From Collimonas sp. OK412 (GTDB lineage Bacteria; Pseudomonadota; Gammaproteobacteria; Burkholderiales; Burkholderiaceae_D), in contig NZ_FOLC01000001.1 of the NCBI RefSeq assembly GCF_900112135.1, positions 248,001 through 312,000 on the forward strand: 64,000 nt of DNA, read 5' to 3'. The position numbers and the translations under genes are program-made. This document shows positions 1-64,000 of the stretch, piece after piece (within the stretch, counting starts at the first letter, position 1; each line of letters opens with the position of its first letter). The notes below the pieces were generated by a model that was not told the DNA's origin, made no database searches, and saw nothing but the letters and a program-made list of their open reading frames with translations.

Positions 1-360
1 TCGAACGGCACGCCCATGTTTTCCAGCGCGGCGCTGTCGCAGATCATCCGCTACTACGGCCACGCCATGCAAGGCATGATGGGTTCTTACCTGGAAAAGA
101 ACATCCAGGCGTTCATCGATATCCAGAACAAGCTCACCGAGAATTCCAAGGGTTTTTACGAAGGCAAGCCTTTCAGCCCGGAAATGTGGGCGCAGTTCAT
201 GAATGTCCAGGGGCCGATGATGCAGGGCATGATGAGCAACTACATCGAACAGAGCAAAGGCCTGTTCATCCAGATGCAGGAGCAGATGCAAAACCAGACC
301 AAGAACATGTTCGGCACTTTCCCGTTTGCGCCGCCGCCGCCGGACAAGACAAAAAAATAA
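1..360 (+). CDS. phaR: PhaR, polyhydroxyalkanoate synthesis regulator (3' part only)
   Basis: The reading frame is open from base 1, so the start lies outside the window; about 119 C-terminal residues are present. The visible part is rich in Met, Gln and Phe and repeats the pattern QGMMxxYxEQ/EK (HAMQGMMGSYLEKN and MMQGMMSNYIEQSK). This is typical of the PHB accumulation regulatory domains of PhaR, which bind polyhydroxybutyrate granules. The N-terminal DNA-binding domain is not visible. PhaR represses phasin and PHB genes and is released when granules form. It ends in PPPPDKTKK, and rimO follows on the same strand, an order often seen in Burkholderiales. The assignment rests on the C-terminal half only. 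Confidence 0.8.
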   Translation, partial: SNGTPMFSSAALSQIIRYYGHAMQGMMGSYLEKNIQAFIDIQNKLTENSKGFYEGKPFSPEMWAQFMNVQGPMMQGMMSNYIEQSKGLFIQMQEQMQNQTKNMFGTFPFAPPPPDKTKK

Positions 361-461
361 TCATTGAGCAAGCCTCGCGGCAGGTTTTTACGAACCTTGC
401 AGGGTAACCATGGCGGTGGAAGGGGTACAATAGCGACTTTGCTTTGAGCCCATCTCCCGCC

Positions 462-1865
462 ATGTCCAACGTCATCTCCGCCGCGCCAGCAGCATCGGCC
501 GCCGCACTCCCAGCACTAGCCGCCGCCCCTAAAGTCGGTTTTGTATCCCTTGGTTGTCCCAAGGCGCTGGTCGATTCCGAACAGATCCTGACCCAGCTGC
601 GCGCGGAAGGTTATGAAACTGCCAAGTCGTACCAAGGCGCCGACCTCGTAATCGTCAATACCTGCGGTTTTATTGATGCCGCAGTGCAAGAGTCGCTGGA
701 CGCCATCGGCGAAGCGCTGAGCGAAAACGGCAAGGTCATCGTGACCGGCTGCCTGGGCGCCAAGAAGGATGCCGACGGCGACGACATCATCCAGAAGATC
801 CACCCGAAGGTGCTGGAAGTGACCGGCCCGCATGCGGTCGGCGAAGTCATGTTTGCCGTGCACAAGCACCTGCCCAAGCCGCACGCGCCGTTCTTCGACC
901 TGTTGCCGCCGCAGGGCGTCAAGCTGACGCCCAAGCATTTCGCTTACCTGAAAATATCGGAAGGCTGTAACCATCGTTGCAGTTTTTGCATCATCCCGTC
1001 GATGCGCGGCGACCTGGTGTCGCGCCCGATCGCCGACGTCATGCTGGAAGCCGAGAACCTGTTCAAGGCCGGCGTCAAGGAACTGCTGGTGATTTCGCAA
1101 GATACCAGCGCCTACGGCGTCGACGTCAAGTTCCGCATGGGTTTCTGGAACGGCAAGCCGGTCAAGACCCACATGACGCAGCTGGTCACGGCGCTGGGCG
1201 AACTGGCGGCCCAGTACGGCGCCTGGGTGCGCCTGCACTACGTTTATCCTTACCCGCACGTCGACCAGATCATCCCGCTGATGGCCGAAGGCAAGGTGCT
1301 GCCGTACCTGGACGTGCCGCTGCAGCATGCCCATCCCGATGTGCTGAAGCGCATGAAACGCCCGGCCAGCGGCGAAAAGAATATCGAGCGGATCCAGGCC
1401 TGGCGCGCGATGTGCCCGGACCTGACCATCCGCTCCACGTTTATCGCCGGTTTTCCCGGCGAAACCGACGCCGAGTTCGAATACCTGCTGGATTTCCTGA
1501 AAGAGGCGGAAATCGACCGCCTCGGCTGCTTCGCCTATTCGCCGGTGGAAGGCGCCACCGCCAACGCCCTGGACAATCCGGTGCAGGAAGAACTGCGCGA
1601 AGAGCGCCGCGGCCGCGTGATGCAGCTGCAGGAGGAAATTTCCAAGAAACGCCTGCAAGCCAAGGTCGGCAAGACCATGCGCGTGCTGATCGATTCGGTC
1701 GACCGCAACGGCGGCGTCGGCCGCTCCAGCGCCGATGCGCCGGAAATCGACGGCGTGGTGTACGTCAAGCCGCCGTATGAACCGCACAAGAAGCTGGTGG
1801 TCGGCGAGTTTGTCGACGTCACCATCACCGCCTCCGATGCGCACGATTTGTGGGCCGCTGCATGA
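462..1865 (+). CDS. rimO: RimO, ribosomal protein S12 methylthiotransferase
   Basis: This 467-residue radical SAM enzyme adds a methylthio group to an aspartate of ribosomal protein S12. An N-terminal UPF0004 domain begins at [16 protein letters not shown], with its first cluster cysteine in LGCPK and others in NTCGF and VTGCLG. The radical SAM triad is CNHRCSFC at residues 169-176. A TRAM-like domain follows at the C-terminus ([11 protein letters not shown] onward). ATG at 462 is preferred; a TTG at 444 in frame would add six residues, and neither has a good ribosome binding site. A TACAAT hexamer at 426-431 could be the -10 element. The stop overlaps the next gene's start (ATGA). Confidence 0.95.
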
Positions 1866-2299
1866 CGGCAGGGAAGGTTGCTGTTGCGCTGACCTTGCTG
1901 GCTGGTTTTGCCGCCGCCCCGGTGCTGGCGGATAATCGAAATACTGCTGGCGCGCCGGCAACCGCGGTTGCGGCGCAAGACCGGTTCGCCACGCCGCTGA
2001 CCTTGCGCGGCACGCTGGGCGATGCGCAGATCGAAATGCATTTGCAGCAGAAGCCGGATCCGAGCGAAGGCATCCAGGGCAGTTATGTGATTGCCGGCCA
2101 ATCCGCTAAAATCCTGCTGGCAGGCGAATCGGACAATGCCGATATCCTCATGGAAGAATCCGTCAACGGCAAGGATGTTTCCGGCGAGTGGGCTGGCAAA
2201 CTTGTCGGCAATACTTTCAGCGGCACCTGGTCCACTACCGACGATGCAGTGACCAAGCCTTTCGCCTTGACTGTCCAGTCTCCCAGAGCCGTCAAATAA
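1862..2299 (+). CDS. Small predicted periplasmic protein
   Basis: This 145-residue protein starts at the ATG overlapping the rimO stop (ATGA), so translation is probably coupled. A signal peptide is visible at the N-terminus, ending near VLADN. The mature part is Gly/Ser/Thr-rich and looks beta-rich, with alternating patterns such as [21 protein letters not shown] and [23 protein letters not shown]. That last stretch resembles the GxxxGxxxSGTW pattern of small lipocalin-like or eight-stranded extracytoplasmic beta proteins. I do not recognise a named family and assign no function. Confidence 0.7.
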
Positions 2300-2313
2300 A
2301 ACCATCATTGAAC

Positions 2314-3477
2314 ATGGCAAAGAAGAATCCTCAAACCGCATTGATGCACAGCGACTACACCGCGCCGGCAGGTTTTGACGCTTTTCCGGTAGCGATCCAC
2401 CACGCCTCCACCGTGCTGTTCAAGAATGTCGCGGCAATGCGCGCGCGCGAGTGGCAGGAAAAGAACAGTTATACCTACGGCCTGCACGGCACGCCGACTT
2501 CCTTCACGCTGGAAGCGCGCCTGGCGGAAATCGAGGGCGGCCAGCATTGCCTGCTGGCGCCTAGCGGGCTGGCGGCGATCACCATGGTCGACCTGGCCTT
2601 GCTGAAGAGCGGCGACGACGTGCTGTTGCCGGACAATGTGTACAACCCGAATCGCGAGCTGGGCAACTGGCTGTCCAAGGATTTCGGCATTACCGCTCGC
2701 TATTACGATCCGATGGCCGGCGCCGGCATCGCCGGCCTGATCCAGCCGAACACCCGCCTGGTCTGGACCGAGGCGCCGGGTTCGGTATCGATGGAAGTGC
2801 CGGACCTGCCCGCCATCTGCGCCGCGGCGCACGCCAAGGGCGTGCTGGTGGCGATAGACAATACCTGGTCGGCCGGCCTGGCGTTGCGCGCTTTCGACCT
2901 GGGCGTTGACATCGTGATGCAGGCGCTGACCAAATACCAGTCGGGCGGATCGGATGTGCTGATGGGCGCCGTGGTCACCCGGGATCCGGCCTTGAACCAG
3001 AAGCTGCAGCTCGCGCACATGCGGCTCGGTTTCGGCGTCGGCATGGATGACGCTTACCTCGTCTTGCGCAGCCTGCCGACCATGAAACTGCGCTTCGACG
3101 CGCACGACGCCGGCGCGCGCACGGTTGCCGCCTGGCTGCAGCAGCAGGCGCAGATCAGCCGGGTATTGCATCCGGCTTTTGCGGACTGCCCGGGACATGA
3201 AAACTGGAAGCGCGATTTCACCGGCGCGGGCGGCCTGTTTTCAGTGCTGTTCGATGCCCGCTATAGCGAAGAGCAGACCGACCGTTTCGTCGACAGCCTG
3301 AAACTGTTCAAGATCGGCTACAGCTGGGGCGGCGCCAACAGCCTGTGCGTTCCTTACCGGATCCAGGGCATGCGCAAGAACTGGCAGGACCAGGGCACGC
3401 TGGTGCGCTTCAATATCGGCCTGGAAGATCCGCAGGACCTGATTGCCGATATCGAGCAAGCTTTCAACCTGATGTAA
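2314..3477 (+). CDS. metC: Cystathionine beta-lyase-type PLP enzyme (MetC)
   Basis: This 387-residue member of the Cys/Met metabolism PLP-dependent family probably cleaves cystathionine to homocysteine, pyruvate and ammonia in methionine synthesis. Seen: the tyrosine/arginine phosphate-binding region YGLHGTPT, AIDNTWSAG with the aspartate that contacts the PLP ring nitrogen, and the Schiff-base lysine in ALTKYQSGGSDVLMG (Lys207). The C-terminus has the GYSWGGANSLC motif typical of MetC rather than MetB. Length fits MetC (about 390). ATG at 2314 is used; upstream in-frame sequence overlaps the preceding gene. The ring sequence is SGGSD where many relatives have GGHSD. Confidence 0.88.
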   Translation: MAKKNPQTALMHSDYTAPAGFDAFPVAIHHASTVLFKNVAAMRAREWQEKNSYTYGLHGTPTSFTLEARLAEIEGGQHCLLAPSGLAAITMVDLALLKSGDDVLLPDNVYNPNRELGNWLSKDFGITARYYDPMAGAGIAGLIQPNTRLVWTEAPGSVSMEVPDLPAICAAAHAKGVLVAIDNTWSAGLALRAFDLGVDIVMQALTKYQSGGSDVLMGAVVTRDPALNQKLQLAHMRLGFGVGMDDAYLVLRSLPTMKLRFDAHDAGARTVAAWLQQQAQISRVLHPAFADCPGHENWKRDFTGAGGLFSVLFDARYSEEQTDRFVDSLKLFKIGYSWGGANSLCVPYRIQGMRKNWQDQGTLVRFNIGLEDPQDLIADIEQAFNLM

Positions 3478-3522
3478 TGCAATGCGTGGCCAGGCCACGA
3501 CGGCTTCAGCGAGCAAAAAAAT

Positions 3523-3550
3523 GCCGATCCAGACAGATCGGCTTTTTTTT
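3523..3550 (+). terminator. Rho-independent terminator after metC
   Basis: A 7-bp perfect stem GCCGATC/GATCGGC with loop CAGACA is followed directly by a run of eight or more T, about 45 bases after the metC stop. An A run on the other side (3515-3521) may let it also act on the minus strand for the convergent acetyltransferase gene. Confidence 0.88.
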
Positions 3551-3574
3551 TCGCCTGCAGCTTGGGCCTGTAGT

Positions 3575-4129
3575 TCAGGTCAGCTGCTGACGCATATAAA
3601 CGGCAGCGCCCTGATTTCCTTGCACTTGATAGCTGGCCAGGTTTTCCCTGGCGGGAGATGGCGGGGATTCTACAGCGGCATAACCTAGCGTTTCCCAGAA
3701 TACCTGCGACCGTTGCACCGACACCAGCGCGCTCCAGCGCAAACCGTCTGCGCGCGCGTGTTCCAGTGCAGCCGTTGCCAAGGCATTGGCAGCCCGCCGG
3801 CCGCGCGCATCCGGTGCAACGGCCAGGTCATGCAGGTACAGGCAGTCGGGCGCCGCAGGAATCGTGAAGGGATGATCCAGCGCGGTGACGGCGTCCTTGC
3901 TTGAAGGGTAGCTGAACAGATAGGCGCCGGCGCCTTGCCCTGGTCCTGACCATATCCAGCAAGTCGCCGGGGCCAGGGCGAGGCGGGCGCGGAATACGGC
4001 TTCCGACTCGAGCATCGGTTCCGGATAGCATTCTGCCTGGATCCGCATGACGGCAGGAATGTCGCGGTCAGACATCGCCCGCACCGCGCCATGGCTTGCC
4101 GCCGGCCGTTTTTTGCTAGATGGAATCAA
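3575..4129 (-). CDS. GNAT-family N-acetyltransferase
   Basis: A 184-residue GNAT-fold protein predicted to transfer an acetyl group from acetyl-CoA to an unknown amine. The strand LYLHDLAVAPDARGRRAANALATAAL carries the acetyl-CoA pyrophosphate-binding loop (Arg-Gly-Arg-Arg-Ala form of Q/RxxGxG/A), and VFWETLGYAAV is the C-terminal GNAT motif. The best start is the TTG at 4129, which overlaps the stop of the upstream gene (TTGA). A start at the ATG at 4075 would cut off the first beta strand (AVRAMSDRDI). The substrate cannot be read from the sequence. It is probably co-transcribed with the small membrane protein upstream. Confidence 0.82.
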   Translation of the reverse strand: MIPSSKKRPAASHGAVRAMSDRDIPAVMRIQAECYPEPMLESEAVFRARLALAPATCWIWSGPGQGAGAYLFSYPSSKDAVTALDHPFTIPAAPDCLYLHDLAVAPDARGRRAANALATAALEHARADGLRWSALVSVQRSQVFWETLGYAAVESPPSPARENLASYQVQGNQGAAVYMRQQLT

Positions 4130-4488
4130 GCAGGCATTGCCTTGTTGTCATTCAAATCCACCAGGCCCTTGATCAGGCGATAACCCTTCCACAGCCAGGC
4201 AATGCCCCACACGGCGAAAGCCAGCGGGATGCCAAGCACGGTCAGGAACAGGGCGCCGCCGACCACCATCCACAGCAGGTACCACCAGAACGAGCGGATT
4301 TGCCAGTTATGGTGGCTGTACACAAAGGTGTCGGCCGCATCCGAGCGTTTGACGTAGTTGATGATCAGGGGGATCCAGGACAGCGCTCCCAGGGAAAACA
4401 GCAGGCTGGCGGCATGAAACAGGTAGAGCCACCAGGCGAGATTTTTCTCGGAATGCAGCTTGCTATCGAAGACTAGTTCTTGGGCCAT
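4126..4488 (-). CDS. Small integral membrane protein (DUF4870/Tic20-like)
   Basis: This 120-residue protein has three hydrophobic segments: around residues 19-46, 67-88 and 89-104. A conserved-looking loop between the first two reads VYSHHNWQIRSFWW. The size and the His/Asn/Gln/Arg loop fit the DUF4870/Tic20-like group of small bacterial membrane proteins; the assignment is by pattern only. Its stop overlaps the TTG start of the acetyltransferase gene, so the two form an operon. Confidence 0.7.
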   Translation of the reverse strand: MAQELVFDSKLHSEKNLAWWLYLFHAASLLFSLGALSWIPLIINYVKRSDAADTFVYSHHNWQIRSFWWYLLWMVVGGALFLTVLGIPLAFAVWGIAWLWKGYRLIKGLVDLNDNKAMPA

Positions 4489-4530
4489 GACTGTCCTTTA
4501 CGTTAAGAGAGGCGCTGGATTCTTCAGGAA

Positions 4531-5388
4531 TTACGCCAATATAGGCAAGATGCCATCCAAACCGACAAAATTCAAGGCCACGCTCGCTTGCGCGCGCACC
4601 ACAGGCTTGGCGCGGAAGGCTACCGACAGGCCGGCGATCTTCATCATGGCCAGGTCGTTGGCGCCGTCGCCCATGACAATCGCCTGGCTTGGCGCGATGC
4701 CCAGTTCGGCGCAAACGCGTTCGACCGTCGATTTTTTCTCCTCGGCGTTGACGATGCCGCCCAGCACTTTCCCGGTCAGCTTGCCGTCGACGATTTCCAG
4801 CACGTTGGAATGGCTGTAATCGAGTCCGAGAGCGGCTTTCATGTGATCGGTGAAGAACGTGAAGCCGCCCGACACCAGCAAGGTCTTGAGGCCGGCCGCC
4901 TTGACTGCCGCCAGCATGGTTTCCGCGCCTGGCGACAACTGCAGCCGTTCGTCCAGCACCCGTTGCAGCGCCGACGCATCCAGGCCTTTGAGCAAGGCCA
5001 CGCGCCGGGTCAGGCTTTCATTGAATTCCAGCTCGCCGCGCATCGCCGCTTCGGTAATCGCCGAGACTTGCGGCTTCAAGCCTTGCATGTCGGCGATTTC
5101 ATCGATGCATTCGATCGTGATCAGGGTCGAATCCATGTCCATCGCCAGCAACTTGAAATCATCCAGTTTCGGCGCCGCCGGCAGCCAGGCGCAGTCGATC
5201 CGGGCGCCGTAGCAGGCGGCGTCGATCAGCGTCTTCAGGCTGTCGGAATAGTCGACGCCATCGCAACGCCAGGCATGGCGGCCGGCGCTGCTGATATCGG
5301 CCGCGGCAACGCCGGCCAGGTTGGCGATACGGTCGATGGCGCTGCTGGTGCTACGTTCTGCGCTCAGGCTTTGCAAGATGAGATTCAT
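4531..5388 (-). CDS. serB: SerB, phosphoserine phosphatase
   Basis: A 285-residue HAD-superfamily phosphatase that completes serine biosynthesis by removing phosphate from L-phosphoserine. Motif I is DMDSTLI at 84-90, containing the nucleophile and general acid aspartates. SGGFTFF gives motif II, a lysine near AEEKKST gives motif III, and GDGANDLAMM gives motif IV. The N-terminal ~75 residues form the ACT-like regulatory extension typical of proteobacterial SerB. It lies immediately downstream of mfd on the same strand. Confidence 0.95.
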   Translation of the reverse strand: MNLILQSLSAERSTSSAIDRIANLAGVAAADISSAGRHAWRCDGVDYSDSLKTLIDAACYGARIDCAWLPAAPKLDDFKLLAMDMDSTLITIECIDEIADMQGLKPQVSAITEAAMRGELEFNESLTRRVALLKGLDASALQRVLDERLQLSPGAETMLAAVKAAGLKTLLVSGGFTFFTDHMKAALGLDYSHSNVLEIVDGKLTGKVLGGIVNAEEKKSTVERVCAELGIAPSQAIVMGDGANDLAMMKIAGLSVAFRAKPVVRAQASVALNFVGLDGILPILA

Positions 5389-5438
5389 GTGTCTGGTTTG
5401 GTTTCTGGAAATTCAAATAATCGGATAACGGCGCAAGA

Positions 5439-8400
5439 TCATCCCGCCAGGGCTTTGATGGTGGCCTTGACCTGGGTCAGGCGCGCCGCCAGGTCCGGCA
5501 TGCTGACGGTGATGCGCAATTTGTCCTGGCCGTTGAGCTTGATATGGCGGTTCTTCTGGATCAGGTCGATGATGCGCATGGCGTCGATCGGCGGATTCGG
5601 CACGAACTGCAGCAGCGCGGAGTCGGTATGCGCATCGATCTTGACGATGCCTATCGATTTCGCGGCGATCCGCAAGCGATGGGTTTCGACCAAGGCTTTG
5701 GCCGGATCCGGCAGCTTGCCGAAGCGGTCGATCAATTCTTCCTGCAGGTCGTCGATCTTGTCCTGGCCGTCGCAATTGGCCAGCCGCTTGTAGATCGACA
5801 GCCGCTCGTGGACGTCGCCGCAATAATCGTTGGGCAGCAGGGCCGGCACGTGCAGGTTGATTTCGGTGGTGCTCGAAAGCGGCGCCGCCAAATCCGGCTC
5901 CTTGCCGTTCTTCAATGAGCGTACGGCTTCGTTGAGCATGTCGGAATACAGCTGGAAACCGATCTCGTGCATTTCGCCTGACTGGTTATCGCCCAGCACC
6001 TCGCCGGCGCCGCGGATTTCCAGGTCGTGCATGGCCAGGTAGAAACCGCTGCCGAGTTCTTCCATCTGCTGGATCGCATCCAGCCGGCGCTGCGCCAGCT
6101 TGGTCAAGCCCTGGACGTCGTGCACCAGCAGGTAGGCGTATGCCTGGTGGTGCGACCGGCCGACGCGGCCGCGCAACTGGTGCAATTGCGCCAGGCCGAA
6201 CTTGTCGGCGCGGTGCATGATGATGGTGTTGGCGGTGGGGACGTCGATGCCGGTTTCGATAATGGTGGTGCACAGCAGGATGTTGAAACGCTGGGCCACG
6301 AAATCGCGCATGACTTTTTCCAGGTCGCGCTCATGCATCTGGCCGTGGGCGATGGCGATGCGCGCTTCCGGCAGCAGCGCTTCCAGCATCGCCTTGCGGT
6401 TCTGGATGGTTTCGACTTCATTGTGCAGGAAGTAGACCTGGCCGCCGCGCTTCAATTCGCGCAGGCAGGCTTCGCGGATCGTCGATTCGCCCTCGCTGCG
6501 GACGAAGGTCTTGATCGCCAGGCGCTTTTGCGGCGCGGTGGCGATGATCGAGAATTCGCGCAAGCCTTCCAGCGCCATGCCCAAGGTACGGGGGATCGGC
6601 GTTGCGGTCAGCGTCAAGACGTCGACTTCGGCGCGCAGCGCCTTGAGCGTTTCTTTCTGGCGAACGCCGAAGCGGTGTTCCTCGTCGATGATGACCAGCC
6701 CCAGGCGCGAAAACTTGATATCGTCGGACAGCAGTTTATGGGTGCCGATCACGATATCCAGGGTGCCGTCGGCCATGCCCTTGATCGCCTGCGTGACTTC
6801 CTTGCCGCTGCGGAAACGCGACAGCTCCGCAATCTTTACCGGCCAGTCGGCGAAACGGTCGGCGAAGGTTTGCGCGTGCTGTTCCGCCAGCAAGGTGGTC
6901 GGCGCCAGGATCGCGACCTGCTTGCCGCCGAGCACGGCGACAAAGGCGGCGCGCAGCGCGACCTCGGTCTTGCCGAAGCCGACGTCGCCGCAGATCAGGC
7001 GATCCATCGGCTTGCCGCTGGTCATGTCCTTGATCACGGCATTGATGGCGGCAGCCTGGTCGGCGGTTTCTTCAAAGCCGAAACTTTCAGAAAAAGCCTC
7101 GTAGTCGTGCGCTGAATATTCGAACGCATGGCCTTGGCGCAAGGCGCGCCGCGCATACAGGTTCAACAGTTCGGCGGCGGTGTCGCGTACTTGCTGCGCA
7201 GCCTTGCGCTTGGCTTTTTCCCACTGGCCGGAGCCGAGCGCATGCAGCGGCGCATCTTCCGGCGAGGCGCCGGAGTAGCGCGAAATCACATGCAGCTGGG
7301 ATACCGGCACGTAAAGCTTGGTGTCCTTGGCGTATTCCAGGTGCAGGAATTCGGTTTCGCCTTCGCCCAGGTCCATGCTGAGCAAGCCCATGTAGCGGCC
7401 GATGCCATGGTTGATGTGCACCACCGGATCGCCGATCTTGAGTTCGGACAGGTCGCGCACCATGGATTCGACCTGGGTGACGCCTTCCTGTTTTTTCTTG
7501 CCGATGCGGCGGCCGGAGCCAGCATACAGTTCGGTTTCGGTGATGAATGTGAATTGCGGCAGTTCAAAGCCGGCATGCAAGGGCGCCACGCCCAGCATCA
7601 GTTTTTTTTCCGACGTGGTGAAGTCGGCGTAACCGTCGCACAGCGCCAGCGGCAGGTCGTATTCGTTGAAATACTGTTGCAAGGTTTCGCGGCGGCCATT
7701 CGATTCGGCGCAGATCATCACGCGCCGCTCGCTTTGCAGCAGGTAGGCGCGCAGGTTGGTCAGCGGGTCGTCGATGCGGCGGTTGACGGCGATATTCGGG
7801 ATGGGCGCCGACAGTTCGGAAGCGGCGTCGCTGTGCTGGATCACCCAGCGGCCGTAAGGCTTGGCCTGGCTGAAGAAATTTTCGTCGGTCAGGAACAGCG
7901 CTTCCGGCGCCAGCAAAGGGCGCTCGCGGTCCGACTTCAGGAATCTGTAGCGTGACTGGGTGTCGCTCCAGAAACGCTGGATGGCGCCGTCGATATCGCC
8001 GACCAGGGCAAACATGGCGGTGTCAGGCAGGTACTCGAACAACGTCGCGGTGTCTTCGAAAAACAGCGGCAGGTAATACTCGATGCCGGCCGAGGCGATG
8101 CCGTTGCCGATATCCTTGTAGATCGCGGAGCGCGACGGGTCGCCTTCGAACACTTCGCGCCAGCGGCTGCGGAAAGCCGAGCGCGCCGCTTCGTCCATCG
8201 GGAATTCGCGGCCCGGCAGCAGCCTGACTTCTCTCACCGGATACATCGAACGCTGGGTGTCGGCGTCGAATGTGCGTATGGTTTCGATGGCGTCGCCGAA
8301 CAGGTCGAGCCGGTACGGCAGCACGGATCCCATCGGGAAAATGTCGATCAGGCCGCCGCGCACCGAATATTCGCCGGGCGACATGACCTGGTTGACATTG

Positions 8401-8879
8401 CTGTAGCCGGCCAGGGTCAGCTGCGATTTCAGGCGCGCTTCATCCAGCGTCTCGCCTTGCTTGAAAAAGAAGGTGTAGCCTGCCAGGAAGGACGGTGGCG
8501 CCATCTTGACCAGGGCGGTGGTAGCGGGAACCAGCAGCACGTCGCATTGGCCGCTCTGCACCTCGTACAAGGTCGCCAGCCGCTCCGACACCAGGTCCTG
8601 GTGCGGCGAGAAGGCGTCGTAGGGCAGGGTTTCCCAGTCCGGCAGCAAGTGGCAGCGCAAGCCGTTGGGTTCGTCGCCGCCGGCCTGGAACCAGGGGATT
8701 TCGGTGCGCAGCCGCTGGCCGTCGGTGGCGTCGGCCACGATCACCACCAGCATCCTTTGCTGCGCCTTGAGCGCCAGCGCGGCTTGCGCCAATGCATAGG
8801 CATCAGCCGAGCCGTGCAGGGCCGGCAAGACAAAACGGGATGCCGGCCTGGGCAGCAATTTTTCTAGATCAAAGGACAT
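5439..8879 (-). CDS. mfd: Mfd, transcription-repair coupling factor
   Basis: At 1146 residues this has the full family length. Mfd releases RNA polymerase stalled at DNA lesions and recruits UvrA. Domains in order: an N-terminal UvrB-like module (residues ~1-340), the RNA polymerase-interacting CarD-like RID (IGDPVVHINHGIGRYMGL onward), the helicase core with Walker A GDVGFGKTEVALRAA and DEEH box IIDEEHRFGVRQKE, motif III TATPIPRT, motif VI QLRGRVGRS, and the C-terminal TRCF domain (DLQEELIDRFGKLP). No disruption is seen. Confidence 0.97.
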   Translation of the reverse strand: MSFDLEKLLPRPASRFVLPALHGSADAYALAQAALALKAQQRMLVVIVADATDGQRLRTEIPWFQAGGDEPNGLRCHLLPDWETLPYDAFSPHQDLVSERLATLYEVQSGQCDVLLVPATTALVKMAPPSFLAGYTFFFKQGETLDEARLKSQLTLAGYSNVNQVMSPGEYSVRGGLIDIFPMGSVLPYRLDLFGDAIETIRTFDADTQRSMYPVREVRLLPGREFPMDEAARSAFRSRWREVFEGDPSRSAIYKDIGNGIASAGIEYYLPLFFEDTATLFEYLPDTAMFALVGDIDGAIQRFWSDTQSRYRFLKSDRERPLLAPEALFLTDENFFSQAKPYGRWVIQHSDAASELSAPIPNIAVNRRIDDPLTNLRAYLLQSERRVMICAESNGRRETLQQYFNEYDLPLALCDGYADFTTSEKKLMLGVAPLHAGFELPQFTFITETELYAGSGRRIGKKKQEGVTQVESMVRDLSELKIGDPVVHINHGIGRYMGLLSMDLGEGETEFLHLEYAKDTKLYVPVSQLHVISRYSGASPEDAPLHALGSGQWEKAKRKAAQQVRDTAAELLNLYARRALRQGHAFEYSAHDYEAFSESFGFEETADQAAAINAVIKDMTSGKPMDRLICGDVGFGKTEVALRAAFVAVLGGKQVAILAPTTLLAEQHAQTFADRFADWPVKIAELSRFRSGKEVTQAIKGMADGTLDIVIGTHKLLSDDIKFSRLGLVIIDEEHRFGVRQKETLKALRAEVDVLTLTATPIPRTLGMALEGLREFSIIATAPQKRLAIKTFVRSEGESTIREACLRELKRGGQVYFLHNEVETIQNRKAMLEALLPEARIAIAHGQMHERDLEKVMRDFVAQRFNILLCTTIIETGIDVPTANTIIMHRADKFGLAQLHQLRGRVGRSHHQAYAYLLVHDVQGLTKLAQRRLDAIQQMEELGSGFYLAMHDLEIRGAGEVLGDNQSGEMHEIGFQLYSDMLNEAVRSLKNGKEPDLAAPLSSTTEINLHVPALLPNDYCGDVHERLSIYKRLANCDGQDKIDDLQEELIDRFGKLPDPAKALVETHRLRIAAKSIGIVKIDAHTDSALLQFVPNPPIDAMRIIDLIQKNRHIKLNGQDKLRITVSMPDLAARLTQVKATIKALAG

Positions 8880-8945
8880 TGGGGCCTATTGTGCAAGCCT
8901 GCAAGCGTGTCGATAGTGGTCAAAAAAAGCCACAATACGCCTGAT

Positions 8946-8974
8946 TTGACAGTTAAAATTCAGAGCCGCATTAT
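8946..8974 (+). promoter_or_regulatory. Candidate sigma-70 promoter for ispD-ispF
   Basis: A perfect -35 hexamer TTGACA at 8946-8951 is followed after 17 bases by CATTAT (four of six matches to TATAAT) at 8969-8974, about 40 bases before the ispD start. It lies in the divergent region between mfd and ispD. Inferred from consensus only. Confidence 0.5.
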
Positions 8975-9013
8975 AAACCACTGCCCTTAAACCGGATTCC
9001 CCCGAGATTGTGC

Positions 9014-9712
9014 ATGAATTCATCCCGCTATTTTGCCCTGATTCCTGCCGCCGGCATCGGTGCCCGCATAGGCACGGATATCCCTAAGCAATATATGCCG
9101 CTGGCCGGCCAGCCGATGCTGATGCATGTGCTGGACACGTTTGCCGCTGCCGGCGCAATCAGCCATGTGTTTGTCGTAGTCAGCGCCGATGACGGTTATA
9201 TCGCCGGCCTGATGGCGGCGGCGCCGCATCTGCAAGGACGGGTAACGCTGTTGTTCCACGGCGGCGCCACGCGCCGGGACTCGGTGTTGAACGGCCTGCA
9301 AGCGATCCGCGAAGAGGTTGGCGACGACGACTGGGTGCTGGTGCATGACGCCGCCCGGCCGGGCCTGACCTGCGCCCTGATCGAGCGCCTGGTTGAAACC
9401 CTGCGCGACGACCTGGTTGGCGGTTTGCTGGCGTTGCCGGTGGTCGATACCCTGAAACGCGGCGACCTGAACGCACGCGTGGCCCAAACCGTGGAGCGCG
9501 CCGAACTGTGGGCGGCGCAGACGCCGCAAATGTTCCGCTACGGCATGCTGCTGCGCGCCTTGACCCTGGCCGAAGCGGTTACCGACGAAGCCAGCGCGGT
9601 CGAGCAACTGGGCCTGCAGCCGCGCCTGGTCGAGGGCAGCCCGCGCAATTTCAAGGTGACCTTGCCGCACGACGTGGCGTTGGCAGAGATGTTTCTAAAG
9701 GAAGAATTTTGA
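9014..9712 (+). CDS. ispD: IspD, 2-C-methyl-D-erythritol 4-phosphate cytidylyltransferase
   Basis: A 232-residue cytidylyltransferase of the MEP isoprenoid pathway that makes CDP-methylerythritol. The nucleotide-binding start [13 protein letters not shown] (usually AAGxGxRxG), [22 protein letters not shown] and QTPQMFR are all present. ATG at 9014 is preferred over an in-frame TTG two codons upstream. It is followed by ispF after 25 bases, forming the usual ispDF pair. Confidence 0.96.
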
Positions 9713-9737
9713 AGTTACTGAATTTGAAGGGGTACGC

Positions 9738-10223
9738 ATGAGCCAGCAGTTCCGCATCGGCCAGGGCTACGATTGCCACGCCTTGCAGGCTGGCCGGCCA
9801 TTGATTATCGGCGGCGTGACGATTCCGCATAAAACCGGCCTGCTGGGACATTCGGATGCCGACGTGCTGCTGCATGCGATCATCGATGCCTTGTTTGGCG
9901 CCGCGGCCCTGGGCGATATCGGCCGCCATTTTTCGGATACGGATGCGCAGTTTGCCGGCGCCGACTCCCGCAAGCTGCTGCGCGAAGCGGTGCGGCTGAT
10001 TGGCGAAGCCGGCTATGTCGTCGGCAATATCGACTCGACCATCATCGCCCAGGCGCCGAAAATGGCGCCGCATATTCCGCAGATGGTGGCGCATATCGCC
10101 GCCGATTGCGGGATTGCGCCCAACCAGGTCAATGTAAAGGCCAAGACCAATGAAAAGCTGGGTTACCTGGGCCGGGAAGAGGGGATTGCAGCGGAAGCGG
10201 TAGCGTTGCTGCTTGCGCGCTAG
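9738..10223 (+). CDS. ispF: IspF, 2-C-methyl-D-erythritol 2,4-cyclodiphosphate synthase
   Basis: A 161-residue enzyme of the MEP pathway that cyclises CDP-methylerythritol 2-phosphate with loss of CMP. The zinc ligands sit in GYDCHAL (Asp and His) and [12 protein letters not shown] (His). [12 protein letters not shown] is the active-site loop and [19 protein letters not shown] the C-terminal signature. An AAGGGG ribosome binding site lies six bases before the ATG. It ends just before a hairpin shared with the convergent envZ gene. Confidence 0.97.
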
Positions 10224-10234
10224 CCTGGGGGAAC

Positions 10235-10267
10235 AAAACCTAGGTTTTCAACTAAACCCTAGGTTTT
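10235..10267. terminator. Hairpin between convergent ispF and envZ
   Basis: AAAACCTAGG at 10235-10244 pairs with CCTAGGTTTT at 10258-10267. The first arm is also part of a perfect 14-base palindrome, AAAACCTAGGTTTT. The A and T flanks would give short U-tracts in both directions, so it may be a bidirectional terminator. It overlaps the last codons of envZ. Confidence 0.55.
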
Positions 10268-11677
10268 CAGCTGCAGCTCGATCTGGGTAGCCAGGCCGCC
10301 GCCTTCGCGGTTGCTCACGCGCAGCTTGCCGCCGTGCTGCTTGACGATGCGGCTGACGATCGCCAGCCCGAGGCCGGAACCGTTGGCTTGCCCGCGCGCC
10401 ACGTCGAGCCGGGTGAACGGCCGCAGCAGGCGGTCTATCTCGCTATCCGGCACGCCGGCGCCGTGGTCGGAAATGTTCAGGAGGACCTTGTCGCCGCGGA
10501 TCTGGCAGCTGATGTCGACCTCTGCGCAATCGTCGCCTTCTTTCTTGCCGTAGCGGCGCGAGTTTTCTATCAGGTTGTTGAATACGCGCCGGAGTTCGGT
10601 TTCGTTGCCGGAAACGTGGACATTTGGCGAGACGATGGTCTGGATCCGGATGTCGGCATGGCGCGTGGCGGTTTGCACCACATTGTCGATCAGCGCGCTG
10701 AGGTCGATTTTTTCGAAGCTGCTGGTATCGGTCGGTTTTGCGTAGTGCAGGAACTGGCCGATGATGCCATCCATCTGCGCCAGGTCGGATTGCATGCCGG
10801 TGCGTGCATCGTCGGACAGGTTCGCCATTTCCACTTCCAGCAGCATGCGCGCCAGCGGCGTGCGCAAATCGTGGGAAATGCCGGCCAGGATGATCGCCCG
10901 GTCCGATTCGATGCGCTGCAGGTCGCTCACCATCTGGTTGAAGCTGCGGTTGGCTTCTTCGATTTCAGTCGGGCCGGTTTCGGGCAGCGGCTCAGGCTGC
11001 AGCCCTTTGGCCACCGCGCGGGTGGCGGCGGTGAGGCGCGACAGCGGCTGGTTGATCAGGGTCGAAATGAACATCGCGCCCAGCAGCGACAGCACCAGTG
11101 CGACGCTGCCCCACTGCAGCCACTGCACGCCCGAGCTGCGCTCGACCCGCTCGCTGTCGAGCATCAGCCAGTATTCGTCGCCGTCGATCTTGAAACTGAT
11201 CCAGAAGCCGTCGATGTCATTGACCTTGGAAGAAAACCTGGTCTGGTTGCCGAGCCTGGCGCGGACTTCCCGTTCCAGGTCGGGCATCAGGGCGTTGTCG
11301 GGCGGCGGCTCGATTCGGTCGGTGTCTTCCAGCGGATAAATCCGGATGCCTTCATTGCTGGCCAGGTCGAACAGCAGTTCGCTGCGCAGGTCCGGCGCCG
11401 AATGGGTGAGGGCGGCGCGGGTAATGGTGACGATGGAGATGATCTGCGCGGCGATCTGCTGCGCGCGCGGGCCGCGCTCGACGATCTTGAAGCTGGCGAC
11501 CCAGGTCACCATGCTGACCGTGATCAGGAAGGCGATCATGAAAAAGGTCCGCCACATCAGACCGCTTTTCAGCCAGGCCAGCCGGTGCGGAGTTACCATG
11601 TGGCCGGACGTTGGCGAGGGAAGGACGATGCCGCGCAGGCAGGCATCAGCGCGGTTGGCCTTCTGGGATGAAGACAT
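10259..11677 (-). CDS. envZ: EnvZ-type membrane sensor histidine kinase
   Basis: A 472-residue sensor kinase, partner of the OmpR-type regulator upstream. Two membrane helices (about residues 41-62 and 189-208) flank a periplasmic sensor region. HAMP follows (PLSRLTAATRAVAKGL), then HisKA with phospho-accepting His269 in ILAGISHDLRTPLARML, then an HATPase domain with N box NLIENSRRYG, G1 DHGAGVPD and G2 GSGLGLAIV. The start at 11677 overlaps ompR by 32 bases; a start at 11599 (MVTPHRL) is also possible and would leave all domains intact. The signal sensed is unknown. Confidence 0.9.
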   Translation of the reverse strand: MSSSQKANRADACLRGIVLPSPTSGHMVTPHRLAWLKSGLMWRTFFMIAFLITVSMVTWVASFKIVERGPRAQQIAAQIISIVTITRAALTHSAPDLRSELLFDLASNEGIRIYPLEDTDRIEPPPDNALMPDLEREVRARLGNQTRFSSKVNDIDGFWISFKIDGDEYWLMLDSERVERSSGVQWLQWGSVALVLSLLGAMFISTLINQPLSRLTAATRAVAKGLQPEPLPETGPTEIEEANRSFNQMVSDLQRIESDRAIILAGISHDLRTPLARMLLEVEMANLSDDARTGMQSDLAQMDGIIGQFLHYAKPTDTSSFEKIDLSALIDNVVQTATRHADIRIQTIVSPNVHVSGNETELRRVFNNLIENSRRYGKKEGDDCAEVDISCQIRGDKVLLNISDHGAGVPDSEIDRLLRPFTRLDVARGQANGSGLGLAIVSRIVKQHGGKLRVSNREGGGLATQIELQLKT

Positions 11678-12407
11678 AGCCGAGCCCCCATACGGTCTGG
11701 ATGTAGAGCGGGCTGGCGGGATCCGGTTCGATCAGCTTGCGCAGGCGCGAAATCTGGACATCCAGGCTGCGGTCGAACACTTCGTATTCGCGGCCGCGCG
11801 CCAGTTCCATCAGCTTTTCGCGCGACAGCGGCTGCCGCGCGTGCCGCGCAAACACCTTGAGCACCGAGAATTCGCCGGTGGTGAGCGGGATCGATTCGCC
11901 GTTCTTTTTCAGCGTACGTGTGCCGAGGTCAAGGATGAATTCGCCAAACTCGAAAGACTGCGGCGTTTCCGACGGCGCGCCCGGCAGCTCGTCGGGCCCT
12001 TTGCGGCGCAGCACCGCGCCGATGCGCGCTACCAGTTCGCGCGGGTTGAATGGTTTGGGCAGGTAATCGTCGGCGCCCATTTCCAGTCCGACGATGCGAT
12101 CGACGTCTTCGCCTTTCGCGGTCAGCATGATGATCGGCGTCTGGTCGCCGGCGCCGCGCAGGCGGCGGCAGATCGCCAGGCCGTCTTCGCCCGGCAGCAT
12201 CAGGTCCAGCACCAGCAGGTCGTAACGCTCGCGTATCCACAGCTTGTTCATGGCCTGCGCGTTCTCCGCGGTGACTACCTGGAAGCCTTGTTCCGTCAGG
12301 TATCGTCGCAGCAGGTCGCGCAACCGGATGTCGTCGTCGACCACCAGGATTTTATGTTGATGGGCGCTGCTTGTTTGGTTTGAGGTGTTGATCGTATTCA
12401 TGGTCAT
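11646..12407 (-). CDS. ompR: OmpR-type response regulator
   Basis: A 253-residue regulator with a receiver domain (about residues 19-135) and an OmpR/PhoB winged-helix domain (about 150-250). The acidic pocket is VVDDD, the phospho-acceptor is Asp68 in VLDLMLPGEDG, and LTAKGED contains the conserved Thr and Lys. The C-terminus reads LDVQISRLRKLIEPDP and VWGLGYVFIPEG. ATG at 12407 or the one two codons later may be used. It is transcribed with envZ and divergently from a small secreted protein gene that is a plausible target. Confidence 0.92.
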   Translation of the reverse strand: MTMNTINTSNQTSSAHQHKILVVDDDIRLRDLLRRYLTEQGFQVVTAENAQAMNKLWIRERYDLLVLDLMLPGEDGLAICRRLRGAGDQTPIIMLTAKGEDVDRIVGLEMGADDYLPKPFNPRELVARIGAVLRRKGPDELPGAPSETPQSFEFGEFILDLGTRTLKKNGESIPLTTGEFSVLKVFARHARQPLSREKLMELARGREYEVFDRSLDVQISRLRKLIEPDPASPLYIQTVWGLGYVFIPEGQPR

Positions 12408-12571
12408 ATGGTAACGTCAGAGTGCGCATCAAAAATACAGTTAAGACCCATGGATTACAAAGTGTTACACACTTTACTAAAAACGTCTTATGCCGATTAA
12501 TAGGGAAGCTTACACTTAATTCGTGATGATTAAGTCTTAACCGTAGTCCTGAATTCACAGAAGAAGTCCAT

Positions 12572-12862
12572 ATGACGACGATGTTCCGGAAAATCAGTGT
12601 TTGTTTATTGTTGCTGTCGGCAATGATGAGCGCCTCTGCACGTTCCGACCGTATGCCTGACGACCGCGGCGGCGACCGTCGCGCGCCGCCTCCTTCACAG
12701 TATGAACCGCGGCGCGGCCAGGCGCCAGATGAACAATGGCAGAATCGCGGACGCGGCTCGGATCCCAATGAGGGACGAGGTAGGATGTCGCCGGACGAGC
12801 GGCGCGCTTTGCGCCAGCAGATCGACAGGGCCGGCCGGGATATTTATCCGCAGCGGCGCTGA
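12572..12862 (+). CDS. Small secreted, charged protein divergent from ompR
   Basis: 96 residues: a signal peptide (FRKISVCLLLLSAMMSASA, cleavage near residue 23) followed by a low-complexity mature part rich in Arg, Asp, Pro and Gln. It ends in a helical segment MSPDERRALRQQIDRAGRDI. That tail resembles short conserved tails of small exported proteins of Burkholderiales, but I do not recognise a named family. It is divergent from ompR across about 160 bases, so regulation by OmpR is possible. A clear terminator follows. Confidence 0.65.
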   Translation: MTTMFRKISVCLLLLSAMMSASARSDRMPDDRGGDRRAPPPSQYEPRRGQAPDEQWQNRGRGSDPNEGRGRMSPDERRALRQQIDRAGRDIYPQRR

Positions 12863-12901
12863 TATCGACAGACAGGAAATGCCAGCTTGGTGGCGCAGAG
12901 A

Positions 12902-12930
12902 ACCGGTGATGAAGATCGCCGGTTTTTTTA
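12902..12930 (+). terminator. Terminator after the small secreted protein
   Basis: Stem ACCGGTGAT/ATCGCCGGT (one G-T wobble) with a GAAG tetraloop, followed by seven T. It lies about 40 bases after the stop. Confidence 0.85.
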
Positions 12931-13022
12931 TTGGGCGCTGCTTTTATAAAATGGAAGGCAGGGGATGGGAATGTCCGGCGCTGTTTTGCGGGCAAATGAA
13001 AAACGGGGACGTAAACCAGAAA

Positions 13023-13050
13023 GGGGTTGCAAGATTTCTCTTGCAACCCC
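13023..13050 (-). terminator. Hairpin downstream of tRNA-Arg
   Basis: An 11-bp perfect stem GGGGTTGCAAG/CTTGCAACCCC with a six-base loop. It lies ten bases beyond the tRNA 3' end on the minus strand and is followed by CCTTTCTGGTTT in that direction. The U-tract is weak, but stem strength and position support a tRNA terminator or processing site. Confidence 0.7.
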
Positions 13051-13059
13051 TCGTAATAC

Positions 13060-13136
13060 TGGTGCGGCTGGCAGGAATCGAACCCACGACCCCTTGGTTC
13101 GTAGCCAAGTACTCTATCCAGCTGAGCTACAGCCGC
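13060..13136 (-). tRNA. tRNA-Arg (anticodon ACG)
   Basis: A 77-base cloverleaf on the minus strand beginning GCGGCTGTAGCTCAG and ending in an encoded CCA. The anticodon stem CTTGG/CCAAG encloses the loop CTACGAA, giving anticodon ACG. The T-arm contains GGTTCGAATCC. The order of D-arm residues (AGCTGGATAGAGTAC) matches the Arg-ACG tRNAs of proteobacteria. Confidence 0.97.
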
Positions 13137-13368
13137 GAAAAACAAAATTATATATTAGCTTTGTTAATTTTGGAAGAGGGAAATATCGTAAAACCTGATA
13201 TTTCTTCTCGCTTACAGAGGTAAAACACTTTTTCTGCTTGCTCTCAACCAAGTCCGTTACTATGCCACAGACATTGTGCAATGGGAAGCTTTATTTGTGT
13301 TTTAGCTCAGGCTTTTTTGATCCTCTTTACTCCTTGTGCCAGAGGGCGCAGCCGATTTCATCGAATGA

Positions 13369-13397
13369 TATAATCAAACAATAATCATTATCATTTA
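13369..13397 (+). promoter_or_regulatory. Fur-box-like site and -10 element upstream of ftrA
   Basis: ATAATCATTATCATTTA at 13381-13397 closely matches the Fur consensus (GATAATGATAATCATTATC) and its hexamer repeats. A TATAAT hexamer lies at 13369-13374, so a repressor bound here would cover the promoter. It sits about 20 bases before the first gene of an iron-uptake operon. Binding by Fur is inferred. Confidence 0.75.
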
Positions 13398-13417
13398 TAT
13401 TGCGAAAGGTTGATTAC

Positions 13418-13960
13418 ATGAGTGTGAAATTGCTTACGGCGGCCGCGCTTGTTTCTGTTGGGTTTGCCGGCGCCGCAATGGCAGCCGAGTATCCGATCGG
13501 CAAGCAGCAGATCATGAATGGCCTGGAGATCGCTGCTGTTTACCTGCAGCCGATCAAGATGGAGCCGGAAGGCATGATGCGCAAGGCGGAACTGTCCGAC
13601 ATCCACGTCGAAGCCGATATCCGCGCCGTCAAAGATAATCCGAACGGTTTTGCCGAAGGCGACTGGATGCCGAACCTGGTGATCTCCTACGAATTCACCA
13701 AGGCCGGTTCGAACCAGGTGATCAAGGGCGACATGATGCCGATGGTGGCTAGCGACGGTCCGCACTACGGCGATAACGTCAAGCTGGCAGGGCCTGGAAA
13801 ATACACATTGAAAATGATCATTTCGCCGCCGTCGGCTAATGCCAGCGCGCATTTCGGCCGCCATGTGGACAAGGAAACCGGCGTCGGCGCCTGGTTCAAG
13901 CCGTTCACCGTGGTCAACGAATTCACCTTCGCCGGCGTCGGTAAAAAGGGCGGATATTAA
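13418..13960 (+). CDS. ftrA: FtrA/P19-type periplasmic iron-binding protein
   Basis: This 180-residue protein has a signal peptide (VSVGFAGAAMAA, cleavage about residue 22). The mature part matches the P19/Tp34 family: EYPIGKQQIMNGLEIAAVYLQP, METGMMRK-like MEPEGMMRKAELSDIHVEADI with Met and His metal ligands, and FGRHVDKETGVG with another His. These proteins bind iron and copper in the periplasm for the FTR1-type importer. The ATG at 13418 is preceded by GAAAGG; a TTG six codons upstream is less likely. It is the first gene of a four-gene operon behind a Fur-like box. Confidence 0.9.
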   Translation: MSVKLLTAAALVSVGFAGAAMAAEYPIGKQQIMNGLEIAAVYLQPIKMEPEGMMRKAELSDIHVEADIRAVKDNPNGFAEGDWMPNLVISYEFTKAGSNQVIKGDMMPMVASDGPHYGDNVKLAGPGKYTLKMIISPPSANASAHFGRHVDKETGVGAWFKPFTVVNEFTFAGVGKKGGY

Positions 13961-13980
13961 TGCAGGAGAAATGCGCACCC

Positions 13981-14343
13981 ATGAAATTCTTGTCGCAGGC
14001 CGCGGCCAACATGGCGGGCAAAACGCGCGGCTTATTGGGCGTCGGCCTGCTGCTGGCGGCAACGGTTTCGATGGCTGCCGATCTGCCGACCTTCAAGCTG
14101 GAAATGAAGGACGGCGTCCTGAATCCGGCGCGGATCGCGGTTCCTGCCGGCCAGAAGATAAAAATCGAGATCCACAACACCGGGCAGTCGGCGGTGGAGT
14201 TTGAAAGCGTCCAGCTGCGCAAGGAAAAAGTGCTGGCGCCGGGCGCGCAGTCGTTCGTGGTGATTGCCCCGCTGCAGCCGGGCGAATACAAGTTCTTCGA
14301 CGACTTCCATGTGCAAGCGCAGGGTGCGATTGTCGCTAAATAA
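13981..14343 (+). CDS. ftrB: FtrB-type periplasmic cupredoxin-like protein
   Basis: About 120 residues with a signal peptide (cleavage near TVSMAADLP) and one cupredoxin-1 domain. Seen: FKLEMKDGVLNPARIAVPAGQKIKIEIHN and the C-terminal PGEYKFFDDFH. In FtrABCD systems this protein is thought to oxidise Fe(II) or pass electrons. The ATG at 13981 has AGGAG 12 bases upstream. An ATG at 13960 overlapping the ftrA stop (TAATG) would add seven residues and contain that AGGAG, so it is less likely. Confidence 0.85.
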   Translation: MKFLSQAAANMAGKTRGLLGVGLLLAATVSMAADLPTFKLEMKDGVLNPARIAVPAGQKIKIEIHNTGQSAVEFESVQLRKEKVLAPGAQSFVVIAPLQPGEYKFFDDFHVQAQGAIVAK

Positions 14344-14392
14344 GAGGCCGCCGGCGGCGGTTGCAATAAATAGTTTGATGGAGTAACAAGCG

Positions 14393-15223
14393 ATGGGTCA
14401 GGTTTTGTTCATAGTCTGGCGCGAGAGCGTCGAGGCTTTGCTGGTAGTCGGTATCTTGCACGCGTGGCTGAAGAACGGCGGGGATGCTGCGCGCCGCGGC
14501 TTGCCGTATCTATGGAGCGGCGTCGGCGTCGGCGTCCTCGGCGCGATCGGCCTGGGCGCGGCGCTGCTGGGTTTCAGCGAACTGCTGTCGGGCGACGCCC
14601 AGGATTACTTCCAGATCGTGATGGTGATCCTGGCCGCGATACTGATCGTGCAGATGGTGTTCTGGATGCGCAAGCACGGCCGCACGCTCAAGCGCGAAAT
14701 GGAAACCTCGCTCAGCGCCAACCTGCAAAGCGCCAACTGGTGGGGCGTATTCGCGCTGGCGGCATTGGCGATCGCGCGCGAGGGCAGCGAAACCGTGATA
14801 TTTCTTTACGGGCTGGGCCTGGCGGACAAGGGCGATTCGGCCGGCGCGATGGTGCTGGCGGCGGCGCTCGGTTTTGCGCTGGCGTTCCTGACTTTCTATC
14901 TGCTGCAGCTGGGCGGCAAGATTTTCTCCTGGCGCCGTTTCTTCCAGGTCACTGAAATCATCTTGCTGTTCCTCGCCGCAGGTCTGCTGCTGACGGGCAT
15001 CGAACGCCTGATGTCGCTGGATATCATCCCGACGCTGGTCGACCCGGTCTGGGACAGTTCGCGCCTGCTCGACGACACCACTGCATTCGGCAACCTGGTC
15101 TCCACGCTGACCGGCTATCGCGCGCAGCCCGCGCTGATGAGCTTGCTGGTGTATGTGGCATATTGGGTGTGCGTATTGTTATTCCTTAAACGAGCCAGGC
15201 CGCAGCCGATCCCAGCTAAATAA
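14393..15223 (+). CDS. ftrC: FtrC, FTR1-family iron permease
   Basis: A 276-residue inner membrane protein with about seven hydrophobic helices. The two REXXE iron-binding motifs of the FTR1/OFeT family are intact: RESVE near residue 10 and REGSE in IAREGSETVIFLYG. It is the channel of the FtrABCD importer. GGAG lies nine bases before the ATG. It follows ftrB and precedes ftrD by four bases, consistent with one transcript. Confidence 0.93.
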   Translation: MGQVLFIVWRESVEALLVVGILHAWLKNGGDAARRGLPYLWSGVGVGVLGAIGLGAALLGFSELLSGDAQDYFQIVMVILAAILIVQMVFWMRKHGRTLKREMETSLSANLQSANWWGVFALAALAIAREGSETVIFLYGLGLADKGDSAGAMVLAAALGFALAFLTFYLLQLGGKIFSWRRFFQVTEIILLFLAAGLLLTGIERLMSLDIIPTLVDPVWDSSRLLDDTTAFGNLVSTLTGYRAQPALMSLLVYVAYWVCVLLFLKRARPQPIPAK

Positions 15224-15227
15224 ACCA

Positions 15228-16637
15228 ATGAATACTTGTGCCATTCCTCAAACGCAAACACGCCTCTCCCGCACCGCTGACTGGATGCGGGACCATGCGA
15301 AACTGATTCGCTGGGTGCAGTGGGGGATTGTGCTGGTGTACGGTTTCCTGATCCTGGTGCCGATCTTCCTGCCGCTGCCGGACGAGACAGCGCACATCTG
15401 GTCGAACCTGACCCTGATCGCGCAATTCGCTTTCTGGGGCATCTGGTGGCCGTTCGTGCTGATCAGCATGGTGCTGATGGGACGGGTCTGGTGCGGGGTG
15501 CTGTGCCCGGAAGGTGCGCTGACCGAGTTCGCCAGCCGCCATGGGCTCGGCAAAGCCATCCCGCACTGGATGCGCTGGGGCGGCTGGCCGTTCGTGGCGT
15601 TTGCGCTGACCACCATCTACGGCCAGATGGTGAGCGTGTATCAATATCCTAAAGCGGTGCTGCTGGTGCTGGGCGGTTCCACCGCCGGCGCCATCGTGGT
15701 GGGCTACCTGTATGGCCGCGACAAGCGCGTCTGGTGCAAATACCTGTGTCCGGTGAACGGCGTGTTCGGCCTGCTGGCCAAGCTGGCGCCGTTTCACTAC
15801 AAAGTCAATGAAACCGCCTGGCGCGCTTCCTACGGTACCCACAGCCACACGCAAGGGCGTACCGTGATTCCGGTCAATTGCGCGCCGCTGGTGCCGTTGC
15901 GGGCCATGAAGGGCGCTTCCGACTGCCATATGTGCGGCCGTTGCAGCGGCCATCGCGACGCCATCGAACTGAGCTGGCGCGCGCCGACCGAGGAAATCGT
16001 CGCGCATGGCGAACAGCATAACAACCTGTGGGAAAGCGCCCTGGCCTTGTACGGCCTGATGGGGATCGCCATCGGCGCCTTCCACTGGTCAGCCAGCCCC
16101 TGGTTTGTGCAGGTCAAGCAAGCCATCGCGACCTGGCTGATCGACCGCGACATCATGTGGCCTTTCGATACCCATGCGCCGTGGTGGGTGTTCACCAATT
16201 ATCCGGCGCAGAACGATGTCTTCAGCTGGCTCGACGGCAGCCTGGTGATTGCCTATATCCTCACCACCGGCCTGGTGCTTGGCACTGCGCTCACATTGTT
16301 GTTCGCGCTGAGCAGCCGTGCGCTCGGCAACTGGGACCGCAAGCGTTTCAACCACCTGGTGCAGTCCACCATCCCGCTGGCCGGCTGCGGCGTATTCGTC
16401 GGCTTGTCGGCCACCACCGTCAGCCTGCTGCGCGGCGAACACTTGCCGGTATTCTGGGCCAACGACTTGCGCGCCATCCTCCTGATCGCGACCACCTTGT
16501 GGAGCGTCTGGCTGGCCTGGCGCGTCACCGGCCGTTATACGGCTTCGCCGGTGCGCCGCCTGGCGAGCATGGCGCCGGTGATCGCCGGCCTGGGGCTGGT
16601 CAACTTTGCCTGGCTGCTGATGTTCTGGTTGTGGTGA
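15228..16637 (+). CDS. ftrD: FtrD-type polyferredoxin membrane protein (4Fe-4S)
   Basis: A 469-residue membrane protein of the NosR/CcoG-like ferredoxin group. Membrane helices flank cysteine motifs CGVLCPEGA (CxxxCP), CKYLCPVNG (CxxxCP) and CHMCGRCSG (CxxCxxC). In FtrABCD systems this subunit is proposed to handle electrons released by the periplasmic cupredoxin. ATG at 15228 is four bases after the ftrC stop; an upstream in-frame extension would overlap ftrC. The last ~200 residues are a run of hydrophobic helices. Confidence 0.88.
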   Translation: MNTCAIPQTQTRLSRTADWMRDHAKLIRWVQWGIVLVYGFLILVPIFLPLPDETAHIWSNLTLIAQFAFWGIWWPFVLISMVLMGRVWCGVLCPEGALTEFASRHGLGKAIPHWMRWGGWPFVAFALTTIYGQMVSVYQYPKAVLLVLGGSTAGAIVVGYLYGRDKRVWCKYLCPVNGVFGLLAKLAPFHYKVNETAWRASYGTHSHTQGRTVIPVNCAPLVPLRAMKGASDCHMCGRCSGHRDAIELSWRAPTEEIVAHGEQHNNLWESALALYGLMGIAIGAFHWSASPWFVQVKQAIATWLIDRDIMWPFDTHAPWWVFTNYPAQNDVFSWLDGSLVIAYILTTGLVLGTALTLLFALSSRALGNWDRKRFNHLVQSTIPLAGCGVFVGLSATTVSLLRGEHLPVFWANDLRAILLIATTLWSVWLAWRVTGRYTASPVRRLASMAPVIAGLGLVNFAWLLMFWLW

Positions 16638-16810
16638 ATTCCCATCATTTGCCGGAATTTTGTCACGTACTGGTCGATGGGCAGGTGGTTAGTGCGTAAA
16701 ATGCGGGTTGTTGTCCCGTCTATATTTGTCTTGCCGTTCCCCTCCACAGAGGAACGGCGACGGCGGCGGGGAAGCTTTCTTCAACTCTACGCGACTCTGC
16801 GTTTCTTATC

Positions 16811-17830
16811 ATGGTCCGCCCACGCTTTTTACCCGACAACTTCACGTTGTTGCTGGTTACCACGGTTCTTGTCGCCAGTCTTTTCCCGGCCAAGGGCCAG
16901 GTCGCGGTCTCTTTCAACCTGATTACCACGCTGGCCATCGGCCTGCTGTTTTTCCTGCACGGCGCCAAGCTGTCGCGCGAAGCGGTGGTGCAAGGGGCGC
17001 TGCACTGGCGCTTGCACCTGACGGTGCTGCTGGCCACCTTTGCCCTGTTTCCGCTGCTCGGGCTGGTGTTCAAGCCGCTGCTGCTACCGCTGGTGACGCC
17101 CGACCTGTATCTCGGGATCCTGTTCCTGTGCACCTTGCCGTCCACCGTGCAATCCTCGATCGCCTTTACTTCGGTGGCGCGCGGCAATGTGCCGGCCGCC
17201 GTGTGCAGCGCATCCGCGTCCAACCTGCTTGGCATTTTCCTGACCCCGGTGCTGGTCGGCCTGCTGGTGGTGACGCACAGCCAGGGCAAGGGTTCTTTCG
17301 ACTCCATCCTGAATATCGTGATGCAGCTGCTGTTGCCATTTGTCGCCGGCCAGATTGCCCGCCACTGGATCTGCAAGTGGCTGGACAAGCACAAGATCAT
17401 CCTGAAGATGGTGGATCAGGGGTCGATCCTGCTGGTGGTCTACACCGCGTTCAGCGAGGCCGTGGTGCAGGGCCTGTGGCATGAACTGCCGCCGCTGTCG
17501 CTGGTCGGCCTGATGCTGGTGGTGATGCTGCTGCTGTTCGTGATGCTGACCATCGCCACGCTGGCCAGCCGGCGCCTCGGCTTCAACAAGGAAGATGAAA
17601 TCACGATCGTGTTCTGCGGCTCGAAGAAAAGCCTGGCGAGCGGCGTGCCGATGGCGAAAGTCTTGTTTGCCGGGCACACCGTCGGCATGATCGTCTTGCC
17701 CTTGATGCTGTTCCACCAGGTCCAGCTGATGGTGTGCGCCGTGCTGGCGAAACGCTATGCCGCGCGTCCGATCGAAATCGTCGCCGGCGGCCCGGCGCCG
17801 GTCTGGTCTGACGTCAGCCCCGAGGACTGA
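16811..17830 (+). CDS. BASS-family (bile acid:sodium symporter-like) transporter
   Basis: A 339-residue protein with about nine or ten hydrophobic helices. It matches the SBF-like branch (YfeH type) of the bile acid:sodium symporter superfamily. Seen: the broken-helix region STVQSSIAFTSVARGNVPAAVCSASASNLLG and the second repeat element FCGSKKSLASGVPMAKVLF. The transported molecule is not known. There is no strong ribosome binding site at the ATG. About 170 bases separate it from ftrD, so it is probably a separate unit. Confidence 0.85.
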   Translation: MVRPRFLPDNFTLLLVTTVLVASLFPAKGQVAVSFNLITTLAIGLLFFLHGAKLSREAVVQGALHWRLHLTVLLATFALFPLLGLVFKPLLLPLVTPDLYLGILFLCTLPSTVQSSIAFTSVARGNVPAAVCSASASNLLGIFLTPVLVGLLVVTHSQGKGSFDSILNIVMQLLLPFVAGQIARHWICKWLDKHKIILKMVDQGSILLVVYTAFSEAVVQGLWHELPPLSLVGLMLVVMLLLFVMLTIATLASRRLGFNKEDEITIVFCGSKKSLASGVPMAKVLFAGHTVGMIVLPLMLFHQVQLMVCAVLAKRYAARPIEIVAGGPAPVWSDVSPED

Positions 17831-17842
17831 GGCTGCTTTTAT

Positions 17843-18892
17843 TCAGGGAGCCGGATTAGGCTGGCGCACGTGGATTGCTTCAATCTCGCGCAAGATATCG
17901 TCATCCAGCGTGAGGTTGACGCTGTCGAGATTGCTTTGTAATTGTCCTAGCGTGGTGGCGCCGACGATATTGCTGGTCAGGAAACCGCGGCTGTTGACGA
18001 AAGCCAGCGCCATCTGCGCCGGATCCAGTCCGTGTTTTTTGGCCAGCGCAACGTAGTCGCCGACCACCCGGTTGACTTGCGGATTGGTATAGCGGCTGAA
18101 ACGTTCAAACAAAGTCAAGCGGCCGCCGGCGGGCCGCGCGCCGTCCAGGTATTTTCCCGAAAGTACGCCAAAAGCCAGCGGCGAATACGCCAGCAGCCCG
18201 ACCTGTTCACGGAATGCAAACTCCGAATGGCCGATTTCAAACGTGCGGTTGAGCAGGCTGTACGGATTCTGGATGCTGGCCACGCGCGGCAAATCGAATT
18301 TCTCCGAAGCCCGCAGAAACTCCGAAATACCCCATGGCGTTTCGTTCGAAATCCCGATTTGGCGCACCTTGCCGGCCTTGATGAAGTCCGCCAGGATGGC
18401 CAGCGTTTCTTCGATCGGCACTGTATCTTCGTCTGGAATATGGCTGTAGTTCAGGGTGCCGAAACAATTCACGCTGCGATCCGGCCAATGCAGCTGATAC
18501 AGGTCGACGTAGTCCGTCTGCAAGCGTTCCAGGCTGCCGTGCAAGGCTTCCGTCAATCCCTTGCGGTCGAAATTGTTGACGCCGCCGCGCACATGGCGCG
18601 GGTTGTGCGGCTTGCGCGCCGGGCCGGTAGCCTTGGTGGCGATCATGACTTCGCTGCGCTTGCCGGATTTTTTCAGCCAGCTGCCAATATAACGTTCGGT
18701 CGAACCCTGGGTCTCGGCACGCGGCGGCACCGGATACATTTCAGCAGTGTCGATCAGGTTGACCCCATGCGCCAGCGCCAGGTCGATCTGCGCATGCGCT
18801 TCTGCTTCCGTATTTTGTTCGCCCCAGGTCATGGTGCCGAGCGTAATCAGGCTGACCTTGAGCTTGCTGTGTCCGAGTTCACGATATTGCAT
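17843..18892 (-). CDS. Tas-like aldo/keto reductase
   Basis: A 349-residue NADP(H)-dependent oxidoreductase close to E. coli Tas. The first strand MQYRELGHSKLKVSLITLGTM, the catalytic Asp and Tyr in NLIDTAEMYPVP, a lysine in IATKATGP, His in YQLHWPD, and the cofactor loop VGATTLGQLQSNLD are visible. The ATG at 18892 has AAGGAAG six bases upstream. Its substrate is unknown. It converges on the BASS transporter gene, with only 12 bases between the stops. Confidence 0.9.
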   Translation of the reverse strand: MQYRELGHSKLKVSLITLGTMTWGEQNTEAEAHAQIDLALAHGVNLIDTAEMYPVPPRAETQGSTERYIGSWLKKSGKRSEVMIATKATGPARKPHNPRHVRGGVNNFDRKGLTEALHGSLERLQTDYVDLYQLHWPDRSVNCFGTLNYSHIPDEDTVPIEETLAILADFIKAGKVRQIGISNETPWGISEFLRASEKFDLPRVASIQNPYSLLNRTFEIGHSEFAFREQVGLLAYSPLAFGVLSGKYLDGARPAGGRLTLFERFSRYTNPQVNRVVGDYVALAKKHGLDPAQMALAFVNSRGFLTSNIVGATTLGQLQSNLDSVNLTLDDDILREIEAIHVRQPNPAP

Positions 18893-19068
18893 TGTCGCTT
18901 CCTTTGCGGCGGGCGCTAAAAATTGGTGATGACGATTTGACGACCTGGACCGCCGGTGTGCGGCAGCCGCCGATCCCCGCCTGGGTGCAGGGGGGAATTG
19001 CCGCTTGCTGCCGAGGGCTAAGAGTATAGCCGGATCGCCGTTTCGCTGCAGGCCGCGGCCGCCCGCAG

Positions 19069-20361
19069 TCAAGTAGCTGTTGGGGTTGCCGGCGACGGCG
19101 GCTGGTTTGACGGATGCGGGGCCGCGGCCGGACTGGCAAGTTTGTCGAGGCCGAACAGGGTCGGGAACAGGCGTATCCACAGCAGCACCACGACCATCGT
19201 GCCGATGCCGCCCAGCAGCACCGCCGGCACCGGTCCCAGCCACGCTGCGGTGACGCCGGATTCGAATTCGCCCAGCTGGTTGGACGTGCCGATGAATACC
19301 GAGTTGACGGCGCTGACGCGGCCGCGCATATGGTCCGGCGTTTCCAGCTGGACGAAAGAAGAACGCACCACCACGCTGATCATGTCGGAAGCGCCGAGCA
19401 CAACCAGCGTCGCCAGCGACAAGACAAATGAACGGGACAGGGCAAACACGATAGTCGCCAGGCCAAACACGGCAACCGCAATGAACATGCTGCGGCCGAC
19501 GCGCCGGCTCAGCGGCCGCCGCGCCAGGAAGATCGCCGTCGACAACGCTCCCACCGCCGGCGCCGAGCGCAGCAGGCCAAGGCCGAGCGGGCCGGTGGCG
19601 AGGATGTCATGCGCATAGATCGGCAGCAAGGCGGTGGCGCCGCCCAGCAGCACGGCGAACAGGTCGAGCGATATGGCGCCGAGAATCGCTGGCCGGCTCT
19701 TGATGAATGCAATCCCCGCCAGCAATGAGCTGAGGGTGGCCGGTTCGCGCCGCGGCAACACGCTTTCGATGCGGATCAGCGACACCAGCAGGCTGGCGCC
19801 GATGAACAGCACGCTGCTGGTGGTATACACCGCGCTTGGCCCCAGCACATAAATGAAGCCGCCCAATGCCGGGCCGATGATCACCGCCGTTTGCGTGGCC
19901 GATGCCGCCCAGGCGACGGCGCGCGGCAGCAGGCGCGCAGGCACCAGGCCGGGCACCAGCGCTTGCAGTGTCGGCGATTCAAAGGCATGGGTCGCGCCGA
20001 TCACAAACACGATGGCGAAGATGGCCTCCTTGTCGAGCCAGCCGTAGATGCTGCCGATGGCCAGCGCCGCCGCGGCCACGCCCTTGATGAACAGGCAGAT
20101 GCGGGCGATCTTGCGGCGGTCGTAACGGTCGGCGACATGGCCGACCAGCAACGCCAGGAACAAGGCGGGCAGGAATTGCACCAGGCCCACCATGCCGAGG
20201 TCAAAAGCGCTATGCGTGAGTTGATACACTTGCCAGCCGACGGCGACGATCTGCATCTGGTTGGCGATGGTGGAGGCAACGCGCGCGCCCCAGAACAGCG
20301 TAAACGGGCGATGGCTCAGGACGGATTCGGATGCTGGACTGGCAGGGACGGGGGCGGTCAT
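19069..20361 (-). CDS. MFS exporter (EntS/TC.DHA3-like)
   Basis: A 430-residue major facilitator protein with about 12 predicted helices. Motif A is GHVADRYDRRK between helices 2 and 3. The start RPFTLFWGARVASTIANQMQ and helix 5 region WAASATQTAVIIGPALGG fit the MFS_3 (EntS-like) group, which includes siderophore and drug exporters. The substrate is unknown. The ATG at 20361 is chosen because upstream in-frame sequence runs through a terminator. The C-terminal tail is Pro/Ala-rich. Confidence 0.85.
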   Translation of the reverse strand: MTAPVPASPASESVLSHRPFTLFWGARVASTIANQMQIVAVGWQVYQLTHSAFDLGMVGLVQFLPALFLALLVGHVADRYDRRKIARICLFIKGVAAAALAIGSIYGWLDKEAIFAIVFVIGATHAFESPTLQALVPGLVPARLLPRAVAWAASATQTAVIIGPALGGFIYVLGPSAVYTTSSVLFIGASLLVSLIRIESVLPRREPATLSSLLAGIAFIKSRPAILGAISLDLFAVLLGGATALLPIYAHDILATGPLGLGLLRSAPAVGALSTAIFLARRPLSRRVGRSMFIAVAVFGLATIVFALSRSFVLSLATLVVLGASDMISVVVRSSFVQLETPDHMRGRVSAVNSVFIGTSNQLGEFESGVTAAWLGPVPAVLLGGIGTMVVVLLWIRLFPTLFGLDKLASPAAAPHPSNQPPSPATPTAT

Positions 20362-20410
20362 GTGGCGTAGGAAAATCGGGGCAAGGCCATAGAATATGCT
20401 TTTCCCATAA

Positions 20411-20439
20411 AAAAAGCCGCTATCTGCAGCGGCTTTTTT
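20411..20439. terminator. Bidirectional-looking terminator
   Basis: Stem AGCCGCT/AGCGGCT (20415-20421 and 20428-20434) with a six-base loop, A-tract on one side and T-tract on the other. It lies 13 bases after the stop of the minus-strand binding-protein gene and before the MFS start, so it should end transcription of the former. Confidence 0.85.
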
Positions 20440-20451
20440 CATGCGTGTGGC

Positions 20452-22041
20452 TTATTCGGGATGGAACTGGTGGGCGAAAGTAAATTCGTCGGTACGCGGC
20501 GTGTATTTGAGGCCCTTGCGCAGCGCCCATGTCGCGTACTGGTGATATAGCGGGATCAGTGCGTAATCGTTGAGCGCCACCACGGCGCCCTGGCGCGCGA
20601 AATCCTCACGCTGTTTCTGGTCGACCGAACCCAATGACGATTGCACCAGCTGGTCCAGTTTCGGATTGGTGTATTTGCCCCAGTTCCATGAACCCCAGCC
20701 GGTATCGGGATTGGTGGTGCCGAGCAGGGTGCGCAAACCGAAATCGCCGGCCAGCGTGCCCCAGCCCAGCAAGGCGGCGCTGTACTCGCCCGCACGCGCC
20801 TTGCCGAAGTAGACTGCCAGCGGCAGCGTCTCGACCTTGGCCTGGATCCCGACCCGGTTCAGGAATTGGGCAACGGTCTGCACCACGCGCTCATCGTTGA
20901 TGTAGCGGTTGTTCGGGCCATGCAGCGTAATCCCGAAGCCGTTGGGATAGCCGGCCGCCGCCAGCAGTTTCTTGGCGCCTTCAGGATCGTATTTTTCCAC
21001 TTTCAACGTATCGGCATAACCCAGGATGCCGGGTGCGATGATGTTCGATGCCGGCACAGCCAGTCCTTCCAGGGTGCGGTCAACCAAAGCCTGGCGGTTG
21101 ATGGCCTTGGAAATCGCCTGGCGCACGCGCACGTCTTTCAGCGGATTTTTGTCCAGCGCTTTGCCGGCCTTGTCGGTAACGTCCGGCGATTTGTCGCGCG
21201 ACTGGTCCAGGGTCCAGAAGATGGTGCGCCAGGAAATCTTTTGCGCCAGCTTGAACTGCGGGTTGGTTTTCAGTTTGGCGAGGTCGGCCGGCGGTACGTT
21301 TTCGATGGCGTCGACTTCACCTGCCAGCAAGGCGGCCAGGCGGGCGCCGTCAGAGGTCAGGATGCGGAAGGTGACCTTGTCCCAGGCCGCTTTCTCGCCC
21401 CAGTAAGCATCGTTGCGCACCAGCTCGATACGGTCGCCGCGCTTGAAGCTGGCGAACTTGAAGGGGCCGGTGCCGACCAGCGCCTTGCCGCTGTTGAAAT
21501 CATCGGTGGTGGCGTTTTGCGCGGCTTTCTTGGAAACGATGAAGATGGTGCTGACGTCCAGCGCCAGCGGCCCGTAAGGCGTGGCGGTTTTGAGGCGGAC
21601 GGTATAGGGATCGACGGCCTGTTTGCTGACGATCTGTTTGGTGTAGCTGGTGAACGGGCCAGGGCTGTTGGCCAGCGTCGCGGGGCGGTCCAGCGAAAAT
21701 ACAACATCTTCCGCGGTCAGTTCGGAGCCGTCGCTGAATTTGACGCCGTGGCGCAGCTTGAATTCCCAGGTGAGCGGATCAATTGCCGTCCAGGAAGTAG
21801 CCAGGCCCGGAATCAGGCGGCCGTTCGGGTCGACATTGACCAGCGCATCGAACAGGTGCGACGACAGCGAGATGTTCGGCGCAATATTGTTGAAGTGGGG
21901 GTCAAGGGTCGAGACATCGGCAAACAGGCCGATTTTCAGGTCCGCAGCGTGGCTTGGCGCGGCGCTGAGCGCTACCGAAGCCAACGCGCCAAGGCCGGCA
22001 AAAGCCAGGCTCAGTATTTTCTTTCTTGAAAGCTGGAACAT
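20452..22041 (-). CDS. Peptide-type ABC transporter substrate-binding protein (SBP_bac_5)
   Basis: A 529-residue periplasmic binding protein of the DppA/OppA/NikA family. A signal peptide is visible (AFAGLGALASVALSAAPSHAADL). The mature start LKIGLFADVSTLDPHFNN, the motif LTWEFKLRHGVKFSDGSELTAEDVVFS, and the later VRQAISKAINRQALVDR are family signatures. The ATG at 22041 has GGGAG five bases upstream, which favours it over an ATG ten codons earlier. No permease or ATPase gene is adjacent, so it is an orphan binding protein. The ligand is unknown. Confidence 0.92.
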   Translation of the reverse strand: MFQLSRKKILSLAFAGLGALASVALSAAPSHAADLKIGLFADVSTLDPHFNNIAPNISLSSHLFDALVNVDPNGRLIPGLATSWTAIDPLTWEFKLRHGVKFSDGSELTAEDVVFSLDRPATLANSPGPFTSYTKQIVSKQAVDPYTVRLKTATPYGPLALDVSTIFIVSKKAAQNATTDDFNSGKALVGTGPFKFASFKRGDRIELVRNDAYWGEKAAWDKVTFRILTSDGARLAALLAGEVDAIENVPPADLAKLKTNPQFKLAQKISWRTIFWTLDQSRDKSPDVTDKAGKALDKNPLKDVRVRQAISKAINRQALVDRTLEGLAVPASNIIAPGILGYADTLKVEKYDPEGAKKLLAAAGYPNGFGITLHGPNNRYINDERVVQTVAQFLNRVGIQAKVETLPLAVYFGKARAGEYSAALLGWGTLAGDFGLRTLLGTTNPDTGWGSWNWGKYTNPKLDQLVQSSLGSVDQKQREDFARQGAVVALNDYALIPLYHQYATWALRKGLKYTPRTDEFTFAHQFHPE

Positions 22042-22266
22042 GCGATCTCCCAATCGTGATGAATAAGGCAAAAGCTGATTCTATGGGCGCTCGCATAATT
22101 ATCAAAACACAATAATTGCTTCCTGTTATGTGTTTTGGTTATATAGGGTAATATGGGCCTCCCGAATCGCTGGCCGGGAACGGCAGATTGCGCAATCAAA
22201 AACGCAACTCTTTCCCTCGACGCAACTTTTATTTACGCCCCCGGTGTTTTAAATAAAATTATCGGT

Positions 22267-22272
22267 TATAAT
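22267..22272 (+). promoter_or_regulatory. -10 element of the cold shock gene
   Basis: A perfect TATAAT lies 110 bases before the csp start, with only a weak -35 (GTGTTT, 17-base spacing). Transcription from it would give a leader of about 100 bases, as is usual for cspA-type genes. Confidence 0.6.
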
Positions 22273-22279
22273 GCGACAT

Positions 22280-22382
22280 CGTTTAAGATTCGAGCTAGTA
22301 GTGCAGTATTAGTCTGTCATTTCTTTCTTGCTTCAAACGATCTAACGGGCGACAGCCCAACTTAACTGAAATAGGAAATGTA
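22280..22382 (+). promoter_or_regulatory. Long 5' leader of the cold shock gene
   Basis: About 100 bases lie between the predicted transcription start and the ATG, with AGGAAA just upstream of the start codon. CspA-family leaders of this length fold differently in the cold and control translation. The folding itself was not computed. The rest of the 340-base gap (22042-22266) holds the upstream region of the divergent binding-protein gene and no other recognisable gene. Confidence 0.5.
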
Positions 22383-22586
22383 ATGGCAACTGGTATCGTA
22401 AAGTGGTTCAATGATTCGAAGGGTTTTGGTTTTATTACTCCTGACGAAGGTGGTGAAGATCTGTTCGCGCACTTCTCCGCAATCAATTCTTCCGGCTTCA
22501 AGTCGCTGCAAGAGAACCAACGTGTTTCTTTCGAAGTTACTGCCGGCCCAAAGGGCAAGCAAGCTTCGAACATCCAAGCTATCTAA
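22383..22586 (+). CDS. CspA-family cold shock protein
   Basis: A 67-residue single cold shock domain that binds single-stranded RNA and DNA. RNP1 is KGFGFI and RNP2 DLFAHF. The start [15 protein letters not shown] and end [11 protein letters not shown] are nearly invariant in the betaproteobacterial CspA/CspD group. A well-formed terminator follows. The specific paralogue cannot be told. Confidence 0.96.
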
Positions 22587-22631
22587 TATTAGATACGGCT
22601 TACTCAGTTGAAATAAACTGAGCATCGCAAA

Positions 22632-22658
22632 AATCCCTGGCTTGCCGGGGATTTTTTT
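22632..22658 (+). terminator. Terminator after csp
   Basis: Stem AATCCCTGG/CCGGGGATT (one G-T pair) with a CTTG loop and a seven-T run, 45 bases after the csp stop. Confidence 0.9.
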
Positions 22659-22858
22659 CGTCTGTAGCAAACGCAGCGGCGACTATATAAAAGCGGAAAG
22701 AGGCGCCTTGTCAGGAAGCTGTAAGGGTGGCCTGAAATGCTGGGGTCGTCTGTATACCAGATGGCGGATATTGCAGTATGCTGGATCACCTTTTACTTAA
22801 GACAGCGCATTGGCATCCATGCCGATGCCCATCAATATAAAAACACGGAGGAGACGAC

Positions 22859-24016
22859 ATGAATACAATAATCAAAACATGTGTGGCAGCGGCATTGGTC
22901 AGCTGGTCGCTGGCGGCAGGAGCGGCAGAGCCGATCAAGATCGGCGTCACGGGACCATTTACCGGCGGCTCCGCGCCGATGGGCGTATCGATGCGCGACG
23001 GCGTCAAGCTGGCGGTGGCGGACATCAACGCCAAGGGCGGCGTGCTGGGACGCCAGCTGCAGCTGGTCGAGCGCGACGATGAAGCCAAGAATGAACGCGG
23101 AGTCCAGGTCGCGCAGGAACTGATCAACAAGGAAAAAGTGGTCGGCACGGTCGGCTTCATCAACACCGGCGTCGCCCTGGCGTCGCAGCGCTTCTACCAG
23201 GAAGCCAAGATCCCGGTCATGAATAACGTCGCCACCGGCAGCATCATCACCAAGCAGTTCGTGGCGCCGGACCAGAAGGATAACTACATATTCCGCACCT
23301 CGGCCAACGACACCATCCAGTCGGCGATGATCGTCGACGAAGCCGTAGTGCGTCAAAAACACACCAAGGTGGCAATCCTGGCGGACTCCACCAATTACGG
23401 CCAGCTCGGCCGTGAAGACCTGGAACGCGCTTTGGCCGCCAAGGGCATCAAACCGGTCGCCGTTGAAAAATACAACCTGAAAGATGTGGACATGACGGCG
23501 CAGCTGCTGAAGGCCAAGCAGGGCGGCGCCGAGGTGGTGCTGACTTACGGCATCGGCCCGGAGCTGGCGCAGATCGCCAACGGCATGGAAAAGCTCAACT
23601 GGAAAGTGCCCCTCATCGGCAGCTGGACCTTGTCGATGGGGAATTTCATCGACAACGCCGGCAAGAACGGCGACGGCGCGCGCATGCCGCAAACCTTCAT
23701 CCAGGATGGCAGCACAGCCAAGCGCAAGGCCTTCATCGAAGCCTATCAGAAAGCCTACAAGATCGACCGCATGCCGTCCCCTGTGTCAGCTGCGCAAGGC
23801 TATGACTCGCTCTACCTGCTGGCGGCAGCAATCAAGCAGGCTGGCAGCACCGACGGCGTCAAGGTGCGTGAAGCATTGGAAAACCTGAACGGCACGGTGG
23901 AAGGCGTGGTCACCAGCTACACCAAGCCGTATAGCCACGACGACCATGAAGCGATCAAGCCAAATATGGTGGTGATCGGCGAAGTCAAGAACGGCCGGGT
24001 GGTATTGGCCAAGTGA
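22859..24016 (+). CDS. Branched-chain amino acid ABC substrate-binding protein (LivJ/LivK type)
   Basis: A 385-residue periplasmic binding protein. Signal peptide to AAGAAEP; the mature start PIKIGVTGPFTGGSAPMGVSMRDGV is the type 1 periplasmic binding fold (Peripla_BP_6) signature. GGAGGAG stands seven bases before the ATG. It heads the operon SBP, LivH, LivM-LivG fusion, LivF. Ligands of this family include Leu/Ile/Val, other amino acids, amides and aromatic acids, so the true substrate is open. Confidence 0.93.
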   Translation: MNTIIKTCVAAALVSWSLAAGAAEPIKIGVTGPFTGGSAPMGVSMRDGVKLAVADINAKGGVLGRQLQLVERDDEAKNERGVQVAQELINKEKVVGTVGFINTGVALASQRFYQEAKIPVMNNVATGSIITKQFVAPDQKDNYIFRTSANDTIQSAMIVDEAVVRQKHTKVAILADSTNYGQLGREDLERALAAKGIKPVAVEKYNLKDVDMTAQLLKAKQGGAEVVLTYGIGPELAQIANGMEKLNWKVPLIGSWTLSMGNFIDNAGKNGDGARMPQTFIQDGSTAKRKAFIEAYQKAYKIDRMPSPVSAAQGYDSLYLLAAAIKQAGSTDGVKVREALENLNGTVEGVVTSYTKPYSHDDHEAIKPNMVVIGEVKNGRVVLAK

Positions 24017-24158
24017 TAGGAAGCCGGAGCGCAGCACTGCCGCGTTCCGGCGATACATCCGTTTAAGCGACATCGGTCCAGCCTGAGCAGGTATACAGGC
24101 TGGATTTGTTTCGTCAAACGGCAGCGTTACTTTGCCATTTGTCTCTTGGGTCCATATC

Positions 24159-25049
24159 ATGGAAATTCTGCTGCAACTCGTCTTCAGCGGCATCGCGCTA
24201 GGCATGATCTACGCGGTGATCGCTTTCGGTTATCAACTTACGTTCGCCACCTCCGGCACCCTCAACTTCGGCCAGGGTGAAGCGCTCATGCTGGGCGCGC
24301 TGGTGGGCCTCAGCCTGGTCGGCAATATCCATGGCGGCCCTTACCTGAACTATTGGTTGATGATCCCGGTGGTGATCGTGTTCGGCGCGCTGCAAGGCGT
24401 GGTGGTCGAATGGATAGGGGTGCGCCCGGCGCTCAAGATCAAATCGGAATTCGGCTGGATCATGTCGACCATCGCGCTGGCGATCATCTTCAAGAACGTC
24501 GCTGAAAACATATGGGGCAAGGACGACCTGACTTTTCCTTCGCCCTTGTCGTCGACGCCGTTCCAGGTATTCGGCGCCAACGTCCAGCCGATGCAGGTGG
24601 TGGTGGTGCTGGGCGCGCTGGCGATGATGCTGGCGGTCGAGTTCTTCAACCGCAAATCGATTTACGGCAAGGCAGTGGTGGCGACTTCCAACGACCGCGA
24701 TGCGGCCGGCCTGATGGGCATCAACACCAGCATGGTGATCACATTTTCCTACGCGTTGTCGTCGGCCACGGCAGCGTTTGCCGGTGTGCTGGTGGCGCCG
24801 CTGACCTTGACCGGCGCCACGATGGGCGCGGCGCTCGGCCTGAAAGCTTTTGCGGTGGCGATCATCGGCGGCCTGACTTCGGGCATGGGAGCGGTCGTCG
24901 GCGGCCTGATCCTGGGCATCGCCGAGACGCTGACCGGGTTCTATATCTCCACCGGCTACAAGGAGGTGCCGGGGCTGCTGTTGCTGCTGCTGGTGCTGGC
25001 TGTCAAGCCGGCCGGCCTGTTCGGCAAGACCGCCATCAAGAAGGTGTGA
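24159..25049 (+). CDS. livH: LivH-type permease
   Basis: A 296-residue inner membrane permease of the branched-chain amino acid ABC family, with about eight hydrophobic helices. The start EILLQLVFSGIALGMIYAVIAFG, the motif TFATSGTLNFGQGEALMLGAL and the C-terminal GGLTSGMGAVVGGLILGIAE (the EAA-like region) are typical. An upstream in-frame TTG is possible, but the ATG starts the conserved region. The next gene follows after two bases. Confidence 0.92.
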   Translation: MEILLQLVFSGIALGMIYAVIAFGYQLTFATSGTLNFGQGEALMLGALVGLSLVGNIHGGPYLNYWLMIPVVIVFGALQGVVVEWIGVRPALKIKSEFGWIMSTIALAIIFKNVAENIWGKDDLTFPSPLSSTPFQVFGANVQPMQVVVVLGALAMMLAVEFFNRKSIYGKAVVATSNDRDAAGLMGINTSMVITFSYALSSATAAFAGVLVAPLTLTGATMGAALGLKAFAVAIIGGLTSGMGAVVGGLILGIAETLTGFYISTGYKEVPGLLLLLLVLAVKPAGLFGKTAIKKV

Positions 25050-25051
25050 AT

Positions 25052-27034
25052 ATGAATAAAAAAATATTTGCACTGGCTATCGCCGGCATCCTGGTGCTGC
25101 TGGCGTTTCCCCAGGTTTTTCCGAATCCGTATTACATCCACCTGGCTGAAACCATCCTGATCTACGCCATCCTGCTGTTCGGGCTGGATATCGTGGTCGG
25201 CTACACCGGCCAGGTTTCGCTGGGACATGCCGGCCTGTTCGGCATCGGTTCCTACACGACCGGCGTGCTGGTGTTCAAGCTCGGCTGGCCGTTCCTGGTT
25301 GCGGCCCCGGCCAGCCTGGCGGTGACCGCCATCTTCGGCGCCGTCCTGGCGCTGCCCGCGCTGCGGGTGACCGGGCCTTACCTGGCCATGGTCACGCTGG
25401 CGTTCGGCACCATCATCCAGATCCTGATCAATGAGATGAGCTTCCTGACGGAAGGGCCGATGGGGATCAAGCTGAACAAGCCGAGCTTCTTCGGCCATCG
25501 CCTCGACGAGGTGGAGTATTTTTACCTGGTGGCGGCGCTGATGGTGTTGTCGCTGATCGTCGTGCACCGGATCCTCAAGTCGCACCTGGGGCGCGCCTTC
25601 CAGGCGCTGCGCGATAGCCCGATCGCTTCCGATTGCATGGGGGTTTCGGTGTATCGCTACAAGGTGTACGCGTTTGTGATCAGCGCCGCGCTGGCTGGCC
25701 TGGCGGGCAGCCTGTATGCGTATTCGGAGGAATACATTTCGCCGAATACCTATAACTTCGAACTGACTATCCTGTTCCTGCTGGCGGTCATCATGGGCGG
25801 GCGCAAGAGCCGCACCGGCTCGTTGATCGGGGCCTTGATCGTGGTCATGCTGCCGAGCCTGCTGGCGGATATTGAACTGTTCCGCCAGATCGCCACGGCT
25901 GCTGCCGTGATCGCAGTGCTGGCGACCGCTTTCCTGCTCTGGAAAAAACGCATGACCTTGCGCGAAGTGGCGGTGCCGGTGGTGGCGACGGTCGGCATGG
26001 CGGTGTTTTCCTATAAGCTGGAAAGCATCACCGACTGGCGTTTGACGGTGTTTGGACTGATGACGCTGTTTGTCGTGTATTACCTGCAGGACGGCATCGT
26101 CGGTTTTGCCCGCAGCCTGCTGGGCCAGAGGATACCTGCCCGCAGCGAACCGGCCAGCGTGGCCGCCAGTCCTGAGCAGGCGTGGGCTTCGGCCGGCGGT
26201 AGCGTTGCCGCCGGCGCCACCTTGCTGAGCGGCCAGAAGATATTGATGCAGTTCGGCGGCCTCAAGGCGCTCAACGACGTCAACCTGGATATCGTCAAAG
26301 GCAGCGTGCATGGCTTGATCGGGCCGAACGGTTCGGGCAAGAGCACCATGATGAATGTGCTGACCGGCATCTACAAGCCGACTGCCGGCAAGGTTGAATT
26401 CAACGGCAAGACCATTTCCGGTTCGACGCCGGCGGCCATAGCGCTGGGCGGCGTCGCCCGCACTTTCCAGAACGTGCAGCTGTTCGGTGAAATGACCGCC
26501 ACTGAAAACGTGCTGGTCGGCCTGCACCACACCTTCCGCAGCAATGTGCTGGACGTGATCTTCCATACCCCGCGGTACCGGCGCGAGGAACTGGCGGCGC
26601 GCCAGCGTGCCGCCGGCATCTTGCAGTTCGTCGGGCTGAGCGGGCTGGCGGCCGAAGAGGCGCGCAACCTGCCTTACGGCAAGCAGCGCCTGCTGGAGAT
26701 CGGCCGCGCGCTCGGGCTGAATCCGGAACTGCTGCTGCTGGACGAACCGGCGGCGGGATTGACCGCGCCCGACATCAAGGAACTGATCGCGATCATCCAC
26801 AAGATCCGGCAGCACGGCATCACGATCATCCTGATCGAACATCACATGGATGTCGTCATGTCGATTTCCGATACCGTGACGGTGCTGGACTTCGGCCAGA
26901 AAATCGCCGAAGGCAAGCCGGCCTCGGTGCAAAGCGATCCCAAGGTGATTGAAGCCTATCTCGGCGGCACCGCCGGCGAAGCCGCTGACGATGCCGGCAG
27001 CGCGCCGTCCACTTCCAACGCAGCGGGGTCATAA
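25052..27034 (+). CDS. LivM-LivG fusion: permease plus ABC ATPase
   Basis: A single 660-residue frame with two parts. Residues ~1-345 are a LivM permease: LDIVVGYTGQVSLGHAGLFGIGSY, ALRVTGPYLAMVTLAFGTI, LKSHLGRAFQALRDSPIAS. A linker of about 40 Ala/Ser/Glu-rich residues follows, then a LivG-type ATPase (~390-645): Walker A GPNGSGKST at 424-432, Q-loop ARTFQNVQLF, Walker B LLLLDEPAAGL, H-loop IILIEHHMD. The signature is LPYGKQRLLEIG in place of LSGGQ, as normal for LivG. The frame is continuous, so this is a real fusion and not a missed stop. Confidence 0.93.
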   Translation: MNKKIFALAIAGILVLLAFPQVFPNPYYIHLAETILIYAILLFGLDIVVGYTGQVSLGHAGLFGIGSYTTGVLVFKLGWPFLVAAPASLAVTAIFGAVLALPALRVTGPYLAMVTLAFGTIIQILINEMSFLTEGPMGIKLNKPSFFGHRLDEVEYFYLVAALMVLSLIVVHRILKSHLGRAFQALRDSPIASDCMGVSVYRYKVYAFVISAALAGLAGSLYAYSEEYISPNTYNFELTILFLLAVIMGGRKSRTGSLIGALIVVMLPSLLADIELFRQIATAAAVIAVLATAFLLWKKRMTLREVAVPVVATVGMAVFSYKLESITDWRLTVFGLMTLFVVYYLQDGIVGFARSLLGQRIPARSEPASVAASPEQAWASAGGSVAAGATLLSGQKILMQFGGLKALNDVNLDIVKGSVHGLIGPNGSGKSTMMNVLTGIYKPTAGKVEFNGKTISGSTPAAIALGGVARTFQNVQLFGEMTATENVLVGLHHTFRSNVLDVIFHTPRYRREELAARQRAAGILQFVGLSGLAAEEARNLPYGKQRLLEIGRALGLNPELLLLDEPAAGLTAPDIKELIAIIHKIRQHGITIILIEHHMDVVMSISDTVTVLDFGQKIAEGKPASVQSDPKVIEAYLGGTAGEAADDAGSAPSTSNAAGS

Positions 27035-27035
27035 G

Positions 27036-27761
27036 ATGCTCACGATTTCCAATTTGCATGCAGCGTATGGCAAGGTTGAAGTACTGCACGGCATTTCACT
27101 GGAGGTGCCGAAAGGCAAGGTGGTAACGCTGATCGGCTCCAACGGCGCCGGCAAGACCACCACCATGCGCGCCATCTCAGGCATGATCAAGGCCAAGTCC
27201 GGCAACGTCACCCTGGCCGGGGTCGACGTTACCGGCCTGCCGTCGCACAAGATAGCGCGTGCCGGCCTGGCGCATTCGCCGGAAGGGCGCCGCGTGTTCG
27301 CCACCATGAGCGTGGTCGACAACCTGCTGCTGGGCGCATTCCCGCGGTTCACCCGCTTGCGTCCACGCGGCGACATCAAGCACGACCTGGAACAGGCGCT
27401 GGAACTGTTTCCACGCCTGAAAGAACGCCAGGGCCAGCTGGCCGGCACCTTGTCCGGCGGCGAGCAGCAGATGCTGGCGATGGCGCGCGCGGTCATGCTC
27501 AATCCGGAAGTGATCCTGCTGGACGAGCCCTCGATGGGCCTGGCGCCGATCCTGGTGGAAGAAGTGTTCCGCATCATTTCCCGACTCAAGGAGCAGGGCG
27601 TGACGATGCTGCTGGTCGAGCAGTTTGCCGCCGCGGCGCTGAATGTCGCCGATTACGGTTATGTGCTGGAGAATGGGCGGATTTCAGTGCACGGGCCGGC
27701 GCAGAAGCTGAAAAACGATCCTGCGGTCAAGGCGGCGTACCTGGGTGGCGGGCAGCACTGA
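27036..27761 (+). CDS. livF: LivF-type ABC ATPase
   Basis: A 241-residue ATPase, second nucleotide-binding subunit of the importer. Walker A GSNGAGKTTT, Q-loop HSPEGRRVFATMSV, signature LSGGEQQMLAMARAV, Walker B VILLDEPSMGL, H-loop MLLVEQFA. It starts one base after the fusion gene's stop. The five-function set (binding protein, two permeases, two ATPases) is complete. Confidence 0.95.
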   Translation: MLTISNLHAAYGKVEVLHGISLEVPKGKVVTLIGSNGAGKTTTMRAISGMIKAKSGNVTLAGVDVTGLPSHKIARAGLAHSPEGRRVFATMSVVDNLLLGAFPRFTRLRPRGDIKHDLEQALELFPRLKERQGQLAGTLSGGEQQMLAMARAVMLNPEVILLDEPSMGLAPILVEEVFRIISRLKEQGVTMLLVEQFAAAALNVADYGYVLENGRISVHGPAQKLKNDPAVKAAYLGGGQH

Positions 27762-27965
27762 TCTATCCTTATTTGTTGGTTTTTGGAAAGTATTTGTTGC
27801 AATAAACTGCTTAACAACGATTAATTTTCATCAAATAGGCACAAAAGACGGACCTGTGACCAGGGTTTAGTTTTCTACAGTGTTCCGAACGTGAGAATCT
27901 GGCAATACCGTGATGCAGCTCATGCATAAAGCGGTCAACCATGTTTTCCACTTCGGAGCACTCAA

Positions 27966-28745
27966 ATGAAACAAGACCACACAATCAGTACCTCCAGCCG
28001 TCTCGCAGGAGGGAAATTCATCCCGTCGTCCGTGCCGACAGCCGCACTGCCTGAGGAGCGCCTTCCATTCACCGTCAGGATCGTCAGCGACGAGCAGGCT
28101 TTGCAGAAGGCCGTGGGGATTCGCCATGCAGCATACAGCCGGCACCTGCCTGAGCTGGCGCAAAACCTGCTCCGGTTCGAGCAGGCCGATCTTGCGCAGG
28201 ATACCATCGTGCTGCTGGCTGAGTCGAAGCTTGACGGCTCGTCTTTGGGCACCATGCGTATTCAGACCAATCGTTTCCGGCCCCTGGGGCTGGAGCAGTC
28301 GGTGACTTTGCCGGACTGGCTGCAAGGCCGCAGCCTGGCTGAGGCGACACGGCTAGGTGTAACCTCCAGCCAGATCGGCAAGATCGTCAAGACCTTGCTG
28401 TTCAAGGCTTATTTTTTATATTGCGTCGAGAATGCTATCGACTGGATGGTGATTACTGCACGCTCCCCATTGGACCGTCAATATGACGCCTTGTTGTTCC
28501 GGGATGTCTTCGCGGGGGCTGAATTCATCCCGATGCTCCATGTCGGCAATTTGCCGCACCGAGTCATGGCGTTCGAGGTCGCCACTGCCCGCGAACGTTG
28601 GGCTGCCGCCTGCCATCCTCTGTTTGGGCTGGTGTTCGAGATGCAGCATCCTGACCTGATTCTCGAGCCGCCTCCCAATGTGCTGGCGAATCAATTCACT
28701 TCCCGCGACAGCTTGGCGAAAGAGCGGACGGCCTTGCCGAAATAG
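27966..28745 (+). CDS. FeeM-like N-acyl amino acid synthase domain protein
   Basis: A 259-residue protein of acyltransferase (GNAT-like) type. The run VGIRHAAYSRHLPE, AESKLDGSSLGTMRIQTNR and SLAEATRLGVTSSQIGKIVKTLLFKA matches the pattern of FeeM/N-acyl amino acid synthase-like proteins (R-x-x-Y near the start; E-x-x-R-L in the middle). Those link acyl groups from acyl-ACP to amino acids. There is no signal peptide; the N-terminal ~30 residues look disordered. GGAG lies eight bases before the ATG. It is followed by a cyclic-di-GMP signalling gene on the same strand after 113 bases. The family call is by pattern only. Confidence 0.6.
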   Translation: MKQDHTISTSSRLAGGKFIPSSVPTAALPEERLPFTVRIVSDEQALQKAVGIRHAAYSRHLPELAQNLLRFEQADLAQDTIVLLAESKLDGSSLGTMRIQTNRFRPLGLEQSVTLPDWLQGRSLAEATRLGVTSSQIGKIVKTLLFKAYFLYCVENAIDWMVITARSPLDRQYDALLFRDVFAGAEFIPMLHVGNLPHRVMAFEVATARERWAAACHPLFGLVFEMQHPDLILEPPPNVLANQFTSRDSLAKERTALPK

Positions 28746-28858
28746 GCGTTTAATCTGGTGTTGATGCAACTTGATATTGAGAGGGTATTATTGTTTGTTT
28801 AAAAGGAATATTGTGTCTTTTTTACAGTACAGTAGAACCCTCTCACTCTACGGATACG

Positions 28859-31840
28859 ATGTCTATGTGGCTATTCCATGCCGATACGTCGAAAAGCTTT
28901 AATCAAAACCTGAAGCCTCAAGACTGGGCGGTGTTTTATTTTTCGGTCGTATTGGTGCCTGTGCTGGTTATCGTGTTTACGATCATCGCCTTCGCTACGC
29001 TCAACAGCCGCTTCGGTCATAGCGATCCGAGCCCGTCGCCATTCCATGTATTGAGCGATCCCGGACAGCGCTTGCAGCCGGCGCAGGCGTTCCAGGCGCT
29101 GGCGGCAACGCCGTTGCTGACCTACAGCAATACACAATTGCAAGAGACGCCGTTCTGGTTTTCATTTTTGGTGCCGGCAGCTGCGGATCCGGGGCTGACC
29201 GAGGTTGAGCTGCCTTCGCGCCATGCCCAGCAGGTGAGCTGCTGGGCGGGAGCCGGCGAACGTTTGCTGGGGACTGCCAGCCGCGACCGGGTAGACGGCC
29301 AGATGAAAGCCGAAAAAACCGGTTTCGTCTTGTCGCTGGCGCCCGCCGCGCTGCCGCTCAACGTGCTGTGCAAGGGCGTGTTTTCCGGTCCGGCGCGCAT
29401 CACGGTGCGGCAATGGACGCATCCCGATTTCGTGCAGTCGCAGAAGGAATTTTATCGCGGCATAGGCCTGATGGAAGGCGGGCTGCTGACGTTGACCCTG
29501 TTCGTGCTGGTGGCGGCGCTGATCAACCGCGAGTGGATGTATGTATTGTTCGCGGTCTGGCTGCTGGGCAATTTGCGCCTTGGCGCCAATGCCATGGGCT
29601 GGGATGTGCACTGGCTGATATGGACTATCCCGAACCAATGGCTGCCCTGGGTCCGCAAGCTCACGTTCGCTACCTACTACATCATCACATTCACCTTGTT
29701 CGGCCGCCTGTTCCAGAATGAACTGAAGCAGATCGGCTATGTTTTCCTGCAAAACGTGTTGCGCTGGATGGGACTGGCCCTGCTGGTCGCCGCCATGCTG
29801 CTGTCGTACCAGCGCTTTCTTCCGGTCTTGTGGTTATGGACCGTGGTCGGCATCGTTATCCTGGTGTTCCTGCTGGCGCGCATCGTCTGGAAGGCGCGTA
29901 CCCGGGCGGTGCTCTGGTATTGCGCGTCGATGTTCGTGGTGCTGTTTACGCGGGTCGATGAAGTCGTGGCCGCCGCGTTCGGCATCAAGACGCTGGATGA
30001 AGTACCGAATAATGTGATCGTAGCTTTGCTGTCGAGCCTGATGGCGTCGTTTGCCTTCGCCGAACAGATGCGCGCCGGCAAGCGCGAACTGGCGATGGTC
30101 CAGGCCGAATTGCGGACCACTTATGAAGTTACGCCGGTCGGTTTGTTTACCCTGGCCGCCGACGGCAGTTTTGTGCGCACCAATCCCGCCCTCGAAAAAA
30201 TCCTGGGCCACGATCCCGCCGCCGAATCGGTAAAAAAATTCGACGATTATTTTGAAGCCGGCGCGCGCGAAAAATTGCTGCGTATCGGTTCCGGCAGCGG
30301 CGGCAACGAGGCGGAGTTGCGCGGCGTCGCTGACGCCAGCGGCCGCAGCAGTTTCTACCTGGTGACAGCCACTTTCGCCAACGGCCGCATCGAAGGATCG
30401 CTGCAGGACATTACCGACCGCTCCCAGGCGGTCGAGCGTCTGCGGTTTTTTGCCGAGCACGATCCGCTGACCGGCGTCCTCAACCGGCGCGGCATCGAAA
30501 TCATGCTGGAGCAGGCGATCGAGCGCCAGGCCGGCGACAGGCCGCTGGCCTTGGCTTATCTTGACCTTGACCGCTTCAAGCTGATCAACGACCTGTTCGG
30601 CCACCAGTCCGGCGACGAGGTTCTGAAACAGCTATGTTTCCGGGTGCAGCAGCTGCTGGACGGCGACTGCCATATCGGCCGCATCGGCGGCGACGAATTC
30701 ATCATCCTGTTCCGGGACGTCGAGATCGGCGCGGCAACCGCCATCTGCAGCAAGATCATCCAGAAAATCAGCTACCAGTCGTATAACATCGGCGCTCGCG
30801 CATTCCAGGTAAAGGGGTCGATAGGACTGATTGAAGTCGATGCCGGCATGCGCGTGCAAGACGCCATCTCTGCCGCCGACCGCGCCTGCCGCGAAGCCAA
30901 GCGGGCCCACAACGAACATATCGTGGTGTACCAGAAAAATGCGCCGGTGTTCCGCGAGCGGCTGGAAGAACTGAGCCTGATCGAAAGGCTGGGCGGCGAA
31001 TTCCTGCCGGTCGGCCTGTTTGTCGAGATGCAGCCGATCATGTCGCTGCGCGAACCGGAAGCCTCGCTCAATTTTGAGGTGTTGCTGCGGCTGCGCGACG
31101 CCGACAACAAGGTAGTGCCGGCCACCAAGGTGATCGCGGCGGCGGAAGAAAACGGCAACATCGCCGTGATCGACCGCTGGGTCATGAGCACGGTGCTGGA
31201 GTGGCTGGCGCAGCACCAGGCGCAACTGCCGCTGACAAAATTCGTTTGCGTGAATTTGAGCGGAGCCTCGCTCAACGACGAAAAATTCATCCAGGATATT
31301 TTTGTGATACTCGGCAGGCATCCGCAAGTGGTGCCGATGTTATGCATCGAAATCACGGAAAGCGTGGCGCTGCATGACCTGGAGCATACCAGCCGTATCA
31401 TCCAGCGCTTGCAGGCGTTGGGCGCCAAGATCGCGCTGGACGATTTCGGCGCCGGCTATACCTCGTTTACCTATCTGAAGAGCTTGTCGGCCGATGCCTT
31501 GAAAATAGACGGCGCCTTCATCCAAAGCATGAACCAGCATCCGGCCAACGAAGCGATCGTTGAAGCCATCGTTGAGCTGGCGCGCAACCTGGGCATGAAG
31601 AGCATCGCCGAATGGGTGGAGGACTGCGCCATGATCGAAGCGCTGGCGAAGCTGGGCGTCGACTATGTGCAAGGTTACGTAGTGGCCAAGCCGCAGTCGC
31701 CGCAAGCGATACTGGAAGCCAGTTCCGCCGCCAGCTTCATCACCGATCCGGCCCTGGCGCGTTTCGTGGCGAGCCGGCGGGTCGATGGCCGGCCGTGGGT
31801 TGAAGCAGGAGATGGCTTTCCGCCCTCGGGTTTGCATTAA
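28859..31840 (+). CDS. 7TM-PAS-GGDEF-EAL cyclic-di-GMP signalling protein
   Basis: 993 residues. A first membrane helix (~25-45), a periplasmic sensor region (~50-200, 7TMR-DISMED2-like) and about seven helices (~205-405, 7TMR-DISM) are followed by PAS (RTTYEVTPVGLFTLAADGSFVRTN), GGDEF and EAL domains. The cyclase motif GGDEF is intact at 610-614. The phosphodiesterase motif is EVL (740-742) in place of EAL, but IEITES, DDFGAGYTSF, LKIDGAFI and AEWVED retain the metal- and substrate-binding acids, so hydrolysis is still likely. ATG at 28859 is chosen; a TTG at 28811 would add 16 residues with no family support. Confidence 0.9.
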   Translation: MSMWLFHADTSKSFNQNLKPQDWAVFYFSVVLVPVLVIVFTIIAFATLNSRFGHSDPSPSPFHVLSDPGQRLQPAQAFQALAATPLLTYSNTQLQETPFWFSFLVPAAADPGLTEVELPSRHAQQVSCWAGAGERLLGTASRDRVDGQMKAEKTGFVLSLAPAALPLNVLCKGVFSGPARITVRQWTHPDFVQSQKEFYRGIGLMEGGLLTLTLFVLVAALINREWMYVLFAVWLLGNLRLGANAMGWDVHWLIWTIPNQWLPWVRKLTFATYYIITFTLFGRLFQNELKQIGYVFLQNVLRWMGLALLVAAMLLSYQRFLPVLWLWTVVGIVILVFLLARIVWKARTRAVLWYCASMFVVLFTRVDEVVAAAFGIKTLDEVPNNVIVALLSSLMASFAFAEQMRAGKRELAMVQAELRTTYEVTPVGLFTLAADGSFVRTNPALEKILGHDPAAESVKKFDDYFEAGAREKLLRIGSGSGGNEAELRGVADASGRSSFYLVTATFANGRIEGSLQDITDRSQAVERLRFFAEHDPLTGVLNRRGIEIMLEQAIERQAGDRPLALAYLDLDRFKLINDLFGHQSGDEVLKQLCFRVQQLLDGDCHIGRIGGDEFIILFRDVEIGAATAICSKIIQKISYQSYNIGARAFQVKGSIGLIEVDAGMRVQDAISAADRACREAKRAHNEHIVVYQKNAPVFRERLEELSLIERLGGEFLPVGLFVEMQPIMSLREPEASLNFEVLLRLRDADNKVVPATKVIAAAEENGNIAVIDRWVMSTVLEWLAQHQAQLPLTKFVCVNLSGASLNDEKFIQDIFVILGRHPQVVPMLCIEITESVALHDLEHTSRIIQRLQALGAKIALDDFGAGYTSFTYLKSLSADALKIDGAFIQSMNQHPANEAIVEAIVELARNLGMKSIAEWVEDCAMIEALAKLGVDYVQGYVVAKPQSPQAILEASSAASFITDPALARFVASRRVDGRPWVEAGDGFPPSGLH

Positions 31841-31885
31841 GCGGCAAGACGCCGATGTTATGATTACAATTTTCATGAAGTATCT

Positions 31886-32485
31886 ATGAACGCTGCAATC
31901 TCCGGTTTTTCCCTCGGCCTTTCGCTTATCCTCGCCATCGGCGCACAAAATGCCTTTGTCCTCAAACAGGGACTCAAGCGCGAACATGTTTTCCTGGTCT
32001 GCCTGACTTGCGCGGCGTCCGACGCCGTCCTGATACTGCTGGGCGTGATGGGCCTGGGCATCATCATCGAGCAGGCGCCATGGCTGATGCCCATCATGCG
32101 CTACGGCGGCGCGGCTTTCCTTTTGGTGTATGGCGCCAGGAGCTTCATCGCCGCCTGGCGCTCGTCGGACGTGCTGCTGCAGGCCGCGCATGTGAAAGGA
32201 GCGCTGCTGCCGACTTTGCTGACCTGCGCTGCGCTGACCTGGCTCAATCCGCACGTTTACCTGGATACGGTGCTGCTGATCGGTTCGATCTCGACCCAGT
32301 TTCCCGAGCAAAAAGGCTTGTTCGCCGCAGGCGCGATGCTGTCGTCGTTTGTCTTCTTTTTCTCACTGGGGTATGCCGCCGCCTGGCTCCGGCCGATCTT
32401 CGCCAGGCCGATGTCGTGGCGCGTGCTGGAAGTCATCGTCGGCATCACGATGTGGGCCATCGCCTACAAGCTGCTGAGCGAATAG
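31886..32485 (+). CDS. LysE/ArgO-family amino acid exporter
   Basis: A 199-residue inner membrane protein with about six helices. The start GFSLGLSLILAIGAQNAFVLKQGL and the motif CAASDAVLILLGVMG are typical of ArgO/LysE, as is LTWLNPHVYLDTVLL. Known relatives export arginine or lysine. No LysR-type regulator (ArgP/LysG) is next to it here. Confidence 0.9.
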   Translation: MNAAISGFSLGLSLILAIGAQNAFVLKQGLKREHVFLVCLTCAASDAVLILLGVMGLGIIIEQAPWLMPIMRYGGAAFLLVYGARSFIAAWRSSDVLLQAAHVKGALLPTLLTCAALTWLNPHVYLDTVLLIGSISTQFPEQKGLFAAGAMLSSFVFFFSLGYAAAWLRPIFARPMSWRVLEVIVGITMWAIAYKLLSE

Positions 32486-32565
32486 GCTTGCCGGCCGGCC
32501 GCGCAGGTAAAATAGCGGCTGGCGCCGGGATTGCGCCATTTATTCATTACCGGACAAAGAACATC

Positions 32566-32877
32566 ATGAGCGCGACACTGAAACACATCGTATTCTGGAA
32601 ATTGAAAGAGCATGCCGAAGGCGCCGACAAGGCCAGCAACGCCTTGCAGCTGAAAGCCTTGCTGGACAGCTGCGCCGGCATCGTGCCAGGCATGCTCAGG
32701 TTCGAAGCTGCAATCGCCCAGCCCGGGCTGGAGGCGACTTACGACGTGGTGCTCAATTCCGAGTTCGCCTCGGCGGCGGCGCTGGAGGCTTACCAGAACC
32801 ATCCGACCCATGTGGCGATCAAGCCTTTTGTCGGCGCAGTGCGGGAATCGCGCCAATGCATGGATTACCTGAGCTGA
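32566..32877 (+). CDS. Dabb (stress-responsive alpha/beta barrel) protein
   Basis: A 103-residue protein with the dimeric alpha/beta barrel pattern: LKHIVFWKLKE at the start and YQNHPTHVAIKPFVG at the end, the latter a hallmark of Dabb proteins. Members are small stress-related or catalytic dimers of varied function, so no reaction can be named. Confidence 0.82.
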   Translation: MSATLKHIVFWKLKEHAEGADKASNALQLKALLDSCAGIVPGMLRFEAAIAQPGLEATYDVVLNSEFASAAALEAYQNHPTHVAIKPFVGAVRESRQCMDYLS

Positions 32878-32886
32878 CCGGCGGCC

Positions 32887-33315
32887 ATGTTTCCTTCCCA
32901 TGTTTTTCCTATCGATAATCCCTTCCTGACCTACCTCGGCGTCGAGTTCGTGGCGATGGGCGAGGGCGCGGCCGAATTGGCCTTGACCTTGCAGCCGCAT
33001 CACATGAACAGCTGGCAAGTGACCCACGGCGGCGTGTCGATGACCATGCTGGACGTGGTCATGGCCCTGGCCGGCCGTTCGCTCTATCCGCAGGCGGAAG
33101 CGGCGGTCACGGTGGAAATGAAAACCAGCTTCCTGCAACCTGCCGGGCAAACCGGCGCGCGTATTGTCGCCAAGGGCCGCGCTTTCCATCGTTCCACCAC
33201 CATGTGTTTTTGCGACGCCGAGCTGTGGCACGGCGAGCAGCTGGTGGCGAAGGCGATGGGTACATTCAAATATCTCAGGCACCATCGCGCTGCACTGAAA
33301 ATCAAGGCGGGCTGA
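32887..33315 (+). CDS. PaaI-type hotdog thioesterase
   Basis: A 142-residue hotdog-fold protein. NSWQVTHGGVSMTMLDVVMALAG holds the conserved HGG/xxxxD element of the PaaI/YbgC-like acyl-CoA thioesterases. VEMKTSFLQPA follows. The start at 32887 is nine bases after the preceding stop. The acyl-CoA substrate is not known. Confidence 0.85.
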   Translation: MFPSHVFPIDNPFLTYLGVEFVAMGEGAAELALTLQPHHMNSWQVTHGGVSMTMLDVVMALAGRSLYPQAEAAVTVEMKTSFLQPAGQTGARIVAKGRAFHRSTTMCFCDAELWHGEQLVAKAMGTFKYLRHHRAALKIKAG

Positions 33316-33322
33316 GGCAGGC

Positions 33323-33763
33323 ATGAACAATAAAGACATGAAAATTCATCTGACGGTGGACGTCTGGGCGGCGCAGAAAACCGACGCCCGCGCAGTGCGT
33401 TTCGACGTCTTCGTGATTGAACAGAAGATCCCGGTCGAACTGGAGTGGGACGACATGGACGAGCACTGCCTGCATGCCGTCGCCTATGACGCGGCCGGCC
33501 ATGCCATCGGCACCGGCCGCCTGCTGCCGGACGGCCACATCGGCCGCATGGCGGTGCGTGCAGCCGGGCGCGGCAAGGGGGTAGGCGCCGCCATCCTGAA
33601 AGCTTTGATGGCCCAGGCGCGGCAGCGCGGCGACGCCGAGGTGGTGTTGAATGCCCAGACCCAGGCCGAAGCGTTTTACGGACGCTACGGGTTCAGCCGC
33701 GACGGCGAGGAATATGACGAAGCCGGGATTGCGCACATCTGCATGCGCCACGTATTTAGCTGA
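33323..33763 (+). CDS. GNAT-family acetyltransferase (ElaA/YjcF-like)
   Basis: 146 residues. RFDVFVIEQKIPVELEWDDMDE with CLHAVAYD, and IGRMAVRAAGRGKGVGAAIL holding the acetyl-CoA loop (RGKGVG), plus AFYGRYGFSRDGEEYDEAGI at the end. The pattern is that of the YjcF group. It is seven bases after the thioesterase gene; the genes from 31886 to 33763 may be one transcript. Confidence 0.85.
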   Translation: MNNKDMKIHLTVDVWAAQKTDARAVRFDVFVIEQKIPVELEWDDMDEHCLHAVAYDAAGHAIGTGRLLPDGHIGRMAVRAAGRGKGVGAAILKALMAQARQRGDAEVVLNAQTQAEAFYGRYGFSRDGEEYDEAGIAHICMRHVFS

Positions 33764-33767
33764 ACAG

Positions 33768-35195
33768 TCACCAGCTCGGCGCGTCGCTGCCTAACGGCAC
33801 GGACGGCCGGCTCCAGTGCGCCGGCGTCAGCGACAGCTTTCCTGCATGGCTCACGGCGGTCAGGCGGCCAAAGCCGGAAGCGCTGTGCTCCAGCAGATCC
33901 TGGATCTGCTCGAATTCGATATCAGCCGTCGCCAGCCCATTCTCGATCCGTCCAAGCTGGCGCAGCCAATGGCCGGTCTGCGCCAGCGATATCCGCACAT
34001 GCCAGCTGCCGCCCTCGGTGACGCGGCGCGCCAGCGCCGTGATGGCGCCGGCTGCCATCAGATAACCGGCGGCATGGTCCAGCACCTGCATCGGCAGCGG
34101 TTTCGGTTTGTCGCTGTGCGCGGCCTGCGCTTCGGCGTGGTTGAAGCCGCTGGCGGTCTGCACCAGCGAATCGAAACCGCGGCGTTCGGCCCACGGTCCG
34201 GCATGGCCATACGCCGACAGCGATACATAGACGATGCCCGGATGTTTTTTTGCCGCCGCTTCGGGGCCAAACCCCAAGGCGTCGAGGCCGCCCGGACGGT
34301 AGCCTTGCACGAAAATATCGGTGTCGTGCAGCAGGCGGCTCAGGATGCGATGATCGTCGGCCTGGCGCAAGTCGAGCTGGCATGAGCGTTTGCCGCGTCC
34401 GGTGTCGATCACCAGCGGCCCGATCGCCGGCAGTTGCGGCGCCGTCACCAGCATGACGTCGGCGCCATGCGCGGCCAGCGTGCGGCCGCAGACCGGTCCG
34501 GCGATGATGCGGGTCAGGTCGAGCACGCGCACGCCGTCCAGCGGCCGCTGCGCGACCGGCGCCGGCAGCGCGCGCGGCGGCGCATCGCCGATCTTTTCTA
34601 TGGTCAGCAGCGGCAGTGCCTGCACCGCCTGTCCTTGCGGATGGCGGTCCCATTCCTCGAACGAACGCATGGCGGTGACTACCAGGCCGGTAGCGGCCGC
34701 GGCTTCCTCGAAATCCTCCGCGCTCCAGCTTTGCAGTGCCTGCTGCACGCTCTCGACCGTATGCTGGCATTGCAGCAGCCTGAGCACGCCGTCGCGGTGA
34801 TGCGGGAAATTGGTGTGCAGGCGCAGCCATTTGCCGTCGCCGCAGCGATAGGTGCCGGCGATCTTGTCCCAGATTTCGTCGCTGCGGACATCGTTGACCC
34901 GGAAATAGCGTTCGCTCCGGAACTCGGCCGCGGCGTGGCGCATGTCGACACTGACCTGTTGCTGCTGCTGGCTGCGCAAGTACCACAGCTGCGCAGCCGA
35001 CAAGGCCGCCGCCGCAATGCTGGCCTGGGCCGCGGTGCCGACTGCGAACGACGATGGCAGCACCGGGTCGCTGCCGCTCAGCGACAGCTGCGACAGCGCA
35101 CCCTGCGGCTGGCCGAGGGTGCGCCACAGCTGCTGTACGACATCAGATGGGGCCAGCGCCGCTGGCGATGAGTTCGGACTGGATGGCGACAACAT
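33768..35195 (-). CDS. Family III CoA-transferase (CaiB-like), unusual layout
   Basis: 475 residues. PLDGVRVLDLTRIIAGPVCGRTLAAHGADV is the usual N-terminal signature of CoA-transferase family III, but here it begins near residue 218. The half before it (~1-210) resembles the family's other lobe (RSDEIWDKIAGTYRCGDGKWLRLH). The catalytic aspartate lies in RRGFDSLVQ. The protein therefore reads as a two-lobe or permuted family III enzyme. Substrate acids are unknown. It converges on the acetyltransferase gene with four bases between stops. Confidence 0.78.
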   Translation of the reverse strand: MLSPSSPNSSPAALAPSDVVQQLWRTLGQPQGALSQLSLSGSDPVLPSSFAVGTAAQASIAAAALSAAQLWYLRSQQQQQVSVDMRHAAAEFRSERYFRVNDVRSDEIWDKIAGTYRCGDGKWLRLHTNFPHHRDGVLRLLQCQHTVESVQQALQSWSAEDFEEAAAATGLVVTAMRSFEEWDRHPQGQAVQALPLLTIEKIGDAPPRALPAPVAQRPLDGVRVLDLTRIIAGPVCGRTLAAHGADVMLVTAPQLPAIGPLVIDTGRGKRSCQLDLRQADDHRILSRLLHDTDIFVQGYRPGGLDALGFGPEAAAKKHPGIVYVSLSAYGHAGPWAERRGFDSLVQTASGFNHAEAQAAHSDKPKPLPMQVLDHAAGYLMAAGAITALARRVTEGGSWHVRISLAQTGHWLRQLGRIENGLATADIEFEQIQDLLEHSASGFGRLTAVSHAGKLSLTPAHWSRPSVPLGSDAPSW

Positions 35196-35237
35196 GTTCT
35201 GCTCCTGTATTAGCGACGCGCGGCCCCGCCGGACATG

Positions 35238-36029
35238 TCAGCGCGAACAGCGGGATTCAGACGGCGATGAAGTATGCGTGTGTATTTGCGAAGAAGGGCA
35301 AAACGGCGGCGCCACTCTTTCATGCAGCATGGCGCTGCCGTTGGCCTTGATCCTGACCAGGGTCGAAGCGCGCGTGCCGTAGTCCGGAGACTGGATAAAT
35401 ACCGCCGACAACACGCGCTCCAGTTCGATGCCGACGCCGGTGGACGGCAAGCGGCAGTCGCCGGCGCGGGTGGTGTCGCTCAGCATGTCGAAGAAACAGG
35501 CGTCGGGCGCTCCCTGGCACAGCAGGCTGGCGAACTGCGCCTTGGTGCGGACCACCTTGGGCCAGCAGCCGTCCAGCGAAGCGTTCGACAGGCCGTAGAT
35601 GCCGGCCGACAGAGGCTGGCCGTTGCGGACGTCTTCTTGGTGCTTGTTCGAAAACCAGATCAGTTCCTTGCCATCGCCGACCAGCAGGTTGAAGCCGTTG
35701 TATTTTTCCGCATCGCCGGAAATTCCGGCAATGTACTCAGCCGCCGTCTTTTGGCCGCCGAGGAAATCCGACACCAGCGTGCCGCGGGTGGGCGCATCGG
35801 TGCGCCGTTCCGCCGGCGCGCGTACATTGGTGATGGCGGCAAAACGGCCGCTGCGGGTGATGCCGATCCAGGTGCCGCCGTCCTGCAGGTCGCGGCCGGC
35901 GTAGATGCCGGGCCGGTCTTCCCACCAGCCGGCGGGCGCGGTCGGGCGCGCATAGAATTCATCGCGGTTGGCGGCGGCTATCAGAGGGGAGCCAGGAATC
36001 ACTTGCCACGCAAAAACGATCAAGCACAT
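35238..36029 (-). CDS. NRDE (TANGO2-like) protein
   Basis: A 263-residue protein with the start MCLIVFAWQ and the family-naming NRDE motif (AAANRDEFYARPTAPAGWW). GGTWIGITRSGRFAAITNVR and GIYGLSNASLD are further conserved parts. The N-terminal Cys2 may act as a nucleophile as in Ntn-hydrolase-like folds. The family role is not settled; human TANGO2 is linked to lipid and heme handling. Its start overlaps the end of the next gene by ten bases. Confidence 0.87.
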   Translation of the reverse strand: MCLIVFAWQVIPGSPLIAAANRDEFYARPTAPAGWWEDRPGIYAGRDLQDGGTWIGITRSGRFAAITNVRAPAERRTDAPTRGTLVSDFLGGQKTAAEYIAGISGDAEKYNGFNLLVGDGKELIWFSNKHQEDVRNGQPLSAGIYGLSNASLDGCWPKVVRTKAQFASLLCQGAPDACFFDMLSDTTRAGDCRLPSTGVGIELERVLSAVFIQSPDYGTRASTLVRIKANGSAMLHERVAPPFCPSSQIHTHTSSPSESRCSR

Positions 36030-36313
36030 GATGAAATATTCACAAAAAATTCAGTATGACGGGGACCATCGATCAAGGCGGCGAGGCCATGCTCGGCAAC
36101 CGCCTGATCGATAATTTTCGTAAAATCCGGCGGCACCGAAGAATACACCTCCATCCAGGTGTGATGTTCATCCTTGATTTCGGGACTACGTTTGAGGGCG
36201 GTGGCGATCTGGTATTGCAGCGACAGCCCGGCTTGCATTTTCGCTGCCGCCTGGTCGAACTGCTGAGCGTTGCCGGCGGCCACGCGGTAATAGATGTAGA
36301 GATCGGAGCTCAT
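36020..36313 (-). CDS. DUF4936-type small protein
   Basis: 97 residues, no signal peptide. The pattern DLYIYYRVAAGNAQQFDQAAAKMQAGL and HHTWMEVYSSV fits the betaproteobacterial DUF4936 family of ferredoxin-like fold proteins. ATG at 36313 is seven bases after the ygfZ stop. It is in an apparent operon ygfZ, DUF4936, NRDE protein. Function unknown. Confidence 0.75.
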   Translation of the reverse strand: MSSDLYIYYRVAAGNAQQFDQAAAKMQAGLSLQYQIATALKRSPEIKDEHHTWMEVYSSVPPDFTKIIDQAVAEHGLAALIDGPRHTEFFVNISSCA

Positions 36314-36320
36314 CTTGCGC

Positions 36321-37361
36321 TTACGCCGGCAGTTCAGCGTCAGTGACGTCGACGATGGAGTAGGGCAGCGCCTGGAACTGCAGTTGCGCGCCGCTGGCCG
36401 AGCCCAGGTGGACCGTGCCGTTTTCCAAGGCTGCCAGCTTGATCTCCAGCAGGCAGCGGCTGCTGCCGGCGCTGTCGGCTTCGGCGTTGACGACCATGCC
36501 GCAGGGCTGGTCCGGATCGGCGCTGGAAAAGACTTCGGCGCCGGCGGCGATGCCGGTCGCGGCGACGCTGGCCAGCACCGCGCGGCGCTTGAGCTTGCCC
36601 AGGTACTGGCTGCGCGCGACAATTTCCTGTCCCGGATAGCAGCCTTTCTTGAAATTGACGCCGCCGATCACTTCAAAATTGATCATTTGCGGCACAAACT
36701 GTTCTTGCGTCGGCAACGTGATTTGCGCCACGCCGGCCAGGATATCGCCCAGGCGCCAGGCTGACGCGGCAACCGGCTGCAAGCTCTTGCTCAGCTGCGG
36801 CCAGGCGGCGATTGCGTGCGCGGGACTGGCGATCCATTGATAACGTGGGGCGGAACCTGCATCGGCGACCCGGATCAACGTGCCGTGCTGGTTGTCGATC
36901 TTGGCATAGGGTTCAGCCGGCAGAGCAGGGAACCAGGGCGCCAGCGCGGCGCCGGCGGCATTGCCGGCCAGGCCGAGGATGACTTGCGCATCGGACACGT
37001 CGGCCAGCTTGGCCTTGGCGCGCATGACAAACATCTGCAGGCGCTTCTGGATCGCCGCCTGCAAGCTGCGCGGCAACTGCAGCAGGATGCTGTCGCCGTT
37101 CTTCCACATCAGGAAGGTTGCCAGCAAGCGTCCTTTCGGCGAGCAATAGCCGGCCAGCCGGGCTTGTCCGGCAGCAAGGTTCTGGACATCGTTGGTCAGC
37201 TGTGTGTGCAGGAAACCGGCGGCGTCTTCGCCGGTGAGCGCGATCAGGCCCAGGTCGGCCAGCGGCGCCACGAAGGATGCGCCGGCAGTTGCCGTCGCAG
37301 GAAGCGCATCGAATGCTTGCTGCTGTGAAAAATCCAGCCAGGTACTTGTTATTTCATTCAT
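36321..37361 (-). CDS. ygfZ: YgfZ, folate-binding Fe-S cluster/tRNA modification protein
   Basis: A 346-residue GcvT-like protein. The signature KKGCYPGQEIVAR holds the conserved cysteine (K-G-C-Y-x-G-Q-E). YgfZ binds tetrahydrofolate and helps make or repair Fe-S clusters in some enzymes such as MiaB. The start LIALTGEDAAGFLHTQLTNDVQ fits. It is divergent from mltG with about 95 bases between the starts, an arrangement often seen in Burkholderiales. Confidence 0.93.
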   Translation of the reverse strand: MNEITSTWLDFSQQQAFDALPATATAGASFVAPLADLGLIALTGEDAAGFLHTQLTNDVQNLAAGQARLAGYCSPKGRLLATFLMWKNGDSILLQLPRSLQAAIQKRLQMFVMRAKAKLADVSDAQVILGLAGNAAGAALAPWFPALPAEPYAKIDNQHGTLIRVADAGSAPRYQWIASPAHAIAAWPQLSKSLQPVAASAWRLGDILAGVAQITLPTQEQFVPQMINFEVIGGVNFKKGCYPGQEIVARSQYLGKLKRRAVLASVAATGIAAGAEVFSSADPDQPCGMVVNAEADSAGSSRCLLEIKLAALENGTVHLGSASGAQLQFQALPYSIVDVTDAELPA

Positions 37362-37457
37362 AAATTGTAGGCATTCCCTAAACAGCGATTATCATATTGG
37401 GTTGATTATAGAGTTGTCGCAAAAAAAGCGTTGGAGTCGGCCAATTTTGCGAGATGC

Positions 37458-38465
37458 ATGAAAACCATTCGGAGCGGACCGGTCTTGTTTAAAAAACTAT
37501 TGTTGAGCGTGATCTTGCTGGGCGGAGCGGTCGCCGGCGGCGTGGCTTACTGGGCGCAGCAAGCGATTTTCGAAGCCGGTCCGGTGCGGCCGTTCACCAT
37601 CAAGCCGGGCAGCACCCTGGCAAGTTCGGCGCAGCAGATTGACGAAGCCGGGGTGGGCGTCAATCCCCAACTGCTGGAATTGCTGGCAAGGGCGACCGGC
37701 AAGGGCGGCAAGCTGAAAGCCGGCAGTTACGAGCTGAAGCCTGGCACTACGCCGCTGCGCCTGATAACGCAGCTGGTGCGCGGCGAGTTTGCGCAGGAAT
37801 CGCTGACCGTGATCGAAGGCTGGACATTTCGCCAGATGCGCCAGGCGGTAGCAGCGCAGCCAGCGCTGAAACACGACACAGCGGCGCTGTCCGATGCCGA
37901 ACTGCTGGCAAAAATCACGCCCGACTTCAGCACGCCGGAAGGATTGTTCTTTCCTGACACTTATCTGTTTGCCAAAGGATCGAGCGACCTGCAGGTATAC
38001 AAGCAGGCGCACGGCCTGCTGATCAAGCGCCTTAACCAGAGCTGGGAGGGGCGCGACGCTGCGCTGCCTTACAAGACGCCGTATGAAGCCCTGATCATGG
38101 CTTCGATCGTGGAAAAGGAGACCGGCAGGCGCGCAGACCGCAGCACGATTGCCGGCGTATTCATCAACCGCCTCAAGATCGGCATGCTGCTGCAGACCGA
38201 TCCGACCGTGATCTACGGCATGGGCGAGCTATACCAGGGCGCCATCCGCAAGCGCGACCTGACCACCGATACGCCTTACAACACATACACTCGCGCCGGC
38301 TTGCCGCCGACGCCGATCGCCTTGCCCGGCGCGGAGTCGATCAGCGCGGCGATGCATCCGGCGCAGACCGACGCCCTGTATTTTGTCGCCAGGGGCGACG
38401 GCAGCAGCCATTTCTCGAACAACCTGGGCGAACATAACCAGGCGGTCAATCAATATCAGCGATAA
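37458..38465 (+). CDS. mltG: MltG, endolytic murein transglycosylase
   Basis: A 335-residue inner membrane enzyme with one N-terminal helix (~11-31) and a YceG-type periplasmic domain. It cuts nascent glycan strands and is thought to set their length. The catalytic glutamate is in [22 protein letters not shown] and [14 protein letters not shown] are family motifs. ATG at 37458 is used; an in-frame TTG at 37431 is less likely. It leads mltG-tmk-holB-pilZ. Confidence 0.95.
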
Positions 38466-38497
38466 TCGGGATATTCGGCAATCCAACAGACAAGGCA

Positions 38498-39124
38498 ATG
38501 GCAAAATTCATCACATTTGAAGGCATAGACGGCGCCGGCAAGTCGACCCACATCGGTTTTGTCGCCGACCTGCTGCGCGCGCAGGGCTTGCAGGTGGTTA
38601 CCACCCGCGAGCCGGGCGGCACGGCGCTGGGCGAGGCGTTGCGCGAAGTATTGCTGCATCAGAAAATGCACCTGGAAACCGAAGCGATGCTGATGTTCGC
38701 CGCCCGCCGCGAGCACCTGGCGCAAGTGATAGAGCCGGCGCTGGCGCGCGGCGACTGGGTGATTTCAGACCGGTTTACCGACGCCTCTTTCGCCTACCAG
38801 GGCGGCGGCCGGCAATTGCCGCTGGCCAAGCTGGAAGCCCTGGAGCAATGGGTGCACCCGCATTTGCAGCCGGACCTGACCTTGCTGTTCGATGTGCCGC
38901 TGGAAGTGGCGCGGGCGCGCCTGGATGCGAGCCGCACGCTGGACAAGTTCGAGCAGGAAAAGGCCGCTTTCTTCGCCGCCACGCGCGCCGAATACCTGCG
39001 CCGCGCTGCGCAGTTTCCCGAGCGTTTCCGCATCATCGATGCGACCCGGACGATTGCTGAAGTCCAGCAGGAACTGACGCAAATCATTTCAAGCCTGTCA
39101 GGCAAGCAAAGCGGAAAGCAATGA
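38498..39124 (+). CDS. tmk: Thymidylate kinase
   Basis: A 208-residue kinase that phosphorylates dTMP. P-loop [14 protein letters not shown] motif TTREPGGT, and [16 protein letters not shown] are intact. The stop overlaps the holB start (ATGA), so translation is coupled. Confidence 0.97.
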
Positions 39125-40164
39125 GCAATTCCTTGTTCCCGTGGCAGGACGGCGTCTGGCAGCAGCTGCAGCAAATGCGTGCACGCCTGCCGCACGCGAT
39201 CCTGTTCCATGGCGCCGAAGGCATAGGCAAGACCGCGTTCGCCGAGCAGTTCGCGCAGTCGCTGCTGTGCGAGCAGCCGCAGGCCGACGGCCATGCATGC
39301 GGCGTTTGCGGCTCCTGCGGCTGGTTCATGCAGTACAACCACCCCGATTACCGGCGCGTGCGGCCGGAAATCCTGGACGGCGAGGATGCGGCCGAGGGCG
39401 ATGGCGCAGATGGCGAGGCCGGCGACGGCAAAAAGACCGCCAAGTCAGCCAAGGCGCCATCCAAGGAAATCAAGATCGACCAGATCCGCGCCTTGTCCGG
39501 CTTCATGAATATCTCCACCCACAGGCAGGGACAGCGGGTGGTCCTGCTGTATCCGGCGGAAGCGCTGAATACCGCTGCCGCCAACGCCTTGTTGAAGACG
39601 CTGGAAGAGCCGCCGCCGAATACGGTGTTCCTGCTCAGTTCGAACAGCCTGGACCGGCTGCTGCCGACCATCTTGTCGCGCTGTCGCAAATTCGCCATGC
39701 CGCTGCCGTCGCGCGAACAGGCCATGGCCTGGCTGCGGCAGCAGGAGGTCAAGGATGCCGATGTCTGGCTGGCCGAGCAGGGCGGCGCGCCGCTGACGGC
39801 TTATGCGCAGTCGCAAAGCGAAGGACGCGAGCTGATCGACGAGTTTTTGCAGCATTTGACCAGGCCCGGCATAGACGGCGCCCTGAAATGCGCCGAGCAT
39901 TTGCAGAAAACCCCGGTCGCCGAGCTGGTGGCCTGGCAGCAGCGCTGGCTGTACGATCTGTTTTCCTTTAAATTAAGCGGCACAATCCGGTATTATCCTC
40001 GTTATGAAAAGGCGCTTGCAGGATTGGCCGCCAAAGTCGAAACCGGCGCCTTGCTGCGGGCGCTGAAAAGCAGCAACGAGCGCCGCGCAATCGCAGAACA
40101 CCCGTTGTCGGCGCGTCTCTTCATTGAAGACATGCTGCTGGACTACGCCGCAATGTTTGCTTGA
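39121..40164 (+). CDS. holB: DNA polymerase III delta' subunit
   Basis: A 347-residue clamp-loader subunit. Walker-like [18 protein letters not shown], a zinc module with CGVCGSC, and sensor [16 protein letters not shown] are seen. Between the zinc module and the AAA+ part is an insert of about 35 residues rich in Asp, Glu, Gly, Ala and Lys ([18 protein letters not shown]). The start overlaps tmk by four bases. Confidence 0.94.
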
Positions 40165-40184
40165 ATTTTGCTTATAGGACGAAG

Positions 40185-40565
40185 ATGGCTGAAAACACCA
40201 CAATCCCGGCTGAACCGGTCAAACTAACCCGGCCATCGGTCTTGTCGCTGGTGATCAAGGAAAAATCGGCCTTGTATGCGGCATACATGCCGTTCCTGAC
40301 CAACGGCGGCATCTTTGTGCCGACCAACAAGAGCTATCACCTGGGCGACGAGATCTACCTGATCCTGAGCCTGATGGACGACGGCACCAAATATCCGATC
40401 GCCGCCAAGGTGGCCTGGATCACGCCCAAGAACGCCAATAACAACAAGGCGCAAGGGGTAGGCGTGCATTTCCCGGACGACGACAGCGGCCAGCGCCTGC
40501 GCAAGCGGATCGAAGAAGTGCTCGGTTCGGCGCTCGGTTCTGCGCGTCCCACTCATACCTATTAA
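40185..40565 (+). CDS. PilZ-domain protein
   Basis: A 126-residue single PilZ domain of the type IV pilus assembly PilZ class: RPSVLSLVIKEKSALYAAYMPFLTNGGIFVPT and GKVAWITP-like AAKVAWITPKNANNNKAQGVGVHF. The RxxxR and D/NxSxxG residues of c-di-GMP binders are not visible, which fits the non-binding PilZ subgroup. It follows holB by 20 bases, as in Xanthomonas and Pseudomonas. Confidence 0.88.
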   Translation: MAENTTIPAEPVKLTRPSVLSLVIKEKSALYAAYMPFLTNGGIFVPTNKSYHLGDEIYLILSLMDDGTKYPIAAKVAWITPKNANNNKAQGVGVHFPDDDSGQRLRKRIEEVLGSALGSARPTHTY

Positions 40566-40590
40566 GGCTGGTCAAGCCAGCAGCATCTCG

Positions 40591-41112
40591 ATGAACCAAA
40601 CGAACTACAGTTTCAGGATCGCCGGCCAGCAGGATTTGCCGGCGATCGTTGCCATCTACAACAGCACCGTCGCCTCGCGCGAAGTCACCGCCGATACCGA
40701 ACCGGTCACGGTCGCCTCGCGCCAAGCCTGGTTCGACCATCACAACGCCGAACGCCGGCCGCTGTGGGTGGTGGAACAGCAGGGCGCGGACGGCCAGCCG
40801 GCCATCCTGGGCTGGCTGTCGTATTCCGATTTCTATGGCCGCCCGGCTTATGCCGGCACCGCCGAGCTGTCGATCTATATCCATGAAGACGCGCGCGGCA
40901 AGGGCATGGGCCGCTATCTGCTGGGGCTGGCGATCGAGCGTGCCCCGAGCCTGGGCGTGCACACCTTGCTTGGTTTCGTTTTTGGCCACAACCAGCCTAG
41001 CCTGAAACTGTTCGATGCCTTCGGTTTCGAGCGCTGGGCCAATATGCCGCGCGTCGCCACGCTGGACGGCATCGAGCGCGACCTGGTGATCCTGGGCAAG
41101 CGCGTCGCCTGA
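40591..41112 (+). CDS. Phosphinothricin-type GNAT acetyltransferase
   Basis: 173 residues. ICN-like start DLPAIVAIYNSTVASREVTADTEPV, the acetyl-CoA loop EDARGKGMGRYLLGLAI, and GFVFGHNQPSLKLFDAFGFERWA. The pattern matches the Pat/YncA (MnaT) family, which acetylates methionine sulfone or phosphinothricin-like compounds. The natural substrate is unknown. It is 25 bases after pilZ. Confidence 0.87.
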   Translation: MNQTNYSFRIAGQQDLPAIVAIYNSTVASREVTADTEPVTVASRQAWFDHHNAERRPLWVVEQQGADGQPAILGWLSYSDFYGRPAYAGTAELSIYIHEDARGKGMGRYLLGLAIERAPSLGVHTLLGFVFGHNQPSLKLFDAFGFERWANMPRVATLDGIERDLVILGKRVA

Positions 41113-41192
41113 TCCGTTTTAGCTGCGGGTCCGACGTCAATTCCTGCCGGTGCTAAAGTACCGGCTTTCTCCTATCTTGTTTCGAGTTGCTC

Positions 41193-41777
41193 ATGTCACG
41201 CACCCTGGTCCTGGCCTCCAATAACGCCGGTAAATTGAAAGAATTCAGCGCTTTGCTGGTGCAGATCGATTTCGAGGTCCGTCCGCAAGGCGAATTCGAT
41301 GTTCCGGAAGCGGAAGAGCCGTACCTGACCTTTATCGAAAACGCCCTTGCCAAGGCACGCCACGCCTCCCGCCTGACCGGCTTGCCGGCGCTGGCCGACG
41401 ACTCCGGCGTCTGCGTCAACGCCTTGGGCGGCGCGCCCGGTGTATTGTCGGCGCGTTACGCCGGCGAGCCGAAATCGGACGCGGAAAACAATCGCAAGCT
41501 GGTTGCCGACCTGGCGCCGCATGCCGACAAATCGGCCTATTATTATTGCGTGCTGGTGTTCGTGCGCCATGCCGACGATCCGCAGCCGGTGATCGCCGAC
41601 GGCCGCTGGAACGGTGTCATCATCGATCAGCCGCGCGGCGCCGGCGGTTTCGGCTACGACCCGTATTTCCTGCTGCCGGAGCAGGGCAAGACCGCGGCTG
41701 AATTCAGCGCCGCCGAAAAAAACGCCGTCTCGCACCGCGGCCAGGCATTACGCGCGCTGGTAGAAAAATTACGATGA
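41193..41777 (+). CDS. rdgB: RdgB, dITP/XTP pyrophosphatase
   Basis: A 194-residue Ham1-family housecleaning enzyme that hydrolyses non-canonical purine NTPs. The start LVLASNNAGKLKEFSALL, GLPALADDSGVCVNALGGAPGV and GFGYDPYFLLPE plus AVSHRGQALRAL are full family signatures. The stop overlaps the hemW start (ATGA). Confidence 0.96.
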   Translation: MSRTLVLASNNAGKLKEFSALLVQIDFEVRPQGEFDVPEAEEPYLTFIENALAKARHASRLTGLPALADDSGVCVNALGGAPGVLSARYAGEPKSDAENNRKLVADLAPHADKSAYYYCVLVFVRHADDPQPVIADGRWNGVIIDQPRGAGGFGYDPYFLLPEQGKTAAEFSAAEKNAVSHRGQALRALVEKLR

Positions 41778-43030
41778 TCCCGATCAAACCCATAGGCATG
41801 CCTGGACAGGCCAAGAGCCAGGCCGGCGACAAGCCGTCGGCAGCGGCCCAGGCGGCGCTGGCGTATCTGCAGCCGGGCGCGCTCAGCCTGAGCGCCTTGC
41901 CGCCGCTGTCCCTGTACATTCACTTCCCGTGGTGCGTGAAAAAATGCCCGTATTGCGATTTCAATTCGCATGAAGCCAAAGGCGGGTTTCCTGAAGAGGA
42001 ATACCTGGCAGCCTTGCGCGCCGACCTGGAAGCGGCGCTGCCGCTGATCTGGGGCCGCAAGATCTACACGATCTTTATCGGCGGCGGTACGCCCAGCCTG
42101 ATGTCGGCAGCCGGGTTGGACCGCCTGATGTCGGATGTGCGCTCCCTGCTGCCGCTGGACGGCGCAGCGGAAATCACGATGGAAGCCAATCCTGGCACCT
42201 TCGAGGTGGAAAAATTCAAGTCCTACCGCAACAGCGGCATCAACCGCCTGTCTATCGGGATCCAGAGCTTCAACGGCCGCCATTTGCAGGCCCTGGGCCG
42301 GATCCACGACGACGGCGAAGCGCGCCGCGCAGTCGAGATTGCCCATGCGACTTTCGATAATTTCAATCTCGACCTGATGTATGCCTTGCCGTCGCAAACG
42401 CTGGCAGAGGCACAGCAGGATGTGGCTACCGCCATCGGCTTTGCGCCGCCGCACCTGTCGCTCTACCACCTGACGCTGGAACCGAACACCTATTTCGCCA
42501 AGTATCCGCCGGCAGTGCCCGACGACGACGCCAGCGCCGAAATGCAAGACATGATCAGCGCCCACACCAGCGCCGCCGGTTATGGACATTACGAAGTGTC
42601 GGCCTACGCCCAGGCTGGCCGCCAAGCACGCCACAACCTGAACTACTGGCAGTTCGGCGACTATCTCGGCATCGGCGCCGGCGCCCACTCCAAATTGTCG
42701 TTCCCGCACCGCGTGATCCGCCAGATGCGCTACAAGCAGCCCAAGGCTTACCTGGAACACAGCCGGCTCGGCAATGTGGTGCAGGAAGAAACCGAAATCG
42801 GCCGCGACGACCTGGGTTTTGAGTTCATGCTCAATGCACTGCGCCTGAACAACGGTTTCGAGGTGAACCTGTTCAGCGAGCGCACCGGGCTGGCGCTCAA
42901 CTCGATAGAGAAAACCCTGAACCAGGCCGAGGCCAAGGGCTTGCTGTACCGCGATCACAAGATCATCCGGCCGACCGAACTGGGGCGGCGCTTCCTGAAT
43001 GATTTGCAGCAGGTGTTCCTGCTGGATTGA
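41774..43030 (+). CDS. hemW: HemW, radical SAM heme chaperone
   Basis: 418 residues. The radical SAM motif is CVKKCPYC (CxxxCxxC) in YIHFPWCVKKCPYCDFNSH. GGGTPSLMSAAGLDRLM, EANPGTFEVEKF and SIGIQSFNGRHLQALGR are HemW/HemN-like motifs. A Pro/Gly/Ala-rich N-terminal part of about 40 residues precedes the domain. HemW is thought to insert heme into respiratory enzymes; older annotation calls it an oxygen-independent coproporphyrinogen oxidase. Confidence 0.94.
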   Translation: MIPIKPIGMPGQAKSQAGDKPSAAAQAALAYLQPGALSLSALPPLSLYIHFPWCVKKCPYCDFNSHEAKGGFPEEEYLAALRADLEAALPLIWGRKIYTIFIGGGTPSLMSAAGLDRLMSDVRSLLPLDGAAEITMEANPGTFEVEKFKSYRNSGINRLSIGIQSFNGRHLQALGRIHDDGEARRAVEIAHATFDNFNLDLMYALPSQTLAEAQQDVATAIGFAPPHLSLYHLTLEPNTYFAKYPPAVPDDDASAEMQDMISAHTSAAGYGHYEVSAYAQAGRQARHNLNYWQFGDYLGIGAGAHSKLSFPHRVIRQMRYKQPKAYLEHSRLGNVVQEETEIGRDDLGFEFMLNALRLNNGFEVNLFSERTGLALNSIEKTLNQAEAKGLLYRDHKIIRPTELGRRFLNDLQQVFLLD

Positions 43031-43104
43031 GCGGTTTTCCTCGTAAAGTCAGGCGAATTCCAGGAAAAAGCGTGTCCGGTATCGTTAATTTTCTGCAAAA
43101 TGGG

Positions 43105-43110
43105 TATAAT
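43105..43110 (+). promoter_or_regulatory. -10 element of tRNA-Ser promoter
   Basis: A perfect TATAAT lies 14 bases upstream of the tRNA-Ser gene; a clear -35 is not seen. Transcription would start a few bases before the tRNA. Confidence 0.6.
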
Positions 43111-43123
43111 TACGACCTTCCCA

Positions 43124-43213
43124 GGAAGTGTGGCCGAGTGGTTGAAGGCACTAGTCTTGAAAACTAGCGACGGTTTATCCCGTTCGTGAGTTCGAATCTC
43201 ACCGCTTCCGCCA
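43124..43213 (+). tRNA. tRNA-Ser (anticodon TGA)
   Basis: A 90-base type II tRNA beginning GGAAGTGTGGCCGAGTGG and ending in an encoded CCA. The anticodon stem CTAGT/ACTAG encloses CTTGAAA, giving anticodon TGA. The long variable arm (CGACGGTTTATCCCGTTCG) is typical of serine tRNAs. The 3' end is intact, and an integrase remnant lies just downstream. Confidence 0.97.
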
Positions 43214-43220
43214 GATCCAA

Positions 43221-43249
43221 GCAAAACGGCCCTTTGAGGGCCGTTTTGC
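43221..43249 (+). terminator. Terminator after tRNA-Ser
   Basis: A 13-bp stem GCAAAACGGCCCT/AGGGCCGTTTTGC with a TTG loop followed by TTTT. It begins eight bases past the tRNA. Confidence 0.88.
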
Positions 43250-43423
43250 TTTTCCGGCAAGTCCTTTGTCAAGTAATCGTTTCCGCATATTGAAGCACGC
43301 CAGGATATTTTTATTGTATTTATATTGCAACTGTTGTCTACTAATTTGGGTCCGACCTGATAAGTTATTTCAGTGAGAATCAAACATTGCCCGGTATGCT
43401 TCTGACCGAAATCGGCTGTGGAT

Positions 43424-44009
43424 TCAACAGGTGGATGCAACGGGATGATGTACCGCGGTCATCACGCCACATACAAATTTTTTTTGTGCGCGAGCTAATT
43501 GCCATCGCGTTGGTTTTACTTTCTCACCTATTTGACGGTAGACCAGTCTGGTAATCTCTTCCTCGGTGTGACCAAGCAATTTACTTGCATCTGTGAGGCT
43601 CTCAATTTCGCTTGCTGCTTTCGGGCGGATATCCCGAATGAAATTCTCTGATGCGACCGGCTAGGTAGTCGTTGCCATCACTTATAGCCCGTTCCGCTGC
43701 CACCACCCTGGCATTGTCGAAGCGTGTGCGAAGCATCCATTTTTTGAGCGGTTCCTCCTCAGGCGTGCATATCAAATGCTGGGTGCGACATTGCACCTCA
43801 CGGGCGACGATCCGGTCAAGCAGATCACCCAATTCAATCCGCTTGTCAGTTCCCTCAAGAATGATGTGCAACTTTTTCTTGATCTTCCCCTGTTTGACTT
43901 CGAGAAAGCCGCTTTGGATGTGCGGCATCAACATCCTGAGCGTATCCTTTTCTCGCGCGTAAGTACTGCGCGTTTTGACAGGTGCTCTAAAGAAATATTG
44001 AGAGTAGCC
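43424..44009 (-). pseudogene. Tyrosine integrase remnant (catalytic part, frameshifted)
   Basis: On the minus strand two frames together rebuild the catalytic half of a phage-type tyrosine integrase. Frame one (down to 43602) reads GFLEVKQGKIKKKLHIILEG and later KKWMLRTRFDNARVVAAERA. The homology then switches frame near 43636-43641 to RDIRPKAASEIESL, LLGHTEEEITRLVYRQIGEK. The R (in RDIRPK), LGH and the tyrosine nucleophile (VYRQ) are recognisable. The N-terminal domains are absent and the frame above 43970 no longer matches. A change equal to about two missing bases separates the halves. It lies about 200 bases downstream of tRNA-Ser, a common attachment site. Confidence 0.78.
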
Positions 44010-44126
44010 TCAAATCGCTGACTCAAATACGCAACAGCGTTTGCCGTATTAAAAAATCACATTCCGATTGATGTCAGCACAACAGTTTCCACCCTCAATC
44101 CTATTAAGAATGAAGGAGAAATAGCA

Positions 44127-44426
44127 ATGACTCAACTTACTCTGTGGGGCAGCATCGAAAAAGACGGAACGATAGTCAGTGGATCCGGCGGCTTCAGCGT
44201 GAAGCGCGAGAGCACCGGCAATTATTCGATTTTGTTCAAAAACCAATTCACTGACAATCCGGCCATGACAGGCGCCCAGTGGGGATACGGAAGTGGGGAA
44301 AACACTTTGGATAATGTGATATTTCCTTCTTTGTCTGGTGGCGGTGCTACCGTTCAAACAGGTGATAGCGGGGGGCATTATACCGATAGAAATTTTAGTT
44401 TCATTGCCATCGGCGACATCACTTAG
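44127..44426 (+). CDS. Small beta-rich protein of unknown function
   Basis: 99 residues, no signal peptide; AAGGAG nine bases before the ATG. The sequence alternates polar and apolar residues (GSGGFSVKRESTGNYSILFKN, TGDSGGHYTDRNFSFIAIG), suggesting a beta-sandwich. It resembles short repeated domains at the tips of phage tail fibres, but I cannot assign a family. It is A+T-richer than the flanking core genes and lies between an integrase remnant and the three-repeat protein. Confidence 0.6.
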   Translation: MTQLTLWGSIEKDGTIVSGSGGFSVKRESTGNYSILFKNQFTDNPAMTGAQWGYGSGENTLDNVIFPSLSGGGATVQTGDSGGHYTDRNFSFIAIGDIT

Positions 44427-44620
44427 CCACAATATTTTATGAATGCGTAACGATCGGAAAGACTCAAGACCTTTCGACTGTGTTCTCCGCATCGTGCTTG
44501 ACGTGATCGTCGAAAGTCTGTTTCGGCGATCACATCGCCAGGGGGTTAACTCATGGAGGCGGTTACTATCAGTGACCGCGGCAGTGGTCATATCTATTCT
44601 GTCAAAATGAAGAGGTAAAT

Positions 44621-45997
44621 ATGCAGTCGATTGATATGGTTTCTGGCGTTAAATTCGATGACATGCTCCCAAACGGTCTTCCTCCCACGAATTGGATGAA
44701 CGCTCCCCGCCCAAATTATGAGGTCAACGAAGATCTGAAATACGCATATGCAGAAACTCCTGATCTTCATTACAACTCTTCGTACGAATTTGAGGTTCAA
44801 GCGCTGCAGGGATCCATTCCGATAGTAGATTATTACGGGGAGGGATACATCAAGACGGATGGAAATCAGATAACTGGCTTCAAGGGAGCCTACAACGTCA
44901 ATTGGCAATATCAATGCGTATCGAATGGTCCGGATCGTGGCAAGAAAATTCCAAATCGAATCCCTGTCAACGCCTATAACGAAGAAAAGACGGCTGCATA
45001 TATCCGCAATAATTCATGCGATGCCGTGACAATCATGAATGCGCCGATAACTGATAATGCGGCAATCGATATGACGCGCATCGTAAATAACATTGGTAAG
45101 ATAATTGCGTACGACTATTCAAAAAATGATCCGCAGGCCGAACTACTTGCCAAGCATGCGACGAAAAGAAAATTCATTTTCGACCCGACATATGCGTTGA
45201 CAAGCCCATTCAACAAAATTGTTATTTCGAGCCATGGATCGACCTCATATTTTGCGTTCAGGCCGGTGCAGGTTGTACGTTCTGAATTCGTCAGAAATGT
45301 TGTTAGCTTAAAATTCCGGGCCGCAGCCGCAGTGCTGCAATCGATGTATGCCGATTTCGGAGGAGTTGCGAGGCCCTTCATCAAAAGCTTTTTGGATGAA
45401 CTCGGTCCAGCGGAAATTTTTCCGGTTGTTCATTCTGTGGGGGTGAATTGGGCGAGTAACCGGGCGCAATTCGTAGCTGACCACGTCTCGAATTCTGACT
45501 TACGCAAACTTCTAATGGCCTGCTGGAATGGTAATACTGTTAGGCTTTCTTGCTGGAACAGCGACCTCAAATCTACAGTCTACCTAAATGGCACAGGTAA
45601 GCTGTGGTCTGGCGGTCCCAGCTATCACGTCACGACAGACGAGGGTGACCGACAAGGCGCCCACTTCGATTTGTCTCCTACGGCGGAAGGGGCAGGAATC
45701 CGATTTTCTCTCTTAGTGGGTAAAGATAAGTTGTACCTGAACGGTAAGGGCGAACTCTGGTCTGGTGGTCCGAGCTACTGGGCGAGTACTGATCTCGCCT
45801 CCCGCTCAGGAGCAAGTTTTACGTTTAATGTGGTTTCGGAGACGGGCGCGGGTCTTGCCTTCACTTTGGCTACCGAGTTTGGGCTCAACTATCTGAATGG
45901 GATGGGCCAAGCATGGTCTGGAGGCCCCTCATATTACGTCTCTACAGACTTGAAGAGCCGCCGAGGTATTACCCAGCTCGTTTGGAATGTCGCGTGA
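44621..45997 (+). CDS. Protein with three C-terminal lectin-like (beta-trefoil-like) repeats
   Basis: 458 residues, no signal peptide, AGAGG six bases before the ATG. The N-terminal ~300 residues match nothing I recognise; a Rossmann-like stretch may lie around IVNNIGKIIAYDYSKND (155-170). From about 306 to the end there are three repeats with YLNG at 321, 372 and 424 and the shared pattern YLNGxGxLWSGGPSYxxSTD. Repeat length (~51) and total (~150) fit a beta-trefoil, the fold of many carbohydrate-binding lectins. The layout of unknown domain plus C-terminal lectin recalls toxins and agglutinins. Function is inferred only. Confidence 0.75.
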   Translation: MQSIDMVSGVKFDDMLPNGLPPTNWMNAPRPNYEVNEDLKYAYAETPDLHYNSSYEFEVQALQGSIPIVDYYGEGYIKTDGNQITGFKGAYNVNWQYQCVSNGPDRGKKIPNRIPVNAYNEEKTAAYIRNNSCDAVTIMNAPITDNAAIDMTRIVNNIGKIIAYDYSKNDPQAELLAKHATKRKFIFDPTYALTSPFNKIVISSHGSTSYFAFRPVQVVRSEFVRNVVSLKFRAAAAVLQSMYADFGGVARPFIKSFLDELGPAEIFPVVHSVGVNWASNRAQFVADHVSNSDLRKLLMACWNGNTVRLSCWNSDLKSTVYLNGTGKLWSGGPSYHVTTDEGDRQGAHFDLSPTAEGAGIRFSLLVGKDKLYLNGKGELWSGGPSYWASTDLASRSGASFTFNVVSETGAGLAFTLATEFGLNYLNGMGQAWSGGPSYYVSTDLKSRRGITQLVWNVA

Positions 45998-46106
45998 CGG
46001 TGGGCAACCCTGGTTTAATTTCTTCTCAACTCACATTTGCTTGGATAATTCAATACGAGTTGCCGACAATTCGGACATCTGTCGGACTCGGAACGTAGGA
46101 AAGACA

Positions 46107-46139
46107 AAAGGGTTACAAGTCGAAAACTTGTAACCCTTT
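46107..46139 (-). terminator. Strong hairpin beyond the tRNA fragment
   Basis: A 14-bp perfect stem AAAGGGTTACAAGT/ACTTGTAACCCTTT with loop CGAAA. It lies just past the 3' end of the tRNA fragment on the minus strand, the same layout as the intact tRNA-Arg and its hairpin at 13023-13050. It is probably the old terminator of the lost tRNA gene; it also follows the three-repeat gene on the plus strand. Confidence 0.65.
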
Positions 46140-46147
46140 GATTTTAT

Positions 46148-46187
46148 TGGCCGGGGCGAGAGGATTCGAACGTCCTAACCCTTGCAT
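46148..46187 (-). pseudogene. 3' fragment of a tRNA gene (tRNA-Pro-like)
   Basis: Read on the minus strand, this ends CGCCCCGGCCA, preceded by TTCGAATCCTCT and ATGCAAGGGT. It looks like the T-arm, acceptor 3' strand and CCA of a tRNA, closest by eye to tRNA-Pro (GGG). The 5' strand of the T stem does not pair well, and no D-arm or 5' acceptor strand is found. It could be a decayed tRNA or an attachment-site remnant. Confidence 0.5.
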
Positions 46188-46200
46188 CTCATTAAATGTG

Positions 46201-46230
46201 TCATTGCAAGACCTGTCATTGCAAGACCTG
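46201..46230. repeat. 15-base tandem duplication
   Basis: TCATTGCAAGACCTG occurs twice in direct succession (46201-46215 and 46216-46230) beside the tRNA fragment. The 458-base gap 45998-46455 otherwise holds the hairpin and tRNA fragment and no supported gene. Confidence 0.85.
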
Positions 46231-46455
46231 ATAATCATCTAGCCACTTATGAACCCCTCCGGCAGGACCAAGGCCACGGGAGGAAGTGCTTCGATCGCAT
46301 TCTAGTCCTGCGTATTTCTCGTTGAACATCTCGGTCCTTAATCCACTACGCAGCTGCGCACCGCGCACCATCGACATTCGCACTGCATCAAGGCGACAGC
46401 GATATGTTCGTTCGTCGCTGTCGCCAAGCGTAATGCCACTCCGTAAATCCGCCGG

Positions 46456-47106
46456 CTATCCGAGCGCAAGGACTTGCGTTGCCTTGTTCCAATAGTCCAA
46501 TCGCGATTGCAAACCTATATCGCCGCCGTTGATGCGTCGGCAGATCTTGATGAAATCATCCCTGGCATTGCCGTTCGGCTTGAGATCGGCAAGCTCATTC
46601 AGTCCTGCCGTGGCCCAATACCAGGCTGCTGAACGCGCTGCGCCTGCCGGTTCTTGCAATAATTCCGGTTGCGCCAGCAGGTCCAGTTTTAATGCCTTGC
46701 CACAGCGTTCATAGTTGTCGCGTCCGGTCAGTTGAATCAAGCCGCGGCCGCGATATTTCCAGCCGTCGCCGCTGGCTTCGTCGCCATTTCCAAGTCGATT
46801 GGCGTAAACGTTGCTAGCCAGTTTTTCCGGATTGCTGGCATATTGGAGCGCGACGCTGTCGGTCGGAAAGCGGTGCGGCCATACCTGGCGCAGCCGTATA
46901 GACGAGTAGTTGAGATTCTCCGACAGGACTTTCAACTGTGCCGATTCGTGCAGGATTTGCGCAAGGAATGCCGCCTGGCGATATGTGTTGCCGATTGACC
47001 ATTCTGTGAGTGCGGCGTTGATGGGATCGAGCCAAAGAGTGACTCGGGAATTGTCAGCTGCGGTGTCCAGCAAGCTGGCAAGCTGTTCTTGGGAGATGGC
47101 AGGCAT
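46456..47106 (-). CDS. GH19 lysozyme/chitinase-type glycoside hydrolase
   Basis: 216 residues. FLAQILHESAQLKVLSENLNYS contains the two likely catalytic glutamates (Glu54 and Glu63); YRGRGLIQLTGRDNY and ARSAAWYWATAGLNELAD are strong GH19 motifs. The close relatives are phage endolysin-like GH19 enzymes that cut peptidoglycan rather than chitin. No signal peptide is seen, so export needs another route or lysis. ATG at 47106 has AGAGGAC five bases upstream, which rules against an upstream in-frame start. It follows a DUF2589 gene by 67 bases. Confidence 0.88.
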   Translation of the reverse strand: MPAISQEQLASLLDTAADNSRVTLWLDPINAALTEWSIGNTYRQAAFLAQILHESAQLKVLSENLNYSSIRLRQVWPHRFPTDSVALQYASNPEKLASNVYANRLGNGDEASGDGWKYRGRGLIQLTGRDNYERCGKALKLDLLAQPELLQEPAGAARSAAWYWATAGLNELADLKPNGNARDDFIKICRRINGGDIGLQSRLDYWNKATQVLALG

Positions 47107-47173
47107 AGTGTCCTCTGAAAGAAAAACAAGCAAATCCGTGCACAGATTCACTTGCTTGAAGTCGCATTAAAAT

Positions 47174-47800
47174 TTACGGACCGACAGCGACAGCTGGCTT
47201 GGTGCCATTGGATCTAGGCTGGATGGACGATTGCAGAATGTCCAGTACCCGTGCCAGGCCTTCCGGCATGCCGTTATCTTCAGCCAAGACTTCCACGTGG
47301 TATTTGGCGGAATTGTCGGATGAGCGGGTGTTTTCCTTGTGGGTTGCAACCGAACCTTCGACGTGCACCGTGGCGCTGAACATGCCCCAGCCGAACTTCA
47401 TGTCGGCCGACATTTTGGCCGATGCATCGGTGGATTCCTTGGAGGCGAAAGAAGACTTCACTTCCATGTCAAAGGTGATATCCACCTTGGTGATTGACAG
47501 CGCCGGCACCTTGACGATTGCCAGCAAAGGCACATCCAGAGAAACGCTTTCTTCAATCGTTTTGGTGGCGTCATTGGGATCGGCGATCGGCCGGGTGAAC
47601 GCAAAGTGCGCCGTGCGCGTCGCGCCTACGCCATTTGGATCATTCGCAGCCGGCGGCAGAAAGCCGATGTACTTAATAAAATTGGCAGTAGCGTTCGCCA
47701 ACTTGATTTGGGCATCGCAAGCGGCAGTCAATGGGCTGCCAATCAGGTCGCCCATCGGCAAGCCCTTGAACTGAGACGCCATATCGATAAGATCAGACAT
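47174..47800 (-). CDS. DUF2589-type protein, long form
   Basis: 208 residues, no signal peptide or membrane helix; AAAGGAG six bases before the ATG. Conserved-looking parts are DLIGSPLTAACDAQIKLANATANFI, VPLLAIVKVPALSITKVDITFDMEVKS and MPEGLARVLDILQSSI. These match the DUF2589 family, whose function I do not know. A second shorter member lies at 48935-49456. This gene and the GH19 gene form one transcription unit. Confidence 0.8.
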   Translation of the reverse strand: MSDLIDMASQFKGLPMGDLIGSPLTAACDAQIKLANATANFIKYIGFLPPAANDPNGVGATRTAHFAFTRPIADPNDATKTIEESVSLDVPLLAIVKVPALSITKVDITFDMEVKSSFASKESTDASAKMSADMKFGWGMFSATVHVEGSVATHKENTRSSDNSAKYHVEVLAEDNGMPEGLARVLDILQSSIQPRSNGTKPAVAVGP

Positions 47801-48023
47801 TGTTTACTCCTTTAGAAATGACCCAGACGGGTCTGAAAAAAGCCATGCTGAAAAACCGCAGCCTGGCGCCGAGTCGCGCATGACGCGCTCAGGACAATCT
47901 TAGGATTGGCAAACAATGAGTTCGTGACATTTCCTGTCGTATCGGCTGGGTGGCGCGCGAAGTGAGCAGGGGAATGGAGAAGGGGATTGGAGTTGTAGAA
48001 AAGTTGAGCCGGATTTTTTAAGC

Positions 48024-48051
48024 AAAAAAAATGACGAAATCTACCGTCATT
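48024..48051 (-). terminator. Terminator between the two DUF2589 units
   Basis: On the minus strand AATGACG/CGTCATT with an eight-base loop is followed by seven T. It ends the upstream three-gene unit (48108-49456) and separates it from the DUF2589-GH19 unit. The rest of the 307-base gap 47801-48107 must hold the second unit's promoter; none is obvious. Confidence 0.85.
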
Positions 48052-48107
48052 AAATTGACATCCTACCGACTCCAGGATCGTTGTAATGCAACAGGCGGTC
48101 GCTACAT

Positions 48108-48647
48108 TTATTCAATCTTGCGGATCCAGAATTTGCGCCACATTTTCTGCGACGAACGCCACCAGGAAGTGTCCGGAATCAGGCTGGAAAATTTTGACTG
48201 CTGATCCTCCGTTAGCAGAAAGATCCAATTTCGACGACTGCGTTTCGGCCGCATCGCGTTACCCGGACCTAGCGCCAGATTGGTCCCATCTTTGGCGACC
48301 TGAATTTCCAGATGCTTCAGTACGTGGGGATGGCGTATTTTCTGCCACCAGTTCGGCGTCTGGAGCATGAGCACCACTTGAGATTCCTTGTCGAATTTCC
48401 TGGTCGTCAGGTAACAGGGCAGGCTGAAAATAAAATCCTGCAAGCTATAGCCGTGATTCCTGTGGAATTTATCGTAGGGGATGGTTAGCAGTTCGTATGT
48501 CGCCTGATGCGGCAGGCGATACGAAAATACTTGCGTTGCATCTGCGCCTTTCTGTTCAGAGATAGCAGGCAAGTCGCGGTTGACTTGTTCAAATACGCGG
48601 GACAGCTCAGCACAAAACACATCCAGCGTTAAGGTGATGGCCGTCAT
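48108..48647 (-). CDS. Unknown protein of the DUF2589 cluster, 179 residues
   Basis: No signal peptide or membrane helix and no domain I recognise. Features: VFSYRLPHQATYELLTIPYDKFH in the middle and a Trp/Arg/Lys-rich C-terminus (DTSWWRSSQKMWRKFWIRK). The start lies two bases after the stop of the 88-residue gene, so the two are translationally coupled. A clear terminator follows. Confidence 0.7.
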   Translation of the reverse strand: MTAITLTLDVFCAELSRVFEQVNRDLPAISEQKGADATQVFSYRLPHQATYELLTIPYDKFHRNHGYSLQDFIFSLPCYLTTRKFDKESQVVLMLQTPNWWQKIRHPHVLKHLEIQVAKDGTNLALGPGNAMRPKRSRRNWIFLLTEDQQSKFSSLIPDTSWWRSSQKMWRKFWIRKIE

Positions 48648-48649
48648 GC

Positions 48650-48916
48650 TCAGTCCAGATGCAGCGGCTTGCGCGCAAAGCCAAGGTGGTACACGGCGTA
48701 TTGCAGCACCACCTGATGCTCGCCGATGTTATACAAGCCGAAGCATTTTTCCACATTGAGGATAAAGCCGCGCGGCGTGCCGCTTAAACAGCGGTTAACC
48801 AGGTCCATGGCTTCCTGGACTTCGGCCTCGGTGCGGATGTTTTGCGGGTTGTCGTTGCCAACCACGATGCGTTTGATAAAACGCATTTCAGTTAAACGAA
48901 AGCGATCCATACTCAC
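48650..48916 (-). CDS. Unknown protein of the DUF2589 cluster, 88 residues
   Basis: The ribosome binding site decides the start: AAAAAAGGAG lies seven bases before a GTG at 48916, and 13 bases before the ATG at 48910. Sequence includes AEVQEAMDLVNRCLSGTPRGFILN and EHQVVLQYAVYHLGFARKP. I recognise no family. It starts 18 bases after the short DUF2589 gene and overlaps nothing. Confidence 0.7.
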   Translation of the reverse strand: MSMDRFRLTEMRFIKRIVVGNDNPQNIRTEAEVQEAMDLVNRCLSGTPRGFILNVEKCFGLYNIGEHQVVLQYAVYHLGFARKPLHLD

Positions 48917-48934
48917 GTTGTACTCCTTTTTTGA

Positions 48935-49456
48935 TTACTCCTGCACCAGTCCGGTTGGACCCTGTTCTTTCACCACATCGTTGAGCAGGCGCGCCAGCCC
49001 ATCCGATTTTTCCGTGGCCTGCAGTTTCAATTTGATGTGCGCTATATTCCTGTCCCGGGAGCCGTTATTTGCGCTGGCAGGGCTGACCATGAGCCCGGCC
49101 TTTCTGCCCGCCGGCGCCGCCATGCCGGTCTGACTCATGATGGATTCGTTGTGGCCGCTGCGATCCTGCTCTTCAAACGCGCCCAGTTCCATGTCCAGAT
49201 CAATCTCTGCCTCGCCGATGATGAGCGAACTGTGCGGCACCAGCGACAGCAAAGGCAGGCGGTAATGCAACATGTCACCGGGCTTGGCGGTGCTGTGTAC
49301 CGCCGGTAACTTGAGCTCGATGGTGGTGGGTTGCTTATCATCAGTAAAGAAAGACGCAATGTTTGCTACCTGTGCTTTTTCCACCATGTGCTGTGCATTC
49401 ATGATGGATCCGGCAATCGCAAGCACCATATCTTCCAGGCTGGTTAAATTGGCCAT
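48935..49456 (-). CDS. DUF2589-type protein, short form
   Basis: 173 residues, no signal peptide; TGGAG five bases before the ATG. LEDMVLAIAGSIMNAQHMVEKAQ, MLHYRLPLLSLVPHSSLIIGEAEIDLDMEL and GLARLLNDVVKEQ match the long form's VPLLAIVKVPAL...DITFDMEV and GLARVLDILQ. It is the first gene of the cluster and divergent from the secreted protein at 49708. Confidence 0.78.
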   Translation of the reverse strand: MANLTSLEDMVLAIAGSIMNAQHMVEKAQVANIASFFTDDKQPTTIELKLPAVHSTAKPGDMLHYRLPLLSLVPHSSLIIGEAEIDLDMELGAFEEQDRSGHNESIMSQTGMAAPAGRKAGLMVSPASANNGSRDRNIAHIKLKLQATEKSDGLARLLNDVVKEQGPTGLVQE

Positions 49457-49553
49457 GACTACTCCAGTTTGTTGTAGGGTTTGTGAATCGGCCGCGACTC
49501 TGTTCTGCCGGGTTCAGACGCAAGCATACGAATCTGTGCAATCCCTCTTCTAA

Positions 49554-49608
49554 CCATTTCTGACCATTTTCCTGAGGCCGCAGAAGCAGCAGATTTGGTC
49601 AGGAATGG
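49554..49608. repeat. Inverted repeat in the 251-base divergent region
   Basis: CCATTTCTGACCA at 49554-49566 and TGGTCAGGAATGG at 49596-49608 are inverted copies (12 of 13). They lie between the divergent starts of the DUF2589 unit and the secreted protein gene and could be operator arms. Confidence 0.5.
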
Positions 49609-49707
49609 CGTTGTTTTCCCCCTTTAATCTGTGATTCATGACGTTTTCTCTGCCGTGCAAACGAGCGGCGTCATTGATTTTTCCATCAACTTAAAAGGGG
49701 TATCTCC

Positions 49708-50568
49708 ATGAAGTCAACGTCAGGAAATCGCACCGTCAGGGTGCTGCAGCAATGCATGTTTGCGATGTTTTTTTTGCTTGCAAGCCAGTCTTCATTTGCG
49801 GCGGGAAAAACTTCCGGCCTCATCCACCTTCCGATTGAGGGGCGTCCTCCGATTCCAACGGCAATCAACTGGTCGGCGGAGCTGCTCAATGCCGCCAATG
49901 CCGCACTGGCCGCAAAAAATCCGCCGGCTGCAGCAATGCCCAGCGCGACAGCCTGGGTTGGAACCAACTTTTCCAGGCACCACATCATTCCGCAACAGTA
50001 TTTGCAGGCGCTGGTTGGCCTCAGCCAGGCAGCGGATAGCGACATAGCGGATACAGACGCAAACAAGCTGGCCCTGCAAGGCGCACTTAGAAAAATCCGC
50101 TACCCGAGTGCGGCCCCTTTACTGACGGGCATGGTATGGGCGCCGGTCAATCTGTTTGAAGGTCCCGTCGGATTTCTGCGCAGCGATGAGCCGGGCAATG
50201 ATTTTGAACTCAACAAGCCGCGCAGTTTCGACGAAAAGCGCTGGAATGCGTTGCGGAACGTGGTGGATGTCATGACAGTCCTGGAATTCAGCAACCAAGG
50301 CACCGAATTCACTGTGTCAGCGCAGACTCTGAATGCAAGGGGAGGACTGGCTAAACTGACGGCTGCGGTGGTGGATCTGGCTAAATATACACAGGCAAAC
50401 CCAGTCCCTATTCATCGCTTTGCCAATGCCGACTGGGTCGATGGCCGCAGCCTGTCTGCCATCAACCTGCAAGATCTGGTGGGATTTTCCAGCAGTCTGA
50501 TAGTCACCGATTCGCTGGTGGCCAGCAAGAAGAACGCCTATCGCCTGAAGCTCAAGAACGAGCGTTGA
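49708..50568 (+). CDS. Secreted protein with an HHIIP motif (nuclease-like?)
   Basis: 286 residues with a signal peptide (FAMFFLLASQSSFAAG, cleavage about 32). The mature part has NFSRHHIIPQQYLQAL with His91-His92. This RHHIIPxxY form is like the first half of the HNH/EndoVII and AHH groups of bacterial toxin nucleases, but the rest (APVNLFEGP, NALRNVVDVMTVLEF) does not show a clear full domain. GGGG precedes the start weakly. No immunity protein is recognised next to it. Confidence 0.6.
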   Translation: MKSTSGNRTVRVLQQCMFAMFFLLASQSSFAAGKTSGLIHLPIEGRPPIPTAINWSAELLNAANAALAAKNPPAAAMPSATAWVGTNFSRHHIIPQQYLQALVGLSQAADSDIADTDANKLALQGALRKIRYPSAAPLLTGMVWAPVNLFEGPVGFLRSDEPGNDFELNKPRSFDEKRWNALRNVVDVMTVLEFSNQGTEFTVSAQTLNARGGLAKLTAAVVDLAKYTQANPVPIHRFANADWVDGRSLSAINLQDLVGFSSSLIVTDSLVASKKNAYRLKLKNER

Positions 50569-50661
50569 TTTCTGCGAACGGCGGCACACAAAAGCGACGC
50601 CCCGCTTTTGTGTGCATTCCGATCTTCTTTTACTTTCTGTATTCCTGCGCGGATTCTATTT

Positions 50662-51903
50662 ATGCAAAAAGATATGTTGCGGCTTGCGCGGCTGCTGCTT
50701 TGCCTCGGCCTGATTTTCATTATGCTCTACGCCACGTTCAGCGCCGTTCCTTCGCGTCGGATCAGGATCGCCGCTGGTCCGGAGGACGGCAGTTTTTATG
50801 CGATGGCGCTTCAGTATAAAAAAATACTGGAGAAAAAATCCTATCGGGTTGACATTGTCTCTTTTCAAAACACAGATGAAATTTCCGCCGAGGTGGCGGA
50901 CAGCACAAAACATATTGATATCGGTTTCGTAGCAAACGATCTGCAGGGTAAAAGCCAGGCCAGCCTGATATCTCTTGGAGAGATTCAACTGCAACCCATT
51001 TTCATTTTCGTAAACCGGAAAGTGGAAACGGAAAGAAGCATTCTGTCGCTCGCCGACCTGCGCGGTTTAAGCCTGGTTCTTCCTCCCGAAAAGAGCGTCA
51101 CCAGCCAGACTTTGCTGAGCATGTTCGCGGCATACGGCATAGACCAACGCAATACGCTTATCCGCTTTCTTCCTTTGAATATCGGGGTCGCCCGGCTTGC
51201 CCGCGAAGAATTTGACGGCGGCCTGTTTATCCTGGGCGCCGAGAGCGAGTTGATGGCAGAACTGGGAAAGAACAAGAAATTTGTTCTGGTGGAGCTGACG
51301 CAGCAATCGGCCATCGTAAAGAAATTTCCCTTTTTGCAGAAAGTAACTCTGCCGAACGGCATCTTTGATCTGAAAGAGAAAATTCCAAGTGGCGATGTCA
51401 AGCTGTTGGCGGCGAATATCTCAGTAGTTGCTCAAAAAAAATTACCGCCGGCCACAACTTATGCATTGCTGGAGGCGATGCGAGAAGTGCATCGCAACAG
51501 TAACTACGTCAGCAATGCAGACGAATTCCCTAAATATCGCGGCACTGCGATCCAGACCAATGATCTGGTCAGCGACTTCTACCGCAACGGCACACCCTGG
51601 ATTTTTTCCACCTTCCCGATAGCAATTGCCAGCATCCTCGATGCCTACCTGGCGCCGCTTCTGGGGCTTTGGTTCGTGCTCAGCATATACAGGGTTTTTA
51701 TTCAGTTTGAAAAAATTCGCAGTCTGACTTTGTTTTTTCTAGCCCATCTGCTGATTTTCTGGACGCGATGGCATATCAGGAATGGCCGGCCTTTATCCGC
51801 ACGCGTTCGATTTTTTCTGGAAAAAATCGAATCCGCAATAAAGAGGGAGGAGCGGGGCCTGCCTGTGTTGCTGGCGGAAATAAGACATATCAAACAGCTT
51901 TAG
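50662..51903 (+). CDS. TAXI-type solute-binding protein with C-terminal membrane anchor
   Basis: 413 residues. An N-terminal helix (~5-25) is followed by a binding domain with the TAXI hallmark IRIAAGPEDGSFYAMALQYKKIL, VSFQNTDEISAEVADSTKHIDIGFV and LADLRGLSLVLPPEKS. A second membrane segment (~310-345) and a charged cytoplasmic tail follow, so it is membrane-anchored. TAXI proteins feed TRAP transporters, but no TRAP permease gene is nearby. ATG at 50662 is preferred to a TTG at 50608. Confidence 0.85.
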   Translation: MQKDMLRLARLLLCLGLIFIMLYATFSAVPSRRIRIAAGPEDGSFYAMALQYKKILEKKSYRVDIVSFQNTDEISAEVADSTKHIDIGFVANDLQGKSQASLISLGEIQLQPIFIFVNRKVETERSILSLADLRGLSLVLPPEKSVTSQTLLSMFAAYGIDQRNTLIRFLPLNIGVARLAREEFDGGLFILGAESELMAELGKNKKFVLVELTQQSAIVKKFPFLQKVTLPNGIFDLKEKIPSGDVKLLAANISVVAQKKLPPATTYALLEAMREVHRNSNYVSNADEFPKYRGTAIQTNDLVSDFYRNGTPWIFSTFPIAIASILDAYLAPLLGLWFVLSIYRVFIQFEKIRSLTLFFLAHLLIFWTRWHIRNGRPLSARVRFFLEKIESAIKREERGLPVLLAEIRHIKQL

Positions 51904-51956
51904 CACGCAGCGAATCATTGTCGCTTTCCACGTCAATCCACACAGGAGACCATGCC

Positions 51957-52763
51957 ATGTCCATAGATGCGAACGATATCAGCAGAACGATGCAAGAAAC
52001 TTATGATCATTATTTCCTAAGCGATGGATATCGTCGACGCTATCCCGAACCTAATGTCGCAACCATGACGTATTTGCTGGAAAAAGGATTGGCCGAAGTC
52101 GACCAGATCCTTGATTTCGGTTGTGGAAATGGCCGATATTCGTTGGCCTTGCTGGAAAAGTCGCAGGCCCATTTAACCGCCTACGATATTTCTGCTGCTT
52201 CTTTGACTGAGTTCGAATCCCGGCTGCGAACCACGTCTCACCGCGAGCGCGTTACTTTTGTGTATGGCGATCTGGATGGCTTGAACAGATACGCCTGCTA
52301 CGATGCAATTCTCATGTTGTTTGGCGTCTTGTCGCACGTGGTCGAACGCAATTTGCGGCTTGAGACTTTGCATAAAATGCGCAGTCTGATTCGGGCCGAT
52401 GGAAAATTGATTTTATCTGTTCCTTCAATCTTCCGGCGCAGACCTTGGGAATTGTTCAAATACGGGCTGGCTCGAACTCTGGGCCATGCCCGGCCGCCGC
52501 ATGATGAAGCGGGCAATATCTGCTTCACGAGGCGCATCCAGGGGCGCAACCTGACGTTCTTCTATCATCTCTACTCATTGCGTACCTTATGCGAAGAGTT
52601 GGCTGAGGCTGGATTTGCGATCAGCGAGTGGCAGCCGGAAAGTGTGTTTCCTGAGTGGCTGGTAACGCAATCCAGTTTGATGCGTTGTATCGACCGGCGC
52701 CTGTGCTCCTGGATTCCGGCTGAACTTGGCTATGGCATGCGAGTGCTGGCCAATCCTGTATGA
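51957..52763 (+). CDS. Class I SAM-dependent methyltransferase
   Basis: 268 residues. Motif I is ILDFGCGNGRYSLALLEK; acidic loop AYDISAASL, motif II VTFVYGDLDGL, and IRADGKLILSVPSIFRRRP at post-II. Substrate is unknown; a long insert of aromatic residues follows (NLTFFYHLYSLRTL). AGGAG lies ten bases before the ATG at 51957. Its stop overlaps the next gene's start (ATGA), so it is coupled to the transporter fusion. Confidence 0.88.
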   Translation: MSIDANDISRTMQETYDHYFLSDGYRRRYPEPNVATMTYLLEKGLAEVDQILDFGCGNGRYSLALLEKSQAHLTAYDISAASLTEFESRLRTTSHRERVTFVYGDLDGLNRYACYDAILMLFGVLSHVVERNLRLETLHKMRSLIRADGKLILSVPSIFRRRPWELFKYGLARTLGHARPPHDEAGNICFTRRIQGRNLTFFYHLYSLRTLCEELAEAGFAISEWQPESVFPEWLVTQSSLMRCIDRRLCSWIPAELGYGMRVLANPV

Positions 52764-54382
52764 AACCGGGCAGGAGAATCCGGCGCTCGGGATGGCAAAT
52801 AGGCTGCGCTTGTTTACTTGTACTCGTTCTCATGTTCGTTGCCGCTGCGCATGCCGAAAGTCGCATGGATTTAATCAAAAAACGCGGTGTGCTGATCGTG
52901 GGAGTCAAGACGGATTACCCGCCTTTTGGGATGTTATCGCCGGATGCAACGCTCCAGGGTTTTGAGCATGACTTGGCAGAAGATCTGGCGCGGGGCCTAG
53001 GCGTCGCCCTGCGCAAAGTGGCGGTGACTGGGGCTAACCGCTTGCAGGTACTGGATGAAGGCGGAATAGATCTGACGATCGCGACTTTAGGCGATACCTA
53101 CGCACGGAGGCAGATTGCCGATTTGATAGAGCCCAACTACTACTCTTCCGGCGTAACGTTAATGACGCGGCCGGACAGCAAGCTAGACACCTGGGCCGAC
53201 GTGCGGGGGCAAAAGGTATGCGCCACCCAAGGCAGTTACTTCAACCGCGCAATGGCTACCCGCTATCTGCTGGATTTGCAGATATTTGCAAATGGCCGCG
53301 ACGCCAAACTGGCAGTGCGCGACGGCCGTTGCGCCGGCTGGCTGTTTGATAACACAGCGATCGCGGGCGATTTATTGTCAGATGAGTGGAAATACTATAA
53401 AACCAAACTGCGCCCGCAGCTTCTGACGCCATGGGCCATAGCTATTGCGCGCTCTGAAAAAGGCGGTGCATTGGAGCGCTTCATCGGCGATACCGTCGCG
53501 CAATGGCATCGGCGCGGCTTTTTGCTTGAACTGGAAAAGAAATGGCGCCTGCCGCCTTCCATTTTTTTGACCGAGATGCATACCTTGTGGAATGAGAAAG
53601 ATGAAAAGGGCGCATTCGTTTGCGGGCGTTTGCCGGACGGCCAATGGCCGGTAGTTTGCCGTAACCCTATCTTCATCACATCAACTGAAACCACAGGCTT
53701 GCGTCAATTCGGATTGCTGGTCAAAGAAAAAACCGGCGTCAATCTCACCTTCATTTACGACGACTATGAGCGTGATCAATTTATCCGTGCTTTATTCACC
53801 ACGTTGGCGCTCACGGCTTCTTGCGTATTCGGCAGCCTGGTTAGCGGCATGATCTTCGCGCTGGCCATAGAGCAGAGGATTCCGCTGCTCAGTCAATTTT
53901 TAAAAGGTTTTACTTTAATTGGCAGAATGACCCCGCCTCTGTTGCAGATTTACGTGCTGGCATTTGGAATAGGCAGCGTACTGGCAGCCAACTGGGGGAT
54001 ACAGCTGAACTCCTTCCTGATTGTCGTGCTGTGCCTGTGCTGGTACACCGGATCAGGTATTTTGCACATTCTGGAAAATGCCAGCGACAAAGAACGTTTG
54101 CGAGATCCCGGCTTTCGGCTGAACTTAGGTACTTTACGAGCAATCGCGAGTCGCTGTTCGACATCGATATTGGCGTCCCTGGTGAATGTGAGCAAAGCCA
54201 CCATGATGGCCAGTGCTGTTGCAGTGCCTGAACTGTTGTCGGTGTCCACTTCAATTATCGCTGAGCACGGAACGGTGGCAACGATGATGAATACATTGAT
54301 GCTGTTATTCCTGGTTCTGGTGTTCGTGGTGCTGCGTCTGTTGCAACGGGTAGAGCGGAGGTGGTGCCATGGGATGGATTGA
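52760..54382 (+). CDS. Amino-acid ABC binding-protein/permease fusion
   Basis: 540 residues. A signal peptide or anchor (CACLLVLVLMFVAAAHA) is followed by a family 3 binding domain (~37-270): RGVLIVGVKTDYPPFGML, GFEHDLAEDLARGLG and GGIDLTIATLGDTYARRQIADL. From ~345 to 530 is a HisM/GlnP-type permease: FIRALFTTLALTASCVFGSLV and VNVSKATMMASAVAVPELL. The signal sequence overlaps the methyltransferase stop. Fusions of this type occur in some amino acid importers. No ATPase gene is nearby. Confidence 0.85.
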   Translation: MKPGRRIRRSGWQIGCACLLVLVLMFVAAAHAESRMDLIKKRGVLIVGVKTDYPPFGMLSPDATLQGFEHDLAEDLARGLGVALRKVAVTGANRLQVLDEGGIDLTIATLGDTYARRQIADLIEPNYYSSGVTLMTRPDSKLDTWADVRGQKVCATQGSYFNRAMATRYLLDLQIFANGRDAKLAVRDGRCAGWLFDNTAIAGDLLSDEWKYYKTKLRPQLLTPWAIAIARSEKGGALERFIGDTVAQWHRRGFLLELEKKWRLPPSIFLTEMHTLWNEKDEKGAFVCGRLPDGQWPVVCRNPIFITSTETTGLRQFGLLVKEKTGVNLTFIYDDYERDQFIRALFTTLALTASCVFGSLVSGMIFALAIEQRIPLLSQFLKGFTLIGRMTPPLLQIYVLAFGIGSVLAANWGIQLNSFLIVVLCLCWYTGSGILHILENASDKERLRDPGFRLNLGTLRAIASRCSTSILASLVNVSKATMMASAVAVPELLSVSTSIIAEHGTVATMMNTLMLLFLVLVFVVLRLLQRVERRWCHGMD

Positions 54383-55010
54383 AATCACGAGAAATCTGCT
54401 TGAGTGGACTCCCTTTTTGGCAATTGGCTTTATGTGGAATATCCTGATTTCCGTGCTCGCATTGGGTATTGGCGCGGCCTGCGGCGGCCTGCTGGTTCTG
54501 TTACGGCTGTCCCGCCATCGGAAGCTGGCTCTTGCAGGAGCCAGCTTGACCGAATTCATGCGTAATGTGCCGACATTTGTATTCCAGATTTATCTGATGT
54601 TCATGCTGCCGGAATCATTGATGTTGCCATTTTCTACTATCAACCTGTCTTTTCCTTCCTGGCTGAAAGCGGCGTTGGCGCTGGCATTGGCCGTGGCGGG
54701 TTTTGTTTCAGATAATTTGCTCAGTGCGATACAGGCATGGCGCAACGAAAGATTTCAGAACGCACTGCTTTTTATCCCTAATTTGTGTAATTTCTTTGTG
54801 ATTATTATCATGGCATCCTCCACCGCCTCGGTGATAGGCGTGTCGGAATTGGTCAGCCGCTGCAACACAGTCATCAACGCCAGCGGAACGACACAGATCA
54901 TGTTATGGGTTTACCTGTATGCGATGATCTGGTTCTTTTTGTTTTGTTATATGGTGACGGCGGCCATCAATAAATTCAGTTCCGGCATGTTGCGCCGTAT
55001 AAGTACTTAA
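54369..55010 (+). CDS. Amino-acid ABC permease (HisM/GlnP type)
   Basis: 213 residues with about five helices. LASGASLTEFMRNVPTFVFQIYLMFMLP-like ASLTEFMRNVPTFVFQIYL holds the E-x-x-R-N/x-P loop. MASSTASVIGVSELVSR is at the EAA-like site. It overlaps the fusion gene by 14 bases, so both are translated together, giving two permease subunits. The partner ATPase must be supplied elsewhere. Confidence 0.82.
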   Translation: MGWIEITRNLLEWTPFLAIGFMWNILISVLALGIGAACGGLLVLLRLSRHRKLALAGASLTEFMRNVPTFVFQIYLMFMLPESLMLPFSTINLSFPSWLKAALALALAVAGFVSDNLLSAIQAWRNERFQNALLFIPNLCNFFVIIIMASSTASVIGVSELVSRCNTVINASGTTQIMLWVYLYAMIWFFLFCYMVTAAINKFSSGMLRRIST

Positions 55011-55036
55011 CTGGAATTTTCGCTAAAAGTAGAAAA

Positions 55037-55071
55037 GGCGGGCATCGGATCGGACGATCCGATTGCCCGCC
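55037..55071. terminator. Strong hairpin after the permease operon
   Basis: GGCGGGCATCGGATCG pairs with CGATCCGATTGCCCGCC (one bulged T) over a two-base loop. No U-tract follows, so it may be a transcript end stabiliser or a pause site rather than a classic terminator. Confidence 0.55.
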
Positions 55072-55144
55072 TGCGATGGATCTCATGCGATGCGTCAGGA
55101 GGATGAAGCAGCGGGATTCAGGGCGCCCCGAAAAGGCGCCGGCA

Positions 55145-55732
55145 TTAACTGAGTCCTGGCAGATAGTGCGTCAGCTTATCGTAGCCGTTGTCTTTCAGTG
55201 CCCTGACGGCATCAGCCCCTTTCTTTCCCCATGTCAGGACATCTCCATTGGCGTCAACATATACCCAGTGCAACAGGCCGTATCGATAGTTGCCTTGGTT
55301 GTCTCTTTTCCCCAGGCCGTAAATCGCGTTTTTATACGGTAGCGGCTTATCGAGATTCAAGGCGTTGGTGGTTGCTGTCGTCGCATGAAAATCATAGTTC
55401 AAGAAGCCCAGGTCTTTGCACAGCAGGCTGACGGCCGCTGCGGTCATCGCAATTCCCACCTGTTCATCCATTGCATGGTTGCCACGCATCTTATCCGTGA
55501 CTTCTTTGAGGCTTTTATAGGCAAACACTGCCCCGAAAACCTTTGAAAAGTCCAGTAGTTCTGCTGACCGGTCTGCATGATTTCTGCAGAAATTCTCGAT
55601 CAGAGGGAACAACGTGCCATAGGTGTCAGCCGCGAGATTGCCTCCCGGCTTGTGGTTCAGGTTGGCGGCCTGAACGGCTGCGACAAAACCGCACACTCCC
55701 CAGTTATTCTGATTCAGTTCTTCGCTTTTCAT
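55145..55732 (-). CDS. Papain-like Cys/His protein, candidate effector or peptidase
   Basis: 195 residues, no signal peptide. ELNQNNWGVCGFVAAVQAA places Gln8 six residues before Cys14, as in papain (Gln19/Cys25). GLLHWVYVDANGDVLTWGK supplies His155, an acidic residue at 160 and a Trp. This fits a papain-fold or C39-like peptidase; it may instead be a toxin-like relative. The ATG at 55732 has AAGGA six or seven bases upstream; an ATG two codons earlier overlaps the RBS. I recognise no named family. Confidence 0.65.
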   Translation of the reverse strand: MKSEELNQNNWGVCGFVAAVQAANLNHKPGGNLAADTYGTLFPLIENFCRNHADRSAELLDFSKVFGAVFAYKSLKEVTDKMRGNHAMDEQVGIAMTAAAVSLLCKDLGFLNYDFHATTATTNALNLDKPLPYKNAIYGLGKRDNQGNYRYGLLHWVYVDANGDVLTWGKKGADAVRALKDNGYDKLTHYLPGLS

Positions 55733-55738
55733 AATCAT

Positions 55739-56239
55739 TCCTTTTCATGTGGGCGTATATGGCGTTGAGCCATATACTTAAACGGACCACCGCTTAATCA
55801 ATAGAAGGCGGCCACACGGAATCTTTTTCGCTTTCGTGCCCAGCGTGTCGGCATGAAAACCTCAAAGATCATGAAAAGAGTAATCTCGGCATTTGCCTGG
55901 AAAATGATGATTCCTGACATGGGCAAAGCGCTGACTGGAATGCGCAAAGGAGAGAGTGACAGTAGTGGGGCAGCTCGCTGGCAGGGCGAATGATTCACAG
56001 AATTGGATGCAAATATGCCCGTTGATCGGGCAAACGAGATACGGGATTTTCAGGCCATCATGGCGATGAATTTACATTCAGGGCGGACCTGCCTGTGTTA
56101 CGGATGCATTAGCAACAGCGTTTCCCATCCGTGGATCATCATGTTTCTAAAAAAATATGGAAAATGTCATGAATTGTCATGATAACAGTATTTCCATGAA
56201 CCAACATATGGCTATGAATCTACTTTGTTGGGGCAAAAA
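55739..56239. other. 500-base gap between divergent genes
   Basis: No supported gene. Short open frames (for example 55798-55998 on the minus strand) have no family-like features. The right end holds the direct repeat at 56165-56182 and the upstream region of the winged-helix regulator. The left end is the upstream region of the papain-like gene. Confidence 0.6.
56165..56182 (+). promoter_or_regulatory. Direct repeat TGTCATGA upstream of the winged-helix regulator
   Basis: TGTCATGA occurs at 56165-56172 and 56175-56182, ten bases start to start (one DNA turn), about 58 bases before the regulator start. OmpR/PhoB-type proteins typically bind such tandem repeats, so this is a candidate autoregulatory site. 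Inference only. Confidence 0.45.
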
Positions 56240-56767
56240 ATGATGACGTTGCTTCTCCTGAACGATGACACTCGGGATAAAAATGAGATCTGCGATTTTT
56301 TCAGCAGCGCCGGTTATCAGATCAATTGGAGCGAAACATCGGCTACCTTTCTGGCCGGACAAAGCCTGAGGGAACAAAATAAATCCATCACCATCCTTCA
56401 AATAGATCACACGCATCCATTTCCCCCCGACATAGCCAACCTGACCCAGGGCCTCATGGTGCCTTGGCGCCTGTCCTTGCATCAGCGGACCTTGACTGCG
56501 CCAAACAACAACAAGATCAAACTTACCAGCCTTGAATTTACATTGATCAAAACCTTCGCCCTGCTGGAAAAAGGCGAGGTGGCGTCCAGGAAGAAGATTA
56601 TTGACGAATTTGGCGAGCACTATTTGAGCTACGATCAAAACCGGCTAGACACCATGATCATGCGCTTACGCAAGAAAATCAGACATGGACTGGGACTGAC
56701 ACTGCCCTTAAATACGGTGAGGGTGCGCGGATTCAGCTTTGACGATCTACTCATCCTCGATCACTAA
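56240..56767 (+). CDS. Winged-helix (OmpR-type) regulator with degenerate receiver
   Basis: 175 residues. The C-terminal half (~80-167) is a Trans_reg_C winged helix: KLTSLEFTLIKTFALLEKGEVASRKKIIDE and RLDTMIMRLRKKI with VRVRGFSF. The N-terminal half (~1-75) begins MTLLLLNDDTRDKNEICDFFSSAGY like a receiver, but no phospho-acceptor Asp at the expected place is evident (ITILQIDHTHP). It may be a pseudo-receiver. No histidine kinase gene is nearby. GGGG precedes the ATG. Confidence 0.82.
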   Translation: MMTLLLLNDDTRDKNEICDFFSSAGYQINWSETSATFLAGQSLREQNKSITILQIDHTHPFPPDIANLTQGLMVPWRLSLHQRTLTAPNNNKIKLTSLEFTLIKTFALLEKGEVASRKKIIDEFGEHYLSYDQNRLDTMIMRLRKKIRHGLGLTLPLNTVRVRGFSFDDLLILDH

Positions 56768-57011
56768 GATGCCGCAATCCGTGACATCTTCATAGCTTGC
56801 CTTTTATTTTCCGAACACAACACACTAAATCATCCGGCGCAATGGAACGCTCATTCTAAACAAGCGGTCTGTTGCTTTTTTCAGCTTCGGAAATTCCTGA
56901 CATCAGGCAGTCACATTTCCTCGTGAGAATGCGGGTTTATCCAGATGCAGCCGCCTGTGGCGCCCATGCACTCTGGCCTGAATCTGACAATCATCCAATC
57001 ACGGGATAACC

Positions 57012-59429
57012 ATGAAACTTCGTTCCTTGGCGCTGGCATGCGCAACGCTAGCCTATCTGAGCGGCTGCAGCGGTGGCGGCGGAAATGCGCTCGGCGCTGG
57101 TGGCGCCACGGTAAACGGCGTTGCGGCGAGCGGTAAAGCGCTGGCTGGCGTCAATGTAACCATCACCGACAGCAGCGGCCAGAACGTACAGACGGCGCTA
57201 ACCGACGCCAGCGGCAAGTTCACGCTGACGCTGAAAGGCAGCGCGCCTTTTATCCTGACCGCGCCGTTTAACGACGCCGATGGCAGCGCCGCCACATTGT
57301 CTGCTGTCATCAATCCGAGCTCGACCCAGGTGGGGACCGTGCAAGCCAACCTGAATCCTCTGACCTCGCTGGTGACCCAGCGTGTGCTCGGCCTGATCCC
57401 GAACGGCAGCCCGAGCGCAGCGCAAATCAGCGCTGCTAAAATCAGCTCAGCCAGCGTAGCGCAGGCAGTCAGTGACGTCTCCTTGCCGCTGCAGCCTTTG
57501 TTTACTGCGCTTGGTGTGCCTGCCAGCGAGACCGGCGATCCGATAGGCAGCACCGCCTACCAGGCGATTGCAAGCGATCCGCTCGATAATCTGTTCGAGC
57601 TGGCGCACTTTACCGTACATACCGGCCAGGTCGCGGTCGGCGCCGACGCCAATCGCGCAGTCCTGACGATCCCGGCCAGCGGCAGCGTCAGCGGCGCATT
57701 GCCGGCGAGCGCGATCCAGTCGCTGGTGGCGCTGAACAACGGCCCGACCACCACCCCGATCCAGAACGTCATCGTGATCGTCGGCGAAAACCAGACCTTC
57801 GATGCGGTATTCGGCGCTTATCAGCCGCCGCAAGGGCAGACCGTAAAGAATTTGCTGTCGCAAGGGATCATCAACGCCGACGGCACTCCCGGTCCGAACT
57901 TCAGCCTGGCGCTGCAAAACCAGGGGGCTAGCCAGACTGCCTATACGCTTAACCCGGCCCGCGTCGGCGCTTACGCTACCCTGCCGCAACCGACCGCAAT
58001 CGGCGAACTCAGCCCGCCGACCTTCCAGAATCCGGGCGGCGTGCCGGATACCCGTTTCCCGGCAAACCTGCCGAACGGCCCGTTCCAGCTGACCAAATAT
58101 GTGGCTTACGGCACCGCCAACAGCGCGCTGACCGGCGATCCGGTGCATCGCTTCTTCCAGATGTGGCAGCAAACCGGCGGCGACAATGCCAAGCTGGATA
58201 TGTTTACCTGGGTCGCCGCCACCGTCGGCCAGGGCGGCGACACCACCGGCATCACACCGAGCAATCCGGGGCAGGGCGGCGAGCTGATGAGCTTCCTTAA
58301 CATGAACACCGGCGATGCGCCTTTCTTCAAATCGCTGGCGCAGCAATATGCGTTGAGCGACAACTATCACCAGAGCATCATGGGCGGCACCGGCGCCAAC
58401 TTCTTCAGCATCGCTACCGGCGACCTGCCGTATTTCAACAGCGGCGGCGCGGTTGGCGTGCCGCCGGCGAACCAGATCGAGAATCCGAATCCGCTGGCGC
58501 AAACTCCCAATTTCTATTCACAGGACGGCTACCAGGGCGGCTCCTACGTCAACTGTTCCGATGCGGGCCAGCCTGGCGTCGGCGCCATCCTGAATTTCCT
58601 TGTTGGCAAGAAGGTCAAGAGCAATTGCGAGGCCGGCAAATATTACCTGGTCAATAATTACAATCCGGGCTACGACATGAACGGCAATGTGCAGCCTATC
58701 GGTCCCAACAATTACAACTACCCGCCGCAAACCGTGCCGACCATCGCTGAAGGCCTGTCCAAGAAAAACGTCGGCTGGAAGTGGTATACGGGCGCTCGCG
58801 AAACAGCCGACGTCACCGCCGACGCCGCGGCCCTTGGTTTCCCGGTGTCGGTGACGCAAGGCGCCCAATACAACGCCATCGGCGATCCGCTGGTCGCGTC
58901 CAGCAACATCATGAACAGCAGCCTGAAATCGAACCTGGCAGGCCTCACCACCTTCTACAGCGACATCGCCAAGGGCAGCTTGCCGGCGGTTTCGTTCGTG
59001 GTGCCAAAGAACCTCGACAGCGGCCACCCCGGCTATTCAGCACCGGCGCGCTACGAGGCATTCCTGCAAGACCTGATCGCCAAGGTCAAGGCGAACCCGA
59101 CGCTGTGGGCGCATACCGCGATCCTGGTCACTACCGATGAAGGCGGCGGCCACTTCGACACCGGCTACATCCAGAACGTCGACTTCTTCGGCGACGGCCC
59201 GCGCATCCCGTTCCTGGTAGTGTCGCCTTACGCCCGCACCGGCTTCATCGACCACACCTACTACGATCACTCATCGGTGCTGAAATTCATCGAGCGCAAC
59301 TGGCGCCTGGCGCCGCTGTCGCCCCGCAGCCGCGACAACCTGCCCAACCCGGTCAGCCTCGCCGCCGACCAGTACCGCCCGGTCAACACCACCGCCATCG
59401 GTGACCTGATGGCAATGTTCAACTTCTGA
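57012..59429 (+). CDS. Lipoprotein phosphoesterase (AcpA/phospholipase C-like)
   Basis: 805 residues. A lipoprotein signal ends LSGC with Cys19, followed by a Gly-rich linker. A carboxypeptidase regulatory-like domain (~30-95: VNGVAASGKALAGVNVTITD) precedes a large phosphoesterase domain (~245-790) with NVIVIVGENQTFDAVFG (nucleophile Thr region), HQSIMGGTGANF, and TTDEGGGHFD. The family includes acid phosphatases and phospholipase C; the substrate is unknown. No phosphate-starvation promoter was identified. Confidence 0.88.
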   Translation: MKLRSLALACATLAYLSGCSGGGGNALGAGGATVNGVAASGKALAGVNVTITDSSGQNVQTALTDASGKFTLTLKGSAPFILTAPFNDADGSAATLSAVINPSSTQVGTVQANLNPLTSLVTQRVLGLIPNGSPSAAQISAAKISSASVAQAVSDVSLPLQPLFTALGVPASETGDPIGSTAYQAIASDPLDNLFELAHFTVHTGQVAVGADANRAVLTIPASGSVSGALPASAIQSLVALNNGPTTTPIQNVIVIVGENQTFDAVFGAYQPPQGQTVKNLLSQGIINADGTPGPNFSLALQNQGASQTAYTLNPARVGAYATLPQPTAIGELSPPTFQNPGGVPDTRFPANLPNGPFQLTKYVAYGTANSALTGDPVHRFFQMWQQTGGDNAKLDMFTWVAATVGQGGDTTGITPSNPGQGGELMSFLNMNTGDAPFFKSLAQQYALSDNYHQSIMGGTGANFFSIATGDLPYFNSGGAVGVPPANQIENPNPLAQTPNFYSQDGYQGGSYVNCSDAGQPGVGAILNFLVGKKVKSNCEAGKYYLVNNYNPGYDMNGNVQPIGPNNYNYPPQTVPTIAEGLSKKNVGWKWYTGARETADVTADAAALGFPVSVTQGAQYNAIGDPLVASSNIMNSSLKSNLAGLTTFYSDIAKGSLPAVSFVVPKNLDSGHPGYSAPARYEAFLQDLIAKVKANPTLWAHTAILVTTDEGGGHFDTGYIQNVDFFGDGPRIPFLVVSPYARTGFIDHTYYDHSSVLKFIERNWRLAPLSPRSRDNLPNPVSLAADQYRPVNTTAIGDLMAMFNF

Positions 59430-59433
59430 CCTG

Positions 59434-59539
59434 AAAAAATTAGGGTCAGGAAAAAATTAGGGTCAGAGTTGAATTAAAGAAAAATTAGGGTCAGAGTTGA
59501 ATATTTCCTCAAATAAAAATTCGACTCTGACCCTAATTT
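59434..59539. repeat. Cluster of AATTAGGGTCAGAG repeats
   Basis: Three forward copies (59434-59449 partial, 59451-59475, 59480-59502) and one inverted copy (59519-59539, ATTCGACTCTGACCC and onward) of an A+T-flanked AATTAGGGTCAGAGTTGAAT unit. The last forward and inverted copies can form a hairpin of about 20 bp. Such units recur across many proteobacterial genomes and recall REP-like elements moved by REP-associated tyrosine transposases. No transposase gene is present here. Confidence 0.8.
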
Positions 59540-59541
59540 AA

Positions 59542-60894
59542 ATGCGGTTTTATGGAAATGGGTTGAGAATCTTGGGCAACAATCGCGGCTGGCTTGTTTG
59601 CATGCGTTGGCATGGCGCTGCTGTGCTGTTTGCGGCTGCGTTGCTGGCTGGCTGTCACGATGCGGAAACGCCGGCCCGGGCGGCGCATGCGGCTGGTGCG
59701 GCGCCGGCTGCGCCTAAACCGGCGCTGAAAATGTGGGTGCGTTATCCTGAGCCGCCGGCTGCGCTGAGTATTGCGGCGAGTTTGGGGAAGCAGATATTCT
59801 TCGATTCCTCGCTGTCGGCTTCCGGCGCCATGTCTTGCGCCACCTGCCACAGTCCGGACCATGCTTACGGGCCGCCCAACGGACTGGCCGTACAGCTGGG
59901 CGGCGCCGACATGCAACGGCACGGGACGCGCGCCGTGCCGTCCTTGCGTTACCTAGGTTTCACTCCCAAGTTTACACGCCACTACTACGTCCCCGGTCCG
60001 GACGATACCGAGGATGAAGGTCCTACCGGCGGCTTCACCCATGATGGCGCGGTCGACTCCTTGCATGAGCAAGCGCTGATTCCGCTACTTAACCCAAACG
60101 AGATGGCCAATCCGGATCCGCAGGCGGTGGTCGCCAAGCTGCAAAAGACCGCTTATGCCGAACAGTTCCGGCAAGCCTATGGCGCCGACATCTTCCAGCG
60201 GCCGGCGGCAGCACTGGAACAGGCGACGCTGGCGCTGGAAGCATTCCAGACTGAAGACGTGAGCTTCCATCCCTATACCAGCAAATTCGATGCGGCGATG
60301 GCAGGCAACGCCGAGTTTGCGCCGGCCGAATTGCGCGGCTACGGTCTGTTCAACAATCCAAGCAAGGGCAATTGCGCCAAGTGCCACATCGACACGCCCG
60401 GGCCGGGAGGACGGCCGGCGCAATTCACCGACTTTGGTTTCCAGGCGCTGGGCGTGCCGCGTAACCTTGAGATCGCGGCGAACCGCAATCCGAAATATGT
60501 CGACCTTGGCATCTGCGGCCCCGAGCGTAAGGATATGGCGCGGGAGGCGGAATTCTGCGGCATGTTCAAATCGCCCACCTTGCGTAACGTGGCGACGCGG
60601 GCAGTCTTCTTCCACAACGGCCGTTTTCATACGCTGGAAGACATGATGCATTTTTATGTCACGCGCGACACCGATCCCGCCAGGTGGTATCCGAAGATAA
60701 AAGGCAAACTCGCCAAGTTCGACGACCTGCCGCCGCGTTACCGCGCCAACATCGATAACCTGGACGCTCCGCTGAACCGCAAGATGGGCGAAGCACCAGC
60801 CCTGGACGAGGAAGAAATCGGCGACCTGATCGCCTTCCTGAAAACCCTCAACGACGGCTACTCGGCCAAATCCGGCGCCGCCCGCACCGAATGA
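59542..60894 (+). CDS. Di-heme cytochrome c peroxidase/MauG-type protein
   Basis: 450 residues from the first ATG. Two heme c motifs: CATCH at 99-103 and CAKCH at 278-282, with FKSPTLRNVATRAVFFHNG near the C-terminus and MHFYVTRDT after it. It belongs to the bacterial CCP/MauG superfamily, periplasmic peroxidases or oxidases. A lipoprotein-like signal ends LLAGC at residue 38. Starting at 59602 (MRWHGAAVLF) would put that signal in the normal place; neither start has a good RBS. The repeat cluster ends three bases before the first ATG. Confidence 0.87.
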   Translation: MRFYGNGLRILGNNRGWLVCMRWHGAAVLFAAALLAGCHDAETPARAAHAAGAAPAAPKPALKMWVRYPEPPAALSIAASLGKQIFFDSSLSASGAMSCATCHSPDHAYGPPNGLAVQLGGADMQRHGTRAVPSLRYLGFTPKFTRHYYVPGPDDTEDEGPTGGFTHDGAVDSLHEQALIPLLNPNEMANPDPQAVVAKLQKTAYAEQFRQAYGADIFQRPAAALEQATLALEAFQTEDVSFHPYTSKFDAAMAGNAEFAPAELRGYGLFNNPSKGNCAKCHIDTPGPGGRPAQFTDFGFQALGVPRNLEIAANRNPKYVDLGICGPERKDMAREAEFCGMFKSPTLRNVATRAVFFHNGRFHTLEDMMHFYVTRDTDPARWYPKIKGKLAKFDDLPPRYRANIDNLDAPLNRKMGEAPALDEEEIGDLIAFLKTLNDGYSAKSGAARTE

Positions 60895-60939
60895 AGCAAT
60901 TCAGGGATGTGCCGCCGGCGCCATCCAGCCCGCCATGTT

Positions 60940-61458
60940 TCAGCAGCCGTACGCCTTGCGTCCGCCAATCCATTGATAGCGGCCGCCGCGCGGTCCGACA
61001 TGGCAAGCCGCGCCGCGGGAGGCGCCGTGCCGGAAACGCCAGGGCGGCACCGGATTCGGGGCTGACCACAATCCGGTCCTTTTATTGCGCGCGATTGCCT
61101 CAAGAGCCTTGAGTTCGCGGTTGCTTCGTGCGGAGGTCCAAGCCATGCCGCGTTCCACCTGGGCCCGGCCGGCATCAATACCATTGCAGCGCACGGCCGC
61201 AACGCTGCGGCCGAAACGATCGGTGGCTCGCGTGTTGTACTGGACATCCGTGCCGGCGCAGAGCTGATGCAGCGATTGCCGGGCCTGCGGGCCGAACGCC
61301 TGCCTGATTTCCGGCGCGTCGATATCGGCCAGGCGCAGCTTGATCCGGTTGCGGCCAACCTGCAGCGTCATGCTGTCGCCGTCGGCCACGCTGACAACCT
61401 GGTGCGCGTACGCGGCCAGCGGCGCGAGCAGCAGAAAAGTGGCGAGCAGTATTCTCAT
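60940..61458 (-). CDS. Secreted SNase-type nuclease
   Basis: 172 residues with a signal peptide (FLLLAPLAAYAHQ, cleavage about 18). VADGDSMTLQVGRNRIKLRLADIDAPE and DRFGRSVAAV are SNase motifs, with likely catalytic Arg42, Glu50 and Arg84 and calcium-site Asp26/Asp28/Asp45. It is slightly longer than Staphylococcus nuclease due to a Gly/Arg/Pro-rich tail with two Cys. Confidence 0.9.
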   Translation of the reverse strand: MRILLATFLLLAPLAAYAHQVVSVADGDSMTLQVGRNRIKLRLADIDAPEIRQAFGPQARQSLHQLCAGTDVQYNTRATDRFGRSVAAVRCNGIDAGRAQVERGMAWTSARSNRELKALEAIARNKRTGLWSAPNPVPPWRFRHGASRGAACHVGPRGGRYQWIGGRKAYGC

Positions 61459-61517
61459 TTACACTGAGGCATGGGGAAGAGGAAACGACTGATCCGCCAG
61501 CTTACAGAGGAAGAACA

Positions 61518-62207
61518 ATGAAGAATATAAGAGGTATCGTATTCGATCTCTACGGCACGCTATACGACGTGCATTCGGTCGCTGCGGCCTGCGATGCCTA
61601 TCATCCGGGCCGGGGGCGCGAAATCAGCACGGCCTGGCGGCAGAAGCAGCTTGAGTACACCTGGCTGCGCAGCCTGATGGGCGACTATGCCGATTTCGAG
61701 CAGGTTACTCGCGACGCCCTGGAGTTCACATCCGGGCAGCTGCGGCTGCCGCTCGGCGAGGCCGCGCTCTCAGCGCTCTGCGCGGAATATCTCAGTATCG
61801 CGCCGTACCCGGAAGTGCCCGCAGCGCTGGCAAGGCTGCAGGCAATAGGATTGCCGCTGGCGATCCTGTCCAACGGTTCTGCCAATTCAATACGCAGCGT
61901 GGTAGAGGCGTCCGGGCTGGAGCAGCGCTTCGCGCATCTGATCAGCGCCGACAGCGTGCGTGTCTTCAAGCCGCACGACAAGGTCTACCAGCTGGCGGAG
62001 CAGCAGATGCATTGCGATCGTTCGGAACTGCTGTTCGTGTCATCAAATGCGTGGGATGCGTCGGGCGCGCGGCATTTCGGCTATCCGGTCTGCTGGATCA
62101 ACCGGGCCGGCAACGCGTTTGACGAGTTGGGGCAGTCACCCGATCATATTCTGCAGGGGTTGGACCAGCTGGCGGACCGGTTTGAAACACGACGGCCAGC
62201 GGCCTGA
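61518..62207 (+). CDS. 2-haloacid dehalogenase (type II, HAD family)
   Basis: 229 residues. Nucleophile Asp10 in GIVFDLYGTLYDV, motif II LAILSNGSANSI, lysine in RVFKPHDKVY and motif III SSNAWDASGARHFGYPVCWINR. The pattern fits L-2-haloacid dehalogenases, though some relatives act on other substrates. It is divergent from the nuclease and converges with the channel gene. Confidence 0.9.
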   Translation: MKNIRGIVFDLYGTLYDVHSVAAACDAYHPGRGREISTAWRQKQLEYTWLRSLMGDYADFEQVTRDALEFTSGQLRLPLGEAALSALCAEYLSIAPYPEVPAALARLQAIGLPLAILSNGSANSIRSVVEASGLEQRFAHLISADSVRVFKPHDKVYQLAEQQMHCDRSELLFVSSNAWDASGARHFGYPVCWINRAGNAFDELGQSPDHILQGLDQLADRFETRRPAA

Positions 62208-62213
62208 CTGGAT

Positions 62214-63968
62214 TCAGCTCAACAATCTTTCGCGTTTTTGCTCTTCATCGAAAAACAGCCGCGACGGCTTGATCAGGTCGCTGCGGCTGATGATGCCGAC
62301 CAGGCGCCGGCTTTGCAGGTCGCTGACCACCGGCAGCCGTTCCAGGTGGTGGGTCGCCATGCGCGCGGCGACGACCCGGCAGGTTTCGGACGGCAGCGCG
62401 ACCAAGGCGGCAGATTGCTCCAGGCAGGCCGGATTGAACAAGGTCGTCAGGGGATTGCTGCCGTCGGCTTGCGGGCTGAAGCTGCTGCGTTCGACCATGC
62501 CCATCAAGCCTTGGTTCATGTCGACCACCGGATAGCAGCGGTGCACCTGTTGCGTACCAAAATAGCGCTCCAGCGTTTCCGCGATGGTGAGGCTGGCGGG
62601 AATCGCCGCCACTGCATGGGTCATCACTTCATCCACATGCTGGCGCTCGAGCGGATCGACGCCGTATTCGCGATAGATGTGATAACCGCGCCGGGCAATC
62701 TTTTCCGTCATGATCGAGCGCCGCATGGTCAGCACCGTAAAGCCGTAGGCGACGCCGGTGGTGAGCAGCAGCGGCAGCAAGGCATTGGTGTCGTGGGTCA
62801 GGCCGAAGGCAAACACGGCAGCGGTCAGCGGTGCGCCCAGGACTCCGGCCAGCACCGCAGCCATGCACACCAGCGGCCACAAATGGGCGTCGCCGCCCGG
62901 CAGCCATGGCGCCAGCACCGTGCCCAGGCCGGCGCCGATGATCAGCAGCGGCGCCAGCACGCCGCCGGAGGTGCCGGAGCCGAGCGCAATCACCCAGATC
63001 ACGGCTTTCACCAGCAGCAGGCTCAGCGCCAGCTGCAAGGCCAGGTTGCCGTTGAGCAGATCGCCGATCACGTCGTAGCCGACGCCCAGCGCCCGCGGCT
63101 CGAAATAGCCCCCTATGCCGACCGCGACGCCGCCCAGCGCCGGCCACCACATCCAGTGGATCGGCAATTTGCCGAACAGGTCCTCGACCCGGTACAAGGC
63201 AGTCGACATCAGCGCCGACAATGCGCCGCCCAGGATGCCGGCAACGACGCAGGAGAACAGGGCGCTGAGGCCGATTTCCGGTGTCTGCAAGGGAAACAGC
63301 GGACCGGCGTCCAGCAGCAGCGGCCGGGTGAATCCGGCTACGGCGCAGGCAACGATGACCGGCAGCAGGCTGCGCGGGCGCAGTTCGAACAGCAGCAGCT
63401 CCACCGCCAGCAGCACCGCGGCCACCGGCGTGCCGAACACCGCCGTCATGCCGGCTGTCGCGCCGGCCACCAGCAGGGTCTTGCGTTCGGCTGCGGTCAG
63501 GCGGAAATGCTGTGCGATCAACGAGCCGATGGCGCCGCCGGTCATGATGATCGGACCTTCGGCGCCAAACGGGCCGCCGCTGCCGATCACGATGCCGGAC
63601 GACAGCGGCTTGAGGACGGCGACCTTGGCCGACATCTTGCTTTTGCCGAACAGGATCGCTTCAATCGCTTCCGGAATGCCGTGGCCGCGGATCTTGTCGG
63701 AACCGAAGCGCGCGATCAGGCCGACGATCAAGCCGCCCAGCACAGGCAGCACGATCACCCAGGCTCCGAGATGGTGGCCGGCGGGTGAACGGGTAGCGAA
63801 AGACAGTGTTTGATAGAAGAACAGGTTGGTGAACAGCCTGATCAGGTTCAGCAAGGCGTATGCCGCCAGCGTGCCGAAGCCGCCGATGACCACCGCGATC
63901 AGGGAAATCCTGAGCAGCCGCGTGTCCGCTGCGAAATCGCGCTTGTGTGAGTGCTGTGTCGACGACAT
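62214..63968 (-). CDS. ClC-type chloride channel/antiporter with CBS pair
   Basis: 584 residues. The ClC pore motifs are SGGPFGAEGPI (a GxEGP loop with the external gate glutamate), GTSGGVLAPLL, and about ten or more helices. Two C-terminal CBS domains are seen, one around MTHAVAAIPASLTIAETLERYF and one around LPVVSDLQSRRLVGIISRSDL. Bacterial ClCs are often Cl-/H+ exchangers, aiding acid resistance. The ClcB/ClcA role is not separable. Confidence 0.92.
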   Translation of the reverse strand: MSSTQHSHKRDFAADTRLLRISLIAVVIGGFGTLAAYALLNLIRLFTNLFFYQTLSFATRSPAGHHLGAWVIVLPVLGGLIVGLIARFGSDKIRGHGIPEAIEAILFGKSKMSAKVAVLKPLSSGIVIGSGGPFGAEGPIIMTGGAIGSLIAQHFRLTAAERKTLLVAGATAGMTAVFGTPVAAVLLAVELLLFELRPRSLLPVIVACAVAGFTRPLLLDAGPLFPLQTPEIGLSALFSCVVAGILGGALSALMSTALYRVEDLFGKLPIHWMWWPALGGVAVGIGGYFEPRALGVGYDVIGDLLNGNLALQLALSLLLVKAVIWVIALGSGTSGGVLAPLLIIGAGLGTVLAPWLPGGDAHLWPLVCMAAVLAGVLGAPLTAAVFAFGLTHDTNALLPLLLTTGVAYGFTVLTMRRSIMTEKIARRGYHIYREYGVDPLERQHVDEVMTHAVAAIPASLTIAETLERYFGTQQVHRCYPVVDMNQGLMGMVERSSFSPQADGSNPLTTLFNPACLEQSAALVALPSETCRVVAARMATHHLERLPVVSDLQSRRLVGIISRSDLIKPSRLFFDEEQKRERLLS

Positions 63969-64000
63969 GGTGGGTTTCTCAGCTATTGATGGTCGGGATG

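Follow-up and report, generated by a model that had tools for sequence, protein, structure and literature searches.

Two DUF2589 paralogues recur with a small family-less protein and exchangeable peptidoglycan hydrolases, suggesting an undescribed machine at the cell envelope

The question raised by the studied locus of Collimonas sp. OK412 was whether two DUF2589 proteins, two proteins without a family (p88 and p179) and a GH19 enzyme, all encoded on the minus strand of the 64,000-nucleotide stretch of DNA analysed (the window), serve one function or are neighbours by chance. The five genes were found in the ORF list where the initial annotation had placed them (Table 1). On the basis of locus comparisons, p88 and the two DUF2589 proteins, large and small, almost certainly constitute one conserved, horizontally scattered module, in most cases coupled to a single peptidoglycan hydrolase whose type varies. 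That the module travels with unrelated wall-cutting enzymes suggests an undescribed machine opening or crossing the cell envelope. No described function of DUF2589 (PF11655) was found in the literature searched, in which one paper (PMC3949148) names the family, as a co-expressed Archaeoglobus cluster.

Table 1. Location of the module, hairpins and neighbouring genes in the window.
Feature	Position	Strand	Details
Small DUF2589	48935-49456	-	173 aa; PF11655 78.3 bits
p88, third conserved core protein	48650-48916	-	GTG start; 88 residues
p179	48108-48647	-	179 residues; betaproteobacterial version only
Terminator-like hairpin dividing two units	48051-48030	-	8-pair stem then T-run; about -9 kcal/mol for stretch
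Large DUF2589	47174-47800	-	208 aa; PF11655 160.2 bits
Hairpin with T-rich tail, large DUF2589/GH19 gap	47157-47124	-	15-pair stem; -17.0 kcal/mol for intergenic stretch
GH19 endolysin-type peptidoglycan hydrolase	46456-47106	-	216 aa from ATG; without signal peptide
NMT1/TAXI-like protein, accessory	50608-51903	+	PF16868 E 2.9e-9
SAM methyltransferase, accessory	51957-52763 (scan start 51951)	+	PF13649 E 8.7e-14
Solute-binding domain with C-terminal membrane part, accessory	52760-54382	+	PF00497 E 4.4e-19
Small permease-like membrane protein, accessory	54369-55010	+	Pfam: no match
PhoB-like winged-helix regulator (Trans_reg_C)	56225-56767	+	PF00486 E 4.7e-10

Both DUF2589 paralogues exceeded the Pfam gathering cut-off of 23 bits. 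The phage-lysin-like character ascribed to the GH19 protein was borne out by Pfam (PF00182, 40 bits, E 5e-10), by PHROGs (phrog_181 endolysin, E 2.6e-83) and by the nearest PDB chains, which were solved lytic enzymes and endolysins (best E 1.5e-49). Its E54 and E63, which we take to be catalytic from work on the SPN1S endolysin, were conserved in 39 of 39 GH19 rows, the window row included, and the conserved Glu residues of the window protein align with Glu of 4ok7. No family was matched by p88 in Pfam, PHROGs, NCBIfam or PADLOC, and its AlphaFold2 structure was predicted with pLDDT 91.1 and pTM 0.78. In turn, p179 gave no match below E 0.1 in Pfam, PHROG and NCBIfam and was unlike DUF2589 by hhalign; no clear solved relative of the core proteins was found. 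The cluster is regarded as more than chance, because PF00182 has no match (E ≤ 0.001) in the 5.46-Mb genome other than the GH19 gene, and because genome G007, in which p179 is only 72% and p88 100% identical, shows the same arrangement. The genomic surroundings of the block are variable, and a tRNA-Ser gene precedes this region.

Recurrence of a small and a large DUF2589 gene with p88, a check proposed in the initial annotation, was confirmed across genomes: the three were found together in 56 of 98 fetched DUF2589 loci (L006-L103, L006 and L039 being the same record) from at least five phyla, and the 57 p88 matches of the locus survey include the window itself. Thus, from the four partners expected to co-occur, the DUF2589 pair and p88 did so, whereas p179 was confined to the betaproteobacterial version, with homologues in 18 of the 98 loci and the window. 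Exactly two DUF2589 genes were present in the fetched stretch of 84 of the 98 loci. Within the genus of the window, p88 and the pair shared the same 5 of 15 genomes; of the 398 genomes sampled from the phylum, 5 contained p88. Among loci found via p88 alone, 14 of 15 contained both DUF2589 genes; nine of these 15 genomes were already among the 98 loci, and the six loci from additional genomes included the pair in five and a lysin in four cases. Pair counts in the p88-found loci are independent of the large or small label, the cut-off of which varies with database size, so that in most of these loci both DUF2589 genes were labelled as large.

Massilia G865 retains both units though unlinked, with the large DUF2589 gene on contig C3 and the small DUF2589, p88 and p179 genes on C16, both contig-internal. 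An orphan p88 was present in G861, and in locus L048 the small DUF2589 was recognisable by its last 19 residues only, with p88 not found. DUF2589 was found in settings as distant as an archaeal genome and phage-like contigs, the latter themselves holding DUF2589 pairs. As judged from the compared sequences, gene order is rearranged while the module recurs across phyla, with apparent transfer between them.

Within 2.4 kb of the module, a peptidoglycan hydrolase was encoded in 51 of the 56 p88-positive loci (L006-L103), a count that holds partly by construction, as the hydrolase models were seeded from genes beside modules. The enzymes were of GH19 (27 loci), phrog_33083-like (6), MltF-like (5), GH24 (3), GH108 (3), PF11860 muramidase (3), Amidase_2 (3) and Amidase_3 (1) type, in total eight types, among them a Flavobacterium endolysin-like family. 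MltF-profile matches weaker than 1e-20 were taken as solute-binding cross-matches and left uncounted (L010, L013, L014, L070, L074, L076, L077). No lysin was recognised by the models in the remaining five loci (L034, L044, L059, L060, L063), nor in L137. GH24 was also located directly 3′ of the small DUF2589 gene in eleven Burkholderia-type loci without p88. On the large-DUF2589 tree of 47 rows, which remained after omission of 23 near-copy loci and of loci with neither p88 nor lysin, the eight types require at least seven changes, a count that omits the five rows without a lysin. The core is kept while the hydrolase type varies, and the lysin is therefore interchangeable; a conserved core with eight wall-hydrolase types is strong natural evidence that the job of the core concerns wall cutting.

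Of the 70 hydrolase rows belonging to the seven types other than MltF-like (duplicate loci included), 69 lacked a hydrophobic N-terminal stretch. In the five Vibrio MltF-like enzymes the N-terminus is hydrophobic, and four of the five are encoded divergently; on these grounds they are probably exported by another route, which counts against the lysis/export reading set out below.

The reading that we favour, tentatively, is a regulated holin-less machine by which a cytosolic endolysin would reach the producer's own wall. The two DUF2589 paralogues would co-assemble, p88 would be a chaperone or assembly factor that must contact both of them, and the lysin could be any enzyme suited to the wall of the host. 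In the betaproteobacterial version, the PhoB-like regulator would hold the lysin off until needed, aided, in the window, by the hairpin before the GH19 gene, and the outcome would be controlled lysis or egress of cargo, comparable to the action of type 10 secretion or phage lysis cassettes. Co-occurrence, lysin swapping, the endolysin nature of the enzymes and the nearby regulators were counted for this reading. Somewhat more speculative is a wider proposal, in which large and small DUF2589 would define a holin-less two-component class of envelope openers, with p88 as assembly factor and any host endolysin, extending from Bacteroidota and Bacillota to Pseudomonadota, with the DUF2589 pairs of phage-like contigs as its viral form. 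A holin-less lysis or export device, if true, would be a new route for endolysin-type enzymes to the wall, and DUF2589, little named in the literature searched, gains a first testable role, as does the family-less p88.

Homologues of the PhoB-like regulator (E ≤ 1e-36) were found in 26 of 115 loci searched, four of the 26 being duplicates of loci already counted, and together with p179 the regulator marks, as far as sequence comparison tells, the betaproteobacterial version. Near other modules, a LuxR-type regulator cluster (17 loci), an AraC-type regulator (9 loci) and a phage Mor-type regulator (five Vibrio loci) were encountered, each with one locus Pfam-checked.

The "strong terminator" reported between the two units has the right form, a hairpin with a T-run, but is of moderate strength. 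Of 14 other loci, 7 had a hairpin and T-run in the corresponding stretch (-4.0 to -14.2 kcal/mol), and in the other 7 none was found. The hairpin before the GH19 gene, which the initial annotation had passed over, is the stronger of the two and a possible attenuator of GH19. Among 14 other betaproteobacterial-version loci, a hairpin and T-run preceded the lysin in 5, with values of -19 kcal/mol or below in three; none was found in the other 9, which counts against the favoured reading.

None of the five core proteins had a transmembrane segment (highest 19-residue hydropathy 1.67), and the PHROG scan, which covered seven window proteins but none of the membrane proteins at 50608-55010, gave no holin or spanin match. 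Such a scan may overlook spanins, whose genes are short and frequently overlap others. With neither holin nor transmembrane segment in the core, membrane crossing of the lysin would be the weak point of a lysis machine. The occurrence of DUF2589 in 13 phage-like contigs and in further settings with neither p88 nor a recognised lysin also counts against it.

The closest known systems resemble the module in part. Like the holin/endolysin/spanin cassettes of type 10 secretion in Serratia and Yersinia, it combines a nearby PhoB-like regulator with a wall hydrolase that lacks a signal peptide and is encoded outside any recognisable prophage; unlike them, it gave no holin or spanin match, two DUF2589 proteins and p88 being present instead. 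Judged by eye, the window GH19 gene lies outside a prophage, and no holin was recognised in its cassette. The lysis cassette of Yersinia entomophaga is, in the available part of one account, controlled by a PhoB-like regulator (PMC10101115), and DUF2589 is not named in the available parts of two type 10 secretion accounts (PMC10101115, PMC10847048). As to phage lysis cassettes, the module enzymes (GH19, GH24, GH108, muramidase, amidase) are of kinds that phages use. However, none of the window partners resembles a PHROG holin or spanin, no phage structural genes were seen in the gene maps around bacterial loci, and none were noticed by eye in the ORF lists of 42000-62500.

An envelope-directed or assembled structure, as first suggested, was upheld in part. 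An envelope-spanning structure is a less likely rival of the lysis/export reading. DUF2589 would in that case form a rod, a channel or an assembly at the surface, with the hydrolase making a local opening in the wall of the kind that flagellar and secretion machines require. Consistent with this are the usual presence of exactly two paralogues, the accompanying hydrolase of changeable type, the exported appearance of the Vibrio MltF-like enzymes and the terminal helices flanking a beta-rich part in the weak model predicted for the large DUF2589. Moreover, a protein (cluster 7) with several hydrophobic stretches by eye was encoded in 20 loci (Burkholderia, Azospirillum, Rugamonas, Flavobacterium), and an outer-membrane efflux protein in Flavobacterium.

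Improbable, in our view, is antagonism, in which the hydrolase, with a neighbouring phospholipase, EndoU or protease, would be delivered into rivals and DUF2589 and p88 would act as carrier or adaptor. Effector-like neighbours were observed (patatin in L047, Tle1-like in L051, C58-like in L059, EndoU in L034 and an EndoU sequence cluster in six Pseudomonas loci), and ten Pseudomonas, Azospirillum and related loci encode a signal-peptide protein between p88 and GH19 (in L034 after p88), with a Luteibacter relative (hhalign 92%), which could be an immunity protein as in type VI effector/immunity pairs. By contrast, a simple rule found no signal-peptide gene that recurs next to the betaproteobacterial units in over 2 of the 18 loci; the rule also flags stray ORFs in 17 of the 18, most judged antisense or out of frame by eye; those that look real were in L011/L012, L025 and L027. 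Nor does such a gene follow the window GH19 gene 3′ on its strand. The lack, by this rule, of a recurring immunity candidate in this version was counted for self-directed lysis or export.

Still less probable is anti-phage suicide, in which the DUF2589 pair and p88 would act as infection sensors and free the lysin, with death of the cell as the result: the lysin would make a plausible effector, and the patchiness within the genus and the phylum sample and the apparent inter-phylum transfer are typical of defence genes, but 0 of 9 window proteins matched PADLOC (E ≤ 0.1) and phage-like contigs carry DUF2589 pairs themselves. A cluster of purely local origin or of decayed phage lysis genes, with no function in common, to which the phage-like lysins, the variable region and the orphan p88 would fit, is very improbable and already contradicted by the co-occurrence data, i.e. 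the same five carrier genomes for p88 and the pair, the recurrence across phyla in rearranged order, and the unlinked but kept units of Massilia.

The plus-strand accessory genes of the window recur in part beside other modules. The NMT1/TAXI-like gene was also near the module in L010, L013, L014 and L145, and SAM methyltransferase homologues lie near it in Paraburkholderia, Azospirillum and Veronia loci. Both the solute-binding protein (E ≤ 4e-265) and the permease-like protein had strong homologues by the module in L010, L013, L014, L035, L036 and L145.

The five minus-strand genes of the initial annotation, i.e. a GH19 endolysin, a large (208 aa) DUF2589 protein, the 179- and 88-residue proteins p179 and p88, and a small (173 aa) DUF2589 protein, were all present as it had placed them. 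No naming match for p88 or p179 was obtained in Pfam, PHROGs or NCBIfam, and their proposed coupling is consistent with the 2-base gap between the genes. The terminator described as strong does split the cluster into two units, with moderate strength, and is surpassed by the hairpin ahead of the GH19 gene. Among 14 other loci of the betaproteobacterial version (the form with p179 and a PhoB-like regulator), seven had a hairpin with T-run between the units and five had one ahead of the GH19 gene; therefore, neither hairpin is universal. The large DUF2589 was 99% identical in L028 and L041, both Collimonas records.

The block is located within a variable region: in three block-free genomes of the genus, the match to the window extends as far as the tRNA-Ser gene (43.2 kb) and begins again near 60.9 kb in two and 62.2 kb in one.

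Features of the window in and around the gene block
Feature	Position	Strand	Observation
458-aa protein	44621-45997	+	three C-terminal repeats of type YLNGxGxxWSGGPSYxxxTD; no family match; no homologue in 115 fetched loci
tRNA 3′-end-like stretch	46107-46171		inverted relative to tRNA-Ser end 43190-43213 (71% match); adjoins perfect 14-bp hairpin with T-rich tail; no tRNA called by ARAGORN; possibly tRNA remnant or island border
Five-gene block	46456-49456	-	
TAXI-like, methyltransferase, solute-binding/permease genes	50608-55010		also accompany the module in other loci
PhoB-like regulator	56225-56767		homologue present in 26 of the 115 loci searched; position varies

The regulator follows the lysin (the adjacent peptidoglycan hydrolase) in L025, L027 and L145; in L011 and L012 it is divergent and precedes the small DUF2589. 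The TAXI-like and associated genes were beside the module (the DUF2589 pair with p88) in Paraburkholderia (L010, L013, L014), in part in Azospirillum (L035, L036), and as the methyltransferase alone in Veronia (L044).

In total, 98 loci were fetched from plasmids (L006-L009, found through the large DUF2589), genome contigs (L010-L089, found through its alignment; 80 kept of 100 confirmed) and viral contigs (L090-L103), and the large DUF2589 is present by ascertainment in all but L090, which was recovered via p88. The number of DUF2589 genes was exactly two in 84 loci; 11 loci had a single gene and 3 loci had three. p88 was present in 56. Among the single-gene loci, the small copy was on another contig in L016, where masked bases after the large DUF2589 preclude a lysin call, the sequence stops early in L074, and the small DUF2589 is reduced to its last 19 residues in L048; the others mostly belong to another DUF2589 context. 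In L081, L082, L084, L085 and L087-L089 (genomes of KSB1, Geobacter, Bacteroidota, archaea and others), a single DUF2589 precedes a conserved protein of 225 aa, usually together with one of 190 aa. Thirteen phage-like contigs (L091-L103) carry the large and small genes end to end, with neither p88 nor a recognised lysin found; in L093, genes nearby have matches to phage families of ribonucleotide reductase and 2OG-Fe(II) oxygenase.

In an independent ASCERTAINMENT, whole-genome searches with p88 as sole query, p88 turned up in the phylum sample (5 of 398 genomes) and in the family sample (13 of 294 genomes); both counts include the genome of the window. Both DUF2589 genes adjoin p88 in 14 of the 15 loci re-fetched. 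Nine of the 15 appear to be from genomes already in the first set; the six others (L137, L142, L145, L147, L149, L151) contained the pair in five cases and a lysin in four. The exception was G861 (L151), a genome with p88 and without any DUF2589 match. In the window's genus, p88 and the pair occurred in the same 5 of 15 genomes. In genome G865, the large DUF2589 is located at C3:328276, and the small DUF2589, p88, p179 and regulator around C16:32061, both well within their contigs; the units lie apart yet both are retained, and therefore linkage alone is no sufficient explanation. Conservation of p88 is striking at sequence level: between genomes G000 and G007 it was identical, compared with 96% identity for the large and 94% for the small DUF2589, 85% for GH19 and 72% for p179.

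The module is mostly coupled to a lysin, which itself is interchangeable. Besides GH19, GH24, GH108, PF11860 muramidase, Amidase_2 and Amidase_3 were confirmed by Pfam in ten representatives, with an SLT plus solute-binding (MltF-like) enzyme in one Vibrio locus (Pfam) and endolysin-like family phrog_33083 in one Flavobacterium locus (PHROGs, E 2.9e-15). A hydrolase lay ≤2.4 kb away in 51 of 56 p88-positive loci, a fraction biased upwards because the models, built from confirmed seeds, were seeded from these same neighbourhoods; the number of different lysin types is free of this bias. Beyond 2.4 kb, all 113 loci searched gave only four weak solute-binding cross-matches. With 13 from L137-L151, 64 hydrolase genes were counted. 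Of these, 59 share the strand of the module, the exceptions being four Vibrio MltF genes and the gene of L057. In eleven Burkholderia-type loci p88 is absent, and GH24 directly follows the small DUF2589. The large DUF2589 tree has 47 rows, with good support for 18 of its 44 inner branches; on it, at least seven changes are required for the eight lysin types, the minimum possible for that many. The placement of Desulfovibrio and Smac51 within the betaproteobacterial GH19 clade (support 96/86) points to transfer.

The data show the coupling of DUF2589 and p88 with a lysin. This coupling may serve lysis or egress, which we suggest tentatively, because the endolysin-type enzymes are without export signal in 69 of 70 non-MltF rows, regulators recur, in the window a hairpin precedes the lysin, and no recurrent immunity candidate was found in the betaproteobacterial version (a weak test). 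The chief weakness of lysis or egress is the absent holin. An envelope structure is rather unlikely; the Vibrio enzymes look exported and would fit local wall opening better. Antagonism is improbable, and defence is more improbable still. Neither literature searches nor PADLOC returned a described system with these parts. The nearest known kind is the type 10 secretion system, of which a holin is a defining feature; a holin was tested for here and not found, so that the module is not filed under it, though it may still work like one.

The p88 model was a confident prediction (pLDDT 91, pTM 0.78) of a short helix, then strand-helix-strand-strand, with no confident relative found in searches. 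The large DUF2589 model was poor, residues 117-161 being below pLDDT 50, and its only matches at E ≤0.001 were two viral proteins (best A0A516MP19, 35% identity, E 1.8e-8).

Further neighbours were observed. An esterase resembling PHB depolymerases (PF10503, score below cut-off) occurs near Massilia-type and Burkholderia-type modules (L009, L015, L017-L020, L022, L026, L043, L067, L068, L070, L072, L073, L075-L079), often accompanied by a protein with weak similarity to phasins; a 55% identical relative of the esterase adjoins the orphan p88 of L151. Near the Vibrio modules (L007, L008, L042, L045, L046) lies a family of late activators of the phage Mor type (PF08765, as checked for L007). An EndoU nuclease-domain family (checked in L034) with a follower of ~90 to 120 aa, possibly a toxin and immunity pair, is placed after the lysin in L029, L030, L032, L037, L038 and L040; in L034 it is preceded by p88 and a signal-peptide protein.
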